A stretch of DNA of 64,000 nt from NCBI RefSeq assembly GCF_030651915.1, contig NZ_JAUSBV010000002.1, positions 324,414-388,413 of the forward strand, written 5' to 3'. The translations under genes were made by a program, and so were the position numbers. The stretch comes from Parvibaculum sp. Its GTDB lineage: Bacteria > Pseudomonadota > Alphaproteobacteria > Parvibaculales > Parvibaculaceae. The notes beneath the pieces are model-generated. The model saw only the letters and a program-made list of their open reading frames with translations, ran no database searches and was not told the origin of the DNA. Positions 1 to 64,000 of this stretch are shown in pieces. Within the stretch, counting starts at the first letter, position 1. Every line of letters starts with the position of its first letter.

Positions 1-258
1 GCGGTGGCCGAGAATTATCCGGAACTTCGCTCCGCCGAAACCATCACACGCGCGCAAGCGACATTCGAGGAGGTCGAGGGCAATATCGCCGCCGCCCGGC
101 GTTTCTACAATTCGGCGGTCGCGCGGCTCAACAACGCCGTCGAGATTTTCCCGGGTTCGATTATCGCCAACATTGCCAATGTGCAAAGCTTCCCCTTCTA
201 CGAGGTCGAGGACGCGGCAGCGCGCCAGCCCGTCGACGTCAACAAACTGATGTCGTAG
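1..258 (+). CDS. lemA: LemA family protein, C-terminal part
   Basis: The gene enters from the left edge in frame 1, so only about the last 85 residues are visible. They match the end of LemA proteins: a helical stretch with RRFYNSAVARLNNAVE followed by a PGSIIANI segment and an F-Y-EVE close. LemA proteins are membrane-anchored helical-bundle proteins of unclear function. A DUF3137 gene follows after 7 bases, which is the usual partner of lemA in proteobacteria and supports the call. Confidence 0.9.
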   Translation, partial: AVAENYPELRSAETITRAQATFEEVEGNIAAARRFYNSAVARLNNAVEIFPGSIIANIANVQSFPFYEVEDAAARQPVDVNKLMS

Positions 259-265
259 AACGGCG

Positions 266-1207
266 ATGTCCGCTGCCGACGCCGCATCCGGGTTCGACGC
301 GTTCTTCGCGCGCGAAATCGCGCCCTGGATTGCGGAGAAGGAGATCGAACGCCGCGCTGTCTTTCGCCGCACTCTTTGGCGCGCCGCTGCCGTCATCGGC
401 GTCGGCCTTTTTGCGTTTGCCGTTTCCGCTCAGGTGATCGAAGGCGAGGATTTGCGCGGGTTCGCGCTTTTTGCCAGCGTTGCGATCATGGTGGCCGGCG
501 CGGCGATGTTCGGATCGGTGCTGCTTTGGGGGCGCAAGTTCGCGGAAGAGCTCTCGGCGAAAATCTTCGGTCATTTCGGCTATGTCTATTCGCCGAATGT
601 GCCGGAGGATTTTCTCGACCCCTTCAACCGCTGCCACCTGCTGCCCGGCTATAGCCGCAAGTCGCTGGAGGATCACGTGCGCGGTGAGGTACGCGGGGTT
701 TCCTTCGAACTCGCCGAAGCCTTTCTCGAGCGCATGGTCCGGCGCGACAAGCGCGACGAATACGATCTCGTTTTTCGCGGTCTCATCGCACGCTACCAGT
801 TCCCGAAGCGCTTTTCGGGCCGCACCATCCTTCGGGCCGACAGGGGCGTTCTCAATGCGCTCGGTCACGCCGGGGTCGAAGGTGAGCGGGTGCGCCTGGA
901 GGACCCGCGTTTCGAGAAGTTGTTCGAGGTCTTTTCGAGCGACCAGGTCGAGGCGCGCTATCTGCTGACCCCGGCTTTCATGGAGCGGATGGCCGCCCTT
1001 GCCGAAACGACCGACGCGCCGCTGCAAGCGGCCTTCGACGGCGGCGACCTGCTGCTTGCGATTGACGGGCGGCGGGGCTATTTCGCGCAGCCCTCGCCGT
1101 GGCGCGATCTCGGCCGGAACGACCACATCCGCGCTTTTGTGGACGACATTGCGCTGATCGGCGAGATCGCCGCCACGCTCAAGCTCGACGCGCAGACGGC
1201 GGTGTGA
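266..1207 (+). CDS. DUF3137 domain membrane protein (copy 1)
   Basis: This 313-residue protein has two membrane segments near residues 37-55 and 68-88, then a soluble C-terminal domain. The order of two helices followed by a conserved region with FEEVFS/FEVFSSDQVEARYLLTP is that of DUF3137 proteins, which are commonly encoded beside lemA. It starts 7 bases after lemA and is probably co-transcribed. A paralogue lies at 2778-3770; both end in a similar I-x-E-x(6)-LKL stretch and share the EARYLL(T/N)P motif. The biochemical role is unknown. Confidence 0.85.
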   Translation: MSAADAASGFDAFFAREIAPWIAEKEIERRAVFRRTLWRAAAVIGVGLFAFAVSAQVIEGEDLRGFALFASVAIMVAGAAMFGSVLLWGRKFAEELSAKIFGHFGYVYSPNVPEDFLDPFNRCHLLPGYSRKSLEDHVRGEVRGVSFELAEAFLERMVRRDKRDEYDLVFRGLIARYQFPKRFSGRTILRADRGVLNALGHAGVEGERVRLEDPRFEKLFEVFSSDQVEARYLLTPAFMERMAALAETTDAPLQAAFDGGDLLLAIDGRRGYFAQPSPWRDLGRNDHIRAFVDDIALIGEIAATLKLDAQTAV

Positions 1208-1290
1208 GTTTGCGCAAAGGGTCTTGCGCGGGGCCGGCTTTCGCCCCACCTGTCCCGGAGCAATAATCGCGCAGGGCACAAGGGGGCATC

Positions 1291-1887
1291 ATGCAGGTCG
1301 AGTTCTGGTACGAATTTGCGAGCACCTATTCATATCCGGCGGCCATGCGTGTCGAGCGGGCCGCCGCCGAGGCGGGCGTCGCGCTCGCCTGGCGGCCGTT
1401 TCTGCTGGGACCGATCTTCGGCGCGCAGGGCTGGAACGACAGCCCCTTCAACATCTATCCGGCCAAGGGAAAATATATGTGGCGCGACATGGCGCGCATC
1501 TGTGCGGCGGAGGGGCTGACGCTGAAAACACCGCCCGCGCGTTTCCCGCAGAACGGGTTGAAGGCGGCACGGTTGGCGCTGATCGGGCAGGACGAACCTT
1601 GGGGCCCCGAGTTCACGCGCCGCGTCTATCTGGCCAATTTCGCCGAACAGAAAGACATATCCGAGGAAGGCGTTCTCGCCGGAATCCTCGACGCGCTCGG
1701 TCTCGATGCGGCGGCGCTTGCCGCGCGCGCGAGCGAACCCGTCAACAAGGAGCGCCTCAAGACGCAAACCGCCGAGGCGATTGCGAAAGGCGTCTTCGGC
1801 GCGCCGTCATTCGTCGTTTCCGGGGGCGATGAACTCTTCTGGGGCAATGACCGGCTCGATGCGGCACTTCAATGGGCGAAGCGCTGA
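1291..1887 (+). CDS. 2-hydroxychromene-2-carboxylate isomerase / DsbA-family oxidoreductase
   Basis: The 198-residue protein has the DsbA-like thioredoxin fold of the kappa-class GST/HCCA isomerase family. It starts with an EFWYEFASTYSYPAA motif, where the serine stands in the active-site position used to activate glutathione, and carries a typical C-terminal GVFGAPSFVV segment with the cis-proline. The named isomerase acts in naphthalene breakdown, but most genomic members have unknown substrates, and no naphthalene genes are nearby. It is followed by a glutathione S-transferase gene, which fits a glutathione-linked role. Confidence 0.85.
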   Translation: MQVEFWYEFASTYSYPAAMRVERAAAEAGVALAWRPFLLGPIFGAQGWNDSPFNIYPAKGKYMWRDMARICAAEGLTLKTPPARFPQNGLKAARLALIGQDEPWGPEFTRRVYLANFAEQKDISEEGVLAGILDALGLDAAALAARASEPVNKERLKTQTAEAIAKGVFGAPSFVVSGGDELFWGNDRLDAALQWAKR

Positions 1888-1996
1888 CGGGGCCAATTCC
1901 GGAAAGCTTTCAGGGCCATGCACCGCTACAGCTTGTATGGCGCGGTCGCCGTCCCGATGTCGGCTCGAGTTCAATTTCAGCCGCAGGAGTTTGCCG

Positions 1997-2632
1997 ATGA
2001 CCGAGATCGTTTTTCATTCACAGCCTGTCAGCGTCTATCTCTGGATCGCCTCGCTCGTCGCGGCCGAGAAGGGTGTTTCTTGGTCGGTCAATCCGGTCGA
2101 GGTCGGCAGCGCGGCGCATCGTGCGCTGCACCCCTTCGCCAAGTCGCCGGTGCTGCAGCATGGCGAGACCTATGTTTACGAAACGCTCGCCATCGCGCAT
2201 TACATCGACCGTGCCTTTGACGGCCCGGCGCTGCAGCCTGCCGACGCATTCGGCCAAAGCCATGTGTTGCGCTGGGCGAGCCTCGTCAACGCCTATATAT
2301 TCCCCACGGCGACAAACGGCATCGCCAAGGAGCGTCTGCTGGTGCCGATGCAGGGCGGCACGCCCGACGAGGCGCGGATCGCGCAGGCGGTAAAGGATGC
2401 GGAGATGCAGCTTGCCGTCGTCACGCGCGATCTCGAAGCACATGAGTTTCTTGCCGGTGACGCCGTTTCGATCGCGGATTGCTTCCTTGCCCCGCATCTT
2501 CATTTCATCTCGATGACGCCGGAAGGAACGGCGCTGCTTGAGGCCGCACCGAAAGTCGCTGCCTGGCTCGATGCGATGCGGGCCCGGCCGAGCTTCGCGG
2601 CGGCGGATCAGTTCGCGCGCCGCGCGGCGTAA
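1997..2632 (+). CDS. Glutathione S-transferase family protein
   Basis: This is a 211-residue cytosolic GST. The N-terminal thioredoxin-like half has SVYLWIASLVAAEKG and the glutathione-binding region around SPVLQHGETYVYETLAI, where the E-(T/S) pair contacts the gamma-glutamyl group. The C-terminal helical half contains the conserved SIADCFLAPHL segment. The reading frame is open further upstream, but the start at 1997 is chosen because an AGGAG sequence lies 7 bases before it and the fold begins here. It probably conjugates or reduces electrophiles with glutathione; the substrate is not predictable. Confidence 0.88.
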   Translation: MTEIVFHSQPVSVYLWIASLVAAEKGVSWSVNPVEVGSAAHRALHPFAKSPVLQHGETYVYETLAIAHYIDRAFDGPALQPADAFGQSHVLRWASLVNAYIFPTATNGIAKERLLVPMQGGTPDEARIAQAVKDAEMQLAVVTRDLEAHEFLAGDAVSIADCFLAPHLHFISMTPEGTALLEAAPKVAAWLDAMRARPSFAAADQFARRAA

Positions 2633-2777
2633 GTGTTGGTGCGAGCTGCCACGCGGCGGTACCCGTCGAAAACGGCCTTCTCGCTGCGCCGGGTTATGCT
2701 ACGCTTTCCTGCCTGTCGAAGGGGGGCGAGCACATGTATTCTGCCACGGCCGCTTTCCTGTTTGCGGGACGGATGCT

Positions 2778-3770
2778 ATGAGCATCGCCCCGTCGCAGGG
2801 CTTCGATCCGAAGGATTTCAGGGCGTTCCGCAAGGCCACCATCGAGCCCTGGCTGGCGCAGAAAGAAGGCGAGCGCCGCGCCATTGAGCGGCGCGTCGCT
2901 ATTCGCATCGGCATCATTCTTGTTCCGGTCTTTCTGGCGATTGCCGGCTTTATGCTCTTTTACCGCGCCGATGCGCCGGTTTCGGAACCCGGCCGGATTT
3001 TTGCTTTCGTGATTCCTGCATTCGGAATTCTCGCCGCTATTGGTGGTGCCGGTGCTTACTGGGCGTTCTCCGAGCTTGAATCATGGGGCGACCGGTTTCG
3101 GCGCGATCTCTACCGGCTGATATTCGACCGGCTCGGATATCGCTACACAGCGGATTCATCACTCGCATTGATGGATGAAGTCCATCAATGCGGTATTCTG
3201 AAAGACTATGATGAGCGTCATGTTGAGGATCGCGTACAAGGTGCAATCGGAACGACGCAATTCGACCTTTCCGACTGCAAGCTCGTTAAAAGATACAAGC
3301 AGCGCAATGCGGGCGACGTACGCGAGACGGTCTTTCACGGATTGATCGGCAGCTTCACCTATCCAAAACCCTTTCACGGGCAGACGGTGATCCTTGTCGA
3401 CAAGGGAGCGATTCCCAACAAGCTTGGCGGGCTTCTTCGCGACGACAGGCGTGTCGTGCTCGAGAGTGCCGCGTTTGAAGATCTGTTCGAGGTTTTCTCG
3501 ACCGATCAGGTCGAGGCGCGCTACCTCCTCAATCCCGTTTTCATGGAACGGCTGATTGCGTTGCGCCAGCATTTCCGTGCGCCGCTGCAGGCGGCGTTCC
3601 GGGACGGGAAACTCTATATTGCGGTCGATCTCGGCGAGGATCACTTCAGGAATCCGCCGGTCCATTTCGACGTCAGCGATCCGGGCGAAATTCATCTCGT
3701 CATGTTGCGGGTCCGGCTCATTTCCGAAACCATCGAGATGCTGAAACTCAATTCACCGACACTTGTCTGA
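2778..3770 (+). CDS. DUF3137 domain membrane protein (copy 2)
   Basis: The 330-residue protein is a paralogue of the gene at 266-1207. It has the same opening pattern (a D-x-F-x-A-F-x-K/R segment, then PWLAQKEGERR), two membrane segments at about residues 42-60 and 76-94, and the DLFEVFSTDQVEARYLL motif near the C-terminal third. The ATG at 2778 is preferred over upstream in-frame codons because it aligns with copy 1. Two copies flank the isomerase and GST genes, which suggests local duplication. No function can be assigned. Confidence 0.82.
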   Translation: MSIAPSQGFDPKDFRAFRKATIEPWLAQKEGERRAIERRVAIRIGIILVPVFLAIAGFMLFYRADAPVSEPGRIFAFVIPAFGILAAIGGAGAYWAFSELESWGDRFRRDLYRLIFDRLGYRYTADSSLALMDEVHQCGILKDYDERHVEDRVQGAIGTTQFDLSDCKLVKRYKQRNAGDVRETVFHGLIGSFTYPKPFHGQTVILVDKGAIPNKLGGLLRDDRRVVLESAAFEDLFEVFSTDQVEARYLLNPVFMERLIALRQHFRAPLQAAFRDGKLYIAVDLGEDHFRNPPVHFDVSDPGEIHLVMLRVRLISETIEMLKLNSPTLV

Positions 3771-3797
3771 GGCGGTCGTTGTGGCGCGGCGTGTTTT

Positions 3798-4118
3798 TCA
3801 ACGGAATCTTTCGGGCAGTTCCGCTTCGGGGATCAATAGATCATCCTCGATTTCGAGCCAGATCTCCTCGATCAGTTCGGCGCGGCCTTCGCGTTGCGGC
3901 GTCGAGTGCTTTGCCGAATAATCGCTGAAGGCCTTGTCGCGCGATTCTTTCGACGGCCAGCGCGCATAGGCGACGAAGTCGCCATTCTCGGCGCGGTGCA
4001 GCCGCGAGCCGCCGCCGCCATGATTGCGCATGATGTCGACCGTGATCTCGTGCCAGCGGCGCCTGAAGTCGTCTTCGTTTTCCGGCGCCACGCGCCAGCG
4101 ATAGATGGCGGCTTTCAT
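3798..4118 (-). CDS. Small protein resembling antibiotic-biosynthesis-monooxygenase-like dimers
   Basis: This 106-residue protein has the layout of dimeric alpha/beta-barrel (ABM-like) proteins: an IYRWRVAPENEDDFRRRWHE opening, a GSRLHRAENGDFVAYARWPS strand pair and a helix of basic and acidic residues. The family includes small monooxygenases and stress proteins, but active residues cannot be assigned here. The start at 4118 overlaps the stop of the upstream gene in an ATGA junction, which indicates translational coupling; an in-frame ATG at 4130 is an alternative. Confidence 0.6.
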   Translation of the reverse strand: MKAAIYRWRVAPENEDDFRRRWHEITVDIMRNHGGGGSRLHRAENGDFVAYARWPSKESRDKAFSDYSAKHSTPQREGRAELIEEIWLEIEDDLLIPEAELPERFR

Positions 4119-4582
4119 GAGCTGCCCCACCCTTTCGGTTCGGGCGGTGGTCTTCCCTCCGCCCTGCGCTCACGAACAGCGACGCGCCAGTATGTGAGGC
4201 CAGCGACACCGCCCATCAGGGCGGCAGGAAAGAGTGAAATATATGTAGACATATTGGTGACGTGAAGGTCGCCGACGCCGCTGTTCACGGCGATTCCGAT
4301 GACGGCAAGCAATGCACTCGAAGCACCACCTGCAGCATAGTACCCCCAACTGCTGAATCCGCCGATGCGGGCGACGGCGACAATCGCTACGGCTCCCGGC
4401 AGAGCGGCGATCAACAAGAATGCAAACCCCGCCGGTGTACCCAACAGCACAGCTTTTATCGCATCAACGAGCTGAGAACCGGACTCCATATTGGCGATGA
4501 CGATCACTGTAAGTATTGAGGTAGTGGCGATTGCAGCGGCGCAAGCAGCAACATAGCCCTTGATCATGCGCCACACCGGCAT
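4115..4582 (-). CDS. Hypothetical membrane protein
   Basis: The 155-residue protein has four likely membrane helices, at about residues 8-30, 43-72, 80-100 and 112-132, and a charged C-terminal tail. I do not recognise a family. It lies 3 bases after the rlmN stop and shares an ATGA overlap with the gene downstream, so it is probably the middle member of an rlmN-led transcript. The second in-frame ATG (6th codon) could also be the start. Confidence 0.6.
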   Translation of the reverse strand: MPVWRMIKGYVAACAAAIATTSILTVIVIANMESGSQLVDAIKAVLLGTPAGFAFLLIAALPGAVAIVAVARIGGFSSWGYYAAGGASSALLAVIGIAVNSGVGDLHVTNMSTYISLFPAALMGGVAGLTYWRVAVRERRAEGRPPPEPKGWGSS

Positions 4583-4585
4583 GCC

Positions 4586-5776
4586 TCACGCCTCCGCCCG
4601 CGCCTCTTTGATCCGTTCGCTCGCCCGCACCTTCACCGTCTCGCTCTTCAACTGGCCGCAGGCCGCCATGATGTCGCGGCCGCGTGGGGTGCGGACGGGG
4701 CTGGCATAGCCGGCGCGATTGACCACATCGGCAAATTTCTCGATCGTCTCCCAGTCGGAACATTCGTAAGGCGAGCCCGGCCAGGGGTTGAAGGGGATCA
4801 GGTTGATCTTCGCCGGAATGTGTTTCAGCAGCCGCACCAGCGCCTTGGCGTCTTCGAGTGAATCGTTGACGCCTTTCAGCATCACATATTCAAAGGTAAT
4901 GCGGCGCGCATTGGAGACGCCCGGATAGTTGCGGCAGGCCTCCAGCAATTCCTTGATCGGATATTTCTTGTTCAAGGGCACCAGCTTGTTGCGCGTCTCG
5001 TCGTCGACGGCGTGCAGCGAGATCGCCAGCATGCAGCCGATTTCGGCGCCGGTCTTTTCGATCATCGGCACCACACCGCTGGTCGACAACGTGATGCGGC
5101 GTTTCGACAGCGACAGGCCTTCGCCGTCCGAGACCACTTCCAGCGCGTCGCGCACATTGTCGAAATTGTAGAGCGGCTCGCCCATGCCCATCAGCACGAT
5201 ATTGGTGATCAGGCGGTCTTCCGAATTGCGGCCGCCATCGGGCCATTCGCCGAGCGCATCGCGGGCAATCAGGATCTGGCCGACGATCTCGCCGGCGGTC
5301 AGGTTGCGCACCAGTTTCTGCGTGCCGGTGTGGCAGAAGCTGCAGGTCAGCGTGCAGCCGACCTGGCTCGAGACGCACAGCGTGCCGCGGCCTTCTTCGG
5401 GGATATAGACGGTTTCGATTTCGGGGCCCGGCACGCCCGGCCGGTCGCCCGGCAGGCGCAGCAGCCATTTGCGCGTGCCGTCGACCGATTTCTGTTCGGT
5501 GACGATCTCGAGCCGCGTGAGATCGAAAGCCTCGTTGAGGCGCCCGCGCAGTTCCTTCGACAGCGTCGTCATGCCCTCGAAGCGCGTCAACCCGCGATTG
5601 TAGATGCCGTTCCAGATCTGCCCGGCGCGCATGCGGCACTGATTGTCGGGCAGGCCGAAGGCGCGCAGCGCGTCGATCAGTTGCGGCCGCGTCAGCCCGA
5701 TCAGGCTCGGGCGCGCCGCCGCCGTTCCGGCGGGCGCGGGCGTCTGTTTTTGATGGGCGATCTCGAGGCTCGTCAT
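4586..5776 (-). CDS. rlmN: Dual-specificity 23S rRNA/tRNA methyltransferase RlmN
   Basis: RlmN is a radical-SAM enzyme that methylates C2 of adenine 2503 in 23S rRNA and adenine 37 in some tRNAs. The 396-residue protein has the family length. The cluster motif CTLTCSFC (C-x3-C-x2-C) sits near residues 140-147, an N-terminal helical domain precedes it, and the conserved [27 protein letters not shown] and GVNDS stretches follow. The C-terminal [14 protein letters not shown] holds the catalytic cysteine that forms the protein-RNA adduct. The start at 5776 is the only plausible Met. Confidence 0.97.
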
Positions 5777-5850
5777 GGCCGCTTCATATCACAGACGGCA
5801 TAACGGGGGCCAATGGCCCCCGTTTCCGGCAGAATTCCGGGCTTTCCGGC

Positions 5851-6417
5851 CTATTTGCAGGTCTCGTCGATCTTCCGCAGCGCGGCGCCCGAGCCCTTCA
5901 GCGAATAGGTGTCGATGGTCAGCGTGTCGCGCGAGGAGGTGCCGCGAACTTCCATCGAGGCGCCGGCCTTCAGCGCCTGCACCATCTTGCCTTCCTCGGA
6001 GGGGTTTTCGAGCCAGGCCCAGTATTGATGCTCGCCGCCTTCCTTGGTGCCGTTGAACATCTGGAACCGGTCGGTCCCGATGGTGGCGAAGGGGCGGCTT
6101 GTCGACTTGAAGATATAGCCGGCGCGCATGCTGATTTCGTTCTTGGTGCTGCGGCCCGGGCGGTGCGTGACCATGAAATAGACGTCGCCGCGATTGGCGC
6201 CGGCCGGCAGCATTTTGGTCGGGGCGCTCATCGCATAGCACATGCGGTCGGCGCCGGAGCCGTAGCTATAGGCGGACCAGTCGTCATACTTGCCGAGCAG
6301 CTTCGGGGCGTCCTGCGCGGCGGCGAGGCCGGCGGTGCCGAAGCTCAGCAGCAGGGCCGTCAGGGCGAGGGTGGCGGCGCGGGCGAAGGTCGTGGAAAGG
6401 CGCTTGCGTCTTGGCAT
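5851..6417 (-). CDS. Secreted invasion-associated locus B (IalB) family protein
   Basis: The 188-residue protein opens with a basic stretch (MPRRKR), a hydrophobic core and an AAA-AQDAP cleavage region near residue 36, which is a Sec signal peptide. The mature part has the IalB layout: W-x-A-Y near the start, a conserved C-Y-A-M-S, two beta-rich blocks and a C-terminal cysteine (DETCK). IalB homologues are periplasmic proteins widespread in alphaproteobacteria, including non-pathogens, and the name should not be taken as evidence of virulence. An in-frame TTG at 6426 is an alternative start. Confidence 0.8.
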   Translation of the reverse strand: MPRRKRLSTTFARAATLALTALLLSFGTAGLAAAQDAPKLLGKYDDWSAYSYGSGADRMCYAMSAPTKMLPAGANRGDVYFMVTHRPGRSTKNEISMRAGYIFKSTSRPFATIGTDRFQMFNGTKEGGEHQYWAWLENPSEEGKMVQALKAGASMEVRGTSSRDTLTIDTYSLKGSGAALRKIDETCK

Positions 6418-6704
6418 GATCTTCAACTCGTTGGCTTTCTCTTGTTATCCGGGACCGAGAGCGGCAATGCGCCTGACCATACCGGCCCATTGCCCCGATT
6501 TCCAGACGGAGAGCCCGGAAATGCGGCGAATTGCGCCCGGCCGGGATTGGCGGGCCGCTGAAAAATTCCCCGATTCTTGTGGCGGAAGCATGGCGGGCGC
6601 CGGCGCGGCGTCAATCTGGCGAATGCAGGCCCGCTCGTGCTAAGGGAGAGGCAGCGCTATATCCGGAAAACGCCCATTCAACGCCAGATCAGGGGGAGAC
6701 GACC

Positions 6705-7709
6705 ATGAAAGCCGTGCTGTGCAAGCAATATGGCCCGCCCGAAAGCCTCGTCATCGAGGAGGTGCCGACGCCCGAACCCGGCAAGGGCCAGGTCCTGCTC
6801 GAGGTCCATGCGGCGGCGGTCAATTTCCCCGATGTGCTGATCATCGAGAACAAATACCAGTTCAAGCCGCCGCTGCCCTTCTCGCCGGGCGGCGAGGTCG
6901 CCGGCAAGGTCATCAAGCTCGGCGAGGGCGTTTCGAAGGTGAAGGTTGGCGACCGCGTCATCGGCTCGTGCGGCTGGGGCGGCTTTGCCGAGCAGATCGC
7001 GCTTGACGAGGCCCGCGTGACGCCGATCCCCGACGAGATGGATTTCGTCACCGCATCGGCCTTCCTGATGACCTATGGCACCTCGCATCACGCGCTGAAA
7101 GACCGCGCCCATATCAAGCCGGGCGAGAGCCTGCTGGTGCTGGGGGCGGCCGGCGGCGTCGGGCTTGCGGCCGTTGAACTCGGCAAGGCGATGGGGGCGC
7201 GCGTCATCGCCGCTGCCTCGTCGGAAGACAAGCTGCAGGTCTGCCGCGATCACGGCGCCGATGAAACGATCCTCTATCCGACCGGCACGCTCGACCGCGA
7301 CCAGCAAAAGGCGCTGACCGACCAGATCAAGGCGCTGACCGGCGGCCAGGGTGCCGATGTCGTCTATGATCCGGTCGGCGGCGATTATTCGGAAGCCGCC
7401 TTGCGCGCCACCAATTGGGAAGGCCGTTTCCTGGTCGTCGGTTTTGCCGCCGGCCCGATCCCCAAAATCCCGCTCAACCTGGCGCTGCTGAAAGGCTGCC
7501 AGATCGTCGGCGTCTTCTGGGGCGCCTTCACCGGGCGCGAGCCGGCGCGGCATCAGGAAAATCTGAAGGAGCTGATCGCCTGGTTCAAGGCCGGCAAGCT
7601 GAAGCCCCATGTCTCGCGGCAATACAAGTTCGAGGAAGCGGCCGAGGCGCTCAACGACATGGCGGCGCGCAAGGTCAAGGGCAAGATCGTTCTGGTGCCG
7701 CAGCGCTAG
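6705..7709 (+). CDS. NADPH:quinone oxidoreductase family, zinc-free MDR protein
   Basis: The 334-residue protein belongs to the quinone oxidoreductase branch of medium-chain dehydrogenases. It has the GroES-like N-terminal half with NFPDVLIIENKYQ and PGGEVAGKV, lacks the zinc-binding cysteines of alcohol dehydrogenases, and has the nucleotide motif VLGAAGGVGLAAVELGKA near residues 143-160. It probably reduces quinones or activated double bonds with NADPH. The start at 6705 follows a GGGGGAGA sequence; the frame is open upstream but carries no family sequence. Confidence 0.9.
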   Translation: MKAVLCKQYGPPESLVIEEVPTPEPGKGQVLLEVHAAAVNFPDVLIIENKYQFKPPLPFSPGGEVAGKVIKLGEGVSKVKVGDRVIGSCGWGGFAEQIALDEARVTPIPDEMDFVTASAFLMTYGTSHHALKDRAHIKPGESLLVLGAAGGVGLAAVELGKAMGARVIAAASSEDKLQVCRDHGADETILYPTGTLDRDQQKALTDQIKALTGGQGADVVYDPVGGDYSEAALRATNWEGRFLVVGFAAGPIPKIPLNLALLKGCQIVGVFWGAFTGREPARHQENLKELIAWFKAGKLKPHVSRQYKFEEAAEALNDMAARKVKGKIVLVPQR

Positions 7710-7754
7710 AACGATGCGCCGGGGGGCGGACGAGATGACAGGGCGGAGCGCGCA

Positions 7755-8477
7755 ATGAGGCGCATGCTGATCACGCTGGGCGTCCTTGCCGGCATCGGCA
7801 TCGTCGCGCTTTTCGCCTTTCTGCTCTATGTGCTGCTGGCCTCGGGCGATCCGAAATACTGGGAAGCCGAAATCGCCGCCTTCGAGCGGCTCGACGTTTC
7901 CAATCCGCCGCCGTCCGGTGCCGTCCTCTTTGTCGGCGGCCGCGATGTCCGGCTCTGGCCGCAGCTTGCCGCCGACATGGCGCCGGTGCCGGTCATCCAG
8001 CGCGGCTTCGGCGGCGCACAGATTTCGCACATCACGCATTACATGTCGCGCATCGTGCTCCCCTATCATCCGCGCGCCGTCGTCGTGATGGCGGGCGATG
8101 CCGATCTCGCTGATGTTCACGGGCGGCGGCCGGAAGATGTGCTCGACGATTTCCGCACGCTGGCGCTGTCCTTGCGCGCCGAAGGCATGACGGCGCCGAT
8201 CTATTTCGTCTCGATCCGTCCGCAGCCGGCGCGCAAGGAACGCTGGTACGGCGCCCTGCGCGCCAATGCGCTGGTCGCCGATTTCGTTGCCGGCCAGCGC
8301 AACATGCATTTCATCGATGCCAGCACGTCCATGCTCGATGCGGAGGGAAAATTCCGCGGCGATCTGCATCGCTGGGATCGGCTGACGCTCAACGCGGCGG
8401 GCTATGCCGCACTTGCCGCGGCGATCCGGCCGGTGCTGATCGAAGCCGGTCATGGCGGCTTGCGCTCGACACGCTAG
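7755..8477 (+). CDS. Membrane-anchored SGNH-hydrolase-fold protein lacking catalytic residues
   Basis: The 240-residue protein has one N-terminal membrane helix (residues 4-29) and an SGNH/GDSL-like domain. All four sequence blocks can be aligned, but each key residue is changed. Block I, usually GSSS-IR-LW, is GGRDVRLW at 61-68. Block III, usually GDND, is GDAD at 114-117. Block V, usually DGLHLN-x-AGY, is DRLTLNAAGY at 208-217. The nucleophilic serine, the oxyanion asparagine and the catalytic histidine are therefore all absent. The reading frame is intact, so this looks like a maintained pseudo-enzyme. A role in binding is possible but not shown. Confidence 0.75.
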   Translation: MRRMLITLGVLAGIGIVALFAFLLYVLLASGDPKYWEAEIAAFERLDVSNPPPSGAVLFVGGRDVRLWPQLAADMAPVPVIQRGFGGAQISHITHYMSRIVLPYHPRAVVVMAGDADLADVHGRRPEDVLDDFRTLALSLRAEGMTAPIYFVSIRPQPARKERWYGALRANALVADFVAGQRNMHFIDASTSMLDAEGKFRGDLHRWDRLTLNAAGYAALAAAIRPVLIEAGHGGLRSTR

Positions 8478-8511
8478 ATTTCAAGACAACCGACATTCAG
8501 GGAGGGCCCTT

Positions 8512-9738
8512 ATGGCCGAGACGCTTTCGAAAGAGACAAAGGCCGGCAAGGTCGAGGGCAGCTACGACCCGAAATTCAAATCCGTTGTCGACGCCTTCAT
8601 CGAGAATTGCGAGACGCGCGACGAGGTCGGCGCCAATGTCGCGATCACGCTGGAGGGAAAGACCGTCGTCGACATCTGGGGCGGCCGCAAGGCGCCCGAC
8701 GGCGCGGCATGGGAGAAAGACACCGTCTCGATCGTCTTTTCCTGCACCAAGGGGGCGACGGCCTTGTGCGCGCATATGCTGGCCGACAGGGGCACGCTCG
8801 ATCTCGATGCCAAAGTCGGCGCCTATTGGCCCGAATATGCAAAGAACGGCAAGGAAGAGACCACGGTCTCGATGATGCTCGATCATTCGGCCGGCCAGCC
8901 GCATCTGCGCACGAAGCTGAAAGACGGCGCCTATTACGATTACGATTACATGGTGAAGCTGCTCGAGGACGAAGAACCGTTCTGGAAGCCCGGCATCCGC
9001 AACGGCTATCACGGCGTCACCTTCGCCTGGACGGTGGGCGAGCTGGTGCACCGGGCGTCGGGCAAGCGGCTCGGAAAATTCTTTGCCGATGAAGTCGCAA
9101 AGCCGCTCGGCCTCGACTTCACCATCGGCACGCCCGAAGCGACCGAACCGCGCATCGCGCCGATGATTTTCGCCGAACCCGATCCGGCGGCCGCCAATTC
9201 GAAATTCACGCAGGCGCTCCTCACCGATCCGTCGAGCCCGGCGCATCTCTTTCTGCTCAACAGCGGCAATGCGAATTTCAATTCGCGCGAATGCCATGCG
9301 TCCGAAATGGGTTCGGCCAACGGCATCACCAATGGCCGCGGTCTTGCGGGCATGTATCAGCCGCTCGCCAATGGCGGCGGCAAACTTGTCGGCGCCGACA
9401 CGCTGGCGCGCATGGGCCGCGTCGCGATGGGCACGCATGAAGACGCGACGCTCTTGATCCCGTCGCGCTTCGCACTCGGCTTCATGAAGTCGATGGACAA
9501 TCGAAAGCTGAAGAACGAACCCAATTCGAGCTGCATCCTCAGCGATGCCGCCTTCGGCCATGTCGGCATGGGCGGCTCGATCGGCTTTGCCGATCCGGCG
9601 GCCAAGATGAGCTTCGGCTACAACATGAACCGCATGGGCGCGGGCATTCTGCTCAACAGCCGCGGCCAGGCGCTGGTCGACGCGGCCTATCGCGCGCTCG
9701 GCTACCGCTCCAATGCGTCGGGTGTGTGGGCGATGTAG
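8512..9738 (+). CDS. Serine beta-lactamase-fold hydrolase/esterase (class C-like, EstB type)
   Basis: The 408-residue protein belongs to the beta-lactamase family clan that includes EstB-like esterases and penicillin-binding-like hydrolases. It shows the nucleophile motif SCTK at residues 77-80, a YHG triad at 166-168 in place of Y-x-N, and a C-terminal GHVGMGGSIGFADP block. There is no signal peptide, so it is likely cytoplasmic and more probably an esterase than an antibiotic-resistance enzyme. The start at 8512 follows a GGGAGGG sequence. Confidence 0.85.
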   Translation: MAETLSKETKAGKVEGSYDPKFKSVVDAFIENCETRDEVGANVAITLEGKTVVDIWGGRKAPDGAAWEKDTVSIVFSCTKGATALCAHMLADRGTLDLDAKVGAYWPEYAKNGKEETTVSMMLDHSAGQPHLRTKLKDGAYYDYDYMVKLLEDEEPFWKPGIRNGYHGVTFAWTVGELVHRASGKRLGKFFADEVAKPLGLDFTIGTPEATEPRIAPMIFAEPDPAAANSKFTQALLTDPSSPAHLFLLNSGNANFNSRECHASEMGSANGITNGRGLAGMYQPLANGGGKLVGADTLARMGRVAMGTHEDATLLIPSRFALGFMKSMDNRKLKNEPNSSCILSDAAFGHVGMGGSIGFADPAAKMSFGYNMNRMGAGILLNSRGQALVDAAYRALGYRSNASGVWAM

Positions 9739-9774
9739 TTCGGCGCGGTTTTACGGCTGTTGCCCTCCCCTATT

Positions 9775-9869
9775 CGTCATGACCCGGCTTGTCCGGGTCA
9801 TCCACGTCTTTCTTTCAGTTGTTCCGCGCCGCAAAGACGTGGATGGCCCGCATAAAGCGGGCCATGACG
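9775..9869. repeat. Dispersed inverted repeat, copy 1
   Basis: Two arms of about 38 bases are imperfect reverse complements: the left starts CGTCATGACCCGG and reaches CCACGTCTTT, the right runs from AAAGACGTGG to GGGCCATGACGA. Each arm contains its own small hairpin (GACCCGG-CCGGGTC and GGCCCGC-GCGGGCC), so the RNA or single strand could fold into a branched structure. A second copy with a different centre is at 12889-12980. Palindromes of this type are common between genes in Rhizobiales. Confidence 0.85.
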
Positions 9870-9911
9870 ACTAAAGGATTGAGGGCTAACGAATGCCGAC
9901 GTCAATATCCG

Positions 9912-10316
9912 TCAGTTCTCCGCGTCCACCGGCGGCAGGTCGAGCGCCGCGCGCGCGGCCTGGCGGTGCCGCGGCAGGATGTGACTCGACACCAGCCCGA
10001 TCGCGGCCATCAGCACGGCCGCATCGTCGGTGAAGCCGAAGGCGGCGACGACATCGGGGATCAGATCGACCGGCGTCACAAAGTAAGCGAGGGCGGCCAG
10101 CAGCGTCGCCTTGACGCGCAGCGGCGTCTTCGGATCGCGGGCGCAGAACCAGGCCGCACCCGCTTCCTCGGCGAAGGGAATGCGGCCGGCAAAGCGCGCC
10201 ATCTTCCGCCAGAAGCCGTCGCGCACGGTCTTTTCGTTGCGGGCGATGACCGCCGGCAATTGATGGGTCGGGTCGAGCGGCGCGCCTGCGCCGGAGCTTC
10301 CTTGCGATGTCGCCAT
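9912..10316 (-). CDS. YkvA family (DUF1232) protein
   Basis: The 134-residue protein contains the DUF1232 core LAYFVTPVDLIPDVV followed by GFTDDAAVL, which defines YkvA-like proteins with one or two short hydrophobic helices. The biochemical role is unknown. The start is uncertain: the ATG at 10316 gives the usual length, while the frame is open to an ATG at 10379. The gene stands alone, divergent from the dehydrogenase at 10547. Confidence 0.8.
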   Translation of the reverse strand: MATSQGSSGAGAPLDPTHQLPAVIARNEKTVRDGFWRKMARFAGRIPFAEEAGAAWFCARDPKTPLRVKATLLAALAYFVTPVDLIPDVVAAFGFTDDAAVLMAAIGLVSSHILPRHRQAARAALDLPPVDAEN

Positions 10317-10546
10317 TGCCGTTTCCGCCGTTCCGCCGTCCCCGCCCCGGGCAAAAGATGGGCGTTCGGGCCGGCCCATGCAAGCGGCGGCGACGTAGCG
10401 TCAGGGCCGGGTGTGGCGCAGTGGCCCGCGTTTCAACGGCTTTTCGGGATTTTTGGCTCGCTTGGCCGCCCGCAAATTTGTAAAACCGGCGCCAATCGGG
10501 CGCAGAGCTTGGCGTCCCAGAAGACGGTTCATCAAGGAGACGACCC

Positions 10547-11329
10547 ATGAAACTCGATTCCGGCATCAGCGCCATCATCACCGGCGGCGCCTCGGGCCTC
10601 GGCGCGGCCACCGCCCGCCGTCTGGCGAAAGAAGGCGTCAAGATCGGCATTTTCGATCTGCAGGAGGACAAGGGCGAGGCGCTGGCGAAAGAGCTCGGCG
10701 GCGTCTTCGCGAAAGTCAATGTCACCGACGAAGCCAGCGTCGATGCCGGCTTTGAAAAAGTCCGCGCCGCCATCGGCCAGGAACGCATCCTGGTCAACTG
10801 CGCCGGCACCGGCAATGCGGTCAAGACCGCGTCGCGCAACAAGGAGACGGGCAAGCCCGAACACTTCCCGCTCGACAAGTTCAATCTGATCATCCAGATC
10901 AACCTCGTCGGCACCTTCCGCTGCATCGCCAAGTCGGCGGCCGGCATGCTGACGCTCGATCCGCTCGCCGATGGCGATCGCGGTGCCATCGTCAACACCG
11001 GCTCGGTTGCCGCGCAGGATGGCCAGATCGGCCAGGCGGCCTATTCGGCCTCGAAAGCCGGCGTCGTCGGCATGACGCTTCCCATCGCCCGCGATCTGTC
11101 GCGCGACGGCATCCGCGTCAACACGATCCTGCCCGGCATTTTCGACACGCCGCTGCTTGCCGGCGCACCGGAAAAGGTCCGTCAGGCGCTCGGCGCGCAG
11201 GTGCCGTTCCCGGCCCGTCTCGGCAATCCGGAAGAATATGCCTCGCTCGCCTGCGAAATGATCCGCAACGGCTATTTCAACGGCGAAACCGTCCGCCTCG
11301 ACGGCGCGATCCGCATGGCGCCGCGCTAA
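10547..11329 (+). CDS. Short-chain dehydrogenase, 3-hydroxyacyl-CoA dehydrogenase type II-like
   Basis: The 260-residue protein is a classical SDR with the TGGASGLG cofactor loop at residues 12-19, an NCAG motif, the catalytic serine in NTGSVAA and the Y-x3-K pair in YSASKAG. Its closest layout is that of 3-hydroxy-2-methylbutyryl-CoA/3-hydroxyacyl-CoA dehydrogenases (HSD10 type), with the FDTPLLAGAPEKVRQALG segment after the active site. It probably oxidises 3-hydroxyacyl-CoA with NAD in branched-chain or fatty-acid breakdown. A strong terminator follows, so it ends its transcript. Confidence 0.88.
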   Translation: MKLDSGISAIITGGASGLGAATARRLAKEGVKIGIFDLQEDKGEALAKELGGVFAKVNVTDEASVDAGFEKVRAAIGQERILVNCAGTGNAVKTASRNKETGKPEHFPLDKFNLIIQINLVGTFRCIAKSAAGMLTLDPLADGDRGAIVNTGSVAAQDGQIGQAAYSASKAGVVGMTLPIARDLSRDGIRVNTILPGIFDTPLLAGAPEKVRQALGAQVPFPARLGNPEEYASLACEMIRNGYFNGETVRLDGAIRMAPR

Positions 11330-11351
11330 TCTTTCCGGCAACGGAGAGCAG

Positions 11352-11381
11352 AAGCCCCGGTGGAAACACCGGGGCTTTTTG
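11352..11381 (+). terminator. Rho-independent terminator after the SDR gene
   Basis: An 11-bp perfect stem (AAGCCCCGGTG at 11352-11362 with CACCGGGGCTT at 11367-11377), a four-base loop and a run of five T form a standard terminator 22 bases after the dehydrogenase stop. Confidence 0.92.
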
Positions 11382-11445
11382 TTGGCGGCAGAAACAGGAT
11401 CGTGTTTGCGAGGTAAGCAACCACGATCGAAAGGTGGCGACGAAC

Positions 11446-11760
11446 CTATTTCTTCGCCGTCTTTCCGGCCTTGCCGGCCCATTTGTCCATCAGCGTGGCG
11501 AGCTTGATGTCCTTTTCCGACAGCCCGCCCGCATCATGCGTGGTCAGGATCACATCGAGCCGGTTATAGACATTGGCCCATTCGGGATGATGGTCCATCT
11601 TCTCGGCGACAAGCGCCACGCGCGTCATGAAGCCGAAGGCCTCGTTGAAATCCTTGAACCTGAATGCCTTCTCGATGGCGTCGCGGCCTTTCACCTTCGT
11701 CCAGCCCGTGAGGCCCGCAAGAGCCTTGTCGCGTGCTTTTCCGCTCAGCTTTTCGGTCAT
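11446..11760 (-). CDS. phhB: 4a-hydroxytetrahydrobiopterin dehydratase
   Basis: The 104-residue protein is a pterin-4a-carbinolamine dehydratase. The catalytic EKMDHHPEW motif (paired histidines) is at about residues 53-61, followed by [19 protein letters not shown]. The enzyme dehydrates the 4a-hydroxypterin left by aromatic amino-acid hydroxylases so that the cofactor can be recycled. No phenylalanine hydroxylase is in the window. The start at 11760 has a GGAGAGG sequence upstream. The C-terminus ends in a short lysine-rich tail. Confidence 0.93.
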
Positions 11761-11840
11761 CGCCGCCTCTCCAAAACCGGGTGAAAATTTGCAGCGCCAG
11801 CCTCGCCCGCCTAATCTCGCCACGCAAGAGGAGAAGTGCA

Positions 11841-12245
11841 ATGGACTGGACGGGCATCAAGGCGCCGACGCTGGAAGAATTCGAACAGCTGGCCGATGCG
11901 GCCTTCGCGCGGCTGCCGGAAGGTTTTCGCGCCCGCTGCGAGGGCGTCATCATCCGCGTCGAGGATTTTCCCGACGAGGAGGTGATGGCGGAAATGGCGC
12001 TTGAAAGCCCCTTCGACCTGCTCGGCCTTTATCAGGGCATTTCCCATATCGACCGCTCGGTGATGGAGCCGGCGCATCTGCCCGACATGGTCTTTCTCTA
12101 TCGCCGCCCGATGCTCGACTACTGGGCCGAATATGACGAGCCGCTCGATCACCTGATCGCCCATGTGCTGGTCCATGAGATCGGCCACCATATGGGGCTG
12201 TCCGACGAGGACATGCACGAAATCGAGGAAGCGGCGGGGGCGTAA
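11841..12245 (+). CDS. Zincin-type metallopeptidase family protein
   Basis: The 134-residue protein is a small predicted zinc metallopeptidase (DUF1025-like). The [18 protein letters not shown] segment near the C-terminus carries the HExxH zinc motif with a downstream acidic residue that could be the third ligand, and IDRSV and VFLYRRP are conserved family strands. No signal peptide is seen, so it acts in the cytoplasm if active. The start at 11841 follows AAGAGGAGAAG. It is divergent from phhB, with 80 bases between. Confidence 0.88.
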
Positions 12246-12263
12246 GGCCGCGGATGCCGCTAC

Positions 12264-12299
12264 TTCTTCCCACCCTCCCCAAGGGGAGGGTGGGAAGAA
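12264..12299. terminator. Long hairpin between convergent genes
   Basis: A 17-bp perfect palindrome (TTCTTCCCACCCTCCCC at 12264-12280 against its complement at 12283-12299) with a two-base loop lies between the converging metallopeptidase and thpR stops. One strand of the stem is entirely pyrimidine except for a single A. It can work as a bidirectional terminator although neither side has a strong T run. Confidence 0.6.
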
Positions 12300-12314
12300 A
12301 GACAGAAGGCTCTT

Positions 12315-12869
12315 CTACCCCTCGCCGTCGTCCCAATGATCTTCCGGGTAGCGCCGCTCGGCTACGTAAGGCCCGCCGCCGGTCCCGCCCTTCGCCGAAA
12401 ACAGCGTGAAACGCTCGACCGTGAAACGCGGCGCGGCGAAGAGATTGTTGGCGGCGATATAGTGCCCGACATCCATGACACTGGCGCGCGTAATGCGTGC
12501 CACCGTCACATGGGGATGAAACTTCCGCGTCTCGGGCTTCAAGCCGACGCGGCGCATCGCGCTTTCGTGGCGGCCCTGCAGAATGCGCAAGGGTTCCGAC
12601 ATTTTCACGCCCGCCCAGAGCGCGTTCGGCCGCTCGCCGCCAAATTCGCCGACGCCTTCAAGCTCGATCTCGAAAGGTGTGACGGGAATGAGCGCCAGCG
12701 CCTCGTCGATATCGGCGGCGACATTTTCCGGCACATCGCCGATGAAACGCAAGGTGATATGCAGGTCGGCGCGGTCGATCCAGCGCGCGCCCTCGATCCC
12801 CCGCTGCAGCCGCACCAGCTTCTCCGCCGCCTCGTCGGGAATTTCAAGCGCGGTGAAAAGGCGGATCAT
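12315..12869 (-). CDS. thpR: RNA 2',3'-cyclic phosphodiesterase
   Basis: The 184-residue protein is a LigT/ThpR-type 2H phosphoesterase, with the two required H-x-(T/S)-h motifs, HITL near residue 37 and HVTV near residue 119. The family opens 2',3'-cyclic phosphate RNA ends to 2'-phosphates and was first described as 2'-5' RNA ligase. The start MIRLFTALEIP is the typical family opening. It is convergent with the metallopeptidase gene. Confidence 0.93.
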   Translation of the reverse strand: MIRLFTALEIPDEAAEKLVRLQRGIEGARWIDRADLHITLRFIGDVPENVAADIDEALALIPVTPFEIELEGVGEFGGERPNALWAGVKMSEPLRILQGRHESAMRRVGLKPETRKFHPHVTVARITRASVMDVGHYIAANNLFAAPRFTVERFTLFSAKGGTGGGPYVAERRYPEDHWDDGEG

Positions 12870-12888
12870 GGTCCGAAATTCCCAGAAT

Positions 12889-12980
12889 CGTCATGGCCCG
12901 GCTCGTCCGGGCCATCCACGTCTTTCTTTCAACATATGTCGTCAAGACGTGGATGGCCCGAATAAATCGGGCCATGACGG
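12889..12980. repeat. Dispersed inverted repeat, copy 2
   Basis: The arms CGTCATGGCCCGG...CCACGTCTTTCTTT and AAGACGTGGATGG...GGCCATGACGG match those of the element at 9775-9869 almost base for base, while the central loop differs. Each arm again contains an internal GGCCCG/CGGGCC hairpin. It lies between the divergent thpR start and the aldo/keto reductase stop. Confidence 0.85.
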
Positions 12981-13005
12981 AGAAGAGAGTGGAAGAGAAA
13001 CCATC

Positions 13006-14046
13006 TCAAGGCGCCGGGTTGGGCTGCGCGAGATGCGCGGCCTCGATGTCCTTTTCGAGTTCCTCGGTCCACTTCACCTGCGTGCTGGTCACCGCCAGCT
13101 TCAATTGCGCCATCGTCGTCGCGCCGATAATGTTGGAAGTCACGAAGGGCCGCGTGGTCGCGAACTGGTTGGCCATTTGCGAGGGATCGAGCCCGTGCTT
13201 GCGCGCAATCGCGAGATAGCTCTCGATGGCGCGGTCGGTCTGCGGCGACTCGTAACGCTGCAGCCGGTTGAAGAGTTGCTTGCGCGAGCCTTCGGGCAGC
13301 GCGCCGTTCTGGTATTTGCCCGAAAGATAGCCCTGCGCCAGCGGCGAATAGGCAAGCAGGCCCACCTGGTCGCGATGGGCGATTTCCGAACCGCCCAACT
13401 CGAAGGTGCGGTTCAGGAGGTTGTAGGCGTTCTGGATCGACTGCACGCGCGGCAGGCCTTTCGTCTCGGCGTGATGCAGGAACTTCATCGTCCCCCAGGG
13501 CGTCTCGTTCGACAGGCCGATATGGCGGACCTTGCCGGCCTTGACCACCGCCTGCAGCGCTTCGAGGATTTCCTCGATCGGGTGCGTCTTGCCCTCGATA
13601 TGCTTGTAGCCGAGGCCGCCGAAAAGATTGATCGGCCGGTCGGGCCAGTGCAGCTGGTAGAGGTCGATATAATCCGTCTGCAGACGTTTCAGGCTCTTGT
13701 CGACGGCTTCCTTTATCTGCGCCGCCGTCTGCTCGGTGCCTTCGCCGCCATCGCGCAGCCAGGTCATCGGCGAGCGGCCGGCCACCTTGGTCGCCAGGAT
13801 CACCTTGTCGCGGTTGCCGCGCGCCTTGAACCATGAACCGATGATCTTTTCGGTCGAACCTTGCGTTTCCGGTTTCGGCGGCACCGCATACATTTCCGAA
13901 GTGTCGAAGAAATTGATGCCTTCGGCGATGGCATAATCCATCTGCGCGTGGCCTTCGCTTTCGGTGTTCTGCTGGCCCCAGGTCATGGTGCCGAGACAGA
14001 TCGCGCTCACCTTCAGGTCGGTGCGCCCGAGCTGGCGATATTCCAT
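13006..14046 (-). CDS. Aldo/keto reductase, Tas-like
   Basis: The 346-residue protein is an NADP(H)-dependent aldo/keto reductase with the length and order of E. coli Tas. The catalytic tetrad is visible as Asp and Tyr in FFDTSEMYAV, Lys in ILATKVAG and His in YQLHWPD. The cofactor region is GLSNETPWG and, near the end, NIIGATTMAQL. It reduces aldehydes or ketones; the physiological substrate is unknown. The gene is alone, flanked by two different dispersed repeats. Confidence 0.92.
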   Translation of the reverse strand: MEYRQLGRTDLKVSAICLGTMTWGQQNTESEGHAQMDYAIAEGINFFDTSEMYAVPPKPETQGSTEKIIGSWFKARGNRDKVILATKVAGRSPMTWLRDGGEGTEQTAAQIKEAVDKSLKRLQTDYIDLYQLHWPDRPINLFGGLGYKHIEGKTHPIEEILEALQAVVKAGKVRHIGLSNETPWGTMKFLHHAETKGLPRVQSIQNAYNLLNRTFELGGSEIAHRDQVGLLAYSPLAQGYLSGKYQNGALPEGSRKQLFNRLQRYESPQTDRAIESYLAIARKHGLDPSQMANQFATTRPFVTSNIIGATTMAQLKLAVTSTQVKWTEELEKDIEAAHLAQPNPAP

Positions 14047-14138
14047 GTCGTCCCCCCGTTTGATTTTATGTTGGTGATTTATACTGGTTCGCGGCGCTGT
14101 GTGTCACGCGGGAGATTTTCCGCTTCCGCCTCTCGTTT

Positions 14139-14272
14139 CGTCATTGCGAGCGAAGCGACCTGGCTACGCCGTAGCGAAGCTCCGGCTTCGCCAAGGCGAG
14201 AGCAACTCAGAATCCGCAAGCACAGCGCCTGCCGCTTCTGGGTTGCTTCGTCGCTATGCTCCTCGCAATGGC
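14139..14272. repeat. Dispersed CATTGCGAG-type inverted repeat
   Basis: The segment starts CGTCATTGCGAGCGAAGCGAC and ends GCTTCGTCGCTATGCTCCTCGCAATG, which are imperfect reverse complements. Smaller palindromes lie between them (CTACGCCGTAG and GAAGCTCCGGCTTC). Sequences related to CATTGCGAGGAGC-x-AAGCGACGAAGC recur between genes in many alphaproteobacteria. It differs from the family at 9775 and 12889. Confidence 0.75.
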
Positions 14273-14294
14273 GCCGTCCGTCGTCGTTGCCCCC

Positions 14295-14984
14295 TCAATT
14301 CACCGCATCCCCGTTCTTTGCCTGTGCGATCAATTCCTCGACTTGCGGCAAGATCCGCTCGACGATGATGCCGATACCTTCCGCTGTCGGATGAATGCCG
14401 TCGCCGAGATTGAGGCGGCGCTCGCCGGCGACGCCATCGAGAAAGAAGGGATAGAGGATCAGGCCGTGCGTTTCGGCGAGATCGGCATGGATCGCGTTGA
14501 AGGCGGCCCCGTATTCGGCGCCGAGATTGGGCGGCGCCAGCATGCCGGCCAGCAGCACCGGCAGCCCGCGCGCCTTCAGCTGCGTCACGATCGCGTCGAG
14601 ATTTTCCCGCGTCACGGCAGGGTCGATCGCCCGCAACGCGTCATTGGCGCCAAGCTCGACAATTACCGCATCGGCGTCGGGACCGACCGCCCAGTCGAGC
14701 CGCGCCAGCCCGCCCGAACTCGTGTCGCCCGAAACGCCGGCATTGGCGATCTTCACATTCTCGTGACCGGCTTCCTTCAGCGCCGCCTCAAGCTGGCTCG
14801 CAAAATCTTCATCGGGGCCCAGCATATAGCCCGCTGTCAGGCTGTCGCCGAGCGCCACGATGGTCAGCGCGCGCGCGTCCGCTCCGGCACCCGCCGGCGC
14901 CAGCGAAAGGGTGGCAGCCAGCAGAAAAGCCGGTAAAAGCTTGCAATAGCGCATTGAAAGGCCATATCGCCCATATCGCATCAT
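14295..14984 (-). CDS. tesA: Secreted arylesterase / lysophospholipase L1-type (TesA) SGNH hydrolase
   Basis: This is a complete SGNH hydrolase: block I ALGDSLTAGY with the serine nucleophile, block II NAGVSGDTSSGG with the glycine, block III ELGANDALR with the asparagine and block V DGIHPTAEG with the Asp-His pair. A signal peptide (hydrophobic core LLPAFLLAATLSLAPAGA) sends it to the periplasm, where TesA cleaves thioesters and lysophospholipids. The ATG at 14984 has a GGGAGAG sequence upstream; the internal ATG at 14954 gives a more compact signal peptide. It is divergent from the YbbA/YbbP-type ABC genes, as in many proteobacteria. Confidence 0.92.
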   Translation of the reverse strand: MMRYGRYGLSMRYCKLLPAFLLAATLSLAPAGAGADARALTIVALGDSLTAGYMLGPDEDFASQLEAALKEAGHENVKIANAGVSGDTSSGGLARLDWAVGPDADAVIVELGANDALRAIDPAVTRENLDAIVTQLKARGLPVLLAGMLAPPNLGAEYGAAFNAIHADLAETHGLILYPFFLDGVAGERRLNLGDGIHPTAEGIGIIVERILPQVEELIAQAKNGDAVN

Positions 14985-15068
14985 CGAGTGTCTTTCTCTC
15001 CCGTCGCCGTTCCGGCCTATGCTGGCCGTCCGCTGCCCCCGCCTCATGATATAGAGAGCCAAGCCCCC

Positions 15069-15788
15069 TTGCCCAACAGCAACATCATCGAACTCGACGA
15101 CGTCCGCCTGACCCTGCCCAGCGCCGCCGGCCCGGTCAACATCCTGCGCGGCATCGATCTCACCATTGCGCGCGGCGAGGCGGCGGGTCTTGTCGGGCCG
15201 TCCGGCTCGGGCAAGTCGACGCTGCTGATGGTGCTGGCCGGTCTCGAGCGGCCGAGTTCCGGCCGCATCCATGCGGCGGGCGAGGATCTGACAGCGCTTG
15301 GCGAGGACGGGCTGGCGCGCTTCCGCCGCGACCGCGTCGGCATCGTCTTCCAGTCCTTTCACCTGATCCCGACCATGACGGCGCTTGAAAATGTCGCGAT
15401 CCCGCTTGAATTCGCCGGCCGCGCCGATGCCTTCGAACGCGCCGAGGAAGAATTGCGTCTGGTCGGGCTCGGCCACCGGCTGACCCATTATCCGGGGCAA
15501 TTGTCGGGCGGCGAGCAGCAGCGTGTGGCGCTGGCGCGCGCGGTTGCGGGCGACCCCGAAATCCTGTTGGCCGACGAGCCGACCGGCAATCTCGATCAGG
15601 CGACCGGCGCCGAAATCATCGCGCTGATGTTCGACCTGCATGCGCGCAAGGGCACGACGCTGATCCTGATCACCCATGACGAGGCGCTGGCGGCACGTTG
15701 CGACCGCGTCATCCGCCTGCGCGACGGTCTGGTCGAGAGCATCGAGGCGGGCGTGGCGGCGCCGCTTGCCGGCGGGGCGCACGCGTGA
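15069..15788 (+). CDS. ybbA: ABC transporter ATP-binding protein, YbbA/LolD type
   Basis: The 239-residue ATPase has Walker A GPSGSGKST, Q-loop FQSFHLIP, signature LSGGEQQRVALARAVA and Walker B ILLADEPTGNLD, in the LolD/MacB-like subfamily. It pairs with the large permease that overlaps its stop. The start is uncertain: the ABC domain begins just after the TTG at 15069, giving the usual length, while a GTG at 14988 would leave only 3 bases to the divergent tesA start. The ybbA-ybbP pair next to tesA is a recurring arrangement. Confidence 0.9.
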   Translation: MPNSNIIELDDVRLTLPSAAGPVNILRGIDLTIARGEAAGLVGPSGSGKSTLLMVLAGLERPSSGRIHAAGEDLTALGEDGLARFRRDRVGIVFQSFHLIPTMTALENVAIPLEFAGRADAFERAEEELRLVGLGHRLTHYPGQLSGGEQQRVALARAVAGDPEILLADEPTGNLDQATGAEIIALMFDLHARKGTTLILITHDEALAARCDRVIRLRDGLVESIEAGVAAPLAGGAHA

Positions 15789-18355
15789 ACGGTTCGGCCT
15801 CCTTCACCCTTGCCGCCCGTCTGGCGCGGCGCGAGTTGCGCGGCGGCCTCAAGGGCTTTCGCGTCTTCATTGCCTGTCTGGCGCTCGGCGTCGCGGCGAT
15901 TGCCGGCGTCGGTTCGGTGTCGTCGGCGCTGACGCGCGGCCTTGCCGAAGGCGGTCAGGAAATTCTCGGCGGCGATGTTGCCATTCGTCTGATCCACCGC
16001 GCGGCGACGGGTGAGGAACTTGCCTTCATTTCGGCCGGCAATGCGGTTTCGGAGATGGCCGAAATGCGCGCCATGGCGCGCAACCTTGAGGTCACGAATG
16101 GCGATGCGGCCGCGCGTGCGCAAACGCTGGTCGAGCTGAAGGCCGTCGACAATGTCTATCCGCTTTACGGGGCAATGGAACTCGCGCCCGACATGGAGCT
16201 GGCCGACGCGCTGGCCTTTCGCGACGGTCATTGGGGCCTTGTCGTCGAACCCAATCTGTTGACGCGGCTCGACGTCGCGGTCGGCGATCTCGTCCGCATT
16301 GGCGAGGCCGAGCTTCGCTTGCGCGCCGCGATCACGCGCGAGCCCGACCGGGTCTCCGACGGTTTCGCGCTCGGGCCGCGCGCCATGATCGCCATGGAAG
16401 CGCTTGAGACGACGGCGCTGGTGCAGCCCGGCAGTCTCGTCAGCTATCACTACCGGGTGCGATTGCCCGAGGCGCAGCGGTCGGGTGCCGGCATCGCCGC
16501 CTGGGTCGCCACGCTCAATGAACGCTTTCCGGATGCCGGCTGGCGGGTGCAGGATCGCGGCGACAGCGCGCCGGGCGTGCGCCGTTTCGTCGAGCGGGTG
16601 GCGCTGTTTCTGTCGCTGGTCGGCCTGACCGCGCTTGTCGTCGGCGGGGTCGGCGTTGCCAATGCGGTCAAATCCTATCTCGACGGCAAGCGCACCGTCA
16701 TCGCCACCTTCAAATGTCTCGGCGCGCCCGGCGCGTTGATCTTCCGGCTCTATCTGATGCAGGTGATGGCGCTCGCCGCCATCGGCATTGTCATCGGTCT
16801 TGTCATCGGCGGCGCCACGCCTTTCATCGTCGAGGCGGTGGCGGGCGATCTGATCCCCATTCCGGCCGATCTCGGTCTCTACGGCGCGCCGCTCGTGCTC
16901 GCTGCCGCCTATGGCGTGCTGACCGCGCTTGCTTTCGCGATCTGGCCGCTGGCGCGCGCGCGGGAGGTTCCTGCAACGAGCCTCTTCCGTGATCTCGTGG
17001 CGCCGGTGCGGCGTTTCCCGCGCCCGGTCTATGTCGCGGCGACGGCGGGCGCGCTTCTGGCGCTGGCAGGCATGGCGATCGCGCTGGCCGAGGAACGGCT
17101 GTTCGCGCTTTATTTCGTCGGCGGCGCGGCCGGCGTCTTCATTATCCTCTTTGGCGCCGCGCGCGGCATCATGGCGCTGGCGGCGCGCGCGCCCCGCGTC
17201 CGTTCGCCGGGCCTGCGTCTGGCACTGGCCAATATCCACCGGCCGGGCGCGCCGACACCGGCGATCGTGCTTTCGCTCGGGCTCGGGCTGACGCTGCTCG
17301 TCACCGTGTCGCTGATCAACGGCAACCTCACCGGCGAAATCATGGGCGAGATGCCCGACCGGGCGCCCGCCTTCTTCTTCGTCGATGTGCAACCCGATCA
17401 GATCGACGGGCTGGAGGAGATCGTCACCGCCAGCCCCGGCGTCACCTCCTTCAATCGCGTGCCGATGCTCCGGGGACGGATCGCCGCGGTCAATGGCGTG
17501 CCGTCCGACCAGTTGACGGTCGCCCCCGATGTGCAATGGGCGCTGCGCGGCGATCGCGGCATCACCTATGCGGCGGCGATGCCGTCCGGTTCGACGCTGG
17601 TGCGCGGCGCCTGGTGGCCGGAGGATTATGCCGGACCGCCGCTCGTTTCCTTCGGCGAGGATCTCGCCCGGGGCTTCGGCGTCGATGTCGGCGACACCAT
17701 CACCGTCAATGTGCTCGGCCGCGAAATGGCGGCGACCATCGCCAATACGCGCGAGATCGACTGGTCGACGCTCGGCATCAATTTCGTGCTGGTGTTCTCG
17801 CCGGGGGCCCTGTCGGCGGCGCCGCATACGGTGCTGGCCACCGTCAGCATGGATGGCGGCAACGAAGCGGAGGAGGCGCTGGAGCGCGAGGTCACCGCGC
17901 GCTTCCCCAACATCACCTCGGTGCGGGTCAAGGAAGCGCTGCTGGCCGTCAACAAGCTGCTTGAGGATTTCGCCATGGCGGTGCGCGCCACCGGCGCCGT
18001 CACGCTGGCCGCCGGCATTCTCGTGCTTTCGGGCGCGATGGCGGCCGGCTTCTCGGCGCGGGTACGCGATGCGGTCGTCCTGAAAGTGCTCGGGGCGACG
18101 ACGGGGCGCATTCTCGGCATCTATGTCCGCGAATATGCGCTGCTGGGTTTCGCGACCGCGCTGGTCGCGGCGCTGGCCGGCACGCTGGCGGCCTTCGCCG
18201 TCATCACCTTCCTGATGGGCATGCCCTGGCGCTTCCTGCCCGGCACGCTCGCCGTCACGGTTGCCGGCGCGGCGCTGCTGACCGTCGCGCTCGGTCTTGC
18301 CGGCACCTGGCGGGCGCTGGCCGCGCCGGCGGCGCCGGTGCTGCGGGCCGACTGA
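15785..18355 (+). CDS. ybbP: ABC transporter permease, YbbP type (FtsX-like)
   Basis: The 856-residue permease begins with a GTG that overlaps the stop of the ATPase (GTGA). It has the duplicated FtsX/MacB-like architecture of YbbP: a first membrane helix at about 27-47, a large periplasmic domain, three helices around 270-400, a second cluster at 410-470, a second periplasmic domain and three helices in the last 130 residues. Such Type VII exporters use ATP in the cytoplasm to drive periplasmic movement. Pairing with tesA suggests a role in lipid or hydrophobic-substrate handling at the envelope, which is inference. Confidence 0.9.
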   Translation: MNGSASFTLAARLARRELRGGLKGFRVFIACLALGVAAIAGVGSVSSALTRGLAEGGQEILGGDVAIRLIHRAATGEELAFISAGNAVSEMAEMRAMARNLEVTNGDAAARAQTLVELKAVDNVYPLYGAMELAPDMELADALAFRDGHWGLVVEPNLLTRLDVAVGDLVRIGEAELRLRAAITREPDRVSDGFALGPRAMIAMEALETTALVQPGSLVSYHYRVRLPEAQRSGAGIAAWVATLNERFPDAGWRVQDRGDSAPGVRRFVERVALFLSLVGLTALVVGGVGVANAVKSYLDGKRTVIATFKCLGAPGALIFRLYLMQVMALAAIGIVIGLVIGGATPFIVEAVAGDLIPIPADLGLYGAPLVLAAAYGVLTALAFAIWPLARAREVPATSLFRDLVAPVRRFPRPVYVAATAGALLALAGMAIALAEERLFALYFVGGAAGVFIILFGAARGIMALAARAPRVRSPGLRLALANIHRPGAPTPAIVLSLGLGLTLLVTVSLINGNLTGEIMGEMPDRAPAFFFVDVQPDQIDGLEEIVTASPGVTSFNRVPMLRGRIAAVNGVPSDQLTVAPDVQWALRGDRGITYAAAMPSGSTLVRGAWWPEDYAGPPLVSFGEDLARGFGVDVGDTITVNVLGREMAATIANTREIDWSTLGINFVLVFSPGALSAAPHTVLATVSMDGGNEAEEALEREVTARFPNITSVRVKEALLAVNKLLEDFAMAVRATGAVTLAAGILVLSGAMAAGFSARVRDAVVLKVLGATTGRILGIYVREYALLGFATALVAALAGTLAAFAVITFLMGMPWRFLPGTLAVTVAGAALLTVALGLAGTWRALAAPAAPVLRAD

Positions 18356-18381
18356 GCGGAAATCGCGCGCCGCCAAAAAGC

Positions 18382-18486
18382 GGGGACAAGTATTTTTTCA
18401 GCGCTGCGCTGCCGGCGCGACGCGTCGCCGGGGACAAGTTGCGGGATAAGTTGCGGGATAAGCCGGGCCTGCGGGCGGGGATAAAG
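18382..18486 (-). repeat. Array of five ACTTATCCCCG-like motifs (cassette A)
   Basis: On the minus strand this intergenic stretch carries five copies of a 9-base motif CTT(A/G)TCCCC or a close variant. On the plus strand they are GGGGACAAG at 18382 and 18430, GGGATAAG at 18443 and 18455, and GGGGATAAAG at 18477. Spacing is irregular (about 12, 13, 22 and 48 bases). The motif matches 7 of 9 positions of the DnaA box TTATCCACA. The same motif forms an array at 61174-61291, each time next to three PHO-box-like repeats. Confidence 0.75.
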
Positions 18487-18502
18487 TGCCGCTCCGGCCT
18501 TT

Positions 18503-18532
18503 TGTGACAGTTTTTTGACAGTTTTGTGACAG
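18503..18532 (-). promoter_or_regulatory. Three 11-bp direct repeats matching the PHO box (cassette A)
   Basis: TGTGACAG, TTTGACAG and TGTGACAG start at 18503, 18514 and 18525, exactly 11 bases apart, with T-rich spacers. Read on the minus strand they give CTGTCA(C/A)A repeated with A-rich spacers, which is the pattern of the PhoB-binding PHO box (CTGTCA plus four A/T, repeated every 11 bases). The orientation would activate leftward transcription, toward the ybbP 3' end where no minus-strand gene is seen. Confidence 0.7.
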
Positions 18533-18686
18533 AGGGGGGGTCCGCTGCCACCGTCGCTGCCTGCCGAATGCCGGCTAAGTCTTGGAAAGCGTTACTCAAT
18601 CTTCACGATAAGCCCCCGGTTTTGCTTGAATTTCCGCGCTCCTCAGCCAATATTGACAACAGGCACACGCAGGAGGGTGCAGATAC
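18533..18686 (+). other. Leader region of the Bax-inhibitor-1 gene
   Basis: These 154 bases precede the gene at 18687 and contain its Shine-Dalgarno sequence (GGAGGG at 18672-18677). No open frame is credible. The ybhL leader RNA motif is known in front of this gene family in alphaproteobacteria and would be sought here, but I cannot recognise its consensus with confidence. Confidence 0.4.
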
Positions 18687-19445
18687 ATGGCGAATTACGA
18701 TCAGGAACGGCTCCATCAGGTAGAGCTCGGTCGCCGCGCCGACATGGCGATCGACCAGGGCCTTCGGAGCTATATGCTCAGTGTTTACAACTACATGGCG
18801 GGCGCGCTGGCCCTCACCGGCCTCGTCGCGCTGTTCGCCTATAACGCCGCCGTCGTCGAAACGCCGGCCGGTCTGGCCTTCAGCGAGTTCGGTCAGGCGA
18901 TCTATGCGAGCCCGCTGAAGTGGGTGGTCATGCTGGCGCCGCTCGGCTTCATTTTCTTCCTGAGCTTCCGCATCCAGAAGATGAGCCTCGTCGCGGCGCA
19001 GAGCACCTTCTGGCTCTTTGCCGGCGTCATGGGCCTGTCGCTGTCGTCGATCTTCCTCGTCTATACGGGTGAGAGCATCACCACGACCTTCTTCGTGACG
19101 GCGGCCGCCTTCGGCTCGCTAAGCCTTTACGGCTACACGACAAAGCGTGACCTGACCGGCATGGGCTCGTTCCTGTTCATGGGCCTGATCGGCGTCATCA
19201 TCGCGATGGTCGTCAATATTTTCCTGCAGAGCTCGGCGCTGCAATTCGCGGTCTCGGTGATCGGCGTCCTCGTCTTCGCCGGCCTCACCGCCTATGACAC
19301 GCAGCGCATCAAGGGCATGTATTACGAAGGCGACAGCGTTGCCGCCGCCGGCAAGAAAGCCGTGATGGGCGCGCTCTCGCTCTATCTCGACTTCATCAAC
19401 ATGTTCATGTTCCTGCTGCAGTTCCTCGGCAGCCAGCGCAGCTAA
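18687..19445 (+). CDS. Bax inhibitor-1 / YccA family membrane protein
   Basis: The 252-residue protein has seven likely membrane helices after a short polar N-terminus containing RADMAIDQGLRSYMLSVYNY, and the family signature GLTAYDTQRIKGMY followed by LYLDFINMFMFLLQFLG at the C-terminus. Bacterial members are inner-membrane proteins related to YbhL/YccA; some conduct calcium in a pH-dependent way and YccA modulates the FtsH protease. A strong ribosome site precedes the ATG and a terminator follows, so it is a single-gene transcript. Confidence 0.93.
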   Translation: MANYDQERLHQVELGRRADMAIDQGLRSYMLSVYNYMAGALALTGLVALFAYNAAVVETPAGLAFSEFGQAIYASPLKWVVMLAPLGFIFFLSFRIQKMSLVAAQSTFWLFAGVMGLSLSSIFLVYTGESITTTFFVTAAAFGSLSLYGYTTKRDLTGMGSFLFMGLIGVIIAMVVNIFLQSSALQFAVSVIGVLVFAGLTAYDTQRIKGMYYEGDSVAAAGKKAVMGALSLYLDFINMFMFLLQFLGSQRS

Positions 19446-19469
19446 AGCGCTGAAACATCGGCAAAAACA

Positions 19470-19498
19470 AAGCCCCGGCAGCGATGCCGGGGCTTTTC
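19470..19498 (+). terminator. Rho-independent terminator after the Bax-inhibitor-1 gene
   Basis: A perfect 11-bp stem (AAGCCCCGGCA at 19470-19480, TGCCGGGGCTT at 19485-19495) with a GCGA loop is followed by a short T run, 25 bases after the stop codon. Confidence 0.92.
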
Positions 19499-19516
19499 GT
19501 TTGCGCCTTCGGGGTC

Positions 19517-19963
19517 TCAGGCGTCGACCAGCCTCAAGGCGCGCTTGTCGAAGACCTTCAGCACCTGTTTGAGGTCGTGGCCGCGCTTCAGGATCAGGCC
19601 GGTCGCCGCCACCACCGCATAGGCGCCCTGCTTGCGCGCCAGTTTCGGGCGCTTCTCGATCCGGTAGAGCGGCATTTCGCTGGCGCGGCGGAAGACCGAG
19701 AACACCGCGACTTCCCTGAAACCGCCCATCGCATAGTCGCGCCACTCGCCGTCGGCCACTTTGCGTCCATAGACGGAGAGGATCGCGTCGAGCTCGGTCC
19801 GGTTGAAAAAAACCTCCGGCTCGCGCGGCTTTTTCTGAATGGGGCCGGTTGCCACCAGCGTCAGCCCGCGTTCCGCCTCGCCCCTCCGGGGCACGTAGTC
19901 GACGCTGTCGGTCATGCGGGCGGCGGTCCTCCTTGCGGGCGGGGCCTTCGGTCTTTTCAGCAT
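19517..19963 (-). CDS. DUF2794 domain protein
   Basis: This 148-residue protein matches the alphaproteobacterial family DUF2794. The conserved core runs from VFFNRTELDAILSVYGR through GEWRDYA, VFSVFRRASEMPLYRIEK and ILKRGHDLKQVLKVFDK to a final LRLV. The function is unknown. The first ATG (19963) gives a basic N-terminal extension; an internal ATG at 19915 is an alternative. The gene is convergent with the Bax-inhibitor-1 gene. Confidence 0.85.
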   Translation of the reverse strand: MLKRPKAPPARRTAARMTDSVDYVPRRGEAERGLTLVATGPIQKKPREPEVFFNRTELDAILSVYGRKVADGEWRDYAMGGFREVAVFSVFRRASEMPLYRIEKRPKLARKQGAYAVVAATGLILKRGHDLKQVLKVFDKRALRLVDA

Positions 19964-20485
19964 GGCACAAGCGAGGCCGCGCCGTCATCCGATTGTTATA
20001 TTTTCGGCGGTGCGCCTTGGTTTTTCAGGCGCCGGCGATTTGTTCTGAAACCACAATATTGCCTTTTTTCGGCCCTTGCGGGGCCACACTGGGCCGCCAG
20101 ATTAGCACCGTTGCCTCTTTGGCCCGGTTCCTTGCGACGTTCCGGTTTCATCAGCCCCCCAGCCCCACCGGGATAGATTGGGGGAGCCGGGCCATCCTTC
20201 CCTCACCCCCCCGAGGGACTTTGAGCGCAACAAAACGTCCCAAGAGCGATAGCTCCAGCCGTCCGGGTTCCCCCTCCCGGACGGCAAGCTTTTGCGCGCA
20301 TGGGTCAGCGCGTTGAAAATGAAACATCTTTCACTTGAAGGGGTTGGCGGCCTGTCCTACACAGACTGCCTGCATGGGAGGCAGGCCGCGCTTGCGAAAA
20401 GGCGCGCGCAAAGGGAAACGAAATTGCCGTCGGCATTGCCGGACAAGGCAAGGTTCCGGGGAGAGGCATCATCGGCCGATCGGAA
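19964..20485. other. 522-base intergenic region with a possible RNA gene
   Basis: No convincing protein is encoded. The region holds a stable hairpin at 20258-20285 followed by CTTTT, upstream of which there is no plus-strand gene, so a short untranslated RNA ending there is possible. I see no match to tmRNA, RNase P RNA, SRP RNA or tRNA features. The last 100 bases lead to the ABC ATPase at 20486. Confidence 0.4.
20258..20291 (+). terminator. Candidate Rho-independent terminator without an upstream gene
   Basis: GCCGTCCGGG at 20258-20267 pairs perfectly with CCCGGACGGC at 20276-20285 around an eight-base pyrimidine loop, and AAGCTTTT follows. The T run is short. Because the nearest plus-strand gene ends 800 bases earlier at its own terminator, this hairpin may end an unannotated RNA or a leader transcript. 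Confidence 0.5.
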
Positions 20486-21508
20486 ATGGAAACGGCGACA
20501 CAAGCTCCTTCCGCAGCAGCCGGCGAGGCGATGATCGTCATCGACGGTCTGACCAAGCATTTCGGTCCGTTCACGGCGGTCGACAATATCGGTTTCTCGG
20601 TCGCGCGCGGCGAGGTTCTGGGCTTTCTCGGTCCGAACGGCGCCGGCAAATCCACCACCATGAAAATGATCACCGGCTTTCTGGCGCCGAGCGCCGGGCA
20701 GGCCCGCATCTGCGGCCATGACATCGTCAAGGACACGCTGGCCGCGCAGCGCACCATCGGCTATCTGCCGGAAGGCGCGCCGGCCTATGGCGACATGACG
20801 CCGCGCGGTTTTCTGCGGTTTATCGCGCGGGTGCGCCGGCTTTCGGGCAGCGAGGCGCTGACGGCCATCGACCGCGCGGTCGAGGCGACCGAGCTTGGCG
20901 GGGTGCTCGATCAACCGATCGACACACTGTCGAAAGGCTTCCGCCGCCGCGTCGGTCTGGCGCAATCGATCCTGCACAATCCGCCCGTCCTCATCATGGA
21001 CGAGCCGACCGACGGCCTCGATCCCAACCAGAAATTCGAAGTGCGCAAGCTGATCGGCCGCATGTCGGCCGAGAAGGCGATCATTATTTCGACCCATATT
21101 CTCGAAGAAGTCGATGCGATCTGTACCCGCGCGCTGATCATCGATCGCGGCCGGGTTGTCGCCGACGGAACGCCGGCTTCGTTGATGGCACGTTCGCGTT
21201 ATCACAACGCCGTGTCGTTGACGCTCGGCGGACAAACGACGGTGCAGATGGCCGAGAAACTCAAGGCGCTGCCCGGCATTGCCAGCATCGAAGTCATACC
21301 GCGCGGCGCCGAGACCACGTTCACGCTCTTTCCGGCAACGGCGCGCGAGAGCGATACGCTGCTGATCGATGCGGTGGCGCGTCTGGCGCGCGACGAAAAC
21401 TGGCCGGTACGCGCGCTTTACGGCGAGCCCGGCCGCCTCGACGAGGTGTTCCGCAGCCTGACCCGTTCGGATCTCGCACCTTCGAGCGAGAAGAGGGATG
21501 CGGCATGA
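20486..21508 (+). CDS. gldA: ABC transporter ATP-binding protein, GldA-like
   Basis: The 340-residue ATPase belongs to the ABC-2/NatA class. Walker A is GPNGAGKST, the signature is LSKGFRRRVGLAQSI, Walker B is VLIMDEPTDGLDP and the H-loop is STHILEEVDAI. A C-terminal extension of about 100 residues after the ABC domain is usual for GldA-like members. The next three genes complete a system otherwise known from gliding bacteroidetes (GldA, GldF, GldG) but also found in non-gliding proteobacteria. The protein would sit on the cytoplasmic face of the exporter. Confidence 0.88.
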   Translation: METATQAPSAAAGEAMIVIDGLTKHFGPFTAVDNIGFSVARGEVLGFLGPNGAGKSTTMKMITGFLAPSAGQARICGHDIVKDTLAAQRTIGYLPEGAPAYGDMTPRGFLRFIARVRRLSGSEALTAIDRAVEATELGGVLDQPIDTLSKGFRRRVGLAQSILHNPPVLIMDEPTDGLDPNQKFEVRKLIGRMSAEKAIIISTHILEEVDAICTRALIIDRGRVVADGTPASLMARSRYHNAVSLTLGGQTTVQMAEKLKALPGIASIEVIPRGAETTFTLFPATARESDTLLIDAVARLARDENWPVRALYGEPGRLDEVFRSLTRSDLAPSSEKRDAA

Positions 21509-22239
21509 ACGAACTCCTCGCCGTCTTCCGCCGTGAACTCGGCGGTTATTTCGCCACGCCGCTCGCCTTCATCTTTATCGTGATCTTCCTGCTCACGATG
21601 GGCGCCTTTACCTTTTATCTCGGCGGCTACTACGAAAGCGGACAGGCCGATCTCGCAATCTTTTTCAACTTTCATCCCTGGCTTTATCTGTTCCTGATCC
21701 CGGCCATTTCAATGCGCCTCTGGGCGGAGGAACGCCGCACGGGATCGATCGAACTGCTGTTGTCGCTGCCGGTGCCGCTCTGGGCGGCGGTGCTTGGAAA
21801 GTTTCTGGCCGCTTGGGCGTTTTCCGGTCTCGCACTGGCGCTGACCTTTCCGATGTGGCTGACCGTCAACTATCTGGGTGACCCGGACAATGGCGTCATT
21901 CTTGCCGGCTATCTTGGAAGTTTCTTCATGGCCGGCGGTTATCTCGCGATCGGTTCCTGCCTTTCGGCGGTGACGCGCAACCAGGTGATCGCCTTCGTTC
22001 TGTCGGTTGCCGTCTGTTTTCTATTCACGGTTTCGGGCCTTCCGATCGTTATCGACTTCTTCTCCGGCTGGGCGCCGCAGCAGGTGCTCAACACGATAGC
22101 GTCCTTCTCCTTCCTGACGCATTTCAATGCGATCACGCGCGGCGTTATCGACCTGCGCGACATCATCTACTTCGCGACGCTGATTGGCGCCTGGCTGATT
22201 GCCTGCGGCATTGTCGTCGACATGAAGAAGGCGGGTTGA
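21505..22239 (+). CDS. gldF: ABC-2 type permease, GldF-like
   Basis: The 244-residue permease overlaps the ATPase stop by an ATGA junction. It has six likely membrane helices, with the typical opening ELLAVFRRELGGYFATPLAF and the ABC-2 motif RLWAEERRTGSIELLLSLPV after helix two. It would form the channel with the preceding ATPase. The protein ends with a lysine-rich MKKAG tail. Substrate is unknown. Confidence 0.88.
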   Translation: MNELLAVFRRELGGYFATPLAFIFIVIFLLTMGAFTFYLGGYYESGQADLAIFFNFHPWLYLFLIPAISMRLWAEERRTGSIELLLSLPVPLWAAVLGKFLAAWAFSGLALALTFPMWLTVNYLGDPDNGVILAGYLGSFFMAGGYLAIGSCLSAVTRNQVIAFVLSVAVCFLFTVSGLPIVIDFFSGWAPQQVLNTIASFSFLTHFNAITRGVIDLRDIIYFATLIGAWLIACGIVVDMKKAG

Positions 22240-22252
22240 GGCGGTGACGGGT

Positions 22253-24202
22253 ATGTTCAACCAGCAGATCAGCCGTTCGGCCTACCGCATCGTGATGCTG
22301 GTGCTGCTCGCCGTGCTGTTTCTTGCCGTCAATCTGTTTTCGAATATCGTCTTCCGCTCGGCTCGGATCGATCTCACCGAGAACCGTCTTTACACATTGT
22401 CGGAGGGCACGGGCGAAGTCGTCGCGAAGATCGAAGAGCCGATCACGCTGCGCTTCTTCTATTCGGAGCGGCTTGCCAACGACTATCCGCGCATCCGCAC
22501 CTATGCGACCCATGTGCGGGATCTTCTGGAGGAAATACGCAACCGTTCGGACGGGCAGTTGCGCCTCGAGGTAATCGAGCCTGAGCCTTTCTCCGAACAG
22601 GAAGATCTCGCGATGTCGCTCGGCCTCAAGGGCGCACCGACGGCGCAGGGCGACATTATCTATTTCGGGCTTGTCGGCACCAATGCCGTGGACGGACTTG
22701 AAGCCATTCCGTTCTTCACCGACGAGCGTGAACAATATCTCGAATACGATATCGCGCGGATGATCCAGAACCTGAGCCGTCCGGCGCGACCTGTGCTTGG
22801 CATCGTCACCAACCTGCCGCTCGATACCGGCACAGGCGGGTTGATGTCGGCGATGCGCGGCGAATCTCTGCCCTTCATGATCTATGAGGAGCTTCGCGAC
22901 CGCTTCGAGCTCGAATATCTGGAACAGCAGTTCCAGACCGTGCCGAGCAAGATTGAAGTTCTGATGATCGCACATCCGCGTGAGCTCGATCCGGCGACGC
23001 TTTATGCCGTCGATCAGTTCGTCATGCGCGGTGGACGTGTGCTCGCCTTCATCGATCCGCATTCGGAGGTGAGCCTCACCGCCGGCCCGGACGGACAACC
23101 GGTTCGCGGCTATACCGAAGCGTCCAATCTCGAGCCGCTGCTGAAAAACTGGGGCGTCGACTACGACCCGACCAAGATCGTCGGCGATCGCGGTCTTGCA
23201 CAACGCGTGCAGACGGGCCTCGATGCGCGCCGTCAGGAAAGCGACTATGTCATCTGGCTTGCCGTGCAGCGCGCCAATGTCGATGCCGAGGATATCGTCA
23301 CCGCCGATGTGATGCGGCTCAATCTCGGTACGGTGGGCGCGCTGGCGCCGGCGGAAGGCGCGACGACGCGCTTCACGCCGCTGGTGCGCTCATCCGATGA
23401 TGCGCAGCTCTACGATCTCGACTATGTAAAATCGGGACCCAGACCGGACGACCTCCTGCGCCGTTTCGAACCGTCGGGCGAAAGCTTTGTCATCGCCGCG
23501 CGCGTGTCGGGACCGGTCTCGAGTGCTTTCGATGGGCCACCGGAGGTTGAGTTGCAGGCTCAGGACGGCGCGGCGAGCCCGCGCGCGACCCCGGCCAAGC
23601 CGGAGGCACATCTCGCACAGTCGGTCGGCGACGCGAATATCATTCTTTTTGCCGATAGCGACATTTTCGACGATCGCTTCTGGGTTCAGACGCAATCCTA
23701 TCTCGGCGAGCGTGTGGCGCAACCGATTGCCGATAATGCAAGCTTCGTCGTATCGGCGATCGACAATCTGATGGGTTCGAACGAGCTGATTTCGCTGCGT
23801 GCGCGGGCCCGGATCGACCGGCCTTTCACGGTTGTCGACGATCTGCGGCGCGCGGCCGAGCGGCGGTTTCTTGCCGAACAGGAAGCGCTTGAAGGCCGCA
23901 TCGCCGAAACCGAACAGCGCCTGACCCAATTGCAAACGCAAGGGGTTGCGGATTTGCCGAATGGCGGTGCGACCGAGGTCGATGTCGAAAGCGAGATTCA
24001 GGCCTTCCGCGCGGAACTTCTCGACAGCCGCAAGAAATTGCGTGATGTGCAGCGGAACCTGCGTCGCGAGATCGATGGGCTGGGCGCGCAGCTTCGCTTT
24101 GTCAATGTGGGGCTGGTGCCCCTTCTCATTACGGTCGTTGCGCTTGGCGCGGTGATCCTGCGCTATCGCCGTCGCAAGGCGCGCGCGGAAAAGGGAGCCT
24201 GA
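22253..24202 (+). CDS. gldG: GldG-like ABC-associated membrane protein
   Basis: The 649-residue protein has an N-terminal membrane helix (about 10-30), a large periplasmic region with a GATase1-like fold (RFFYSERLANDYPRIRTYA, then an ARPVLGIVTNLP block), a coiled-coil stretch rich in Glu, Gln and Arg near residues 535-620, and a C-terminal membrane helix before RYRRRKARAEKGA. This is the architecture of GldG. The ATG at 22253 is preferred over a GTG at 22244 that is too close to the GAGG site. It is in the same operon as the ATPase, the permease and DUF4340. Confidence 0.85.
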   Translation: MFNQQISRSAYRIVMLVLLAVLFLAVNLFSNIVFRSARIDLTENRLYTLSEGTGEVVAKIEEPITLRFFYSERLANDYPRIRTYATHVRDLLEEIRNRSDGQLRLEVIEPEPFSEQEDLAMSLGLKGAPTAQGDIIYFGLVGTNAVDGLEAIPFFTDEREQYLEYDIARMIQNLSRPARPVLGIVTNLPLDTGTGGLMSAMRGESLPFMIYEELRDRFELEYLEQQFQTVPSKIEVLMIAHPRELDPATLYAVDQFVMRGGRVLAFIDPHSEVSLTAGPDGQPVRGYTEASNLEPLLKNWGVDYDPTKIVGDRGLAQRVQTGLDARRQESDYVIWLAVQRANVDAEDIVTADVMRLNLGTVGALAPAEGATTRFTPLVRSSDDAQLYDLDYVKSGPRPDDLLRRFEPSGESFVIAARVSGPVSSAFDGPPEVELQAQDGAASPRATPAKPEAHLAQSVGDANIILFADSDIFDDRFWVQTQSYLGERVAQPIADNASFVVSAIDNLMGSNELISLRARARIDRPFTVVDDLRRAAERRFLAEQEALEGRIAETEQRLTQLQTQGVADLPNGGATEVDVESEIQAFRAELLDSRKKLRDVQRNLRREIDGLGAQLRFVNVGLVPLLITVVALGAVILRYRRRKARAEKGA

Positions 24203-24206
24203 TCCC

Positions 24207-25319
24207 ATGCCCGCTTCGTTCCAGTCCCTTTGGGAAAACCGGCCGCTGCGCAATCTGGCGGTGCTGGCACTGGCGACCGCCATCGCCGTTGTCGCGGCCA
24301 CGGTCGCGGTCGTCACCGACCGTAGCAGCGTCGCGGCGACATTCACGCCGCATCCACTTTTTTCCGGGCTCGACACGCAACTCGATCAGGTGGACCGCAT
24401 TGTCTATACCGCAAGTCAGGGGATGCATGGCGTGAGCCGCGTCGTCATGTTGCGTGATTCAAACGGCGTCTGGGGTGCAGAAGCGCGGGCCGGCTATCCG
24501 GTCAATCCCGAACTGGTCAAGAAAACCTTGCTCGGGCTGGGCGACATGGAAGCCTATGAACCGCGCACGGCAAACCCCGAGTGGCATCGCAATCTTGGTC
24601 TGCTGCCGCCGGAGGATATCGGTTCGGCGGTGCGGATCGAGCTCTTCCGTGGCGAGGACCGGATGGCGGCGGTGCTTGTCGGCAAGGTTCCGGAGCGTGC
24701 CGTCAATGTGCAGGGCGAAGGTCTCGTCTATGTGCGGCGCGATGGCGAGGATCAGTCGTGGCTGGCACGCGGAAGGCTGCCGCTACTGAAGATGGTCGCC
24801 GAATGGCTCGACCCGACTTTTGTCGACATATCGCGCGAAGAGCTGGCGCGCGTGACGCTTTGGGGTGGCACCGACAATCCGGTTATTATCGAACGCGCGT
24901 CGAAGGACGAGGCCGACTTTGCCATCGTCAATGTCCCGGCAGGACGGGTGACGCGCGGCGCGCCGGTTGTCAACGGAATCGCGATGGCACTTGCCGGCAA
25001 GAGTTTCGACGATGTCGGACCCGCCGATACGCTCGACCTTCCCGAAAATGCACCGACGGTTTTCTTCGATACGTTCGACGGTGTGCGTCTGACCATGAGC
25101 ATGGGCGGGCAGGGCGGCGCGTTGTGGGCGAAGTTTGCTGCCGCGGTCGATCCCCTTCTGGCCGTCGAGGGGGCCGACGCCGAGGCCGCCGAAGCACGCG
25201 CGGCCGAACTCAATGCGCGGCTGGGCGCTTGGGTCTACAAGCTCCCCCAGGATGTGGGCGGGCAGTTCACGCAGACCATGGATCTGTTGACGCGCGAGGC
25301 CGGTCCCGCCGATTTCTAG
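24207..25319 (+). CDS. DUF4340 domain protein
   Basis: This 370-residue protein has one N-terminal membrane helix (about 12-31) and a periplasmic domain of the DUF4340 family, which regularly follows gldG-like genes. Recognisable parts are a LDTQLDQVDRIVYTAS segment and a repeated beta-rich unit (VRIELFRGEDRMAAVLVGK, then W-L-x-R-LPLL). It begins 4 bases after gldG and is probably the last gene of the operon. Its stop overlaps the stop of the converging gene in the bases CTAG at 25316-25319. Confidence 0.8.
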   Translation: MPASFQSLWENRPLRNLAVLALATAIAVVAATVAVVTDRSSVAATFTPHPLFSGLDTQLDQVDRIVYTASQGMHGVSRVVMLRDSNGVWGAEARAGYPVNPELVKKTLLGLGDMEAYEPRTANPEWHRNLGLLPPEDIGSAVRIELFRGEDRMAAVLVGKVPERAVNVQGEGLVYVRRDGEDQSWLARGRLPLLKMVAEWLDPTFVDISREELARVTLWGGTDNPVIIERASKDEADFAIVNVPAGRVTRGAPVVNGIAMALAGKSFDDVGPADTLDLPENAPTVFFDTFDGVRLTMSMGGQGGALWAKFAAAVDPLLAVEGADAEAAEARAAELNARLGAWVYKLPQDVGGQFTQTMDLLTREAGPADF

Positions 25320-26056
25320 CGCGCAGGTCTTTCCGCTGCGGCAGCCATATCGATATGCGCTGCGCCGAGAATGGGCCCGCCGTCGCGCGCCTGCAGCAGC
25401 GCGACGCAGCCTTCATAGCCCTGCATCAGCATTTCCGTTTTCGGCAGCGTCACCGTTGTGGCGTCTCCCTCCCACATGCCGATCGGCATCAGCCCGCGTA
25501 CCGCATGCGCGTAGGTCATGGTCTTGCCGCGATTCTCGCCGCGCCGGATTTCGACCCTTTCTTTCTTTGCATAGCGCACCAGCCAGAGTGTGGCGGCGCG
25601 TTCCGGTGGCGCGCCTGCGCCGACATGGAGTGTCAGGGCGGCGCCATCGTCGGAAAAGCGCAAAGCGACCGGGAGTGGCGTGCCGCGCCGATCGGCGATC
25701 TGTTCTTCGACTGTTTCGCGGTGGCTGCCGACGCCTTCGGCAATGCCGTCGACCACGATCTGCGGCGTGTAGACGCCGGAAATGCCGAGCGCCTTTGCAT
25801 AAGCGCGTTGCCGCTTTGTGAAGGCGGGGCTTGCCAATGTGTCCTTCCAGCCGAGAAAGTCCCAGTAGTCGACCGCGAAAGACAACGCGATCACGTCTTC
25901 ACGCCCGGCGAGTTCGGCCAGATAGGCGTCGGCCTTGGGACAGGAAGAACATCCCTGGCTCGTGAAGAGTTCGACAACCACAGGCCGCGTCTCGGCGCGG
26001 GCAATGGACGCGAGGGACAGGCCGAGGACGAGAACCATGACGTAACGCAACAGCAT
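25316..26056 (-). CDS. DUF1223 secreted thioredoxin-like protein
   Basis: The 246-residue protein has a signal peptide (LLRYVMVLVLGLSLASIARA) and a thioredoxin-like domain opening VVELFTSQGCSSCPKAD, with a C-x2-C pair. DUF1223 proteins are common in alphaproteobacteria and of unknown function; the fold suggests a periplasmic redox role. The start at 26056 is chosen because AGGAG lies 8 bases upstream and the signal peptide begins there. The gene converges on DUF4340 and shares a 4-base stop overlap with it. Confidence 0.85.
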   Translation of the reverse strand: MLLRYVMVLVLGLSLASIARAETRPVVVELFTSQGCSSCPKADAYLAELAGREDVIALSFAVDYWDFLGWKDTLASPAFTKRQRAYAKALGISGVYTPQIVVDGIAEGVGSHRETVEEQIADRRGTPLPVALRFSDDGAALTLHVGAGAPPERAATLWLVRYAKKERVEIRRGENRGKTMTYAHAVRGLMPIGMWEGDATTVTLPKTEMLMQGYEGCVALLQARDGGPILGAAHIDMAAAAERPAR

Positions 26057-26127
26057 GGGAGGTTTCTCCTTCGGACCGAAGATAGATCGGGCCGCCGCAC
26101 ACAGGCGAGTCACGATGCGGTGATGGC

Positions 26128-26158
26128 AAAAAAAGGGCGCTCCGAAGAGCGCCCTTTT
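26128..26158 (-). terminator. Terminator of the aconitase gene
   Basis: AAAAGGGCGCTC (26131-26142) pairs with GAGCGCCCTTTT (26147-26158) around a CGAA loop. Read on the minus strand the stem ends in a run of seven T, 18 bases beyond the aconitase stop. Confidence 0.92.
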
Positions 26159-26175
26159 CGTCATCGGTCTGCTGT

Positions 26176-29448
<3,273 letters not shown>

Positions 29449-29678
29449 CTCTCTTGGTCCTCAATGCTGCGTGGGTCCAGTTGGAAAAAGGGGAGGGGGC
29501 GCTTGTTGCCCGCGCAGGAAACGCGCGGGCGTCAAATCCGATTTCGCCGCCGCTTTTGTGCCTGGAACCTATATGCTTGTCGCGCCGGACTATAATGGCT
29601 TTCGTACGGATTGACCATGCTCGGTCGTGCGCTTAAGCCTTGATAATCGGCATTGAAAACAACATCGGGGGAGGCTGC

Positions 29679-30482
29679 GTGGCAGAGGTCGTCGTCGAGA
29701 AAAACGGTCCCGTCACAACGGTGACCCTCAATCGTCCGCGCGCGAAGAATGCGGTCGATCGTGCCGCCGCCGAGCAGCTCGCTGCCGCCTTCCTCGAATT
29801 CGAGCGGGACGAGGCAGCGCTTGTCGCGGTGTTCTGCGGCGCTGAGGAAACCTTCTGCGCCGGCGCCGATCTCAAGGCGGTCGGAACGGGCGGCGGCAAT
29901 CGCGTCGTGCCGCCGGCAAGCGGTGCCGATTTCAGCCGCCTGGCCGATGACGGCCCCATGGGGCCGTCGCGAATGATTCTCAACAAGCCGGTCATTGGCG
30001 CCATTGCCGGTTACGCGGTGGCGGGCGGGCTGGAACTGGCGCTCTGGTGCGACATGCGCATTGTCGAGGAAGACGCGGTGATGGGCGTTTTTTGCCGGCG
30101 CTGGGGTGTGCCGCTGATCGATGGCGGCACGATCCGTCTGCCGCGGCTGATCGGTCATGCAAGAGCGATGGACCTGATCCTGACCGGCCGCGGCGTCGGG
30201 GCGGCCGAGGCCTTGCAGATGGGGCTGGCCAATCGTGTCGTGCCCAAGGGCCAGGCCCGCGCGGAAGCCGAGCGTCTGGCGCATGAGGTTGCGCGTTTTC
30301 CGCAGTTGTGTCTGCGCCATGACCGCATGTCGGCCTATGAACAATGGGATCTGCCCTACGACCGGGCGCTTGCCAATGAATTCGAGCATGGCCGCAAGGT
30401 GATGGCGTCCGGCGAAACCCAAAAAGGTGCTGCCCGCTTTGCGGCAGGCAAGGGCCGGGGCGGCAATTTTGACGACATCTGA
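29679..30482 (+). CDS. Enoyl-CoA hydratase/isomerase family (crotonase) protein
   Basis: The 267-residue protein has the crotonase fold: oxyanion-hole segments FCAGADLKAV and AGYAVAGGLELALWCDMRI, the latter with one catalytic Glu, then the RLPRLIG and GLANRVVPKG stretches. Length fits enoyl-CoA hydratases. The second catalytic Glu position reads as VPLIDGG, so the exact reaction is uncertain. The GTG at 29679 is the chosen start because GGGGGAGG lies 5 bases upstream; the frame is open to a TTG at 29640. It overlaps the start of ccmA. Confidence 0.85.
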   Translation: MAEVVVEKNGPVTTVTLNRPRAKNAVDRAAAEQLAAAFLEFERDEAALVAVFCGAEETFCAGADLKAVGTGGGNRVVPPASGADFSRLADDGPMGPSRMILNKPVIGAIAGYAVAGGLELALWCDMRIVEEDAVMGVFCRRWGVPLIDGGTIRLPRLIGHARAMDLILTGRGVGAAEALQMGLANRVVPKGQARAEAERLAHEVARFPQLCLRHDRMSAYEQWDLPYDRALANEFEHGRKVMASGETQKGAARFAAGKGRGGNFDDI

Positions 30483-31101
30483 ATTGCGGCTATCGGCATC
30501 GCACCTTGCCTGCGAACGCGGCGGCCGGCTGGTCTTTGACGGCGTTTCCTTCACCGTCGGGAGCGGCGAAGCGCTGGTGCTGACCGGCCCCAATGGCAGC
30601 GGCAAGTCGAGCCTGTTGCGGCAGATCGCGGGTTTGCTGGAGAGCGGGCCCGATTCGCTGCGTGTCGAGGGCGGCGACCCCGAGCTGACGCTTGCCGAAC
30701 AATCCCATTATGTCGGTCATCTCGACGGATTGAAGCCGGCGATGACGGTCGCCGAAACGCTGCATTTCTGGGCTGCCTGGTTCGGCACCGGGGCGGGGGC
30801 GGCGCATGTCGCGGCGGCGCTGGACGGCATGAACCTCGCTTCGCTCGCCGATCTGCCGGCCGCCTATCTCTCGGCCGGACAAAAGCGGCGGCTGGCCCTG
30901 GCGCGCCTTCTCGCCGCGCCGCGCCCCGTCTGGCTGCTCGACGAACCGACCGTGGGGCTCGACACCGCCAGCATTGCGCGACTGGGGCACGCGATGCAGG
31001 CGCATCTTGCCGGCGGCGGCCTGATCGTCGCGGCCACCCATCTCGATCTCGGGCTCGCGACGGCGAAAACGCTCGATCTCGGCACCGGGGTGCTGTCATG
31101 A
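30469..31101 (+). CDS. ccmA: Heme exporter ATP-binding protein CcmA
   Basis: The 210-residue ATPase of the CcmAB(C) complex provides energy for releasing heme-loaded CcmE during cytochrome c maturation. Walker A GPNGSGKSS, signature LSAGQKRRLALARLLA and Walker B WLLDEPTVGLD are present, and the protein has the short CcmA length. The start is uncertain: TTG at 30469 gives the usual length and a 14-base overlap with the crotonase gene, while a GTG at 30427 is also in frame. It is the first gene of ccmABCDG. Confidence 0.92.
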   Translation: MTTSELRLSASHLACERGGRLVFDGVSFTVGSGEALVLTGPNGSGKSSLLRQIAGLLESGPDSLRVEGGDPELTLAEQSHYVGHLDGLKPAMTVAETLHFWAAWFGTGAGAAHVAAALDGMNLASLADLPAAYLSAGQKRRLALARLLAAPRPVWLLDEPTVGLDTASIARLGHAMQAHLAGGGLIVAATHLDLGLATAKTLDLGTGVLS

Positions 31102-31775
31102 GCCGCGCTTTCATTGCCTTGCTTGTCCGCGATCTCCGGCTGGCCGCACGCATCGGCGGGGGTGGCGGAATGGCCGTGTTCTTCTTTCTGGTCGTGGTCG
31201 CCGCCGTCCCGCTCGGAATCGGCCCCGCGCCCGATCTTCTGGCGCGCATCGCACCCGGCATGTTGTGGGTGGCTCTGCTGCTCTCCTCGCTGCTGACGCT
31301 CGACCGGCTTTTCCAGGCCGATCATGAAGATGGCTCACTCGATCTTCTGACCATGGGCCGCCTGCCGCTGGAACTTGTGGTCGTGGCAAAGGCTGTCGGT
31401 CATTTCCTGACGACGGGACTGCCGCTGGTCGTCGCCGCGCCGCTGCTCGGGTTGATGCTCAATCTCGAGGTGGCGGCATTTCCGGCACTGATGCTGGCGA
31501 TGCTGGTGGGCGCGCCTGCGCTGAGTTTTCTCGGCGTCATCGGTGCCGGCCTCACCGTCGGTATCAGGCGCGGCGGTCTGCTGGCCTCGCTGCTGGTGCT
31601 GCCTTTCTACATCCCGGTTCTGATATTCGGCGTCGGCGCGGCTCGCGCAGCGCTGGCCGGCTTTCCGGACGGCGTTGCCGCTCAGAGTCTCGCCCTGCTG
31701 GCAGCTGTCACGCTGGCGAGCCTTGTGATCGGACCGGTTGCGGCGGCCGCGGCCCTGCGCGCCAATCTCCGCTGA
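31098..31775 (+). CDS. ccmB: Heme exporter membrane protein CcmB
   Basis: The 225-residue protein has six membrane helices and the CcmB order: a basic first stretch FIALLVRDLRLAARIGGGG, LDRLFQADHEDGSLDLL, and LPLVVAAPLLGLML. It forms the membrane channel part of the heme-handling ABC complex in c-type cytochrome biogenesis. The ATG overlaps the ccmA stop (ATGA). Confidence 0.94.
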   Translation: MSRAFIALLVRDLRLAARIGGGGGMAVFFFLVVVAAVPLGIGPAPDLLARIAPGMLWVALLLSSLLTLDRLFQADHEDGSLDLLTMGRLPLELVVVAKAVGHFLTTGLPLVVAAPLLGLMLNLEVAAFPALMLAMLVGAPALSFLGVIGAGLTVGIRRGGLLASLLVLPFYIPVLIFGVGAARAALAGFPDGVAAQSLALLAAVTLASLVIGPVAAAAALRANLR

Positions 31776-31831
31776 TGCGCGGCAAAATGACAGGCGCCTT
31801 CAACTTGCCCTCTCCGGAAGCAACACGCTAA

Positions 31832-32599
31832 ATGAGCCCCATGACCCGCCCTTCGGCTTCGCAGCGGCTCCAGGCCTTCGCCAATCCGGCGCGTTTCATG
31901 ACGCTGTCGGGGCGCCTTCTTGCGCCTTTGTGGCTGGTTTCGCTCGGGTTTCTCGTCGTTGGCCTCTACTTCGCGCTGTTCGCGTCGCCACCCGACTATC
32001 AGCAAGGCGAGACCGTGCGCATCATGTATGTGCATGTGCCGTCGGCATGGCTTGCCATGTTCGGCTATTCGGTGATGGCGATGGCCTCCGCCGTGGCGTT
32101 GATCTTCCGTCATCCGCTGGCCGATCTCTGCGCGAAATCGGCGGCACCGATCGGCGCCGCCTTCACCTTTCTGGCCCTTGTCACCGGCGCGTTGTGGGGC
32201 AAGCCGATGTGGGGCGCGTGGTGGGTGTGGGATGCGCGGCTGACATCCGTTCTGATCCTGTTCTTTCTCTATCTTGGTTACATGGCGCTCTGGACGGCTA
32301 TCGAGGAGCCGACGCGTGCGGCACGTGCCGCCGCCGTTCTGGCACTTGTCGGCGCGATCAATGTGCCGATCATTCGCTACTCGGTCGTTTGGTGGAACAC
32401 GCTGCACCAGCCGGCCTCGGTCTTCCGCATGGACGGCCCGACGATCGCGCCCGAAATGCTGTTGCCGCTCGCCCTGATGGCACTCGGATTCACATTTCTG
32501 TTCGTGACGCTGCTGCTGGTGCGCATGCGCGCCGAGATCCTGCGCCATCGCGTGCGCCAATTGCGGCTGGCGCTGGCCGCATCCGGCGCAGAGGGCTGA
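31832..32599 (+). CDS. ccmC: Heme exporter protein CcmC
   Basis: The 255-residue protein has six membrane helices and the tryptophan-rich heme-handling motif WGAWWVWDARLTS on a periplasmic loop, flanked by two conserved histidines (MYVHVPSAW and WWNTLHQP). CcmC presents heme to CcmE. The second in-frame ATG at 31841 could also be the start. It follows ccmB after 56 bases. Confidence 0.95.
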   Translation: MSPMTRPSASQRLQAFANPARFMTLSGRLLAPLWLVSLGFLVVGLYFALFASPPDYQQGETVRIMYVHVPSAWLAMFGYSVMAMASAVALIFRHPLADLCAKSAAPIGAAFTFLALVTGALWGKPMWGAWWVWDARLTSVLILFFLYLGYMALWTAIEEPTRAARAAAVLALVGAINVPIIRYSVVWWNTLHQPASVFRMDGPTIAPEMLLPLALMALGFTFLFVTLLLVRMRAEILRHRVRQLRLALAASGAEG

Positions 32600-32602
32600 G
32601 GG

Positions 32603-32806
32603 ATGGCCGAGTTTTTCCAGATGGGCGGATATGCGGCCTATGTCTGGCCTGTCTATGCGCTGGGCATTCTTGTGCCGCTGGCGCTGGCGGTTCAGAGCCT
32701 TGCCGATTATCGGCGCCAGGCCCGCCTTGCCGATGCGCTGGAGCGCGACGCCGGCGGGCGTGTCCGCCGTGCGGCCCGCCATCCGGATATGGAGTCGGCT
32801 CCGTGA
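32603..32806 (+). CDS. ccmD: Heme exporter protein CcmD
   Basis: The 67-residue protein has one membrane helix (about residues 14-32) after the family opening MAEFFQMGGYAAYVWP and a basic cytoplasmic tail. CcmD is the small subunit needed to release heme-loaded CcmE from the CcmABC complex. It starts 3 bases after ccmC and its stop overlaps the GTG of ccmG. Confidence 0.9.
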   Translation: MAEFFQMGGYAAYVWPVYALGILVPLALAVQSLADYRRQARLADALERDAGGRVRRAARHPDMESAP

Positions 32807-33369
32807 AAATCCCGTTCAGGCTTGCGGCCCTTGTCCCCGTCGCGCTCTTCCTGTTGCTTGCCGGCTTTTTTTTCGTCGCGATCTATCGCGGCGACCCGTC
32901 CCGCGTGCCCTCGGCGCTGATCGGGCGCTATGTGCCGGAATTCGAACTGCCAGCTGTCCCGGGGCTCGATCAGCCGGGTCTCGCCACGGCCGATTTCGGT
33001 ACCGGCACCCCCGTCATCGTCAATGTGTGGGGGTCGTGGTGCGTGCCCTGCCGGGTCGAGATGCCGCTGCTGGTGGAGCTGAGGCGTGTCGCCGATGTGC
33101 CGCTTTACGGGATCAACTACAAGGACGATCCGGCCGCCGCCCGGCGGTTCCTGGCCGAGCTTGGCAATCCCTTCGATCGCATCGGACGCGACCAGACGGG
33201 GCGAGCTTCCATCGAATGGGGGGTATACGGCGTGCCGGAGACATATGTCATCGACGGCAATGGCCGCATTGCGCTCAAACATGTCGGCGCGGTGACGCCT
33301 GAAGCGATTGCCGAACAGATTTTGCCGGCGTTGCAGGCGGCGCGGCATGCCGCGCCGCCCGGCAACTGA
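32803..33369 (+). CDS. ccmG: Thiol:disulfide interchange protein CcmG (DsbE)
   Basis: The 188-residue membrane-anchored thioredoxin has an N-terminal helix (about 10-28) and the active site WGSWCVPCRVEMP, followed by the acidic-loop region GINYKDDPAAA and the cis-proline motif YGVPETYVID. It reduces apocytochrome c cysteines before heme attachment. The GTG start overlaps the ccmD stop (GTGA). ccmE, ccmF and ccmH are not in the window, consistent with the split cluster seen in alphaproteobacteria. Confidence 0.94.
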   Translation: MKIPFRLAALVPVALFLLLAGFFFVAIYRGDPSRVPSALIGRYVPEFELPAVPGLDQPGLATADFGTGTPVIVNVWGSWCVPCRVEMPLLVELRRVADVPLYGINYKDDPAAARRFLAELGNPFDRIGRDQTGRASIEWGVYGVPETYVIDGNGRIALKHVGAVTPEAIAEQILPALQAARHAAPPGN

Positions 33370-33372
33370 GGT

Positions 33373-33927
33373 TCAGCTCTTCTTGCGGCGTGCGGCCGGC
33401 TTTTTTGCCGCCGGTTTGCGGGCCGGTTTGCGCGCGGCGCGCTTCACAGGCTTTTTGGGCTCGGATTCTTCCGTTTTCAGGCTTTCGATGGCGCCGTTGA
33501 GATGGGTCAACGCTTTCATCAGATCCGACTGCACGGATTTCGGCAGCGCTTCGAGCAAAGCCCGCTCGGCGGCCAGGGCCTTCGGCATCGCGCCTTTCAG
33601 CGCGCGGCGGCCGGCGGCCGTCAGGCGTACCGCATTGGCGCGGGCATCTTCCGCCGTACGGCGTCGGGCCAGCAGACCGTTCTTGATCATGCGGCTGATC
33701 ATGTCGGCCAGCGTCGAGCGATCGATGCCGGTGCGGTTGACCAGGTCGGTCTGGCTCAGGCCCTCTTCCTCGTCGACCGCAAAAAGCACAATGAACTGAC
33801 GCGGCGTCAGTGTGCTGGCGCCCATCTGCTGAACGAACTGATCATAGGCAAATTGTTGCGCGCGGCGCAGCAGGTGGCTCAACGAGCTTTCGAGATCGAA
33901 ACTTCCGGTCGATTTTCTGGCTGCCAT
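33373..33927 (-). CDS. MarR family transcriptional regulator with a basic C-terminal tail
   Basis: The 184-residue protein has a winged-helix domain of MarR type: LTPRQFIVLFAV, the recognition-helix region GLSQTDLVNRTGIDRSTLADMISRM and the wing ARRRTAEDARANAVRLT. Residues from about 157 to the end form a Lys/Arg/Ala/Pro tail with RKPARKPAAKKP repeats like histone H1, which is not part of usual MarR proteins. The start at 33927 has AGAGGA 7 bases upstream; an ATG at 33948 is also in frame. It is convergent with ccmG; targets cannot be predicted. Confidence 0.88.
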   Translation of the reverse strand: MAARKSTGSFDLESSLSHLLRRAQQFAYDQFVQQMGASTLTPRQFIVLFAVDEEEGLSQTDLVNRTGIDRSTLADMISRMIKNGLLARRRTAEDARANAVRLTAAGRRALKGAMPKALAAERALLEALPKSVQSDLMKALTHLNGAIESLKTEESEPKKPVKRAARKPARKPAAKKPAARRKKS

Positions 33928-34328
33928 TCGTCTGTCCTCTGGTGTCATCTGAACTATTCGACACGCCTGTGTCGGAATATCGGGGGCTGAATATCTCTGG
34001 CTCTTGTCCTTGCGGGTGTTCCCTTGGCGGGACTTTTACCTTTCGGACGGATCTCCCATCGCATGGAGAAATGGATCGGGCGCATCCTCGGGTGCTTTGT
34101 GGCAATGCCGCGCGCGCCGCACTATCTTCATATGCACCCGCAAGGGCCTCACTTGCAAGAGGAACCGGGCCATGAAAAAGAAGAAACGCCGAAATCACGA
34201 TAGGTCTGTGCGCGGACGGTCCCTGTCGGGCTGTGCACAATCTGGCGGCATATCCGGCGAATTCCGGCGTGGCGGCGGATGCCGTCGCGAGAAGGCTTAG
34301 TTCCGTAGGCGGATCAAAGAGTTGCGCG
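33928..34328. other. 401-base divergent intergenic region
   Basis: This region lies between the MarR start and the NUDIX start. Short frames in it have no Shine-Dalgarno site and no family features. I found no clear promoter hexamers, hairpins or palindromic operator, although a MarR operator would be expected near 33930-33970. Confidence 0.4.
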
Positions 34329-34946
34329 ATGACAAATTTGACGAAAATGAGCGGTCCGGGGCAGGTTTCGACGGCGTCGGCGCCCCGCGAGCCCGGTGCG
34401 GAACACGATCCGGCCTTTTCGCGCCGCGTGCCAACCGGGGACAATTTGCCGCGCGATATCTGCGATCGCTGCGGCTTCATACATTATGTGAACCCCAAGG
34501 TTGTCGTCGGTTCGGTCGTTTCCCATGAGGGGCGCATCCTGTTGTGCCGCCGTGCCATCGAACCGCGCCGGGGATTCTGGACGCTGCCTGCCGGCTTTAT
34601 GGAACAAGGTGAGACGGCTGAGGAGGGTGCGCGGCGAGAGGCGCGCGAGGAAGCCAATGCCGAGATCGCGCTGAAGGACCTGCTGGCCGTCTATTCGATC
34701 CCGCGCATTGCGCAGGTCCAGCTGATGTATCGCGCCGAGCTGTCGACCCCCTCCTTTTCGGCGGGTGAGGAAAGCCTCGAGGTTGCGCTTTTCTCCTGGG
34801 AAGAAATTCCGTGGGAGGAACTTGCTTTCCCCAGCGTTCACTGGGCCTTGACGCAGTTCCGCTCGGTGGAAGGCCAAGCCGGAATCGTGCCCTTCAGCAA
34901 TCCGGACGGTGAAACCGGCAATCTGTTTCCACGCCCGCCCCGCTAG
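34329..34946 (+). CDS. NUDIX hydrolase with a zinc-ribbon-like N-terminus
   Basis: The 205-residue protein carries a C-x2-C motif ([15 protein letters not shown]) as in the ribbon of NADH pyrophosphatase-like proteins, then a NUDIX domain. The box [23 protein letters not shown] fits G-x5-E-x7-RE-x2-EE, except that the usual glycine is Asn. The SQPWPFP motif of true NudC is absent, so this is a general NUDIX pyrophosphohydrolase of unknown substrate. The ATG at 34329 is chosen as the first Met consistent with the domain. Confidence 0.85.
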
Positions 34947-35012
34947 CATCGTCGGTTCATTCGCGGCATTCTCCCGTCACGGAAAGCGGGGCTGACAAGG
35001 CAGGGGTGGGGC

Positions 35013-36662
35013 ATGACGGCGGTGGCGGAAACCGGAACAGGGCGCATGACGCGCGAGGAGCGGCGCGTCATTTTCGCCTCGTCGCTCGGGACCGTATTCG
35101 AGTGGTACGACTTCTATCTCTACGGTTCGCTGGCCGCGATCATTTCCGTCCAGTTCTTTTCGGGCGTCAATCCGACCGCCGGTTTCATCTTTGCGCTTCT
35201 GGCCTTTGCCGCCGGCTTTGCCGTCCGACCCTTTGGTGCGATCGTTTTCGGCCGCCTGGGCGATCTCGTCGGACGAAAATACACGTTTCTGGTCACGATC
35301 GTGATCATGGGCGTTGCGACATTCATTGTCGGTCTGTTGCCCAGCTATGCCACGATCGGCGTTGCCGCGCCGGCGATCCTGATTTTGTTGCGGCTGCTGC
35401 AGGGCCTCGCGCTTGGCGGTGAGTATGGCGGCGCGGCCATCTATGTGGCCGAACATGCCCCCCATACGAAACGTGGCAGCTACACGGCCTGGATCCAGAC
35501 CACGGCAACGCTTGGCCTCTTCCTGTCGCTTCTCGTCATCCTCACCTGCCGCCTGTCGATGGACAAGGAGAGCTTCGAAAGCTGGGGCTGGCGCATTCCG
35601 TTCCTGCTGTCGATCGTGCTTCTCGGCATTTCGGTCTGGATCCGGCTGAAGCTCAACGAGTCGCCGCTGTTCCAGAAGATGAAGGACGAGGGGACGCTCT
35701 CGAAAGCGCCGCTGACCGAGAGTTTCGGCCAATGGAAGAACCTGAAGATCGTGCTGATCGCATTGATCGGCCTCACGGCCGGGCAGGCCGTCGTCTGGTA
35801 CACCGGCCAGTTCTACGCGCTTTTCTTCCTGACGCAGGTGCTGAAGGTCGAAGGGCAGACCGCCAATATCCTGATCGGCGTCGCGCTGTTGCTTGGTGTG
35901 CCGTTTTTTGTCGTCTTCGGTGCGCTTTCCGACCGGATCGGCCGCAAGCCGATCATCATGGCGGGCTGTCTGCTGGCAGCCCTCACCTACTTTCCGCTTT
36001 TCGCGGCGTTGACGCATTTTGCCAATCCGGCGCTTGAACAGGCACAACGGATTTCACCGGTCGTTGTCGTGGCAGATGCGGGGGAATGTTCGTTCCAGTT
36101 CAATCCGGTCGGCACGGCCGCCTTCACGACCTCATGCGACGTTGCCAAGAGCGCGCTGGCCCGGCGCGGCATTCCCTACAGCAACAGGCGGGCGGCAACC
36201 GGTGAGACCGCCTATGTCGAAATCGGCGCGTCGCGCGTCACGTCCTTCGATGCGACCGATGATATCGATGGCGCGGCGCGGCGCGGTTTCGATGCGATGC
36301 TCGCCGAGGCCCTGGTGCAGGCGGATTATCCCGATGCGGCCGATCCCGACGCCATCAACACGCCGATGGTCGTTCTCGTTCTCTTCGTTCTGGTTCTCTA
36401 TGTGACGATGGTCTACGGGCCGATCGCGGCGATGCTGGTGGAGCTCTTTCCCACGCGCATCCGCTACACGTCGCTGTCGCTGCCCTACCATATCGGTAAT
36501 GGCTGGTTCGGCGGCTTCCTGCCGACGGTTGCCTTTGCGATCGTTGCGGCGAGCGGCGATATCTATTCGGGGCTCTGGTATCCGGTCGTCATCGCCGCCA
36601 TGACCTTCGTTATCGGCATGATCTTCGTGCCCGAAACCAAGGATCGCAGCATTCACCACTGA
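35013..36662 (+). CDS. MFS transporter, metabolite:H+ symporter family, with a periplasmic insert
   Basis: The 549-residue transporter has the MHS-family opening SLGTVFEWYDFYLYGSLAA, the loop 2-3 motif GRLGDLVGRKY and RLLQGLALGGEYGGA, as in proline/betaine and dicarboxylate symporters. Twelve membrane helices are visible. Between helices 9 and 10 lies an insert of about 100 residues (roughly 345-450) with two cysteines (GECSF and TTSCDV), which should face the periplasm. The substrate is unknown. The start is taken at the ATG at 35013, 30 bases before a second in-frame ATG. Confidence 0.88.
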   Translation: MTAVAETGTGRMTREERRVIFASSLGTVFEWYDFYLYGSLAAIISVQFFSGVNPTAGFIFALLAFAAGFAVRPFGAIVFGRLGDLVGRKYTFLVTIVIMGVATFIVGLLPSYATIGVAAPAILILLRLLQGLALGGEYGGAAIYVAEHAPHTKRGSYTAWIQTTATLGLFLSLLVILTCRLSMDKESFESWGWRIPFLLSIVLLGISVWIRLKLNESPLFQKMKDEGTLSKAPLTESFGQWKNLKIVLIALIGLTAGQAVVWYTGQFYALFFLTQVLKVEGQTANILIGVALLLGVPFFVVFGALSDRIGRKPIIMAGCLLAALTYFPLFAALTHFANPALEQAQRISPVVVVADAGECSFQFNPVGTAAFTTSCDVAKSALARRGIPYSNRRAATGETAYVEIGASRVTSFDATDDIDGAARRGFDAMLAEALVQADYPDAADPDAINTPMVVLVLFVLVLYVTMVYGPIAAMLVELFPTRIRYTSLSLPYHIGNGWFGGFLPTVAFAIVAASGDIYSGLWYPVVIAAMTFVIGMIFVPETKDRSIHH

Positions 36663-36679
36663 CGTGGCGACGAAGCGTT

Positions 36680-37315
36680 TCAGTCGGCGGCGGGCGCCTG
36701 TTCGTCCCGCAAGGGGGCATATCGGGTCAGCACCGGTATCTGTGCCATGCCGAAGACCATTGTCAGCGGCATCACGCCGAAAAGCTTGAAGCTGACCCAG
36801 AAATCGGTCGAGAAGTTGCGCCAGACAATTTCGTTGATGACGCCGAGGAAGATGAAGAAAAGGCCCCAGCGCACGGTCAGCACCATCCAGCCCTTGTCGG
36901 TCAGGTCGAAGGCGCCGTCGAACAGGTTTTTCATCACCGGCTTGCCCATCATCGCGGCGCCCAGCAGCGCGGCCGCGAAGAGCGCATTGACGATGGTCGG
37001 CTTCAGCTTGATGAATTCGTCGTCCTGCAGCCACAGCGTCAGCGCGCCGAAGAAGATGATGAAGATGCCGCTGACCAGCGGCATGGTCGGAATCTTGCGA
37101 AACCGGAGCTGCGAATAGGTCAGCGAGATCACGGTCGCGACCATGAAGGCGCCGGTTGCGTAAAAGATATTCTGCGCTTCCTCATTGCCGAAAAGCCGGT
37201 CGGCCTGGGCATTCATCACGAAAAAGACCACCAGCGGCCCAAGCTCGATCGCCATGCGGACCCATTGCGAGGCCGACATGCCGGCATGCGTCTTTTCGGT
37301 GCTTGTTTCGCTCAT
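36680..37315 (-). CDS. yciB: Inner membrane-spanning protein YciB (septation protein A)
   Basis: The 211-residue protein has five to six membrane helices and family motifs ELGPLVVFFVMNAQ near the N-terminus, KPTIVNALFAAALLG and the C-terminal WVSFKLFGVMPLTMVF. YciB (IspZ/IspA) helps cell envelope integrity and septation. It follows ftsY after 66 bases and is probably the last gene of the leftward cluster, as in other Rhizobiales. Confidence 0.92.
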   Translation of the reverse strand: MSETSTEKTHAGMSASQWVRMAIELGPLVVFFVMNAQADRLFGNEEAQNIFYATGAFMVATVISLTYSQLRFRKIPTMPLVSGIFIIFFGALTLWLQDDEFIKLKPTIVNALFAAALLGAAMMGKPVMKNLFDGAFDLTDKGWMVLTVRWGLFFIFLGVINEIVWRNFSTDFWVSFKLFGVMPLTMVFGMAQIPVLTRYAPLRDEQAPAAD

Positions 37316-37381
37316 GTTCCGTCCGTTCTCGGCCGCTATCGCGCTGCCACTTTATATTTACGCACGGGATACGCCGGCGGA

Positions 37382-38338
37382 TCAACTTGCGCCGGTTATG
37401 GCCCTTGCAAAGGCCTCGGCATTGAAATCCTGCAGGTCCTCGATCCCCTCGCCGATCCCGATCAGATGGACCGGCAGGCCGAAACGCCGGGCGATGGCAA
37501 CCAGAATTCCGCCCCGTGCCGTGCCGTCGAGCTTGGTCATGACGAGGCCGGTGACGCCGGCGGTCCTGCCGAAAATCTCGACCTGGTTCAGCGCGTTCTG
37601 GCCCGTCGTCGCATCGAGGACCAGCAGCGTCGCATGCGGCGCTTCCGGATCGAGTTTGCGCATCACGCGGATCACCTTTTCAAGTTCGGCCATCAGGTCG
37701 GCTTTGTTCTGCAGGCGTCCGGCCGTATCGATCATCAGCACGTCCGAGCCTTCTTCCCGTGCCCGGGCCAAAGCCTCATAGGCGAGGCCGGCCGCATCGC
37801 CGCCGATCTTCGTCGAACAGACAGGCGCTCCGATACGCTCGCCCCAGACTTTCAGCTGCTCGACGGCTGCGGCCCGGAAGGTATCGCCCGCGGCCAGCAT
37901 GACGGATTTGCCTTCGCCCTTCAGCCTGGCGCCGATCTTGCCGATGGTCGTCGTTTTCCCGGCGCCGTTGACGCCGGCCATCAGGATCACGAAGGGCTTC
38001 TTCGTTGCGTCGAAAACGAGCGGCTTCTCGACCGGCTTCAGCACCTGCGCGATCTCGTCGGCGACGATGCGCCGGATTTCTTCCGGCCCGACTTCCTTGT
38101 CGTAGCGATCCTTGCCGACAGCCTCGGCAATCGCCGCGGCGGCATCGAGACCGAGATCGGCGGCGATCAGCAATTCTTCCAGCTCGTCCAGCGTCGCCGC
38201 ATCGAGCTTGCGCTTGGTGAAGATGCCGGTGATGCCGTCCGACAGGTTTCGGGTCGAACGGGCAAGCCCTTCTTTCATGCGCTGGAAGAGCGATTTTTTC
38301 TTCTCGTCCGTTGCGGTGCTGGATTCGCTTTCGCTCAT
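37382..38338 (-). CDS. ftsY: Signal recognition particle receptor FtsY
   Basis: The 318-residue GTPase has a short charged N-terminal region, the helical N domain ([11 protein letters not shown]), and the G domain with P-loop [43 protein letters not shown] and the closing [12 protein letters not shown]. FtsY receives SRP-ribosome complexes at the inner membrane; its partner Ffh is encoded at 43032. The start at 38338 overlaps the purC stop (ATGA). Confidence 0.96.
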
Positions 38339-39336
38339 GCCGGTGATCTCTGTGCCGCGGGAAAACAGGATGCGAGGTTCTGCCTGATGCGCGCCAGCGG
38401 TGCCTCGCCTTGCGGCGGGAATTCGAATTTCCGTCCCGTGATGGCCTCGAAGGCGCCAATATATACGGCCGCCGTCTCCAGTACGAGGTCCTCGGGAATG
38501 TCGGGAATGGGATCCTTGTAGGGGTCGCAGCGTGCGGCGACCCAGTTGCGCACGAAATCCTTGTCGAAACTTTCGGGCGCGGTGCCGGCTGCAAAGCGCG
38601 CCGGATAGCTGTCGGCCCGCCAGTAGCGACTGCTGTCGGGCGTGTGGATCTCGTCGGCCAGCACGATACGGCCCTCGGCATCGGTGCCGAATTCGTATTT
38701 GGTGTCGACCAGGATCAATCCGCGTCTGGCTGCCAGTTCGCGTCCGCGGGCGAAAAGCGCCAGGGCGTATCGCGAGAGCGTTTCCCATTGCGCCGATGTC
38801 AGCAGGCCGCCGTCGACGATTTCCGCCGGCGTCAGCGGTTCGTCATGCGCGCCGTCGAAGGCCTTGCTGGTCGGCGTGATGATCGTTTCGGGCAGTTTTT
38901 CGTTGGCGCGCAGCCCGTCGGGCAGCGTCACACCGTAGATCTCGCGCTTGCCCGCCTTGTAGAGCGTCAGAACCGAGGTTCCGGTGCTGCCGGCAAGATA
39001 GTCCCGTACCACGATCTCGACCGGCAGGATGTCGAGCCGTTGTCCGATCACCACATTCGGATCGGGATAGTCGCGCACGTGATTGGGACAAATGTCGGCC
39101 GTCGCCTCGAACCAGAAGCGCGCCGTTTGCGTCAGCACCTGGCCCTTGTAGGGGATTGCCGCCAGGATGCGGTCGAAGGCGCTCAACCGGTCGCTGGCGA
39201 CAATGATCCGGCGGCCGTCGGGCAGGTCGTAATTGTCGCGCACCTTGCCGCGATAATGGTTCGGCAATTCGGGGATGGCGGCATCGGCCAGCACCTGCCC
39301 CATTGCGCCTCGCGCTTTCAATGTCTCGATGTCCAT
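38335..39336 (-). CDS. purC: Phosphoribosylaminoimidazole-succinocarboxamide synthase (long form)
   Basis: PurC joins aspartate to CAIR in purine synthesis. The 333-residue protein has the family signatures [27 protein letters not shown] and LVDTKYEFG. It is longer than the usual 240-250-residue bacterial PurC and resembles the long (Ade1-like) type that many alphaproteobacteria also carry. The ATG at 39336 has an AAGAAG site; an ATG at 39363 overlaps the mtaB stop (ATGA) and is equally possible. It sits between mtaB and ftsY, which are closer neighbours in related genomes. Confidence 0.93.
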
Positions 39337-39359
39337 GATTCTTCTTTCGCCGCCGCGGC

Positions 39360-40625
39360 TCATGCCGCGCGCAATCCTTCAAAGCTGCGGCCATCATGTG
39401 CGGCAAGGCGGATGGCCAGGATTTCGCCGGCCGTTGCCATTGCATCGGCAAGGCGTACCGGCGTGAATTGATGGGTGCGGCCCGTCGTCGGCGTTTCCAT
39501 CAGCACCGGCCTTGTCGCGCCGAGGCCGCTTTCGAGATGTGCGCGCACCCGCGCCGCGCCCTTGATGCGCAGCTGTTCGGCGCGGGCCTTCGCCACGTCG
39601 CGAGAAACCTGCGGCATCTTTGCGGCCGGCGTGCCGGGGCGCGGGCTGAACGGGAACACATGCAGCCAGGTCAGCCCGCATTCGTCGACGAGACGCATCG
39701 TGTTGGCGAACATCTCGTCCGTTTCGGTCGGAAAGCCGGTGATGAAATCGGCACCGAAAACGATGTCGGGGCGCAGGCGCCGCGCTTCTTCGCAGAAGCG
39801 GATCGAATCGTCGCGCAGATGGCGGCGCTTCATCCGCTTCAGGATCATGTCGTCGCCCGATTGCAGCGACAGATGCAGATGCGGCATCAGCCGTTCTTCC
39901 TCGGCGATCAGACGCATCAATTCGTCATCGGCCTCGATCGAATCGATCGAGGAAAGCCGCAGCCGTTCGAGTTCGGGCACCAGCTTCAGGATGCGGCGCG
40001 CCAGATTGCCGAGGCTCGGGCGCCCCGGCAGGTCGCCGCCATAGGAGGTGATGTCGACGCCGGTCAGCACCACTTCGCGGTAACCGTTCTCGACCAGCTT
40101 CCGGACCTCGGCGACCACTTCGCCGGCGGCGACGCTGCGCGAGGGGCCGCGGCCATAAGGGATGATGCAGAAGGTGCAGCGGTGGTCGCAGCCGTTCTGC
40201 ACCTGCACGAAGGCCCGCGCACGGCCTTCGAGACCGCCGATCAGATGGCCGGCGGTTTCCGTCACCGACATGATGTCGTTGACGCGCACACGTTCATTGG
40301 CGTGCAGCGCCAGCGCCGGCTGCCAGCTTGCCGGCTTGAGCTTTTCCTCGTTGCCGATCACCAGATCGACTTCCGGCATCTCTGCAAACTGTTCGGGGTT
40401 CACCTGCGCCGCGCAGCCGGTCACGATGATGCGGGCCTGCGGGTTCTCGCGGCGCGCCTTGCGGATCGCCTGGCGGGCCTGGCGTTCGGCCTCGGCCGTC
40501 ACCGCGCAAGTGTTGAAAACAATCGCATCTTCAAGACCGGCCGCATCGGCATGACCGCGCATCACCTCCGACTCATAGGCGTTGAGGCGGCAGCCGAAAG
40601 TGACGATGTCGGTGCGCTTCGTCAT
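39360..40625 (-). CDS. mtaB: tRNA t6A37 methylthiotransferase MtaB
   Basis: The 421-residue radical-SAM methylthiotransferase has the three N-terminal cluster cysteines ([25 protein letters not shown]), the radical-SAM motif CDHRCTFC and a C-terminal TRAM-like region. The CRLNA opening distinguishes MtaB from MiaB and RimO. It adds a methylthio group to threonylcarbamoyladenosine at tRNA position 37. It overlaps dapF upstream by 4 bases (ATGA). Confidence 0.95.
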
Positions 40626-41503
40626 GCCGCCACTCCCGACAGAAGGCGCGGATCGAGCGTGCCTTCATGATCGAGGGTCGCGTCGCCGGTCATCAGGATG
40701 TGGCCATAGCCCTTGTCGGTATCGGGCAGCCATTCGACGGTGAGGTCGCCGCCCGGCAGCGTCACGGTGATCTTGCGTTCGGTCCGGCGGCGGCGGATCG
40801 CCACCACCGTTGCCGCACAGGCCGCCGTGCCGCAGGCCTTCGTCAACCCGACGCCGCGCTCCCAAGTGCGCAGCTTGATATGCGTCGGCGACAGCACCTG
40901 CGCGACCGAGATGTTGGCGCGTTCGGGAAAAAGCGGATGATGTTCGAGCATCGGGCCCGAGCGCTCGAGATCGATGGCGTCGACATCGTCGACAAAGAAG
41001 ATCGCATGCGGATTGCCGACATTGACGACCCCCGGCGAATGCATGATCGGGGCGCCCAGCGGCCCGATTTCGAGTTCGATAGCGCGGGTGTCGCGGAACT
41101 CTTCCGACAACGGAATCTCGTCCCAGTTGAGCTTCGGTGCGCCCATGTCGACCGTGATGGCGCCTTCGTCGGCGCGCGTCGCCACCGTGTTGCCGGCCGG
41201 CGTTTCGATGGTGACGGCGTCCTTGCCGGTTTCCTCGAGCAGCAGCTTGCCGATGCAGCGCGCGGCATTGCCGCAGGCCTCCACCGCGCCGCCGTCCCGG
41301 TTGCGGATGCCCATGAAGGCGTCGCCGCCATGGCGGGGATGTTCGATGGTGATCAGCTGGTCGCAGCCGATGCCGGTTTCACGGCTGGCAATGGCGCGCG
41401 CAATCGCATCCGTCAGCACCAGCGGATCGCGGCGCAGGTCCAGCACGACGAAGTCGTTGCCGAGCCCGTTCATCTTCAGGAAATGATGCGCCATGCCGGT
41501 CAT
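40622..41503 (-). CDS. dapF: Diaminopimelate epimerase
   Basis: The 293-residue enzyme interconverts LL- and meso-diaminopimelate for lysine and peptidoglycan. It has the opening KMNGLGNDFVVLD and the two catalytic cysteines in EACGNAARC and KACGTAACA. It is the first gene of the leftward dapF-mtaB-purC-ftsY group. Starts at 41503 and 41494 are both possible; neither has a strong ribosome site. Confidence 0.96.
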   Translation of the reverse strand: MTGMAHHFLKMNGLGNDFVVLDLRRDPLVLTDAIARAIASRETGIGCDQLITIEHPRHGGDAFMGIRNRDGGAVEACGNAARCIGKLLLEETGKDAVTIETPAGNTVATRADEGAITVDMGAPKLNWDEIPLSEEFRDTRAIELEIGPLGAPIMHSPGVVNVGNPHAIFFVDDVDAIDLERSGPMLEHHPLFPERANISVAQVLSPTHIKLRTWERGVGLTKACGTAACAATVVAIRRRRTERKITVTLPGGDLTVEWLPDTDKGYGHILMTGDATLDHEGTLDPRLLSGVAA

Positions 41504-41579
41504 GATGCCCGGATATATGGCGCTTTTCGTCCCCTTATGCCAGTAGATTGGGGAAAGAAACGGTGGCAGGGAGGCGCGG

Positions 41580-42416
41580 ATGCTGTGGGTGCTGGGGATA
41601 TTGGCGGGGCTTGCCGTGCTCGCGGCGGCGGCCGTCTTTTTCCGTTTCCGCTATTTCTTCAGCGACAGCGCGGCGCGCCATGTCCGCTCGCTCGCCGCCG
41701 ATCTCGGCGCCAAGCGGATCCTTGCCGTTTTTGCCCATCCCGATGACGAGCAGCTGATCGGCGGTCTCCTGACCGCGGCCAAGGCCGGCGGCGCCTATGT
41801 CGCCATGGTGACCGCCACCAAAGGCGAGGCCGGCACGCAATCGCCGGTCGTCTGCCGGCAATCCGAACTCGGGCTGATCCGGCAGGCCGAGGTGCTCAAG
41901 AACGGTTTTGCCCTCGGCATCGACGAACAGCAGGTCTGGGACTACCCCGATGGCGGGGTGCCGGACGTGCCGCTCGACGTACTCGTCGCCCGTGTCGAGG
42001 CGGCCATGCAAAGCATCATGCCGGACCTCGTGATCGCCTTCTGGCCGGAAAGCGGGGCGACGGGCCATAAAGACCATATGCGGATGGGACTTGCGGCCGA
42101 TAAGGCCATCGAAAGCATGCGCGCGCGCGGCCATGCCGGCCATGGTCCGCACCATGTCGCCTATCCGTTGATTCCGGCCCGCTCGCTTCTGAAGCTTGGC
42201 CGCCGCACCGGCAAATTTGTGGCGGAAAACCAGCCTTTGCCGACCCATTCGACACCGACCGACATCGCCGCCAAGCTGCGCGGCTGGCGCATTCATGCCG
42301 CCCAGGCCAATTATGTCGCCAAGGCCTACAAGATGCCGACCTGGCTGCTTTATCTGATATGGAACAAGGAGTTCTACGCCGTGCGCGACCTGGAGACCGG
42401 CCAATGGAAAAACTGA
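41580..42416 (+). CDS. PIG-L family deacetylase, membrane-anchored
   Basis: The 278-residue protein has one N-terminal membrane helix (about residues 2-22) and a PIG-L/LmbE domain with the zinc-binding motif FAHPDDEQLIGGLL and the later GATGHKDHMRMG, whose histidine is a further metal ligand. The family removes N-acetyl groups from GlcNAc-type substrates. The exact substrate is unknown. A GGGAGGCG site precedes the ATG. The next gene overlaps its end by 13 bases. Confidence 0.88.
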   Translation: MLWVLGILAGLAVLAAAAVFFRFRYFFSDSAARHVRSLAADLGAKRILAVFAHPDDEQLIGGLLTAAKAGGAYVAMVTATKGEAGTQSPVVCRQSELGLIRQAEVLKNGFALGIDEQQVWDYPDGGVPDVPLDVLVARVEAAMQSIMPDLVIAFWPESGATGHKDHMRMGLAADKAIESMRARGHAGHGPHHVAYPLIPARSLLKLGRRTGKFVAENQPLPTHSTPTDIAAKLRGWRIHAAQANYVAKAYKMPTWLLYLIWNKEFYAVRDLETGQWKN

Positions 42417-42883
42417 TCCCGCTCGCGGCCGAAGTCGCGGAACGGCTCAAAAAACGGCAGGAAACCGTCGCTTTATCGGAGTCCTCGACGGGCGGCCTGG
42501 TCTCGGCGGCGCTGGTCGCGCAAGCCGGTGCCTCGGCCTTCTATCTCGGCTCGACCGTCATTTATACGCGCGGCGCCGCGAAGGCCCTCTACGATCTCAA
42601 GGGCCCACCGGCGCCGAACCTGCAACCCCTTACAGAGCCTTATGTTTTGGCGATGGCCGACATCGTTCGGGCAAAGCTCGGCGCGACCTGGGCGCTGGCC
42701 GAAATGGGCGCCGCTGGCCCCTCCGGCTCGCCTTACGGGCCGCCGCCCGGCACCGCCGTCATCGGGCTGGCGGGGCCGCACCCCGCCTCGATCACGGTCA
42801 GCACGGGGTCTGCCGACCGTGCCGCCAACATGCGCGCCTTCGGCGCGGCGGCGCTGAAATTGCTGTTGAAATCATTGACTTGA
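42404..42883 (+). CDS. CinA C-terminal domain protein (nicotinamide-nucleotide amidase-like)
   Basis: The 159-residue protein matches the amidohydrolase domain of CinA/PncC: the active-site SESSTGGLVSAALV with the nucleophilic serine, then GAAGPSGSPYG. PncC deamidates NMN to nicotinate mononucleotide in NAD recycling. The central SxxxxYSNxxK region is replaced by STVIYTRGAAK, so substrate use could differ. The ATG at 42404 has GGAG 8 bases upstream; the frame is open to 42359 inside the preceding gene. Confidence 0.85.
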   Translation: MEKLIPLAAEVAERLKKRQETVALSESSTGGLVSAALVAQAGASAFYLGSTVIYTRGAAKALYDLKGPPAPNLQPLTEPYVLAMADIVRAKLGATWALAEMGAAGPSGSPYGPPPGTAVIGLAGPHPASITVSTGSADRAANMRAFGAAALKLLLKSLT

Positions 42884-43031
42884 GTCCGGCAAGCCCCTAG
42901 GTTCCGGCAACGATTTTCGGGACATTGTTGCGCCCCGACCCGCCCGAGGCATCGCGCCCGGGTCAACTTCCGCCGGCGATATTCGCTCGCGGGAGCGATC
43001 TTGCTTTGTACGACAAGGATTTGACGCCCAC

Positions 43032-44546
43032 GTGTTCGAGAACCTGACAGGCCGCTTCGGCGATGTTCTTTCCAAGCTCAAGGGCCGCGGCGCCCTGAGC
43101 GAGAAGGATGTCGACGAGGCCATGCGCGAGGTGCGCCGGGCCCTGCTCGAGGCCGATGTCGCGCTGCCGGTCGCCAAGTCCTTTGTCGACAAGGTGCGCG
43201 CCCGTGCGGTCGGCCAGGAAGTGCTGAAGTCGGTGACGCCCGGCCAGCAGGTCATCAAGATCGTTCACGACGAACTGGTCGAGATGCTGGGTGGCACCGA
43301 GGCGGACACTGCGATCTCGCTGCGCGCCGCCGCCCCTGTCGTCATCATGATGGTGGGCCTGCAGGGCTCGGGCAAAACCACCTCGACCGCCAAGATCGCC
43401 AAACGCATGAGCGAGCGCGACAAGCGCCGCGTGCTGATGGCCTCGCTCGACACGCGCCGTCCGGCGGCGCAGGAGCAGTTGAAAATTCTCGGCGAACAGG
43501 TCGGCGTCTCGACGCTGCCGATCGTCGCCGGCCAGCAACCGATCCAGATCGCAAAGCGCGCGCTCGAAGCGGCGCGGCTTGGCGGCTACGACGTGCTGAT
43601 GCTCGACACGGCCGGCCGCATTCATGTCGACGAAGACCTGATGGCCGAGGTCGCGCAGGTGCGCGATGCGACCGACCCGCATGAAACGCTGCTCGTTGCC
43701 GACAGCCTGACCGGTCAGGATGCGGTCAATGTGGCCGAGTCCTTCAAGGCCCGCGTCGGCGTCACCGGCATTGTGCTGACGCGCGTCGACGGCGATGGCC
43801 GCGGCGGTGCCGCGCTTTCGATGCGCGCCGTTACCGGCGTGCCGATCAAGCTGCTCGGCATCGGCGAAAAAATGGATGCGCTGGAAGATTTCCGCGCCGA
43901 CCGGGTGGCCGGCCGCATCCTCGGCATGGGCGATGTCGTCAGCCTTGTCGAAAAAGCCGCAGAGACCATCGACGCCGACAAGGCGAACAAGATGGCCGAG
44001 AAAATGCGGAAGGGTCAGTTCGACCTCGACGACATGGCCGAACAGCTTGCGCAGATGAAACGTATGGGCGGCATGAAGGGCGTGCTCGGCATGCTGCCCG
44101 GTGTCGGCAAGGCGCAGATGCAGGCCGCCAACGCGCATATGGACGACAGCGTCGTCAAACGCCAGGCGGCGATCATCTCTTCGATGACCAAGGACGAACG
44201 GCGCAACCCGAAAGTGCTCAACGCCAGCCGCAAGAAGCGCATCGCGCGCGGCTCCGGCACCGAGGTGCAGGAAATCAACCGGCTCTTGAAGCTGCATCGC
44301 CAGATGGCCGACATGATGAAGGCGATGGGCCGTCAGAAGGGCGGCCTGATGTCGAAGCTGTTCGGCGGTGGCGCGCCGGAGATGCCGCCGGAGATGGCGG
44401 GCGATCCAAAGGCGCTTGAAAAACTTTTGCCACCGGGCGGTCTGGGCGGTCTGCCGCGTGGACCGGGTGGCGGCTTGCCGGGACTTCCCGGCTCGGGCTT
44501 TGGCGGGGGTCTTCCGGGCCTGCCGCCGGGAAAGAAAAGGAAATAG
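43032..44546 (+). CDS. ffh: Signal recognition particle protein Ffh (SRP54)
   Basis: The 504-residue GTPase begins at a GTG with the opening MFENLTGRFGDVLSKLKGRG. The G domain has the P-loop GLQGSGKTTSTAK, DTRRPAAQEQL, DTAGRIHVDE and TRVDGDGRGGAA. The methionine-rich M domain, which binds signal peptides and SRP RNA, contains MKRMGGMKGVLGMLPG. A Gly/Pro/Leu-rich tail of about 60 residues follows. Ffh targets membrane proteins co-translationally with FtsY (37382-38338). It leads the conserved ffh-rpsP-rimM-trmD-rplS cluster. Confidence 0.97.
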   Translation: MFENLTGRFGDVLSKLKGRGALSEKDVDEAMREVRRALLEADVALPVAKSFVDKVRARAVGQEVLKSVTPGQQVIKIVHDELVEMLGGTEADTAISLRAAAPVVIMMVGLQGSGKTTSTAKIAKRMSERDKRRVLMASLDTRRPAAQEQLKILGEQVGVSTLPIVAGQQPIQIAKRALEAARLGGYDVLMLDTAGRIHVDEDLMAEVAQVRDATDPHETLLVADSLTGQDAVNVAESFKARVGVTGIVLTRVDGDGRGGAALSMRAVTGVPIKLLGIGEKMDALEDFRADRVAGRILGMGDVVSLVEKAAETIDADKANKMAEKMRKGQFDLDDMAEQLAQMKRMGGMKGVLGMLPGVGKAQMQAANAHMDDSVVKRQAAIISSMTKDERRNPKVLNASRKKRIARGSGTEVQEINRLLKLHRQMADMMKAMGRQKGGLMSKLFGGGAPEMPPEMAGDPKALEKLLPPGGLGGLPRGPGGGLPGLPGSGFGGGLPGLPPGKKRK

Positions 44547-44634
44547 GGCCGGCGCATATCGCGCTTCGGTCTGTTGACGGACGATCAAACAAACCCGGCG
44601 CATCGCGCGCCGGTTACCTGAAAGGCAAGACAAG

Positions 44635-45066
44635 ATGGCTCTGAAAATCCGGCTCGCCCGCGGCGGTGCCAAGAAGCGTCCCTTCTACCGCGTCGTCGTC
44701 GCCGACACGCGTTTCCCGCGTGACGGCCGCTTCATCGAAAAGATCGGCACGTTCAATCCGCTGCTGCCGAAGGACAACAAGGACCGCCTGGTGCTCAATA
44801 TCGAGCGCGCCAAGCATTGGCTGGGTCACGGCGCGCTGCCGACCGACCGCGTTGCGCGTTTCCTCGACGAGGCCGGCGCCTATACGCGCAAGGCGCGCAG
44901 CAACCCGGAAAAGGCCAAGCCCAAGGCGAAGGCCCAGGAGCGTCTCGACGCGGCGCGCATCGCGGCCGAAGAAGCCGCCGAAGCCGCCAAGGCGCCTGTG
45001 GAAGAACCTGCGGCCGAAGCGCCTGCTGCCGAAGCCGAAGCGCCGGCCGAAGAGGCGCAGGCCTAA
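44635..45066 (+). CDS. rpsP: 30S ribosomal protein S16
   Basis: The first 80 residues are a standard S16 ([33 protein letters not shown]). The protein is 143 residues long because of a C-terminal extension, first mixed charged and then acidic and Ala/Pro-rich ([18 protein letters not shown]), as found in several alphaproteobacterial S16 proteins. It is a structural protein of the 30S subunit. The gene follows ffh by 88 bases. Confidence 0.96.
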
Positions 45067-45087
45067 CCGGCTTTGCGCATCGCGCCG

Positions 45088-45645
45088 ATGGCTGACGGTC
45101 CGCAAAAGAAAGTCTGTCTCGGCGTCGTCGTCGGCGCGCATGGCGTGCGCGGTCTTGTCCGCGTCAAGCCGTTCACCGAGGCGCCGGATGGCGTTGCGGC
45201 TTATGGCCCGGTCGAGACGGTCGACGGTGCACGGCGCTTCGCCATCGAGGCGAAGGGCATGGTCAAGGAGCTGGTGCTCTGCCGGCTCGACGGCATTGAC
45301 GACCGGGACGCGGCGGAGGCGCTTCGAGGCACCGAGCTCTATGTCTCACGCGACCGGCTGCCGCCGGCCGATGCGGATGAGGGTTGGTACCATGCCGACC
45401 TCGTCGGCCTTCGCGCTGTCGGTCTCGACGGGCACGATTATGGCGCGGTCGTCGCGGTGCTGAATTTCGGTGCCGGCGATCTTCTGGAAATCGCCCCGCC
45501 CGATGGCGGGGCGACGGTGCTGATGGGCTTCACCGAAGCGAATGTGCCCGAGGTCGACATTGCCGGCGGGCGTATCGTCATCGATCCGCCGCTCGGCACC
45601 TTCGACGACGTTAGCGATGCGGAGGGGGCGGCGGATGGCGACTGA
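45088..45645 (+). CDS. rimM: Ribosome maturation factor RimM
   Basis: The 185-residue protein has the two RimM halves: an N-terminal barrel with [20 protein letters not shown] and a PRC-barrel region with [21 protein letters not shown] and the conserved IDPPLG close. RimM assists 30S head assembly. The ATG at 45088 is preferred; a TTG at 45073 is also in frame. Its 3' end overlaps trmD by 11 bases. Confidence 0.95.
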
Positions 45646-46339
45646 AGCCTGGTCGGCAAATGTGCTGACGCTCTTTCCGGAGATGTTTCCGGGCCCGCTC
45701 GGTCACTCGCTGGCTGGCAAGGCGCTCGAAAGCGGTCTCTGGCGGCTCGAGGCGGTCGATATTCGCGATTTCGCGACCGACCGGCACCGCTCGGTCGACG
45801 ACACGCCGTCGGGCGGCGGGCCGGGCATGGTGATGCGGGCCGATGTGATGGCGGCGGCGATCGATGCCGTCCATCCGGGCGGGCAGCCGCTGATCTATCT
45901 GAGCCCCCGGGGCCGGCCGCTGACACAGGCCCGGGTCCGGGAACTGGCGACAGGATCGGGGGTGACGCTTGTCTGCGGGCGTTTCGAGGGGCTCGATCAG
46001 CGGGTCATCGAGGCGCGGGCAATGGAGGAGATCAGCCTCGGCGATTTCGTGTTGTCCGGCGGCGAGCCGGCGGCCATGGCGCTGATCGATGCGGTTGTCC
46101 GGCTCTTGCCGGGGGTGATGGGCAAGGACGCCTCGGGGGCCGAAGAGAGCTTTGAAGGCGGACTTCTGGAGTACCCGCATTATACAAGACCCCAGATCTT
46201 CGAGGGGCGCGAGATTCCGCCGGTTTTGACCTCCGGCGACCATCAAAAGGTCAAGGCCTGGCGCCGTGCCGAGGCCGAAAAGGCGACCCGGGAAAGGCGG
46301 CCCGAGCTTTGGGACGATTTTCTGGGCAAGAAGCCCTGA
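45635..46339 (+). CDS. trmD: tRNA (guanine-N1)-methyltransferase TrmD
   Basis: The 234-residue SPOUT methyltransferase has the trefoil-knot motifs [11 protein letters not shown] and [11 protein letters not shown], the GGGPGMVMR substrate loop and the C-terminal ELWDDFLGK. It makes m1G37 in tRNA, which prevents frameshifting. The start at 45635 follows GGAGGGGG and lies inside rimM. Confidence 0.96.
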
Positions 46340-46441
46340 TGGCAGTCGCCATGAGGTATAATTTGTGTTACGGAAGCGCGCTTCCGGGCCGGGATTGTCC
46401 CTTTCGAGGTCCGAACGCCTTCATATCCGAGGTTTGACCCT

Positions 46442-46834
46442 ATGAATATCATTGAGCAGCTCGAGCAGGAGCAGGTCGCGGCACTGTCCGCCGGCAAGAC
46501 CATTCCCGATTTTGCCCCCGGCGACACGCTGCAGGTCAATGTGAAGGTGGTTGAAGGCACGCGCGAGCGCCTGCAGGCCTATGAAGGTGTCTGCATCGGC
46601 CGCGCCGGTGGCGGCATCAACGAGAACTTCACGGTCCGCAAGATTTCCTACGGCGAGGGCGTCGAGCGCGTGTTTCCGCTTTACGGACCGCTGGTCGACT
46701 CGATCAAGGTCGTGCGCAAGGGCCGCGTGCGTCGCGCCAAGCTCTATTACCTGCGCGGTCTTCGCGGCAAAGCTGCCCGAATTACCGAAAAACAGGACTT
46801 CAAGACCCGCAACAAGGACAGCGGCGCCGCCTGA
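46442..46834 (+). CDS. rplS: 50S ribosomal protein L19
   Basis: The 130-residue protein has the L19 core: [40 protein letters not shown] and the closing [15 protein letters not shown]. It lies at the subunit interface of the ribosome. It ends the ffh-rpsP-rimM-trmD-rplS cluster and is followed by a terminator. The 102-base gap before it is enough for a separate promoter. Confidence 0.97.
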
Positions 46835-46868
46835 TTTCTCCGCATTCGAGCGGAAACTGTCACGAAAA

Positions 46869-46903
46869 GCGGGCAGGGCGCCTGAAGGCCCCGGCCCGTT
46901 TTT
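46869..46903 (+). terminator. Rho-independent terminator after rplS
   Basis: A stem of GCGGGC (46869-46874) with GCCCGT (46894-46899), extended by an imperfect inner stem around a TGAA loop, is followed by five T. It lies 35 bases after the rplS stop. Confidence 0.8.
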
Positions 46904-46950
46904 GTTATGGGCTACACTGAACGAAAGTTCCGAACGACGAGGAAAGCGAA

Positions 46951-48372
46951 ATGTCGCCCCGCACAATGTACGACAAGATCTGGGATGCGCATCTGGTCGA
47001 GATGGCCGAGGACGGGACCGGCCTGCTCTATATCGACCGGCATCTCGTGCATGAGGTCACAAGCCCGCAGGCCTTCGAGGGCCTGCGCATGGCGAAGCGT
47101 CCCGTGCATGCACCGCTGAAGACGCTGGCGGTTGCCGATCACAATGTGCCGACGACCGACCGTTCCAAGGGCATCGCCGACGAAGAGAGCCGCATCCAGG
47201 TCGAGACGCTCGAACACAACGCAAAAGATTTCGGCGTCGAATATCTCGAAATGTCCGACATCCGTCAGGGCATCGTGCACATCGTCGGGCCGGAGCAAGG
47301 CTTCACGCTGCCCGGCACCACCATCGTTTGCGGCGACAGCCACACCTCGACGCATGGCGCCTTCGGCGCGCTGGCGCATGGCATCGGCACGTCGGAGGTC
47401 GAGCATGTGCTCGCCACCCAGACGCTGATCCAGGCCAAGGCCAAGAACATGCGCATCAATGTGGTAGGCAAGGCGCCGGAAGGTTTCACCGCGAAAGACA
47501 TCGTGCTCGCCATCATCGGCGAGATCGGCACGGCCGGCGGCACCGGCTATGTCATCGAATATGCCGGCGAGGCGATCCGCGATCTCTCGATGGAAGGCCG
47601 CATGACCGTCTGCAACATGACGATCGAAGGCGGCGCCCGCGCCGGGCTGATTGCACCCGACGAAAAGACCTATGCCTATCTTGAAGGCCGCCCGCGCGCG
47701 CCGAAGGGCAAGGCGTGGGAGATGGCGGTCGACTACTGGAAGACACTGCCATCCGACGAAGGTGCGACGTTCGACAAGGAAATCACCATCGACATCGCCG
47801 ACCTGCCGCCGCTGATCACCTGGGGCACGAGCCCGGAAAACGTCATCAAGATCACGGACCGCATTCCCGATCCGAAGGACGTGCATGACGAAGCGCATGC
47901 GAAGTCGATGCAACGCGCGCTCGACTATATGGGTCTGACACCGGGCACACCGATCACGGAGGTCAAGATCGACCGCGTCTTCATCGGCTCCTGCACCAAT
48001 GGCCGCATCGAGGATCTGCGCGCCGCCGCCGTCATCGCCGAAAAGGCGATCAAAGCCGGCCGCAAGGTGGCGTCCACCGTCAACGCGATGGTCGTGCCCG
48101 GTTCCGGCCTTGTGAAAGCGCAAGCCGAGAAGGAAGGTCTCGACAAGATCTTCCTCGAAGCGGGCTTCGAATGGCGTGAGCCCGGCTGCTCGATGTGTCT
48201 GGCGATGAACGCCGACAAGCTCGAGCCCGGCGAACGCTGCGCCTCGACGTCGAACCGCAATTTCGAAGGCCGTCAGGGCCGCGGCGGCCGCACGCATCTC
48301 GTCTCGCCCGCCATGGCGGCGGCGGCGGCGTTTGCGGGGCATTTCGTCGATGTGCGCGAATTCAAGAACTGA
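46951..48372 (+). CDS. leuC: 3-isopropylmalate dehydratase large subunit
   Basis: The 473-residue subunit binds a [4Fe-4S] cluster through the cysteines in [12 protein letters not shown] and GCSMCLAMN and has the aconitase-family motif [15 protein letters not shown]. With LeuD it isomerises 2- to 3-isopropylmalate in leucine synthesis. An AGGAAAG site precedes the ATG. leuD and leuB follow closely; leuA is not in the window. Confidence 0.97.
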
Positions 48373-48382
48373 GGACGGGTAA

Positions 48383-48988
48383 ATGGACAAGTTCAACAAG
48401 CTGACGGGCGTTGCGGCGCCGCTGCCGATCATCAATGTCGATACCGACATGATCATCCCGAAGCAGTTCCTGAAGACGATCAAGCGCACGGGGCTCGGCA
48501 AGAACCTGTTCGACGAGATGCGCTATGACGATGACGGGAAGGAAATTCCGGATTTCGTGCTCAACAAGCCGGCCTATCGCAATGCGCAGATCCTCGTGAC
48601 CGGCGAGAATTTCGGCTGCGGTTCGTCGCGCGAGCATGCGCCCTGGGCGCTCTTGGATTTCGGCATCCGCTGCGTCATCGCGACGAGCTTTGCCGACATC
48701 TTCTACAATAACTGCTTCCAGAACGGCATCCTGCCCATCGTGCTGCCGCAATCGGACGTCGACAAGCTGATGGACGATGCCGAGCGCGGCTCGAACGCCG
48801 TCGTTACCGTCGATCTCGAAGCGCAGGAAATCCGCGGGCCCGATGGCGGCGTCATCCAATTCGACATCGACCCCTTCCGCAAGCATTGCATGCTCAACGG
48901 TCTCGACGGCGTCGGGTTGACGCTGCAGAAGGTCGAGAAGATCGCCGGCTTCGAAAAGAAGCTCGAAGCCGAGCAGCCCTGGCTCTGA
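48383..48988 (+). CDS. leuD: 3-isopropylmalate dehydratase small subunit
   Basis: The 201-residue swivel-domain subunit has the opening [21 protein letters not shown] and the substrate loop [17 protein letters not shown]. It works as a heterodimer with LeuC. It starts 10 bases after the leuC stop, so the two are co-translated from one transcript. Confidence 0.97.
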
Positions 48989-49010
48989 CACCCGAAGCGA
49001 AGAAAAGTAA

Positions 49011-50117
49011 ATGACAAGAAACATCCTCATCGTCGCCGGCGACGGCATCGGCCCGGAAGTCATGGGCGAAGTCGAGCGCGTGATCGGCTGGTACAACGAC
49101 AATCGCGGCTTCGATGCGAAGATCGAAAACGAACTGGTCGGCGGCTGCTGCTACGACGCGCATGGCGTCGCCGTCACCGACGCGACGGTCGAGAAGGCCA
49201 GGCGCGCCGATGCCGTCATGCTCGGCGCGGTCGGCGGACCCAAATGGGACAATGTGCCTTACGAGGGCCGCCCGGAAGCAGGGCTGCTTCGCCTCCGCAA
49301 GGATCTCGAACTCTTCGCCAATCTGCGCCCCGCGCTCTGCTTCGCGGCGCTGGCGGATGCGTCCTCGCTGAAGCGCGAGATTGTCGAGGGTCTCGACATC
49401 ATGATCGTGCGGGAACTCACCGGCGGCGTCTATTTCGGCGAGCCGAAGGAAATCACCGATCTTGGCAATGGCGAGCGCCGCGGCGTCGACACGCAGGTCT
49501 ATACGACCAGCGAAATCCGCCGCATCGCCGAGGTCGCCTTCGACCTGGCGAAGAAGCGCGGCAACCGCGTCATGTCGGTCGAGAAGCGCAATGTGATGAA
49601 GTCGGGCGTCCTCTGGTACGAGGAAGTCATCAAGCTTCACAAGGAGAAGTTTTCGGACGTCAAGCTCGAGCACATGCTGGCCGACAATTGCGCCATGCAG
49701 CTGGTGCGCAATCCGAAACAGTTCGACGTCATCGTCACCGACAATCTCTTTGGCGACGTGCTCTCCGATATCGCCTCGATGCTGACCGGCTCGCTCGGCA
49801 TGCTGCCGTCGGCCTCGCTCGGCGCCCGGGATGCAAACGGCAAGGCCTGCGCCATGTATGAGCCGGTGCACGGCTCCGCCCCGGACATCGCCGGCACGGG
49901 TGCGGCCAATCCGATCGCCTCGATCCTCAGTTTCGCCATGGCGCTGCGCTACACGTTCGAACTCGGCGCCGATGCCGACCTGCTCGAAAAAGCCGTCGAT
50001 ACCGTGCTCGCCAACGGGCTTCGCACCGGCGACATCATGCAGCCGGGCATGAAAAAAGTCGGCACCAAAGAGATGGGCGATGCGATCCTCGCCGCGCTCG
50101 CCAAACTGAACGGATAG
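49011..50117 (+). CDS. leuB: 3-isopropylmalate dehydrogenase
   Basis: The 368-residue NAD-dependent enzyme oxidises and decarboxylates 3-isopropylmalate. Family motifs include GDGIGPEV, the [15 protein letters not shown] and [10 protein letters not shown] segments, and the metal-binding [34 protein letters not shown] follows near the cofactor site. It is the third gene of leuCDB, 22 bases after leuD. Confidence 0.97.
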
Positions 50118-50183
50118 ATTGACCGGCCGCTTGACCCGTTGGAGGACCGCTCCGGGTGGCGGTCCCAGACAAGGAAAACGATC

Positions 50184-51206
50184 ATGGGCTACAAGATTGC
50201 CGTTCTCGGCGCCACCGGCAATGTCGGGCGCGAAATGCTCAACATTCTGGCCGAGCGTCAGTTCCCGGCCGACGAGGTGGTGGCGCTCGCCTCGCGGCGC
50301 AGCCTCGGCACCGAGGTCTCCTTCGGCGACCGCGACATCAAGGTCAAGGGGCTCGACACCTACGACTTCAAGGGCACCGATATCTGCCTGATGGCGACCT
50401 CGGGCGAGATGTCGGCCGAATGGGCGCCGAAGATCGCCGCCAAGGGCTGCGTCGTCATCGACAATTCGTCGCGCTGGCGGATGGACCCCGACGTGCCGCT
50501 GATCGTGCCGGAAGTCAATGCGGCGGCGATTGCCGGCTATACGAAGAAGAACATCATCGCCAATCCCAATTGCTCGACGGCGCAGATGGTCGTGGCGCTG
50601 AAGCCGCTGCATGACGCCGCCGGCATCCGCCGCGTCGTCGTCTCGACCTATCAGTCGGTCTCGGGCGCCGGCAAGGAGGCGATGGACGAGCTCTTCAGCC
50701 AGACCCGCGCCATCTTCGTCAATGACAGCATCGACGAGGGCAAGTTCACCAAGCAGATCGCCTTCAACGTCATTCCGCATATCGACGTCTTCATGGAAGA
50801 CGGACAGACGAAAGAGGAATGGAAGATGATGGCCGAGACCAAGAAGATCCTCGATCCGAAGATCAAGCTGACGGCGACCTGCGTGCGCGTGCCGGTTTTC
50901 GTCGGCCATTCGGAAGCCATCAATATCGAGTTTGAACGGCCGATCTCGGATGACGAGGCGCGCGACATCCTGCGCGAGGCGCCGGGTTGTCTGGTCGTCG
51001 ACAAGCGCGAGGATGGCGGCTATGTGACGCCGATCGAATGCGTCGGCGATTATGCGACCTATATCAGCCGCATCCGTGTCGACCCGACCGTCGAGAACGG
51101 TCTCAACATCTGGGTCGTCTCCGACAATCTGCGCAAGGGCGCGGCGCTCAACACGGTACAGATTGCCGAAATTCTGGGCGCGCGCTACCTCAAGAAGGCG
51201 GCGTGA
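50184..51206 (+). CDS. asd: Aspartate-semialdehyde dehydrogenase
   Basis: The 340-residue enzyme reduces aspartyl phosphate to aspartate semialdehyde for lysine, threonine, methionine and diaminopimelate. It has the cofactor loop GATGNVGREML, the nucleophile in ANPNCSTAQM and the histidine in VPVFVGHSEAINIEFE. The ATG at 50184 follows AAGGAAAA. It lies 66 bases after leuB, a common alphaproteobacterial arrangement. Confidence 0.97.
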   Translation: MGYKIAVLGATGNVGREMLNILAERQFPADEVVALASRRSLGTEVSFGDRDIKVKGLDTYDFKGTDICLMATSGEMSAEWAPKIAAKGCVVIDNSSRWRMDPDVPLIVPEVNAAAIAGYTKKNIIANPNCSTAQMVVALKPLHDAAGIRRVVVSTYQSVSGAGKEAMDELFSQTRAIFVNDSIDEGKFTKQIAFNVIPHIDVFMEDGQTKEEWKMMAETKKILDPKIKLTATCVRVPVFVGHSEAINIEFERPISDDEARDILREAPGCLVVDKREDGGYVTPIECVGDYATYISRIRVDPTVENGLNIWVVSDNLRKGAALNTVQIAEILGARYLKKAA

Positions 51207-51274
51207 GCGCGGCAAAAAACCCGTCCGTCTGCGGATCGACCTCCGTCCCTGATCGCGCCTGTTAACCTGCCGAT

Positions 51275-51303
51275 AATCCCTGCACAAAATATGTGCAGGG
51301 ATT
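51275..51303. terminator. Perfect 12-bp palindrome downstream of asd
   Basis: AATCCCTGCACA pairs with TGTGCAGGGATT around an AAATA loop, 68 bases after the asd stop and 107 bases before the Amt-kinase gene. A T run occurs only 9 bases later (CGTTTTTTCGG), so it is either a terminator with a spacer or a regulatory palindrome. Confidence 0.55.
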
Positions 51304-51410
51304 CCGCCGTTTTTTCGGCCGCCGCGATTTATTGCGGCGCGAAAAATTTACTTTTCGCCCGGTAATCTGACGCCAACGTCAGTTTTCCATGCATATTCCG
51401 GGGGCGGATC

Positions 51411-53567
51411 GTGGGCAGTGCGGCACAGTCGATCGACACCATCTGGGTTCTCATCTGCACGATCCTGGTGATCCTGATGCAGGCCGGTTTCACCTGCCTC
51501 GAATCCGGCATGGTGCGGGCCAAGAATTCCATCAACGTCGCGGTCAAGAACGTGATGGATTTCTGCGTCGCCGGCCTCGGCTTCTGGCTGGTCGGCTTCG
51601 GGCTGATGTTCGGCGCCAGTGCCGCCGGCTTTTTCGGCGTCAGCGATTTTGCCTTCCAGAGCGGTGCCGCCAATGCCTCGGCGGGTACCGCCTGGGTCAT
51701 GGTGTTTTTCTTTTTCCAGCTCGCCTTCTGTTCGACCGCTACCACCATCGTCGCCGGCGCGGTTGCCGAGCGCATGAGCTTTCGCGGCTATCTGATCACC
51801 GCCGCCGTGCTCAGCATGGCGATCTATCCGGTCTTCGGTCACTGGGCCTGGGGCGGCATTCTGGCCGGCGAGGCGGCGGGCTGGCTCGAACTCAGGGGCT
51901 TCATCGACTTCGCCGGCTCGACCGTCGTCCATTCGATCGGCGGCTGGATCGCGCTGGCCGCGATCCTCGTCATGGGTGCACGCATCGGCCGCTTCGGTCC
52001 CAATGGCGGGCGCATCGAACCGCATGACATGCCGATGGCGACGCTCGGCATGTTCCTGTTGTGGATCGGCTGGTTCGGCTTCAATGGCGGCTCGACGCTG
52101 GCGCTCGATGCCTCCGTTCCCTTCATTCTGGTTCACACCATGCTGGCGGCGGCCGCCGGCGGTTTCGCCGCCACCGGTCTCAGCTGGTTCACGCGCGGGC
52201 TGCCCGATGTGCAGCAGACGCTGAACGGCGTGCTGGCCGGCCTCGTCGCCATCACCGCCAATTGCCACATCGTCGACACCGGCGCCGCCGTGCTGATCGG
52301 CGCCATTGGCGGCCTTGTCTGCTACCTGGCCAGCCAGCTTCTGGAGCGGCTCGAAATCGACGATGCGGTCGATGCGGTGCCGGTGCATCTGGCGGCCGGC
52401 ATCTGGGGCACGCTGGCGGTGGCGCTCTTCGGCGATGTGTCGATGTTCCCGCATGGCCACACACGGGTCGAACAGTTTCTGGTGCAGCTGCAGGGCGTGG
52501 CGGCCGCCGGGCTCTTTGCCTTCACGACGGCTTATGTCGTGCTGCGCATCGTCAATCGCTTTCTGCCCCTGCGCGTCTCCAGGGAAGACGAGCGCATCGG
52601 CCTCAACATCGCCGAGCATGGTGCCTCCAGCGCGCTGCTCGATGTGCTGGGCGCGATGGAAGGCCAGGCGGCGCGCGGCGACTTCTCGAAGTCGCTGCAT
52701 GTCGAGCCCTTCACCGAGGCCGGCGAAATCGCCACGCGTTACAATCTGGTGCTCGACAAGTTCAACCGTGAGGTCAATGAGCGCGAGCGCACCGCCAACC
52801 AGCTGCGCGATGCGCGCGACGTGGCCGAGCTTGCCAACGCCTCCAAGTCGCAGTTTCTGGCCAATATGAGCCACGAACTCCGGACGCCGCTCAATGCGAT
52901 CATCGGATTCTCCGAAGTGATGAATGGCGAGCTGTTCGGGCCGATCGAGAACGAGCGCTACAAGGACTATGTCGTCGACATCCACAAATCCTCCAGCCAT
53001 CTTCTCAGCCTGATCAACGATATTCTCGATCTCTCCAAGATCGAGGCCGATCGCTACGAGCTTTACGAGGAAGAGCTCGATGTCGTCGATGTGATGGCCA
53101 GCTGCGAGCGCATGATGCGGCACCGCGCCGAGGAAGCTGGCATCGATTTCGGCGTCACGCTCGAACAGGACCTGCCCGGCCTCAATGCCGACAAGCGGGC
53201 GCTCCGCCAGATCCTGCTCAATCTGGTCTCGAATGCGGTCAAGTTCACGCCCAAGGGCGGCCATATCGAACTGGCGGCCTGCATGGAGCCCGACGAGCGC
53301 ATGGCCTTCCGCGTCTCGGACAGCGGCATCGGCATGGCCAAGGCGGATATTCCGACCGCGCTCGAGCCCTTCCGCCAGATCGGCAAGGACAGCAATGTCT
53401 ATTCGGCCGAAGGCACCGGTCTCGGCCTGCCGCTGACCCGCGCGCTGGCCCGCCTGCACGGGGCGACGCTGGTGATCGATTCCGAGCCCGGTCAGGGCAC
53501 CACGATCACGGTGCGCATGCCCCATGCCCGCGTGCTGCCGCGCATGCCGCGCCGTCTTGCGGGCTGA
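51411..53567 (+). CDS. Ammonium transporter-histidine kinase fusion (Amt-HK)
   Basis: The 718-residue protein joins a complete Amt transporter to a sensor kinase. Residues 1-385 are an Amt with eleven helices, Asp166 in IDFAGSTVVH, the twin pore histidines H174 and H326, and WFGFNGGS. The Amt cytoplasmic tail is kept (LRVSREDERIGLNIAEHG, 387-404). A linker follows, then a kinase with the phospho-histidine H488 in SHELRTPLN, an N-box NLVSNAVKF, DSGIGM and GTGLGL. The likely role is sensing ammonium through the transporter fold. The GTG start at 51411 follows GGGGGCGG. No response regulator lies next to it. Confidence 0.93.
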   Translation: MGSAAQSIDTIWVLICTILVILMQAGFTCLESGMVRAKNSINVAVKNVMDFCVAGLGFWLVGFGLMFGASAAGFFGVSDFAFQSGAANASAGTAWVMVFFFFQLAFCSTATTIVAGAVAERMSFRGYLITAAVLSMAIYPVFGHWAWGGILAGEAAGWLELRGFIDFAGSTVVHSIGGWIALAAILVMGARIGRFGPNGGRIEPHDMPMATLGMFLLWIGWFGFNGGSTLALDASVPFILVHTMLAAAAGGFAATGLSWFTRGLPDVQQTLNGVLAGLVAITANCHIVDTGAAVLIGAIGGLVCYLASQLLERLEIDDAVDAVPVHLAAGIWGTLAVALFGDVSMFPHGHTRVEQFLVQLQGVAAAGLFAFTTAYVVLRIVNRFLPLRVSREDERIGLNIAEHGASSALLDVLGAMEGQAARGDFSKSLHVEPFTEAGEIATRYNLVLDKFNREVNERERTANQLRDARDVAELANASKSQFLANMSHELRTPLNAIIGFSEVMNGELFGPIENERYKDYVVDIHKSSSHLLSLINDILDLSKIEADRYELYEEELDVVDVMASCERMMRHRAEEAGIDFGVTLEQDLPGLNADKRALRQILLNLVSNAVKFTPKGGHIELAACMEPDERMAFRVSDSGIGMAKADIPTALEPFRQIGKDSNVYSAEGTGLGLPLTRALARLHGATLVIDSEPGQGTTITVRMPHARVLPRMPRRLAG

Positions 53568-53643
53568 TTCCGCTTCACAGCCGCGCCCGCTCTTTATAGT
53601 GTCCGCATCGCGAAGCCCCGCCCCAGCGATCCGGAGACCCTTC

Positions 53644-54543
53644 ATGGCCGACCTTTCCGCCCGCCCGCGCCGCAGCGTTCTCTACATGCCGGGATCGAAC
53701 GCGCGCGCGCTCGAAAAGGCCCGCGAGCTCAAGGCCGATGCGCTGATCCTCGATCTCGAGGACGCGGTGGCGCCCGATGCCAAGGAAGAGGCGCGTGCCC
53801 AGGTTGCGGCGGCGGTCAAACAGGGCGGTTACGGCAAGCGCGAAATCGCCATCCGGGTCAACGGCCTCGACACACCCTGGGGCCTCGACGACATCAAGGC
53901 CGCGGTCGCCGCCGGCCCCGATGCGATCCTGGTGCCGAAGATCAATTCGGCCGCCGATGTCGAGCGCGCCGAAGAGGCGCTCTCGGATGCGGGCGCGAAG
54001 GGCGGCATCCAGCTCTGGTGCATGATCGAGACGCCGCTGGCGCTGCTCAACATTCAGGCGATCGCCGCCAAGGCGCGCGAGCCCGGCAGCCGCATGACCC
54101 TCTGGGTCATGGGCACCAACGACATCGCCAAGGAATTGCGCGCCGCGCATACGCCCGACCGCGTGCCGATGCTGGCCGCGCTCGGCCTCGCGCTTCTGGC
54201 CGCACGCGCCTATGGCCTGGTTATCCTCGACGGCGTCTATAACGACATCAGGAACGAAGAGGGCTTCGCCGCCATCTGCGAGCAGGGCCGCGACATGGGT
54301 TTCGACGGCAAGACGCTGATCCATCCGTCGCAGCTCGATCCCTGCAACCGCATCTTCTCGCCCGATCCCGAGGCGGTCGCGCTGGCGCGCCAGACCATCG
54401 CGGCCTTCAAGCTGCCCGAAAACAGGGGCAAGGGCGTGTTGAAGATCGAGGGCCGCATGGTCGAGATCCTGCATGCCGAAATCGCCGAGCGGGTCGTCGC
54501 CATCGCCGATGCGATCGCCGAGCTTGAAGCCGTGGTGGAGTGA
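53644..54543 (+). CDS. mcl1: CoA ester lyase, malyl-CoA/beta-methylmalyl-CoA lyase type
   Basis: The 299-residue HpcH/HpaI-fold lyase has LDLEDAVAPDAKEEAR near residues 38-53, LVPKINSAADVE, CMIETPLALLN and GTNDIAKELR, as in CitE-like CoA ester lyases. Its position before a mesaconyl-CoA hydratase gene and sdhCDAB supports L-malyl-CoA/beta-methylmalyl-CoA lyase of the ethylmalonyl-CoA pathway, although CitE-like side activities are possible. The start at 53644 follows CGGAGA. Confidence 0.85.
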   Translation: MADLSARPRRSVLYMPGSNARALEKARELKADALILDLEDAVAPDAKEEARAQVAAAVKQGGYGKREIAIRVNGLDTPWGLDDIKAAVAAGPDAILVPKINSAADVERAEEALSDAGAKGGIQLWCMIETPLALLNIQAIAAKAREPGSRMTLWVMGTNDIAKELRAAHTPDRVPMLAALGLALLAARAYGLVILDGVYNDIRNEEGFAAICEQGRDMGFDGKTLIHPSQLDPCNRIFSPDPEAVALARQTIAAFKLPENRGKGVLKIEGRMVEILHAEIAERVVAIADAIAELEAVVE

Positions 54544-54548
54544 GCGCG

Positions 54549-55598
54549 ATGTCGAAGACCAATGCCGGCAATTTCTTCGAGGATTTCAAGGTCGGGCAGG
54601 TGCTGCGGCATGCGACGCCGCGCACGGTTTCGGAAGGCGACACGGCGCTTTACCAGGCCTTGTTCGGTTCGCGCTTTGCGCTGCAGTCCTCGGCCGAGGT
54701 TGCGCGGAAGGCCGGTTACGCCACGGCGCCTGTCGACGATCTCCTTGCCTTCCACATCGTCTTCGGCAAGACCGTGCCCGACATCTCGCTCAATGCGGTC
54801 GCCAATCTCGGTTATGCCGATTGCAAGTTCCTCAAACCGGTCTTTCCGGGCGACACGCTCGCAACCGAGTCGAAAGTGATCGGGCTGAAGGAGAATTCCA
54901 ACGGCGAAACCGGCACCGTCTATGTCCGTTCGACGGGCCGCAACCAGCGCGGCGAAACCGTCATCGATTATGTGCGCTGGGTGATGGTTCGAAAGCGCGA
55001 CAAGGCCGCGCGCGCGCCGGAAGCCGATGTGCCGCATCTGCCGGCGGTCGTCGAGCCGTCGCATCTCGCCGCACCGGCAAAGACAAGCTTCAAGGGCTTC
55101 GACACCGTCGCTTCCGGCTCGCCCCATTTCTGGGACGACTATGAAGTGGGCGAGAAGATCGACCATGTCGACGGCGTCACCATCGAGGAAGCCGAACACA
55201 TGATGGCGACGCGTCTCTACCAGAACACCGCCAAGGTGCATTTCAATCAGTTCACCGAAGGCAAGGGCCGCTTCGGCCGCCGCCTGATCTATGGCGGCCA
55301 TGTGATTTCGCTGGCCCGTTCGCTCTCCTTCAACGGCCTCGGCAATGCGCTCACCATCGCCGCCATCAATGCCGGGCGCCACGTCGCGCCCTGCTTTGCC
55401 GGCGACACGGTTTTTGCCTGGTCGGAAGTGCTGGCGAAGTCGGCTCTGCCCAAGCGCGAGGACATTGCCGCGCTGCGGCTGCGCACCATCGCCACCAAGG
55501 ACCGTCCTTGCGCCGATTTCCCGGGCACAAAGGACAAGGGTTACGAGGACGGCGTCATTCTCGATCTCGATTACTGGGTGCTGATGCCGCGCCGCTGA
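54549..55598 (+). CDS. mch: MaoC family dehydratase, mesaconyl-CoA hydratase type
   Basis: The 349-residue protein contains two MaoC-like hotdog domains, which is the architecture and length of mesaconyl-CoA hydratase. The first holds FEDFKVGQVLRHATPRTVS and the second FWDDYEVGEKIDHVDG, with the hydratase region ATRLYQNTAKVHFN. Mch hydrates mesaconyl-CoA to beta-methylmalyl-CoA, which the preceding lyase splits to glyoxylate and propionyl-CoA. The ATG at 54549 has GGAG 8 bases upstream; a GTG at 54540 overlapping the lyase stop is an alternative. Confidence 0.85.
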   Translation: MSKTNAGNFFEDFKVGQVLRHATPRTVSEGDTALYQALFGSRFALQSSAEVARKAGYATAPVDDLLAFHIVFGKTVPDISLNAVANLGYADCKFLKPVFPGDTLATESKVIGLKENSNGETGTVYVRSTGRNQRGETVIDYVRWVMVRKRDKAARAPEADVPHLPAVVEPSHLAAPAKTSFKGFDTVASGSPHFWDDYEVGEKIDHVDGVTIEEAEHMMATRLYQNTAKVHFNQFTEGKGRFGRRLIYGGHVISLARSLSFNGLGNALTIAAINAGRHVAPCFAGDTVFAWSEVLAKSALPKREDIAALRLRTIATKDRPCADFPGTKDKGYEDGVILDLDYWVLMPRR

Positions 55599-55611
55599 GG
55601 GGCGCCTGCTG

Positions 55612-55632
55612 CCGGGTGGCAGACCCGGTTTT
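55612..55632 (+). terminator. Weak hairpin after the MaoC gene
   Basis: CCGGGT (55612-55617) pairs with ACCCGG (55623-55628) and is followed by TTTTC. The stem is only six pairs, so it may attenuate rather than end transcription before sdhC. Confidence 0.45.
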
Positions 55633-55803
55633 CGTTGCGAATGCTTCTCGATTGGGCGCGGCGAGCCTTTGCGCAAGCGTGACGTTGCGGCGGGTTTCGG
55701 CATTTGCCTTCAAGCGTTTGGCGCGATAAACAACAGACTCAATGGGGGCTTGCCTCCCGGCCCGCCCGGCCCATCTTCTCTGGGATTCTTTGGGAAAATT
55801 CGA

Positions 55804-56208
55804 ATGGCTGAACCGCGACAGGCCGCAAGGCCGCTTTCCCCGCATCTGCAGATCTATCGCCTGACCGTCACCATGGTCATGTCGATCGTCCATCGCATCA
55901 CCGGGGCGGGGCTTTATGCCGGCACGCTGCTGCTGGCCTGGTGGCTTGTCGCGCTGGCCTCGGGGCCGGAGGCCTATGCGGTTTTCGAGGGTTTCATCGG
56001 CTCCTGGTTCGGCCGTCTCGTGCTCTTCGGCTACACTTGGGCGCTGATCCACCACATGCTGGGCGGCATCCGCCATTTCGTCTGGGATTTCGGCAAGGGC
56101 TTCGAAATCGGCACCGCCAATCTGATGGCCTGGGGCACGATCCTCGGCTCGGTCGCGCTGACGGTGCTGGTCTGGATTGCCGGTTACGCGATGATGGGAG
56201 CGCTCTGA
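55804..56208 (+). CDS. sdhC: Succinate dehydrogenase cytochrome b556 subunit
   Basis: The 134-residue subunit has three membrane helices, the opening [12 protein letters not shown] and [14 protein letters not shown] that line the quinone site, and [13 protein letters not shown] with the probable heme-ligating histidine. It anchors SdhAB and passes electrons to ubiquinone. The start at 55804 fits the family; earlier in-frame codons give no related sequence. Its stop overlaps the sdhD start by one base (TGATG). Confidence 0.95.
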
Positions 56209-56591
56209 TGGCCGATATGCGCACACCCTTGAGCCGCGTCATCGGCCTCGGCTCGGCCAAATCCGGCGCCCATCATTTCTGGCTGCAGCGCGTCACCGCG
56301 GCCGCCAATGTGCCGCTGGCGCTTTTTCTGATCGCCTCGCTGGTCGCGCTGTCGGGCGCCGACTATCTGACGGTGAGGACATATCTCGGCCATCCGCTGG
56401 CCGTGATCGCGCTTCTGGCGCTGATCCTTTCCGGCGTCTGGCACATGCGTCTCGGCATGCAGGTCATCATCGAGGATTACGTGATTGCCGAGGGCCTGAA
56501 AACCCTGTCGCTGCTGCTCAACATCTTCTTCTCGGCCGCCATCGGCATCGCCTGCATCTATGCGGCGCTGAAAATCGGTTTCGGTTCCTGA
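56208..56591 (+). CDS. sdhD: Succinate dehydrogenase hydrophobic membrane anchor subunit
   Basis: The 127-residue protein has three membrane helices and the SdhD pattern: [20 protein letters not shown] at the start and [15 protein letters not shown] in the second helix-loop. It forms the membrane anchor with SdhC. The ATG overlaps the sdhC stop and sdhA follows after 26 bases. Confidence 0.95.
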
Positions 56592-56617
56592 ACTCTCCTG
56601 CGTCGAAAGAGCCTTTC

Positions 56618-58411
56618 ATGACGTCGAGCTACACATTCACCGATCACACTTTCGATGTCGTCGTTGTCGGCGCCGGCGGCGCGGGGTTGCGCGCGACGCT
56701 GGGTTGCGTCGAAAAGGGTCTCAAGACCGCCAATATCACCAAGGTCTTCCCGACCCGCAGTCACACGGTCGCCGCGCAGGGCGGCATTTCCGCTTCGCTC
56801 GGCAATATGGGCCCGGACGACTGGCGCTGGCACATGTACGACACGGTCAAGGGTTCCGACTGGCTTGGCGATCAGGACGCGATCGAATATCTCTGCCGCC
56901 AGGCGCCGGAAGCCGTCTACGAGCTCGAACATTTCGGCGTGCCGTTTTCCCGCACCGAGGAAGGCAAGATCTATCAGCGTCCCTTTGGCGGTATGACCAC
57001 AAATTTCGGCGAAGGCATCGCCCAGCGCACCTGCGCGGCGGCCGACCGCACCGGCCATGCGATGCTGCACACTTTGTATGGCCAGTCGGTGCGTCACAAG
57101 GCGCAGTTCTATATCGAATATTTCGCCATCGACCTGATCATGGATGCCGAAGGGGTTTGCCGCGGCGTCGTCGCGCTCGACATGGCGACCGGCGAAGTGC
57201 ATCGCTTCCGCGCCTCGCTGGTCATTCTCGCCACCGGCGGTTATGGCCGCGCCTATTTCTCGGCGACCTCGGCCCATACCTGCACCGGCGACGGCAATGC
57301 GATGGTGCTGCGCGCCGGGTTGCCGCTGCAGGACATGGAATTCGTGCAGTTCCATCCGACCGGCATTTATGGCGCCGGCTGCCTGATCACCGAAGGCGCG
57401 CGCGGCGAGGGCGGCTATCTGACCAATTCCGAGGGCGAGCGTTTCATGGAGCGCTATGCGCCCAGCGCGAAAGACCTCGCCTCGCGCGATGTCGTCTCGC
57501 GTTCGATGACGGTCGAAATCCGCGAAGGCCGCGGCGTCGGCCCGGCCAAGGATCACATCTTCCTGCATCTCGACCATCTCGATCCGGCGATCCTCGCCGA
57601 ACGTCTGCCGGGCATTTCGGAGTCCGCGCATATCTTCGCCGGCGTCGATGTCACCAAGGAGCCGATCCCGGTGTTGCCGACGGTCCATTACAACATGGGC
57701 GGCATCCCGACCAATTTCCACGGCGAGGTGCTGACGCTGAAAGACGGCAATCCCGACACGGTGGTGCCGGGCCTGATGGCGATCGGCGAGGCGGCCTGCG
57801 TCTCGGTACATGGCGCCAACCGTCTCGGCTCCAATTCGCTGATCGACCTCGTCGTCTTCGGCCGCGCCGCGGGCTTGCGCGCCGCCGAGCTGGTGACGCC
57901 CGGCCAGCGCCAACCGGAAATGGCCAAAGAGACCGGCGATCACGCGCTGGCGCGTCTCGACCGTTTCCGCAATGCGAACGGCACGACGCCGACCGCCGAG
58001 TTGCGCCTCACCATGCAGCGCGCCATGCAGGAAGACGTCGCCGTCTTCCGCACCGGCGAGACATTGCTGTCGGGCCAGAAGCGCGTCGCCGATGTGCATG
58101 CCGCCATGTCCGACATCAAGGTCAGTGACCGCTCGCTGATCTGGAATTCCGATCTGATCGAGACGCTCGAATTCGACAACCTGATCGTGCAGGCGATCGC
58201 CACCGTCGAGGGTGCGGTCAACCGCCAGGAAAGCCGCGGCGCCCATGCACGCGAGGATTTCCCGGAGCGCAATGACGAGACCTGGATGAAGCACACGCTG
58301 TGCTGGGTGGACGATGCCAGCGGCAAGCCCCGCCTCGACTACCGCCCGGTCCATGCTTACACGCTCTCCAGCGACATCGAATATATCAAGCCGAAGGCGC
58401 GCGTTTACTGA
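56618..58411 (+). CDS. sdhA: Succinate dehydrogenase flavoprotein subunit
   Basis: The 597-residue subunit oxidises succinate to fumarate. It has the dinucleotide motif [12 protein letters not shown], the covalent-FAD histidine in [11 protein letters not shown], the substrate region [13 protein letters not shown] and [10 protein letters not shown], and [13 protein letters not shown] near the capping domain. It is the largest gene of sdhCDAB and sdhB follows after 19 bases. Confidence 0.98.
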
Positions 58412-58430
58412 CGCGCAACAGGGTCAGATC

Positions 58431-59210
58431 ATGGTTCAGCTCACACTGCCGAAAAATTCCACGGTCACCGAAGGCGAGACCTTCAAGGCCGCACCGGGCG
58501 CCAAGAATGTCCGGCGCTTCCGCGTCTATCGCTGGTCGCCGGACGACACGGCCAATCCGCGCATCGACACTTACGAAGTCGATCTCGACCAATGCGGGCC
58601 GATGGTTCTCGACGCGCTGATCAAGATCAAGAACGAGACCGACCAGACGCTGACCTTCCGCCGTTCCTGCCGCGAGGGCATTTGCGGTTCCTGCGCGATG
58701 AATATCGACGGCGAGAACACGCTGGCCTGCACCAAGGGCATCGGCGAGGTGAAGGGCGACGTCAGGATCTATCCCTTGCCGCATATGCCGGTGATCAAGG
58801 ACCTCGTGCCCGACCTGACGAACTTCTACGCGCAGCACGCCTTCATCGAGCCCTGGCTGCAGACCAAATCGGCCGAGCCCGAAAAGGAATGGCGCCAGAG
58901 CCATGACGACCGTGAAAAGCTCGACGGTCTTTACGAGTGCATTCTCTGCGCCTGCTGCTCGACCTCATGCCCCTCCTACTGGTGGAACGGCGACCGCTAT
59001 CTCGGCCCCGCCGCGCTGTTGCAGGCCTATCGCTGGCTGATCGACAGCCGCGACGAGGCGACCGGCGAACGCCTCGACGCGCTCGAGGATCCGTTCCGGC
59101 TTTACCGCTGCCACACGATCATGAACTGCACCCGCGCCTGCCCCAAAGGCCTCAACCCCGCCAAAGCCATCGCCGAGATCAAGAAGATGATGGTCGAGCG
59201 GCAGTCGTAA
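58431..59210 (+). CDS. sdhB: Succinate dehydrogenase iron-sulfur subunit
   Basis: The 259-residue subunit carries the three clusters that link FAD to quinone: CREGICGSC with a later cysteine for [2Fe-2S], [15 protein letters not shown] for [4Fe-4S] and [17 protein letters not shown] for [3Fe-4S]. The start at 58431 matches the family; the frame is open into sdhA. It ends the sdhCDAB operon, and a DUF2007-like gene starts 10 bases later. Confidence 0.98.
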
Positions 59211-59220
59211 GGCCCGCTTC

Positions 59221-59583
59221 GTGGCGCGGCTCGTTCCGCTCCATGTCGGGTTTTCCATCGCCGAGGCCGAGTGCCTTCGCGCCATGCTCGCCGCCTACGG
59301 CATCGCTTCGGTGGTGCCTGCGTTTCATCACATCCGGAACTACTGGTTCCTGGTGGTTGCGTCGGGCGGGATCGAAATTCATGTCTTCGAGCATGATGCG
59401 GAAGCGGCGCGGGCGCTGATCGTTCCTGTCGAAGATTATGTGGACGATCTCGAATCCGAACCGCGCGCGATCCTGCGCGCGCCCTTCCACGTTGTCGCTG
59501 CCATTTTCATCTACTGGCTCACAGGCGCGCTCATGCCGCTCTGGGTCACCAAGCGCCGCTTCCTGTCGGAAGTGAGCGACTGA
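59221..59583 (+). CDS. DUF2007-like small protein
   Basis: The 120-residue protein starts at a GTG. The first 80 residues resemble DUF2007 (putative signal-transducing) proteins: VPLHVGFSIAEAECLRAML, a GIASVVPAFHH turn and a VVASGGIEIHVFEHDAEAARAL block. A likely membrane helix (about residues 92-109) and a basic end follow. It lies 10 bases after sdhB and may be co-transcribed with it. The function is unknown. Confidence 0.65.
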   Translation: MARLVPLHVGFSIAEAECLRAMLAAYGIASVVPAFHHIRNYWFLVVASGGIEIHVFEHDAEAARALIVPVEDYVDDLESEPRAILRAPFHVVAAIFIYWLTGALMPLWVTKRRFLSEVSD

Positions 59584-59604
59584 GTTTCGACGCTGCCGCC
59601 CGGC

Positions 59605-59754
59605 CCCTCACCCTTCCGCCGTCTGACGACGGCTCCCTCCCTCTCCCCGGAGGGGAGAGGGATTGAAGCGCGACATCTATTTCCCTCTCCCCAGCGGGGA
59701 GAGGGAAGGGGCCCGGCGATGCGGCGAAGCCGCATCGTTGGGAAGGGTGAGGGG
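59605..59754. repeat. Mosaic intergenic inverted repeat
   Basis: The ends CCCCTCACCCTT (59604-59615) and AAGGGTGAGGGG (59743-59754) are exact reverse complements. Between them are three more palindromes: GCCGTC-x-GACGGC, CCCTCTCCCC-x-GGGGAGAGGG (twice, once as a tandem pair) and GATGCGGCGAAGCCGCATC. This modular structure is typical of dispersed repetitive elements. It lies between the convergent DUF2007-like and lipoprotein genes. Confidence 0.75.
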
Positions 59755-59774
59755 GTCAGCCTCTCGTTGGCCTC

Positions 59775-60323
59775 TCACTCCGCCACATAAACCGCGTCGG
59801 GCTTGGCGAACTCATGCGCAAACAGCAGCGCCTTCGTCAGGCTCGCGAAATCTTCCACCACGCAATCGCTGCTCTCGACCGTCACGCCGAAATCCGCCAG
59901 CGCGACGCCTTGCGCCTCTGCCAGCTCCACAAAGTCAGGGCAGATCATGCCCCAGCGTTTCCAGTTGTTGCCGTCGCGTTCGAGCAGCGCGTAGAGGCCG
60001 CCTTCCGACAGGTCTGCATCCATCTCGCGCGCCATCACCGCATAAAGGCCGGGCGCGATTTCCTTCATCCGTCCGGCGACCGGCCTGCCGTGATCGTTGA
60101 CCACCATCATGTAGCGGTCGCCGTCGCGCGACACATGGGCGATGCCGGGCTTCTCCTTGGTGCGCGCGCCGTTTTCATCGAGCTCATGCAGCGTGAAGCG
60201 CGCATCGTCCGCCACCGGATAATCGGCCTCGGCGGCCGGGATCAGGTCTTTGGTCGAAACGAAGCAGCCGCCAAGCAACAGCAGGGCGGCGAGGGCGGCG
60301 GCGGAACGGAAGCGGCAAAGCAT
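59775..60323 (-). CDS. Putative lipoprotein
   Basis: The 182-residue protein has a lipoprotein signal peptide: the basic start MLCRFR, a hydrophobic core and the lipobox LLLGGC, which puts the lipid-attached cysteine at residue 20. The mature part is acidic with no family I recognise; it contains two further cysteines (MICPDF and SSDCVVEDF). The start at 60323 is chosen because AGGAGG lies 7 bases upstream. It is expected to be anchored in the periplasmic leaflet of a membrane. Confidence 0.7.
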   Translation of the reverse strand: MLCRFRSAAALAALLLLGGCFVSTKDLIPAAEADYPVADDARFTLHELDENGARTKEKPGIAHVSRDGDRYMMVVNDHGRPVAGRMKEIAPGLYAVMAREMDADLSEGGLYALLERDGNNWKRWGMICPDFVELAEAQGVALADFGVTVESSDCVVEDFASLTKALLFAHEFAKPDAVYVAE

Positions 60324-60400
60324 GGCGGTGTCCTCCTGAAGCATCGGCGGAGATTATAGAGGAACATCGCGGAAAGGCGCGGCGGCGGCCGGCGCGGCCC

Positions 60401-60440
60401 ACAAGAAAAACCCGGCCCCGCGAGGAAGCGGGCCGGGTTT
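60401..60440 (-). terminator. Strong minus-strand terminator
   Basis: AAACCCGGCC (60408-60417) pairs with GGCCGGGTTT (60431-60440), with a further inner pairing of CCGC and GCGG. On the minus strand the stem is followed by TTTTTCTTG. The nearest minus-strand gene upstream ends at 60646, leaving 200 bases of untranslated sequence before this terminator. Confidence 0.82.
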
Positions 60441-60645
60441 GGGTGGGGCCGGGATATGCCGGGGCGCTCGCGACGCAGCCGGGGCCTGGACCCGAATTAC
60501 CGGCGCGTACATCCGGCGCCGTCTTGAGATAAAGACTACGCCCCAAGGCCTGAATACGAGGTGAACACGTGGGCCACTGCGCGCGCCTGCCTTTCGCCCG
60601 GCGGCGAAAAAGCGGCGGCAATCCGGTCCTCCGTCGCCGGACGAT
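60441..60645 (-). other. Untranslated stretch before a terminator, candidate 3' UTR or small RNA
   Basis: About 200 bases between the ABM-like gene stop and a strong terminator contain no credible frame on the minus strand. They hold GC-rich complementary segments such as GACGGCGCCGG and GGCGGC-x-GCCGCC. It could be a long 3' UTR, an sRNA processed from it, or an independent RNA. I see no match to 6S, SRP or RNase P features. Confidence 0.35.
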
Positions 60646-60942
60646 TTACCCTTCCTTCACCATGACTTCACGGATCGAGATTTCCGGCGGCACCACGGCG
60701 AGGCGCCGCGCCGCTTCCATGAATTCATGGCAGTAGTCTTGCGCGAAATGGAAATCGACGGCGGCGCGGTCCCGCCATTCCTCATAGAAGAAAAAGCGGC
60801 CGGGGCACATCTGGTCTTCGTAATAGCTGTAGGCGAGATTGCCGGGCTCGGCGCGCGACAGCGTCACCTGGCGTTCGGCGACGGGCTTGAAAGCCGCGCG
60901 GTTTTCGTCGGCGATTATCGCCGCACCGGTAATGACGATCAT
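60646..60942 (-). CDS. Putative quinol monooxygenase (ABM domain)
   Basis: The 98-residue protein is of the YgiN/ABM type: a dimeric ferredoxin-like fold with the order strand IVITGAAIIADEN, helix, AEPGNLAYSYYEDQ and FFFYEEWRDRAAVDFHFA. These small proteins oxidise quinols or similar compounds without cofactors. The gene is 357 bases from the PHO-box-like repeats at 61299-61328, which point toward it. Confidence 0.85.
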   Translation of the reverse strand: MIVITGAAIIADENRAAFKPVAERQVTLSRAEPGNLAYSYYEDQMCPGRFFFYEEWRDRAAVDFHFAQDYCHEFMEAARRLAVVPPEISIREVMVKEG

Positions 60943-61173
60943 GGAAGGCTCCCTTTCATCCGCGCGGCAAGCCTAGCGCAAAAGGAAGCCGGCCCGCGCC
61001 ACCGCCCTTAGTGCAAAGGATGGGGGGATAGATGGCGCGGGCCGCGGCATCGGATCTTGAGGGATGCTGACGCCGGAGGGCAAAAGCGAATGCCGACATT
61101 GATCGAACGGCGGGGCCCCGGTTTTTCCGTCAACGTTTCGCCGCCGGATGCTGGAAAAATCTGTCGCCCTTCG

Positions 61174-61291
61174 CTTATCCCCGGGGGGCGGGGATAAGTC
61201 CGAATCGGCCGCGCCGGTGCCGGCAAGGGGCGAAGGCGGGGATAAATGCCTGTCGGGCCCGGGGATAAGTGGCCGTTGCGGCCGGGGATAA
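61174..61291 (-). repeat. Array of five ACTTATCCCCG-like motifs (cassette B)
   Basis: On the minus strand CTTATCCCC or a one-base variant occurs at 61190-61198, 61238-61246, 61261-61269 and 61284-61291, and once inverted at 61174-61182, so that the last two face each other as a palindrome (CTTATCCCC-GGGGGGC-GGGATAAG). The motif and its position beside PHO-box-like repeats are the same as in cassette A (18382-18532). Confidence 0.75.
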
Positions 61292-61298
61292 CTCGGCA

Positions 61299-61328
61299 TG
61301 TGACAGTTTTATGACAGTTTTGTGACAG
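61299..61328 (-). promoter_or_regulatory. Three 11-bp direct repeats matching the PHO box (cassette B)
   Basis: TGTGACAG, TATGACAG and TGTGACAG start at 61299, 61310 and 61321, exactly 11 bases apart with T-rich spacers. On the minus strand this reads CTGTCACAAAACTGTCATAA and onward, close to the classical PhoB box. Only a few bases differ from 18503-18532, and the flank AGAGGGGG is shared. The orientation favours leftward transcription toward 60942. Confidence 0.75.
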
Positions 61329-61359
61329 AGGGGGTGTTTTCGCTGTTGCGCGCTGCCTC

Positions 61360-61387
61360 TTGACAGCCTCAAAATATTTTTATATTT
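61360..61387 (+). promoter_or_regulatory. Predicted arsR promoter
   Basis: TTGACA at 61360-61365 and TATATT at 61381-61386 (15-base spacer; TATTTC at 17 bases is an alternative) stand just before the arsR ATG at 61396. Transcription would begin at or within a few bases of the start codon, so the mRNA would be leaderless or nearly so. The AT-rich stretch over the -10 region is unlike the GC-rich surroundings and is the likely ArsR operator. Confidence 0.6.
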
Positions 61388-61395
61388 CTAGAATC

Positions 61396-61758
61396 ATGAA
61401 AATGGAAACAGCCCTCTCGGCGCTCGCCGCCCTTGCTCAGGAGACCCGCCTCTCGATCTTTCGCGCCCTTGTGCGCGCCCATGCGCCGCGCGCCGGCGAG
61501 GGCGGGCTGGCGGCGGGCGAGATCGCCGAGGCGCTTTCGGTGCCGCCGGCGACCTTGTCCTTTCATCTCAAGGAGTTGGCCCATGCCGGTCTGGTCGTCT
61601 CGCGGCGCGAGGGCCGCTCGATCGTCTATGCGGCCAATCTCGAGGCGATGCTGGGGCTGGCCGGTTTCCTGCTCGACGATTGTTGCCAGGGCGCCTGCGG
61701 GACCTTGTCCCCCTGCGCCGTGGCGGCCACGAAATCAACTCGAAAGGAGCGCGTGTGA
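61396..61758 (+). CDS. arsR: ArsR family arsenic-responsive repressor
   Basis: The 120-residue winged-helix protein has the ArsR pattern: ALAQETRLSIFRALV, recognition region LSVPPATLSFHLKEL and wing VSRREGRSIVYAAN. The usual metal site in the recognition helix (CVC) is absent. Instead cysteines cluster at the C-terminus: C96, C97, C101 and C107, the arrangement seen in ArsR types that bind As(III) with C-terminal cysteines. It would repress itself and arsI. ATG codons at 61396 and 61402 are both possible. Its stop overlaps arsI (TGATG). Confidence 0.88.
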   Translation: MKMETALSALAALAQETRLSIFRALVRAHAPRAGEGGLAAGEIAEALSVPPATLSFHLKELAHAGLVVSRREGRSIVYAANLEAMLGLAGFLLDDCCQGACGTLSPCAVAATKSTRKERV

Positions 61759-62240
61759 TGAAACGTCTGCATGTCAGTTTCGGGGTCGAAGACCTTGAAA
61801 AATCAGTCACTTTCTATTCGACCCTGTTCGGCGCCGAACCTTCGGTGCGCCGTCCGGGCTATGCCAAATGGATGCTGGAGGATCCGCGCGTCAATTTCGT
61901 CGTCGAGACCTTGTCGGGCGAAAAGGGCTTTGCCCATGCCGGCATCCAGGTCGATGCGCCGGACGAACTGGCGCCGATCTTCGAGCGCCTGAAAGCGGCC
62001 GAGGCGCCTTACCTGCCCGAAGGCGTCACGACCTGCTGCTATGCCAAATCCGAAAAGAGCTGGACCGCCGATCCCGATGGCGTGCGCTGGGAAGCCTTCT
62101 ACACGCTGCATCAGATGGATGAATTCGGCAGCGGGCCTGAGCTTTCGGCGCTCGATGCGACGCCTGAGGATCAAGCCGCCTGCGGCTGCGCGCCGGTCTC
62201 TGCCAAGCCTGAAGCGGCGCCGGTCTCCGTCTGCTGCTGA
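61758..62240 (+). CDS. arsI: ArsI/CadI family organoarsenical lyase
   Basis: The 160-residue protein is a two-unit vicinal-oxygen-chelate protein with probable iron ligands His5, His60 and Glu112 and the vicinal cysteine pair C93-C94 in TTCCYAKSEKSW that defines ArsI. ArsI cleaves the C-As bond of trivalent methylarsenicals and aromatic arsenicals. The C-terminus carries four more cysteines (C142, C144, C159, C160), ending CC. It is co-transcribed with arsR and completes a two-gene operon; no arsM, arsP, arsC or acr3 is in the window. Confidence 0.87.
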   Translation: MKRLHVSFGVEDLEKSVTFYSTLFGAEPSVRRPGYAKWMLEDPRVNFVVETLSGEKGFAHAGIQVDAPDELAPIFERLKAAEAPYLPEGVTTCCYAKSEKSWTADPDGVRWEAFYTLHQMDEFGSGPELSALDATPEDQAACGCAPVSAKPEAAPVSVCC

Positions 62241-62255
62241 GCCTGGATACGAAAC

Positions 62256-62285
62256 GGCCCGCGCTGTCCGAGGACGGCGCGGGCC
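62256..62285. terminator. Hairpin between convergent arsI and the repeat protein
   Basis: GGCCCGCGC (62256-62264) pairs with GCGCGGGCC (62277-62285), extended by GTCC/GGAC inside. No T run follows, so termination would depend on the stem alone or on Rho. Confidence 0.5.
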
Positions 62286-62318
62286 GGATCCTTGCTCCCC
62301 TTCAGGAGCGGCAGGGTC

Positions 62319-62612
62319 TTATTCGACCGCTTCTTCCTCGGCGGCGGCATCGTCTTCGCCGGTCACGTAGTCATAGGCGTCCCCAGCGGCCTCGCCGGTG
62401 GCCTCGGCCGCATCCTCGACGGCTTCGACGGTGGCGTCGGCCGCATCGCCCACGGCATCCATGGTGGCGTCTGCGGCGTCGCCGGCATCTTCCATCATGC
62501 TGTCTGTGGTCTCGCCCATGGTGGCGTCTTCAGGGTTCATCATCCGGTAGCCGATCACCAGCACGACGGCGAGCACGATGATGGCAATGGCGGTCTTCAT
62601 GAAGTTGGACAT
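62319..62612 (-). CDS. Small membrane-anchored protein with 11-residue Ala/Asp repeats
   Basis: The 97-residue protein has an N-terminal membrane helix (about residues 5-22) and then an acidic region made of 11-residue units, DAADATMDAVG, DAADATVEAVE and DAAEATGEAAG, before an acidic end. The 11-residue period predicts an amphipathic helix, as in LEA-type stress proteins. No family is assigned. The start at 62612 has AGAGGA 8 bases upstream; an ATG at 62618 is also in frame. Confidence 0.7.
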   Translation of the reverse strand: MSNFMKTAIAIIVLAVVLVIGYRMMNPEDATMGETTDSMMEDAGDAADATMDAVGDAADATVEAVEDAAEATGEAAGDAYDYVTGEDDAAAEEEAVE

Positions 62613-62958
62613 GATCATTTCCTCTTGGCGGTCGTTTCGCCCGTTTGTTTCACCCCGGCCGCCAAATCCTTGCGGCCTGCAAAGGCCCCCCCGGCTTCTC
62701 CCGCACGGTTTCGACAGGCGCCCGGAGGCAATGTTAGTGATGATTTGGACCGAAAGGCCACAGTGAAACGGCCGATTATGAGGATTCTTTCGCCCTGTTG
62801 ACGTTAGGTCACGGCCGTCCGGGCCGGATTCGGGCTCACCGGGTCCCAAATCGCCTCCCACGGGCCTTGCCGCGCCGTTGACGCGCGCGTTAAACAGACC
62901 CCGGACAAGCACAAAAGGGAGGCGCGGGCCCCGCGGAAGCGGGCTTGCGGCGAAGCGT
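62613..62958. other. 346-base divergent region
   Basis: This region separates the repeat protein from mmsA. I see no credible frame, hairpin or repeat. It must contain promoters for both genes; TTGACG at 62797 and TTGACG at 62877 are possible -35 elements, but no convincing -10 follows. Confidence 0.35.
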
Positions 62959-64000
62959 ATGGCGAATGACCTGACACATTTCATCGGCGGCAAACATGTC
63001 GCGGGCACGAGCGGGCGCTTTCTCGACGTCACCAATCCGAATACCGGCGAGGTGACCGCGCGGACGCCGCTGGCGAGCGCCGCCGAGCTGCACGCCGCCG
63101 TCGAGGTCGCGGCCAAGGCCTTTCCCGACTGGGCGGCGACCAATCCGCAACGCCGCGCCCGCGTCATGTTCGAGTTCAAGCGCCTGCTCGAAGCCAACAT
63201 GAACGAGCTGGCCGAGCTGCTGTCATCGCAACATGGCAAGGTGATCGCCGACTCGAAGGGCGACATCCAGCGCGGCCTCGAAGTGATCGAGTTCGCCTGC
63301 GGCATCCCGCATCTGATGAAGGGCGAGTTCACCGAAGGCGCCGGCCCCGGCATCGACATGTATTCGATGCGCCAGCCCTTGGGCGTCTGCGCCGGCATCA
63401 CGCCGTTCAACTTTCCGGCGATGATCCCGATGTGGATGTTCGGCGTCTCGATCGCCTGCGGCAACAGCTTCATCTGCAAGCCGTCGGAGAAGGATCCGTC
63501 GGTGCCGATCCGTCTTGCTGAACTTTTCATGGAAGCTGGCGCGCCGGCCGGCGTGTTGAACGTCGTCAATGGCGACAAGGAAGCGGTCGATGCGATCCTG
63601 ACCGATCCGACGATCCAGGCGGTCAGCTTCGTCGGTTCCTCCGACATCGCGCAATATGTCTATGCGACAGGCGCAGCGCATGGAAAGCGCGTGCAGGCGA
63701 TGGGCGGTGCCAAGAACCATGCGATCATCATGCCCGACGCCGATATGGATCAGGTCGTCAACGAGCTGATCGGCGCCGGCTACGGTTCGGCCGGCGAACG
63801 CTGCATGGCGATTTCGGTTGCGGTGCCCGTCGGCGAGGACACGGCCAACCGGCTTGTCGAGAAACTCGTGCCGCGCGTGCAGGCGCTGAAAGTCGGCATC
63901 TCGAACGCTGCCGACAGCGATTACGGGCCGCTGGTCAGCAAGGCGCATCTCGAAAAGGTCAAATCCTATATCGACATGGGCGTCAAGGAAGGTGCGAAGC
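62959..64000 (+). CDS. mmsA: CoA-acylating methylmalonate-semialdehyde dehydrogenase, 5' part
   Basis: The first 347 residues are visible and the gene runs off the right edge. It is an aldehyde dehydrogenase of the MmsA/IolA type: FIGGKHVAGTSGRFLDVTNP at the start, CAGITPFNFPAMIPMWMF, KPSEKDPS, FVGSSDIAQYV and the catalytic cysteine C282 in SAGERCMA. It converts methylmalonate semialdehyde to propionyl-CoA (valine breakdown) or malonate semialdehyde to acetyl-CoA (inositol breakdown). The propionyl-CoA product links to the ethylmalonyl-CoA pathway genes at 53-55 kb. Confidence 0.95.
   Translation, partial: MANDLTHFIGGKHVAGTSGRFLDVTNPNTGEVTARTPLASAAELHAAVEVAAKAFPDWAATNPQRRARVMFEFKRLLEANMNELAELLSSQHGKVIADSKGDIQRGLEVIEFACGIPHLMKGEFTEGAGPGIDMYSMRQPLGVCAGITPFNFPAMIPMWMFGVSIACGNSFICKPSEKDPSVPIRLAELFMEAGAPAGVLNVVNGDKEAVDAILTDPTIQAVSFVGSSDIAQYVYATGAAHGKRVQAMGGAKNHAIIMPDADMDQVVNELIGAGYGSAGERCMAISVAVPVGEDTANRLVEKLVPRVQALKVGISNAADSDYGPLVSKAHLEKVKSYIDMGVKEGAK

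Follow-up and report, generated by a model that had tools for sequence, protein, structure and literature searches.

The window analysed here, a stretch of 64,000 nucleotides from Parvibaculum sp., corresponds to C7:324414-388413 of the 3.50-Mb source genome (G000; 11 contigs) and contains two intergenic cassettes of similar build. Cassette A lies between the genes for an FtsX-type permease (15785..18355, plus strand) and a Bax1-I family membrane protein (18687..19445, plus strand). It holds a putative PHO-box triplet (18505..18532), in which CTGTCA occurs three times on the minus strand with an 11-bp step, the complementary TGACAG starting at 18505, 18516 and 18527. Directly upstream of the triplet, in the minus-strand sense, stands a CCCCCC(C)T tract, AGAGGGGGGG (18531..18540, minus strand), which is a feature of the G000 lineage. 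On the other side there is an array of five TTRTCCC(C/G) motifs (18382..18485, minus strand), interpreted below as DnaA-type: GGGGACAAG at 18382 and 18430, GGGATAAG at 18443 and 18455, and GGGGATAAA at 18477, at distances of 20, 43, 55, 67 and 115 bp past the triplet end.

Cassette B is flanked by the genes for an ABM-domain protein (60646..60942, minus strand) and an ArsR-type helix-turn-helix regulator (61396..61758, plus strand). It consists of a putative PHO-box triplet (61301..61328, minus strand; TGACAG at 61301, 61312 and 61323), a CCCCCT tract upstream of it (AGAGGGGG, 61327..61334, minus strand) and an array (61174..61291, minus strand) with four TTATCCCC motifs and one in the opposite orientation. 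The former appear as GGGGATAA at 61190, 61238, 61261 and 61284, that is, 9, 32, 55 and 103 bp past the triplet end, and the latter as CTTATCCCC at 61174-61182. Both parts are far above chance, as GGGGATAA occurs six times in the window (0.69 expected) and TGACAG-N5-TGACAG, allowing one mismatch, four times (0.12 expected), counts found in none of 100 shuffles. An earlier note on this DNA had described both cassettes, and the lack of relation between their flanking genes, correctly. Elsewhere in the window, positions 42952-43003 (plus strand) match the ffh small RNA family (Rfam RF01793) with 40.4 bits.

Cassettes A and B almost certainly belong to a dispersed, conserved family of sites. The exact pattern TGACAG-N5-TGACAG-N5-TGACAG is found at 73 places in the source genome, with five more at one mismatch and six at two, counts that include a few overlapping registers of one site. 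The reversed pattern, used as a control, yielded a single exact match against those 73; at two mismatches (80 matches) this control is not independent. Likewise, GGGGAYAAG occurs 135 times, against 31 for its reversed pattern, and 77 among the 100 matches listed have a triplet no more than 300 bp away. The proposal that A and B represent a defined dispersed unit is thus borne out by the genome scan. In the CTGTCA direction, 72 copies suggest the consensus CCCCCCT-CTGTCACAAAA-CTGTCAWAAAA-CTGTCACAAA; GACAGC-type motifs frequently precede it, and CTTATCCCCG motifs frequently follow. Four of these copies (L008, L026, L046 and L062) were excluded from the counts of context and phasing; among the 68 kept, CCCCCTCTGT is present in 65, and TTATCCCC, on either strand, in 54 of the surrounding segments.

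Several variations on this unit have been observed. GACAGC-type motifs are located 17-41 bp upstream of the triplet in G000, above the CCCCCC tract and in steps of about 11 bp; they are fewer in G001, and none is near the triplet in G014. Near elements such as L001, L021 and L023 in G000 and L247 in G014, a TCCGTGTACGGA-like palindrome recurs, with eight strict matches within the counted range of the 68 copies of G000, and a GGTATCYGGATACC palindrome stands immediately upstream of some elements in G001 (L033) and G014 (L037). The rnc-era copy of another genus member (G013:C288:17641-17691) contains five tandem 11-bp repeats, versus three in G000. Furthermore, a four-repeat CTGTCA box with CTTGTCCCCG upstream is found at a gene boundary both in G000 (G000:C8:796697, L062) and in G001 (L285), and it is perhaps a PHO box of another type.

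The family is concentrated in the genus. A sample of 387 genomes from the class yielded the strict triplet in two members of the genus and a single time outside it (G126). When 27 genus members and 34 other genomes were scanned, the strict pattern was present in seven and none of them, respectively, and a relaxed pattern in 16 of the genus members; the strict triplet misses most of them because the consensus varies by species. A sequence model of 41 positions, R1, whose alignment rows comprise 33 of the 65 listed copies of G000, 42 of 43 of G014 and 35 of 37 of G001, has matches in 20 of the 27 members, and it undercounts relatives because it was built from these three genomes. The R1 counts are numbers of matches, possibly low, since 150 first-look candidates were scored per genome. 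They amount to at least 82 in G000 and at least 80, 79, 77, 73, 67, 66, 55, 52, 45, 40, 38, 37, 25 and 11 in fourteen other members (the one with 11 being G010), so that 14 of the 27 genomes hold at least 25-82 matches each. Single matches were obtained in G002, G003, G007, G012 and G021, and none among the 150 candidates scored in each of seven members. CTTRTCCCCG occurs 64-114 times per genome in the 14 genomes with at least 25 R1 matches, and 5-46 times in the other 13. The best-populated genomes have about 60-80 sites, approximately one per 45-62 kb. No account of such sites was found in one open-access library, subscription journals being mostly outside the search; their component parts are of known kinds, and the regular, phased composite is new to us.

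The sites are evenly spaced around the chromosome. The 64 gaps of G000 have a mean of 45.6 kb and a coefficient of variation (CV) of 0.56, compared with 0.93 +/- 0.10 for random placement, and none of 5000 uniform sets was as even; only four gaps are shorter than 15 kb, versus 17.8 expected. This set derives from the 73 places with zero or one mismatch, excluding L008, L046, L062, overlapping registers and two-mismatch matches; if included, L008 would contribute a single very short gap. The shortest gap in the set, 5.1 kb, separates the PHO box of the pst operon from the adjoining copy. For G001 and G014, R1 matches of at least 24.5 bits were merged within 500 bp, giving 63 sites in each genome. 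In G001 the mean gap is 57 kb and the CV 0.62 (random 0.98), with one of 5000 uniform sets as even; in G014, a single contig of 3,914,745 bp, the values are 62 kb and 0.63, with none of 5000. An incomplete list of 43 sites in G014 looked random (CV 0.92), whereas the list of 63 is even. The null model is uniform over the chromosome, coding DNA included, and the results of the three genomes are not independent, because many sites are common to them. A role as replication-strand marker was also considered and rejected: with the origin set by parS, the leading strand carries TGACAG at 44 of 63 sites of G001 (P 0.002) and 38 of 63 of G014 (P 0.13), a bias significant only in the former.

The places themselves are shared between species. 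The genes next to the sites were predicted by a gene finder that relies on codon usage and was trained on era genes; they were compared between species by blastp, and partners were required to have the same side, the same strand and a similar distance. With part of each species' sites compared, 34 of 37 sites of G001 and 30 of 43 of G014 have a partner among the 68 of G000, and 17 of 37 of G001 among those of G014. Cassette A corresponds to L236 and cassette B to L237 and L279; in the L060/L225 pair the genes are common and the element is inverted. The absence of further copies and of conservation, which the earlier note had named as counting against its proposal, is therefore the opposite of what was found. 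Even copies located inside mutY (L056, L227, L289) and inside a citrate-synthase-family gene (L052, L230, L290), both identified by Pfam on the proteins of G000, are retained in three species. In G000, the elements within mutY (L056), the citrate-synthase-family gene (L052) and a MobA-like gene (L012) are read through as coding sequence and contribute short peptides that resemble one another (LSQNCHKTV, for example). Where places are shared, each species displays its own consensus, as illustrated by the rnc-era site, which reads CCCCCCCT CTGTCACAAAA... in G000 and GGCCGA CTGTCATCGAA ATGTCAT... in G009.

Several lines of evidence indicate that the triplet is very probably a PHO box. PHO boxes consist of direct repeats of 11 bp, best conserved as CTGTCAT in E. 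coli, according to the part of PMC4415409 consulted. Three such tandem repeats with a near-invariant core are present in the 68 copies of G000, 43 of G014 and 37 of G001, an invariance that is partly by construction, because copies were found by that core. A locus with the genes phoR-pstSCAB-phoU-phoB, named from their translations, is present in G000, G014, G001 and G012, where CTGTCA-type repeats of 11 bp precede pstS; no pstSCAB was seen in the stretch from G006, and the repeat match there was poor. R1, which was not trained on the pst promoter, matches it with 35.6 bits in G001 and weakly, with 23.1 bits, in G014. In addition, the sole R1 match of G012 (E 4.6e-7) and of G002 (E 1.2e-6) precedes a PHO4-family-like permease, which resembles the PHO4-family permease adjoining one copy of G000 (L051), and the sole match of G021 (E 6.2e-4) has the same flanks. 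The sole matches of G007 (E 0.002) and G003 (E 0.04) are weak, the latter neighbouring a metallophosphoesterase and a glycosyltransferase. PhoB itself (TIGR02154) scores above the cut-off in all five genomes examined, and its DNA-binding domain, whose RTVDVH segment presumably contacts DNA, aligns without gaps and with close likeness to that of E. coli PhoB (1gxp). The same model has 30-43 matches per genome, including receiver-only proteins, and a PhoB paralogue could be the binder of the triplets. The PhoB-type sites proposed in the earlier note are hence upheld by motif, by likeness to the pstS promoter and by the phosphate genes of the outgroups, but the small RNA that they were supposed to drive is not.

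The second component of the sites is the array. One to five TTRTCCCC motifs are present in 58 of the 68 copies of G000, and none within 220 bp downstream in the other 10. Counting from 600 bp upstream to 700 bp downstream of the triplet, the forward TTATCCCC motifs on its downstream side number 80 of 80 for G000, 26 of 33 for G014 and 28 of 29 for G001, and the reverse motifs 36 of 41, 19 of 27 and 18 of 25, respectively. In G000, distances of a wider motif from the triplet end peak at 9, 20, 31-32, 43, 54-55 and 65 bp. The best period of the forward motifs is 11.3 bp in G000, 11.1 bp in G014 and 11.2 bp in G001, with phasing R values of 0.82 (n 94), 0.73 (n 32) and 0.82 (n 47), reached by none of 1000 random sets. 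Phasing of the reverse motifs is likewise seen in G000 (n 36) and in G001 (n 22); it is absent from G014 (n 15), where 245 of 1000 random sets were as good. The possibility that TTRTCCCC represents additional PHO half-sites in register with the triplet was rejected, as its lattice (9 + 11k) is about 4 bp off the register of the triplet (5 + 11k).

The nature of these motifs has been addressed by comparison with the origin. The interval between hemE and an RP001-like gene, which we take to be a Caulobacter-type origin, is some 15 kb away from parS in G000. Of 21 loci aligned, 18 were usable (those of G001, G012 and G024, taken from the wrong strand, were not counted). At one homologous box the core is CCCC in 12 of the 18 and CCAC in six, with TTATCCACA in G025; at a second one, TGATCCCC is present in 16, TAATCCCC in G007 and TGATCCACA in G018. 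The CCCC core therefore interchanges with canonical DnaA boxes at homologous places of oriC. TTRTCCCC itself does not match the DnaA-box consensus TTWTNCACA, and when it ends in G, two of nine positions deviate. In the consulted part of PMC4285127, the high-affinity DnaA box of Caulobacter is TGATCCACA, and TCCCCA is the weak W-box, which matches TTRTCCCC and binds DnaA very weakly. Because the oriC boxes alternate between CCCC and CCAC, and given this comparison with the Caulobacter boxes, the array is somewhat better read as DnaA-type boxes than as anything else, a reading which the earlier note had listed among its alternatives.

The sites are evenly spaced, keep their places and largely ignore gene context, which suggests that their role concerns the whole chromosome. 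The best explanation, which we advance tentatively and at somewhat less than even odds, is that the sites may be chromosome-wide docking sites for PhoB and DnaA acting at chromosome scale. A different possibility is that they are decoys that soak up PhoB or a paralogue and so determine the threshold at which the Pho response starts, with the array bound by another protein or consisting of weak PhoB half-sites. The PHO-box identity of the triplet and the many OmpR-type regulators of the genome agree with decoys, or with another winged-helix regulator, and decoy titration is among the possible functions that the E. coli study (PMC10294691) allows for PhoB sites outside promoters. However, decoys require neither fixed places nor even spacing, both of which the sites show, and weak half-sites are hard to reconcile with an array about 4 bp out of register, so this explanation seems improbable.

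An old mobile or dispersed repeat of the REP/MITE kind, which would have spread in the ancestor of the clade and been decaying since, is quite improbable. The copies are mostly intergenic and often directly follow stop codons (in G000, 13 of 40 upstream-gene 3' ends are 0-10 bp from the CCCCCC tract), their presence is confined to part of the genus, and the single copies of three outgroups, like the 11 of G010, would agree with an expansion from one PHO box. Nevertheless, the copies have no full-length similarity beyond the motifs and are not randomly placed, as would be expected of REP or MITE elements, but evenly spaced. Between partner sites, half-sites are 94-100% identical (a value partly high because the sites were found by their half-sites), spacers 51-62% and flanks 29-42%. 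The triplet is near-invariant within each species, while the spacers vary between species at shared places.

It is very doubtful that the copies are promoters of adjoining genes in an unusually large, otherwise ordinary Pho regulon. True PHO promoters (pstS, PHO4 permease) do carry the same motif, and seven of the 68 copies of G000 precede a co-directional gene by at most 100 bp, five of these seven lacking an array. This short distance is found in five of 10 array-less copies versus two of 58 with motifs (Fisher P 0.0004), which may be due to limited space or to a class of genuine promoters; a few copies may indeed be such promoters. By contrast, among the 63 intergenic copies (24 between convergent, 16 + 14 between tandem and nine between divergent genes, with the other five of the 68 inside a called gene), the next gene downstream is co-directional in only 25, at -2 to 634 bp, and copies are retained inside coding genes. 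No fixed-distance -10 (TANNNT, offsets 5-29 after the triplet) was detected, with at most one of 68 copies in G000, one of 43 in G014 and two of 37 in G001 at any offset, and the set as a whole lacks the fixed -10 and downstream gene of a PHO-box promoter.

The phosphate-controlled small RNA with repeated UUAUCCCC loops suggested in the earlier note was rejected and is extremely unlikely: simple motif counts around the array revealed neither a -10 nor a terminator, downstream T-runs are not in excess over A-runs (28 versus 32 in G000, 16 versus 23 in G014, 24 versus 23 in G001), 24 of 63 copies lie between convergent genes and others inside genes, the motifs occur in both orientations, the sole Rfam match of the window at the gathering threshold (RF01793) is an RNA unrelated to the cassettes, and the helical phasing of the array points to DNA binding instead.

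Regarding the docking of PhoB and DnaA, the following mechanism can be envisaged from sequence. Each site would offer PhoB three tandem repeats of 11 bp as its PHO box, and most sites would present DnaA-type boxes, mainly downstream, on the helical face of the triplet. Under phosphate shortage, phosphorylated PhoB would be loaded onto the sites and, from this common face of the helix, could help DnaA to hold its weak boxes, so that PhoB on the triplet and DnaA on the array would form one complex at low phosphate. DnaA held in this way would lower the free pool and restrain initiation, making the sites a phosphate-gated DnaA sink; most of them would not act as promoters of adjoining genes. Alternatively, they might be anchor points for the nucleoid, and such an organising role fits the sequence data equally well. 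The complete scheme, in which both proteins co-assemble on one helical face at regularly spaced loci, phosphate sets either the DnaA held back or the folding, and the consensus shifts in step in each lineage while the places are kept, is rather unlikely to hold in every part. In Caulobacter, phosphate starvation blocks initiation via limited DnaA, through inhibited translation in the consulted part of PMC10723716; the need is alike, but the route differs from the proposed sink. Titration models treat DnaA boxes as evenly spread (PMC9640692, part consulted), and those of E. coli are enriched near oriC (PMC12371093, part consulted).

These sites have relatives among known systems. Like the PhoB operators of E. 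coli and rhizobia, they contain tandem 11-bp CTGTCA(T/C) repeats, and the same motif precedes pstS here; unlike them, they occur in tens, evenly, mostly off promoters and joined to a second phased motif. Noc, SlmA and MatP also have tens of binding sites per chromosome and a chromosome-scale role, although their sites are single palindromes, whereas those of Parvibaculum are direct-repeat composites. Transcription-factor sites away from promoters are often regarded as noise. The non-promoter PhoB sites of E. coli resemble those described here in giving no sign of promoter activity and in lying partly within genes, and in the available part of PMC10294691 the intragenic ones are described as inert, not conserved and likely noise; the Parvibaculum sites, in contrast, hold their positions from one species to another. 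Chromosomal DnaA titration boxes (datA, DARS and scattered ones) are likewise clusters of DnaA-type boxes away from oriC, but the Parvibaculum boxes have the variant core TTRTCCCC, are joined to PHO boxes and are regular, whereas those of E. coli are oriC-enriched (PMC12371093, in the same part). Finally, the W-boxes and G-boxes of Caulobacter share the TCCCCA core, and the oriC of Parvibaculum has TGATCCCC where one relative has TGATCCACA; W-boxes are described within the origin in the sections consulted (PMC4285127), while the arrays of Parvibaculum are chromosome-wide.

In this genus, tens of sites at fixed places shift their consensus between species as one set. As these sites are strong, even, phased and conserved in place, a chromosome-scale role becomes directly testable. 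Should DnaA bind the array, the same DNA would serve both nutrient signalling and titration of the initiator.
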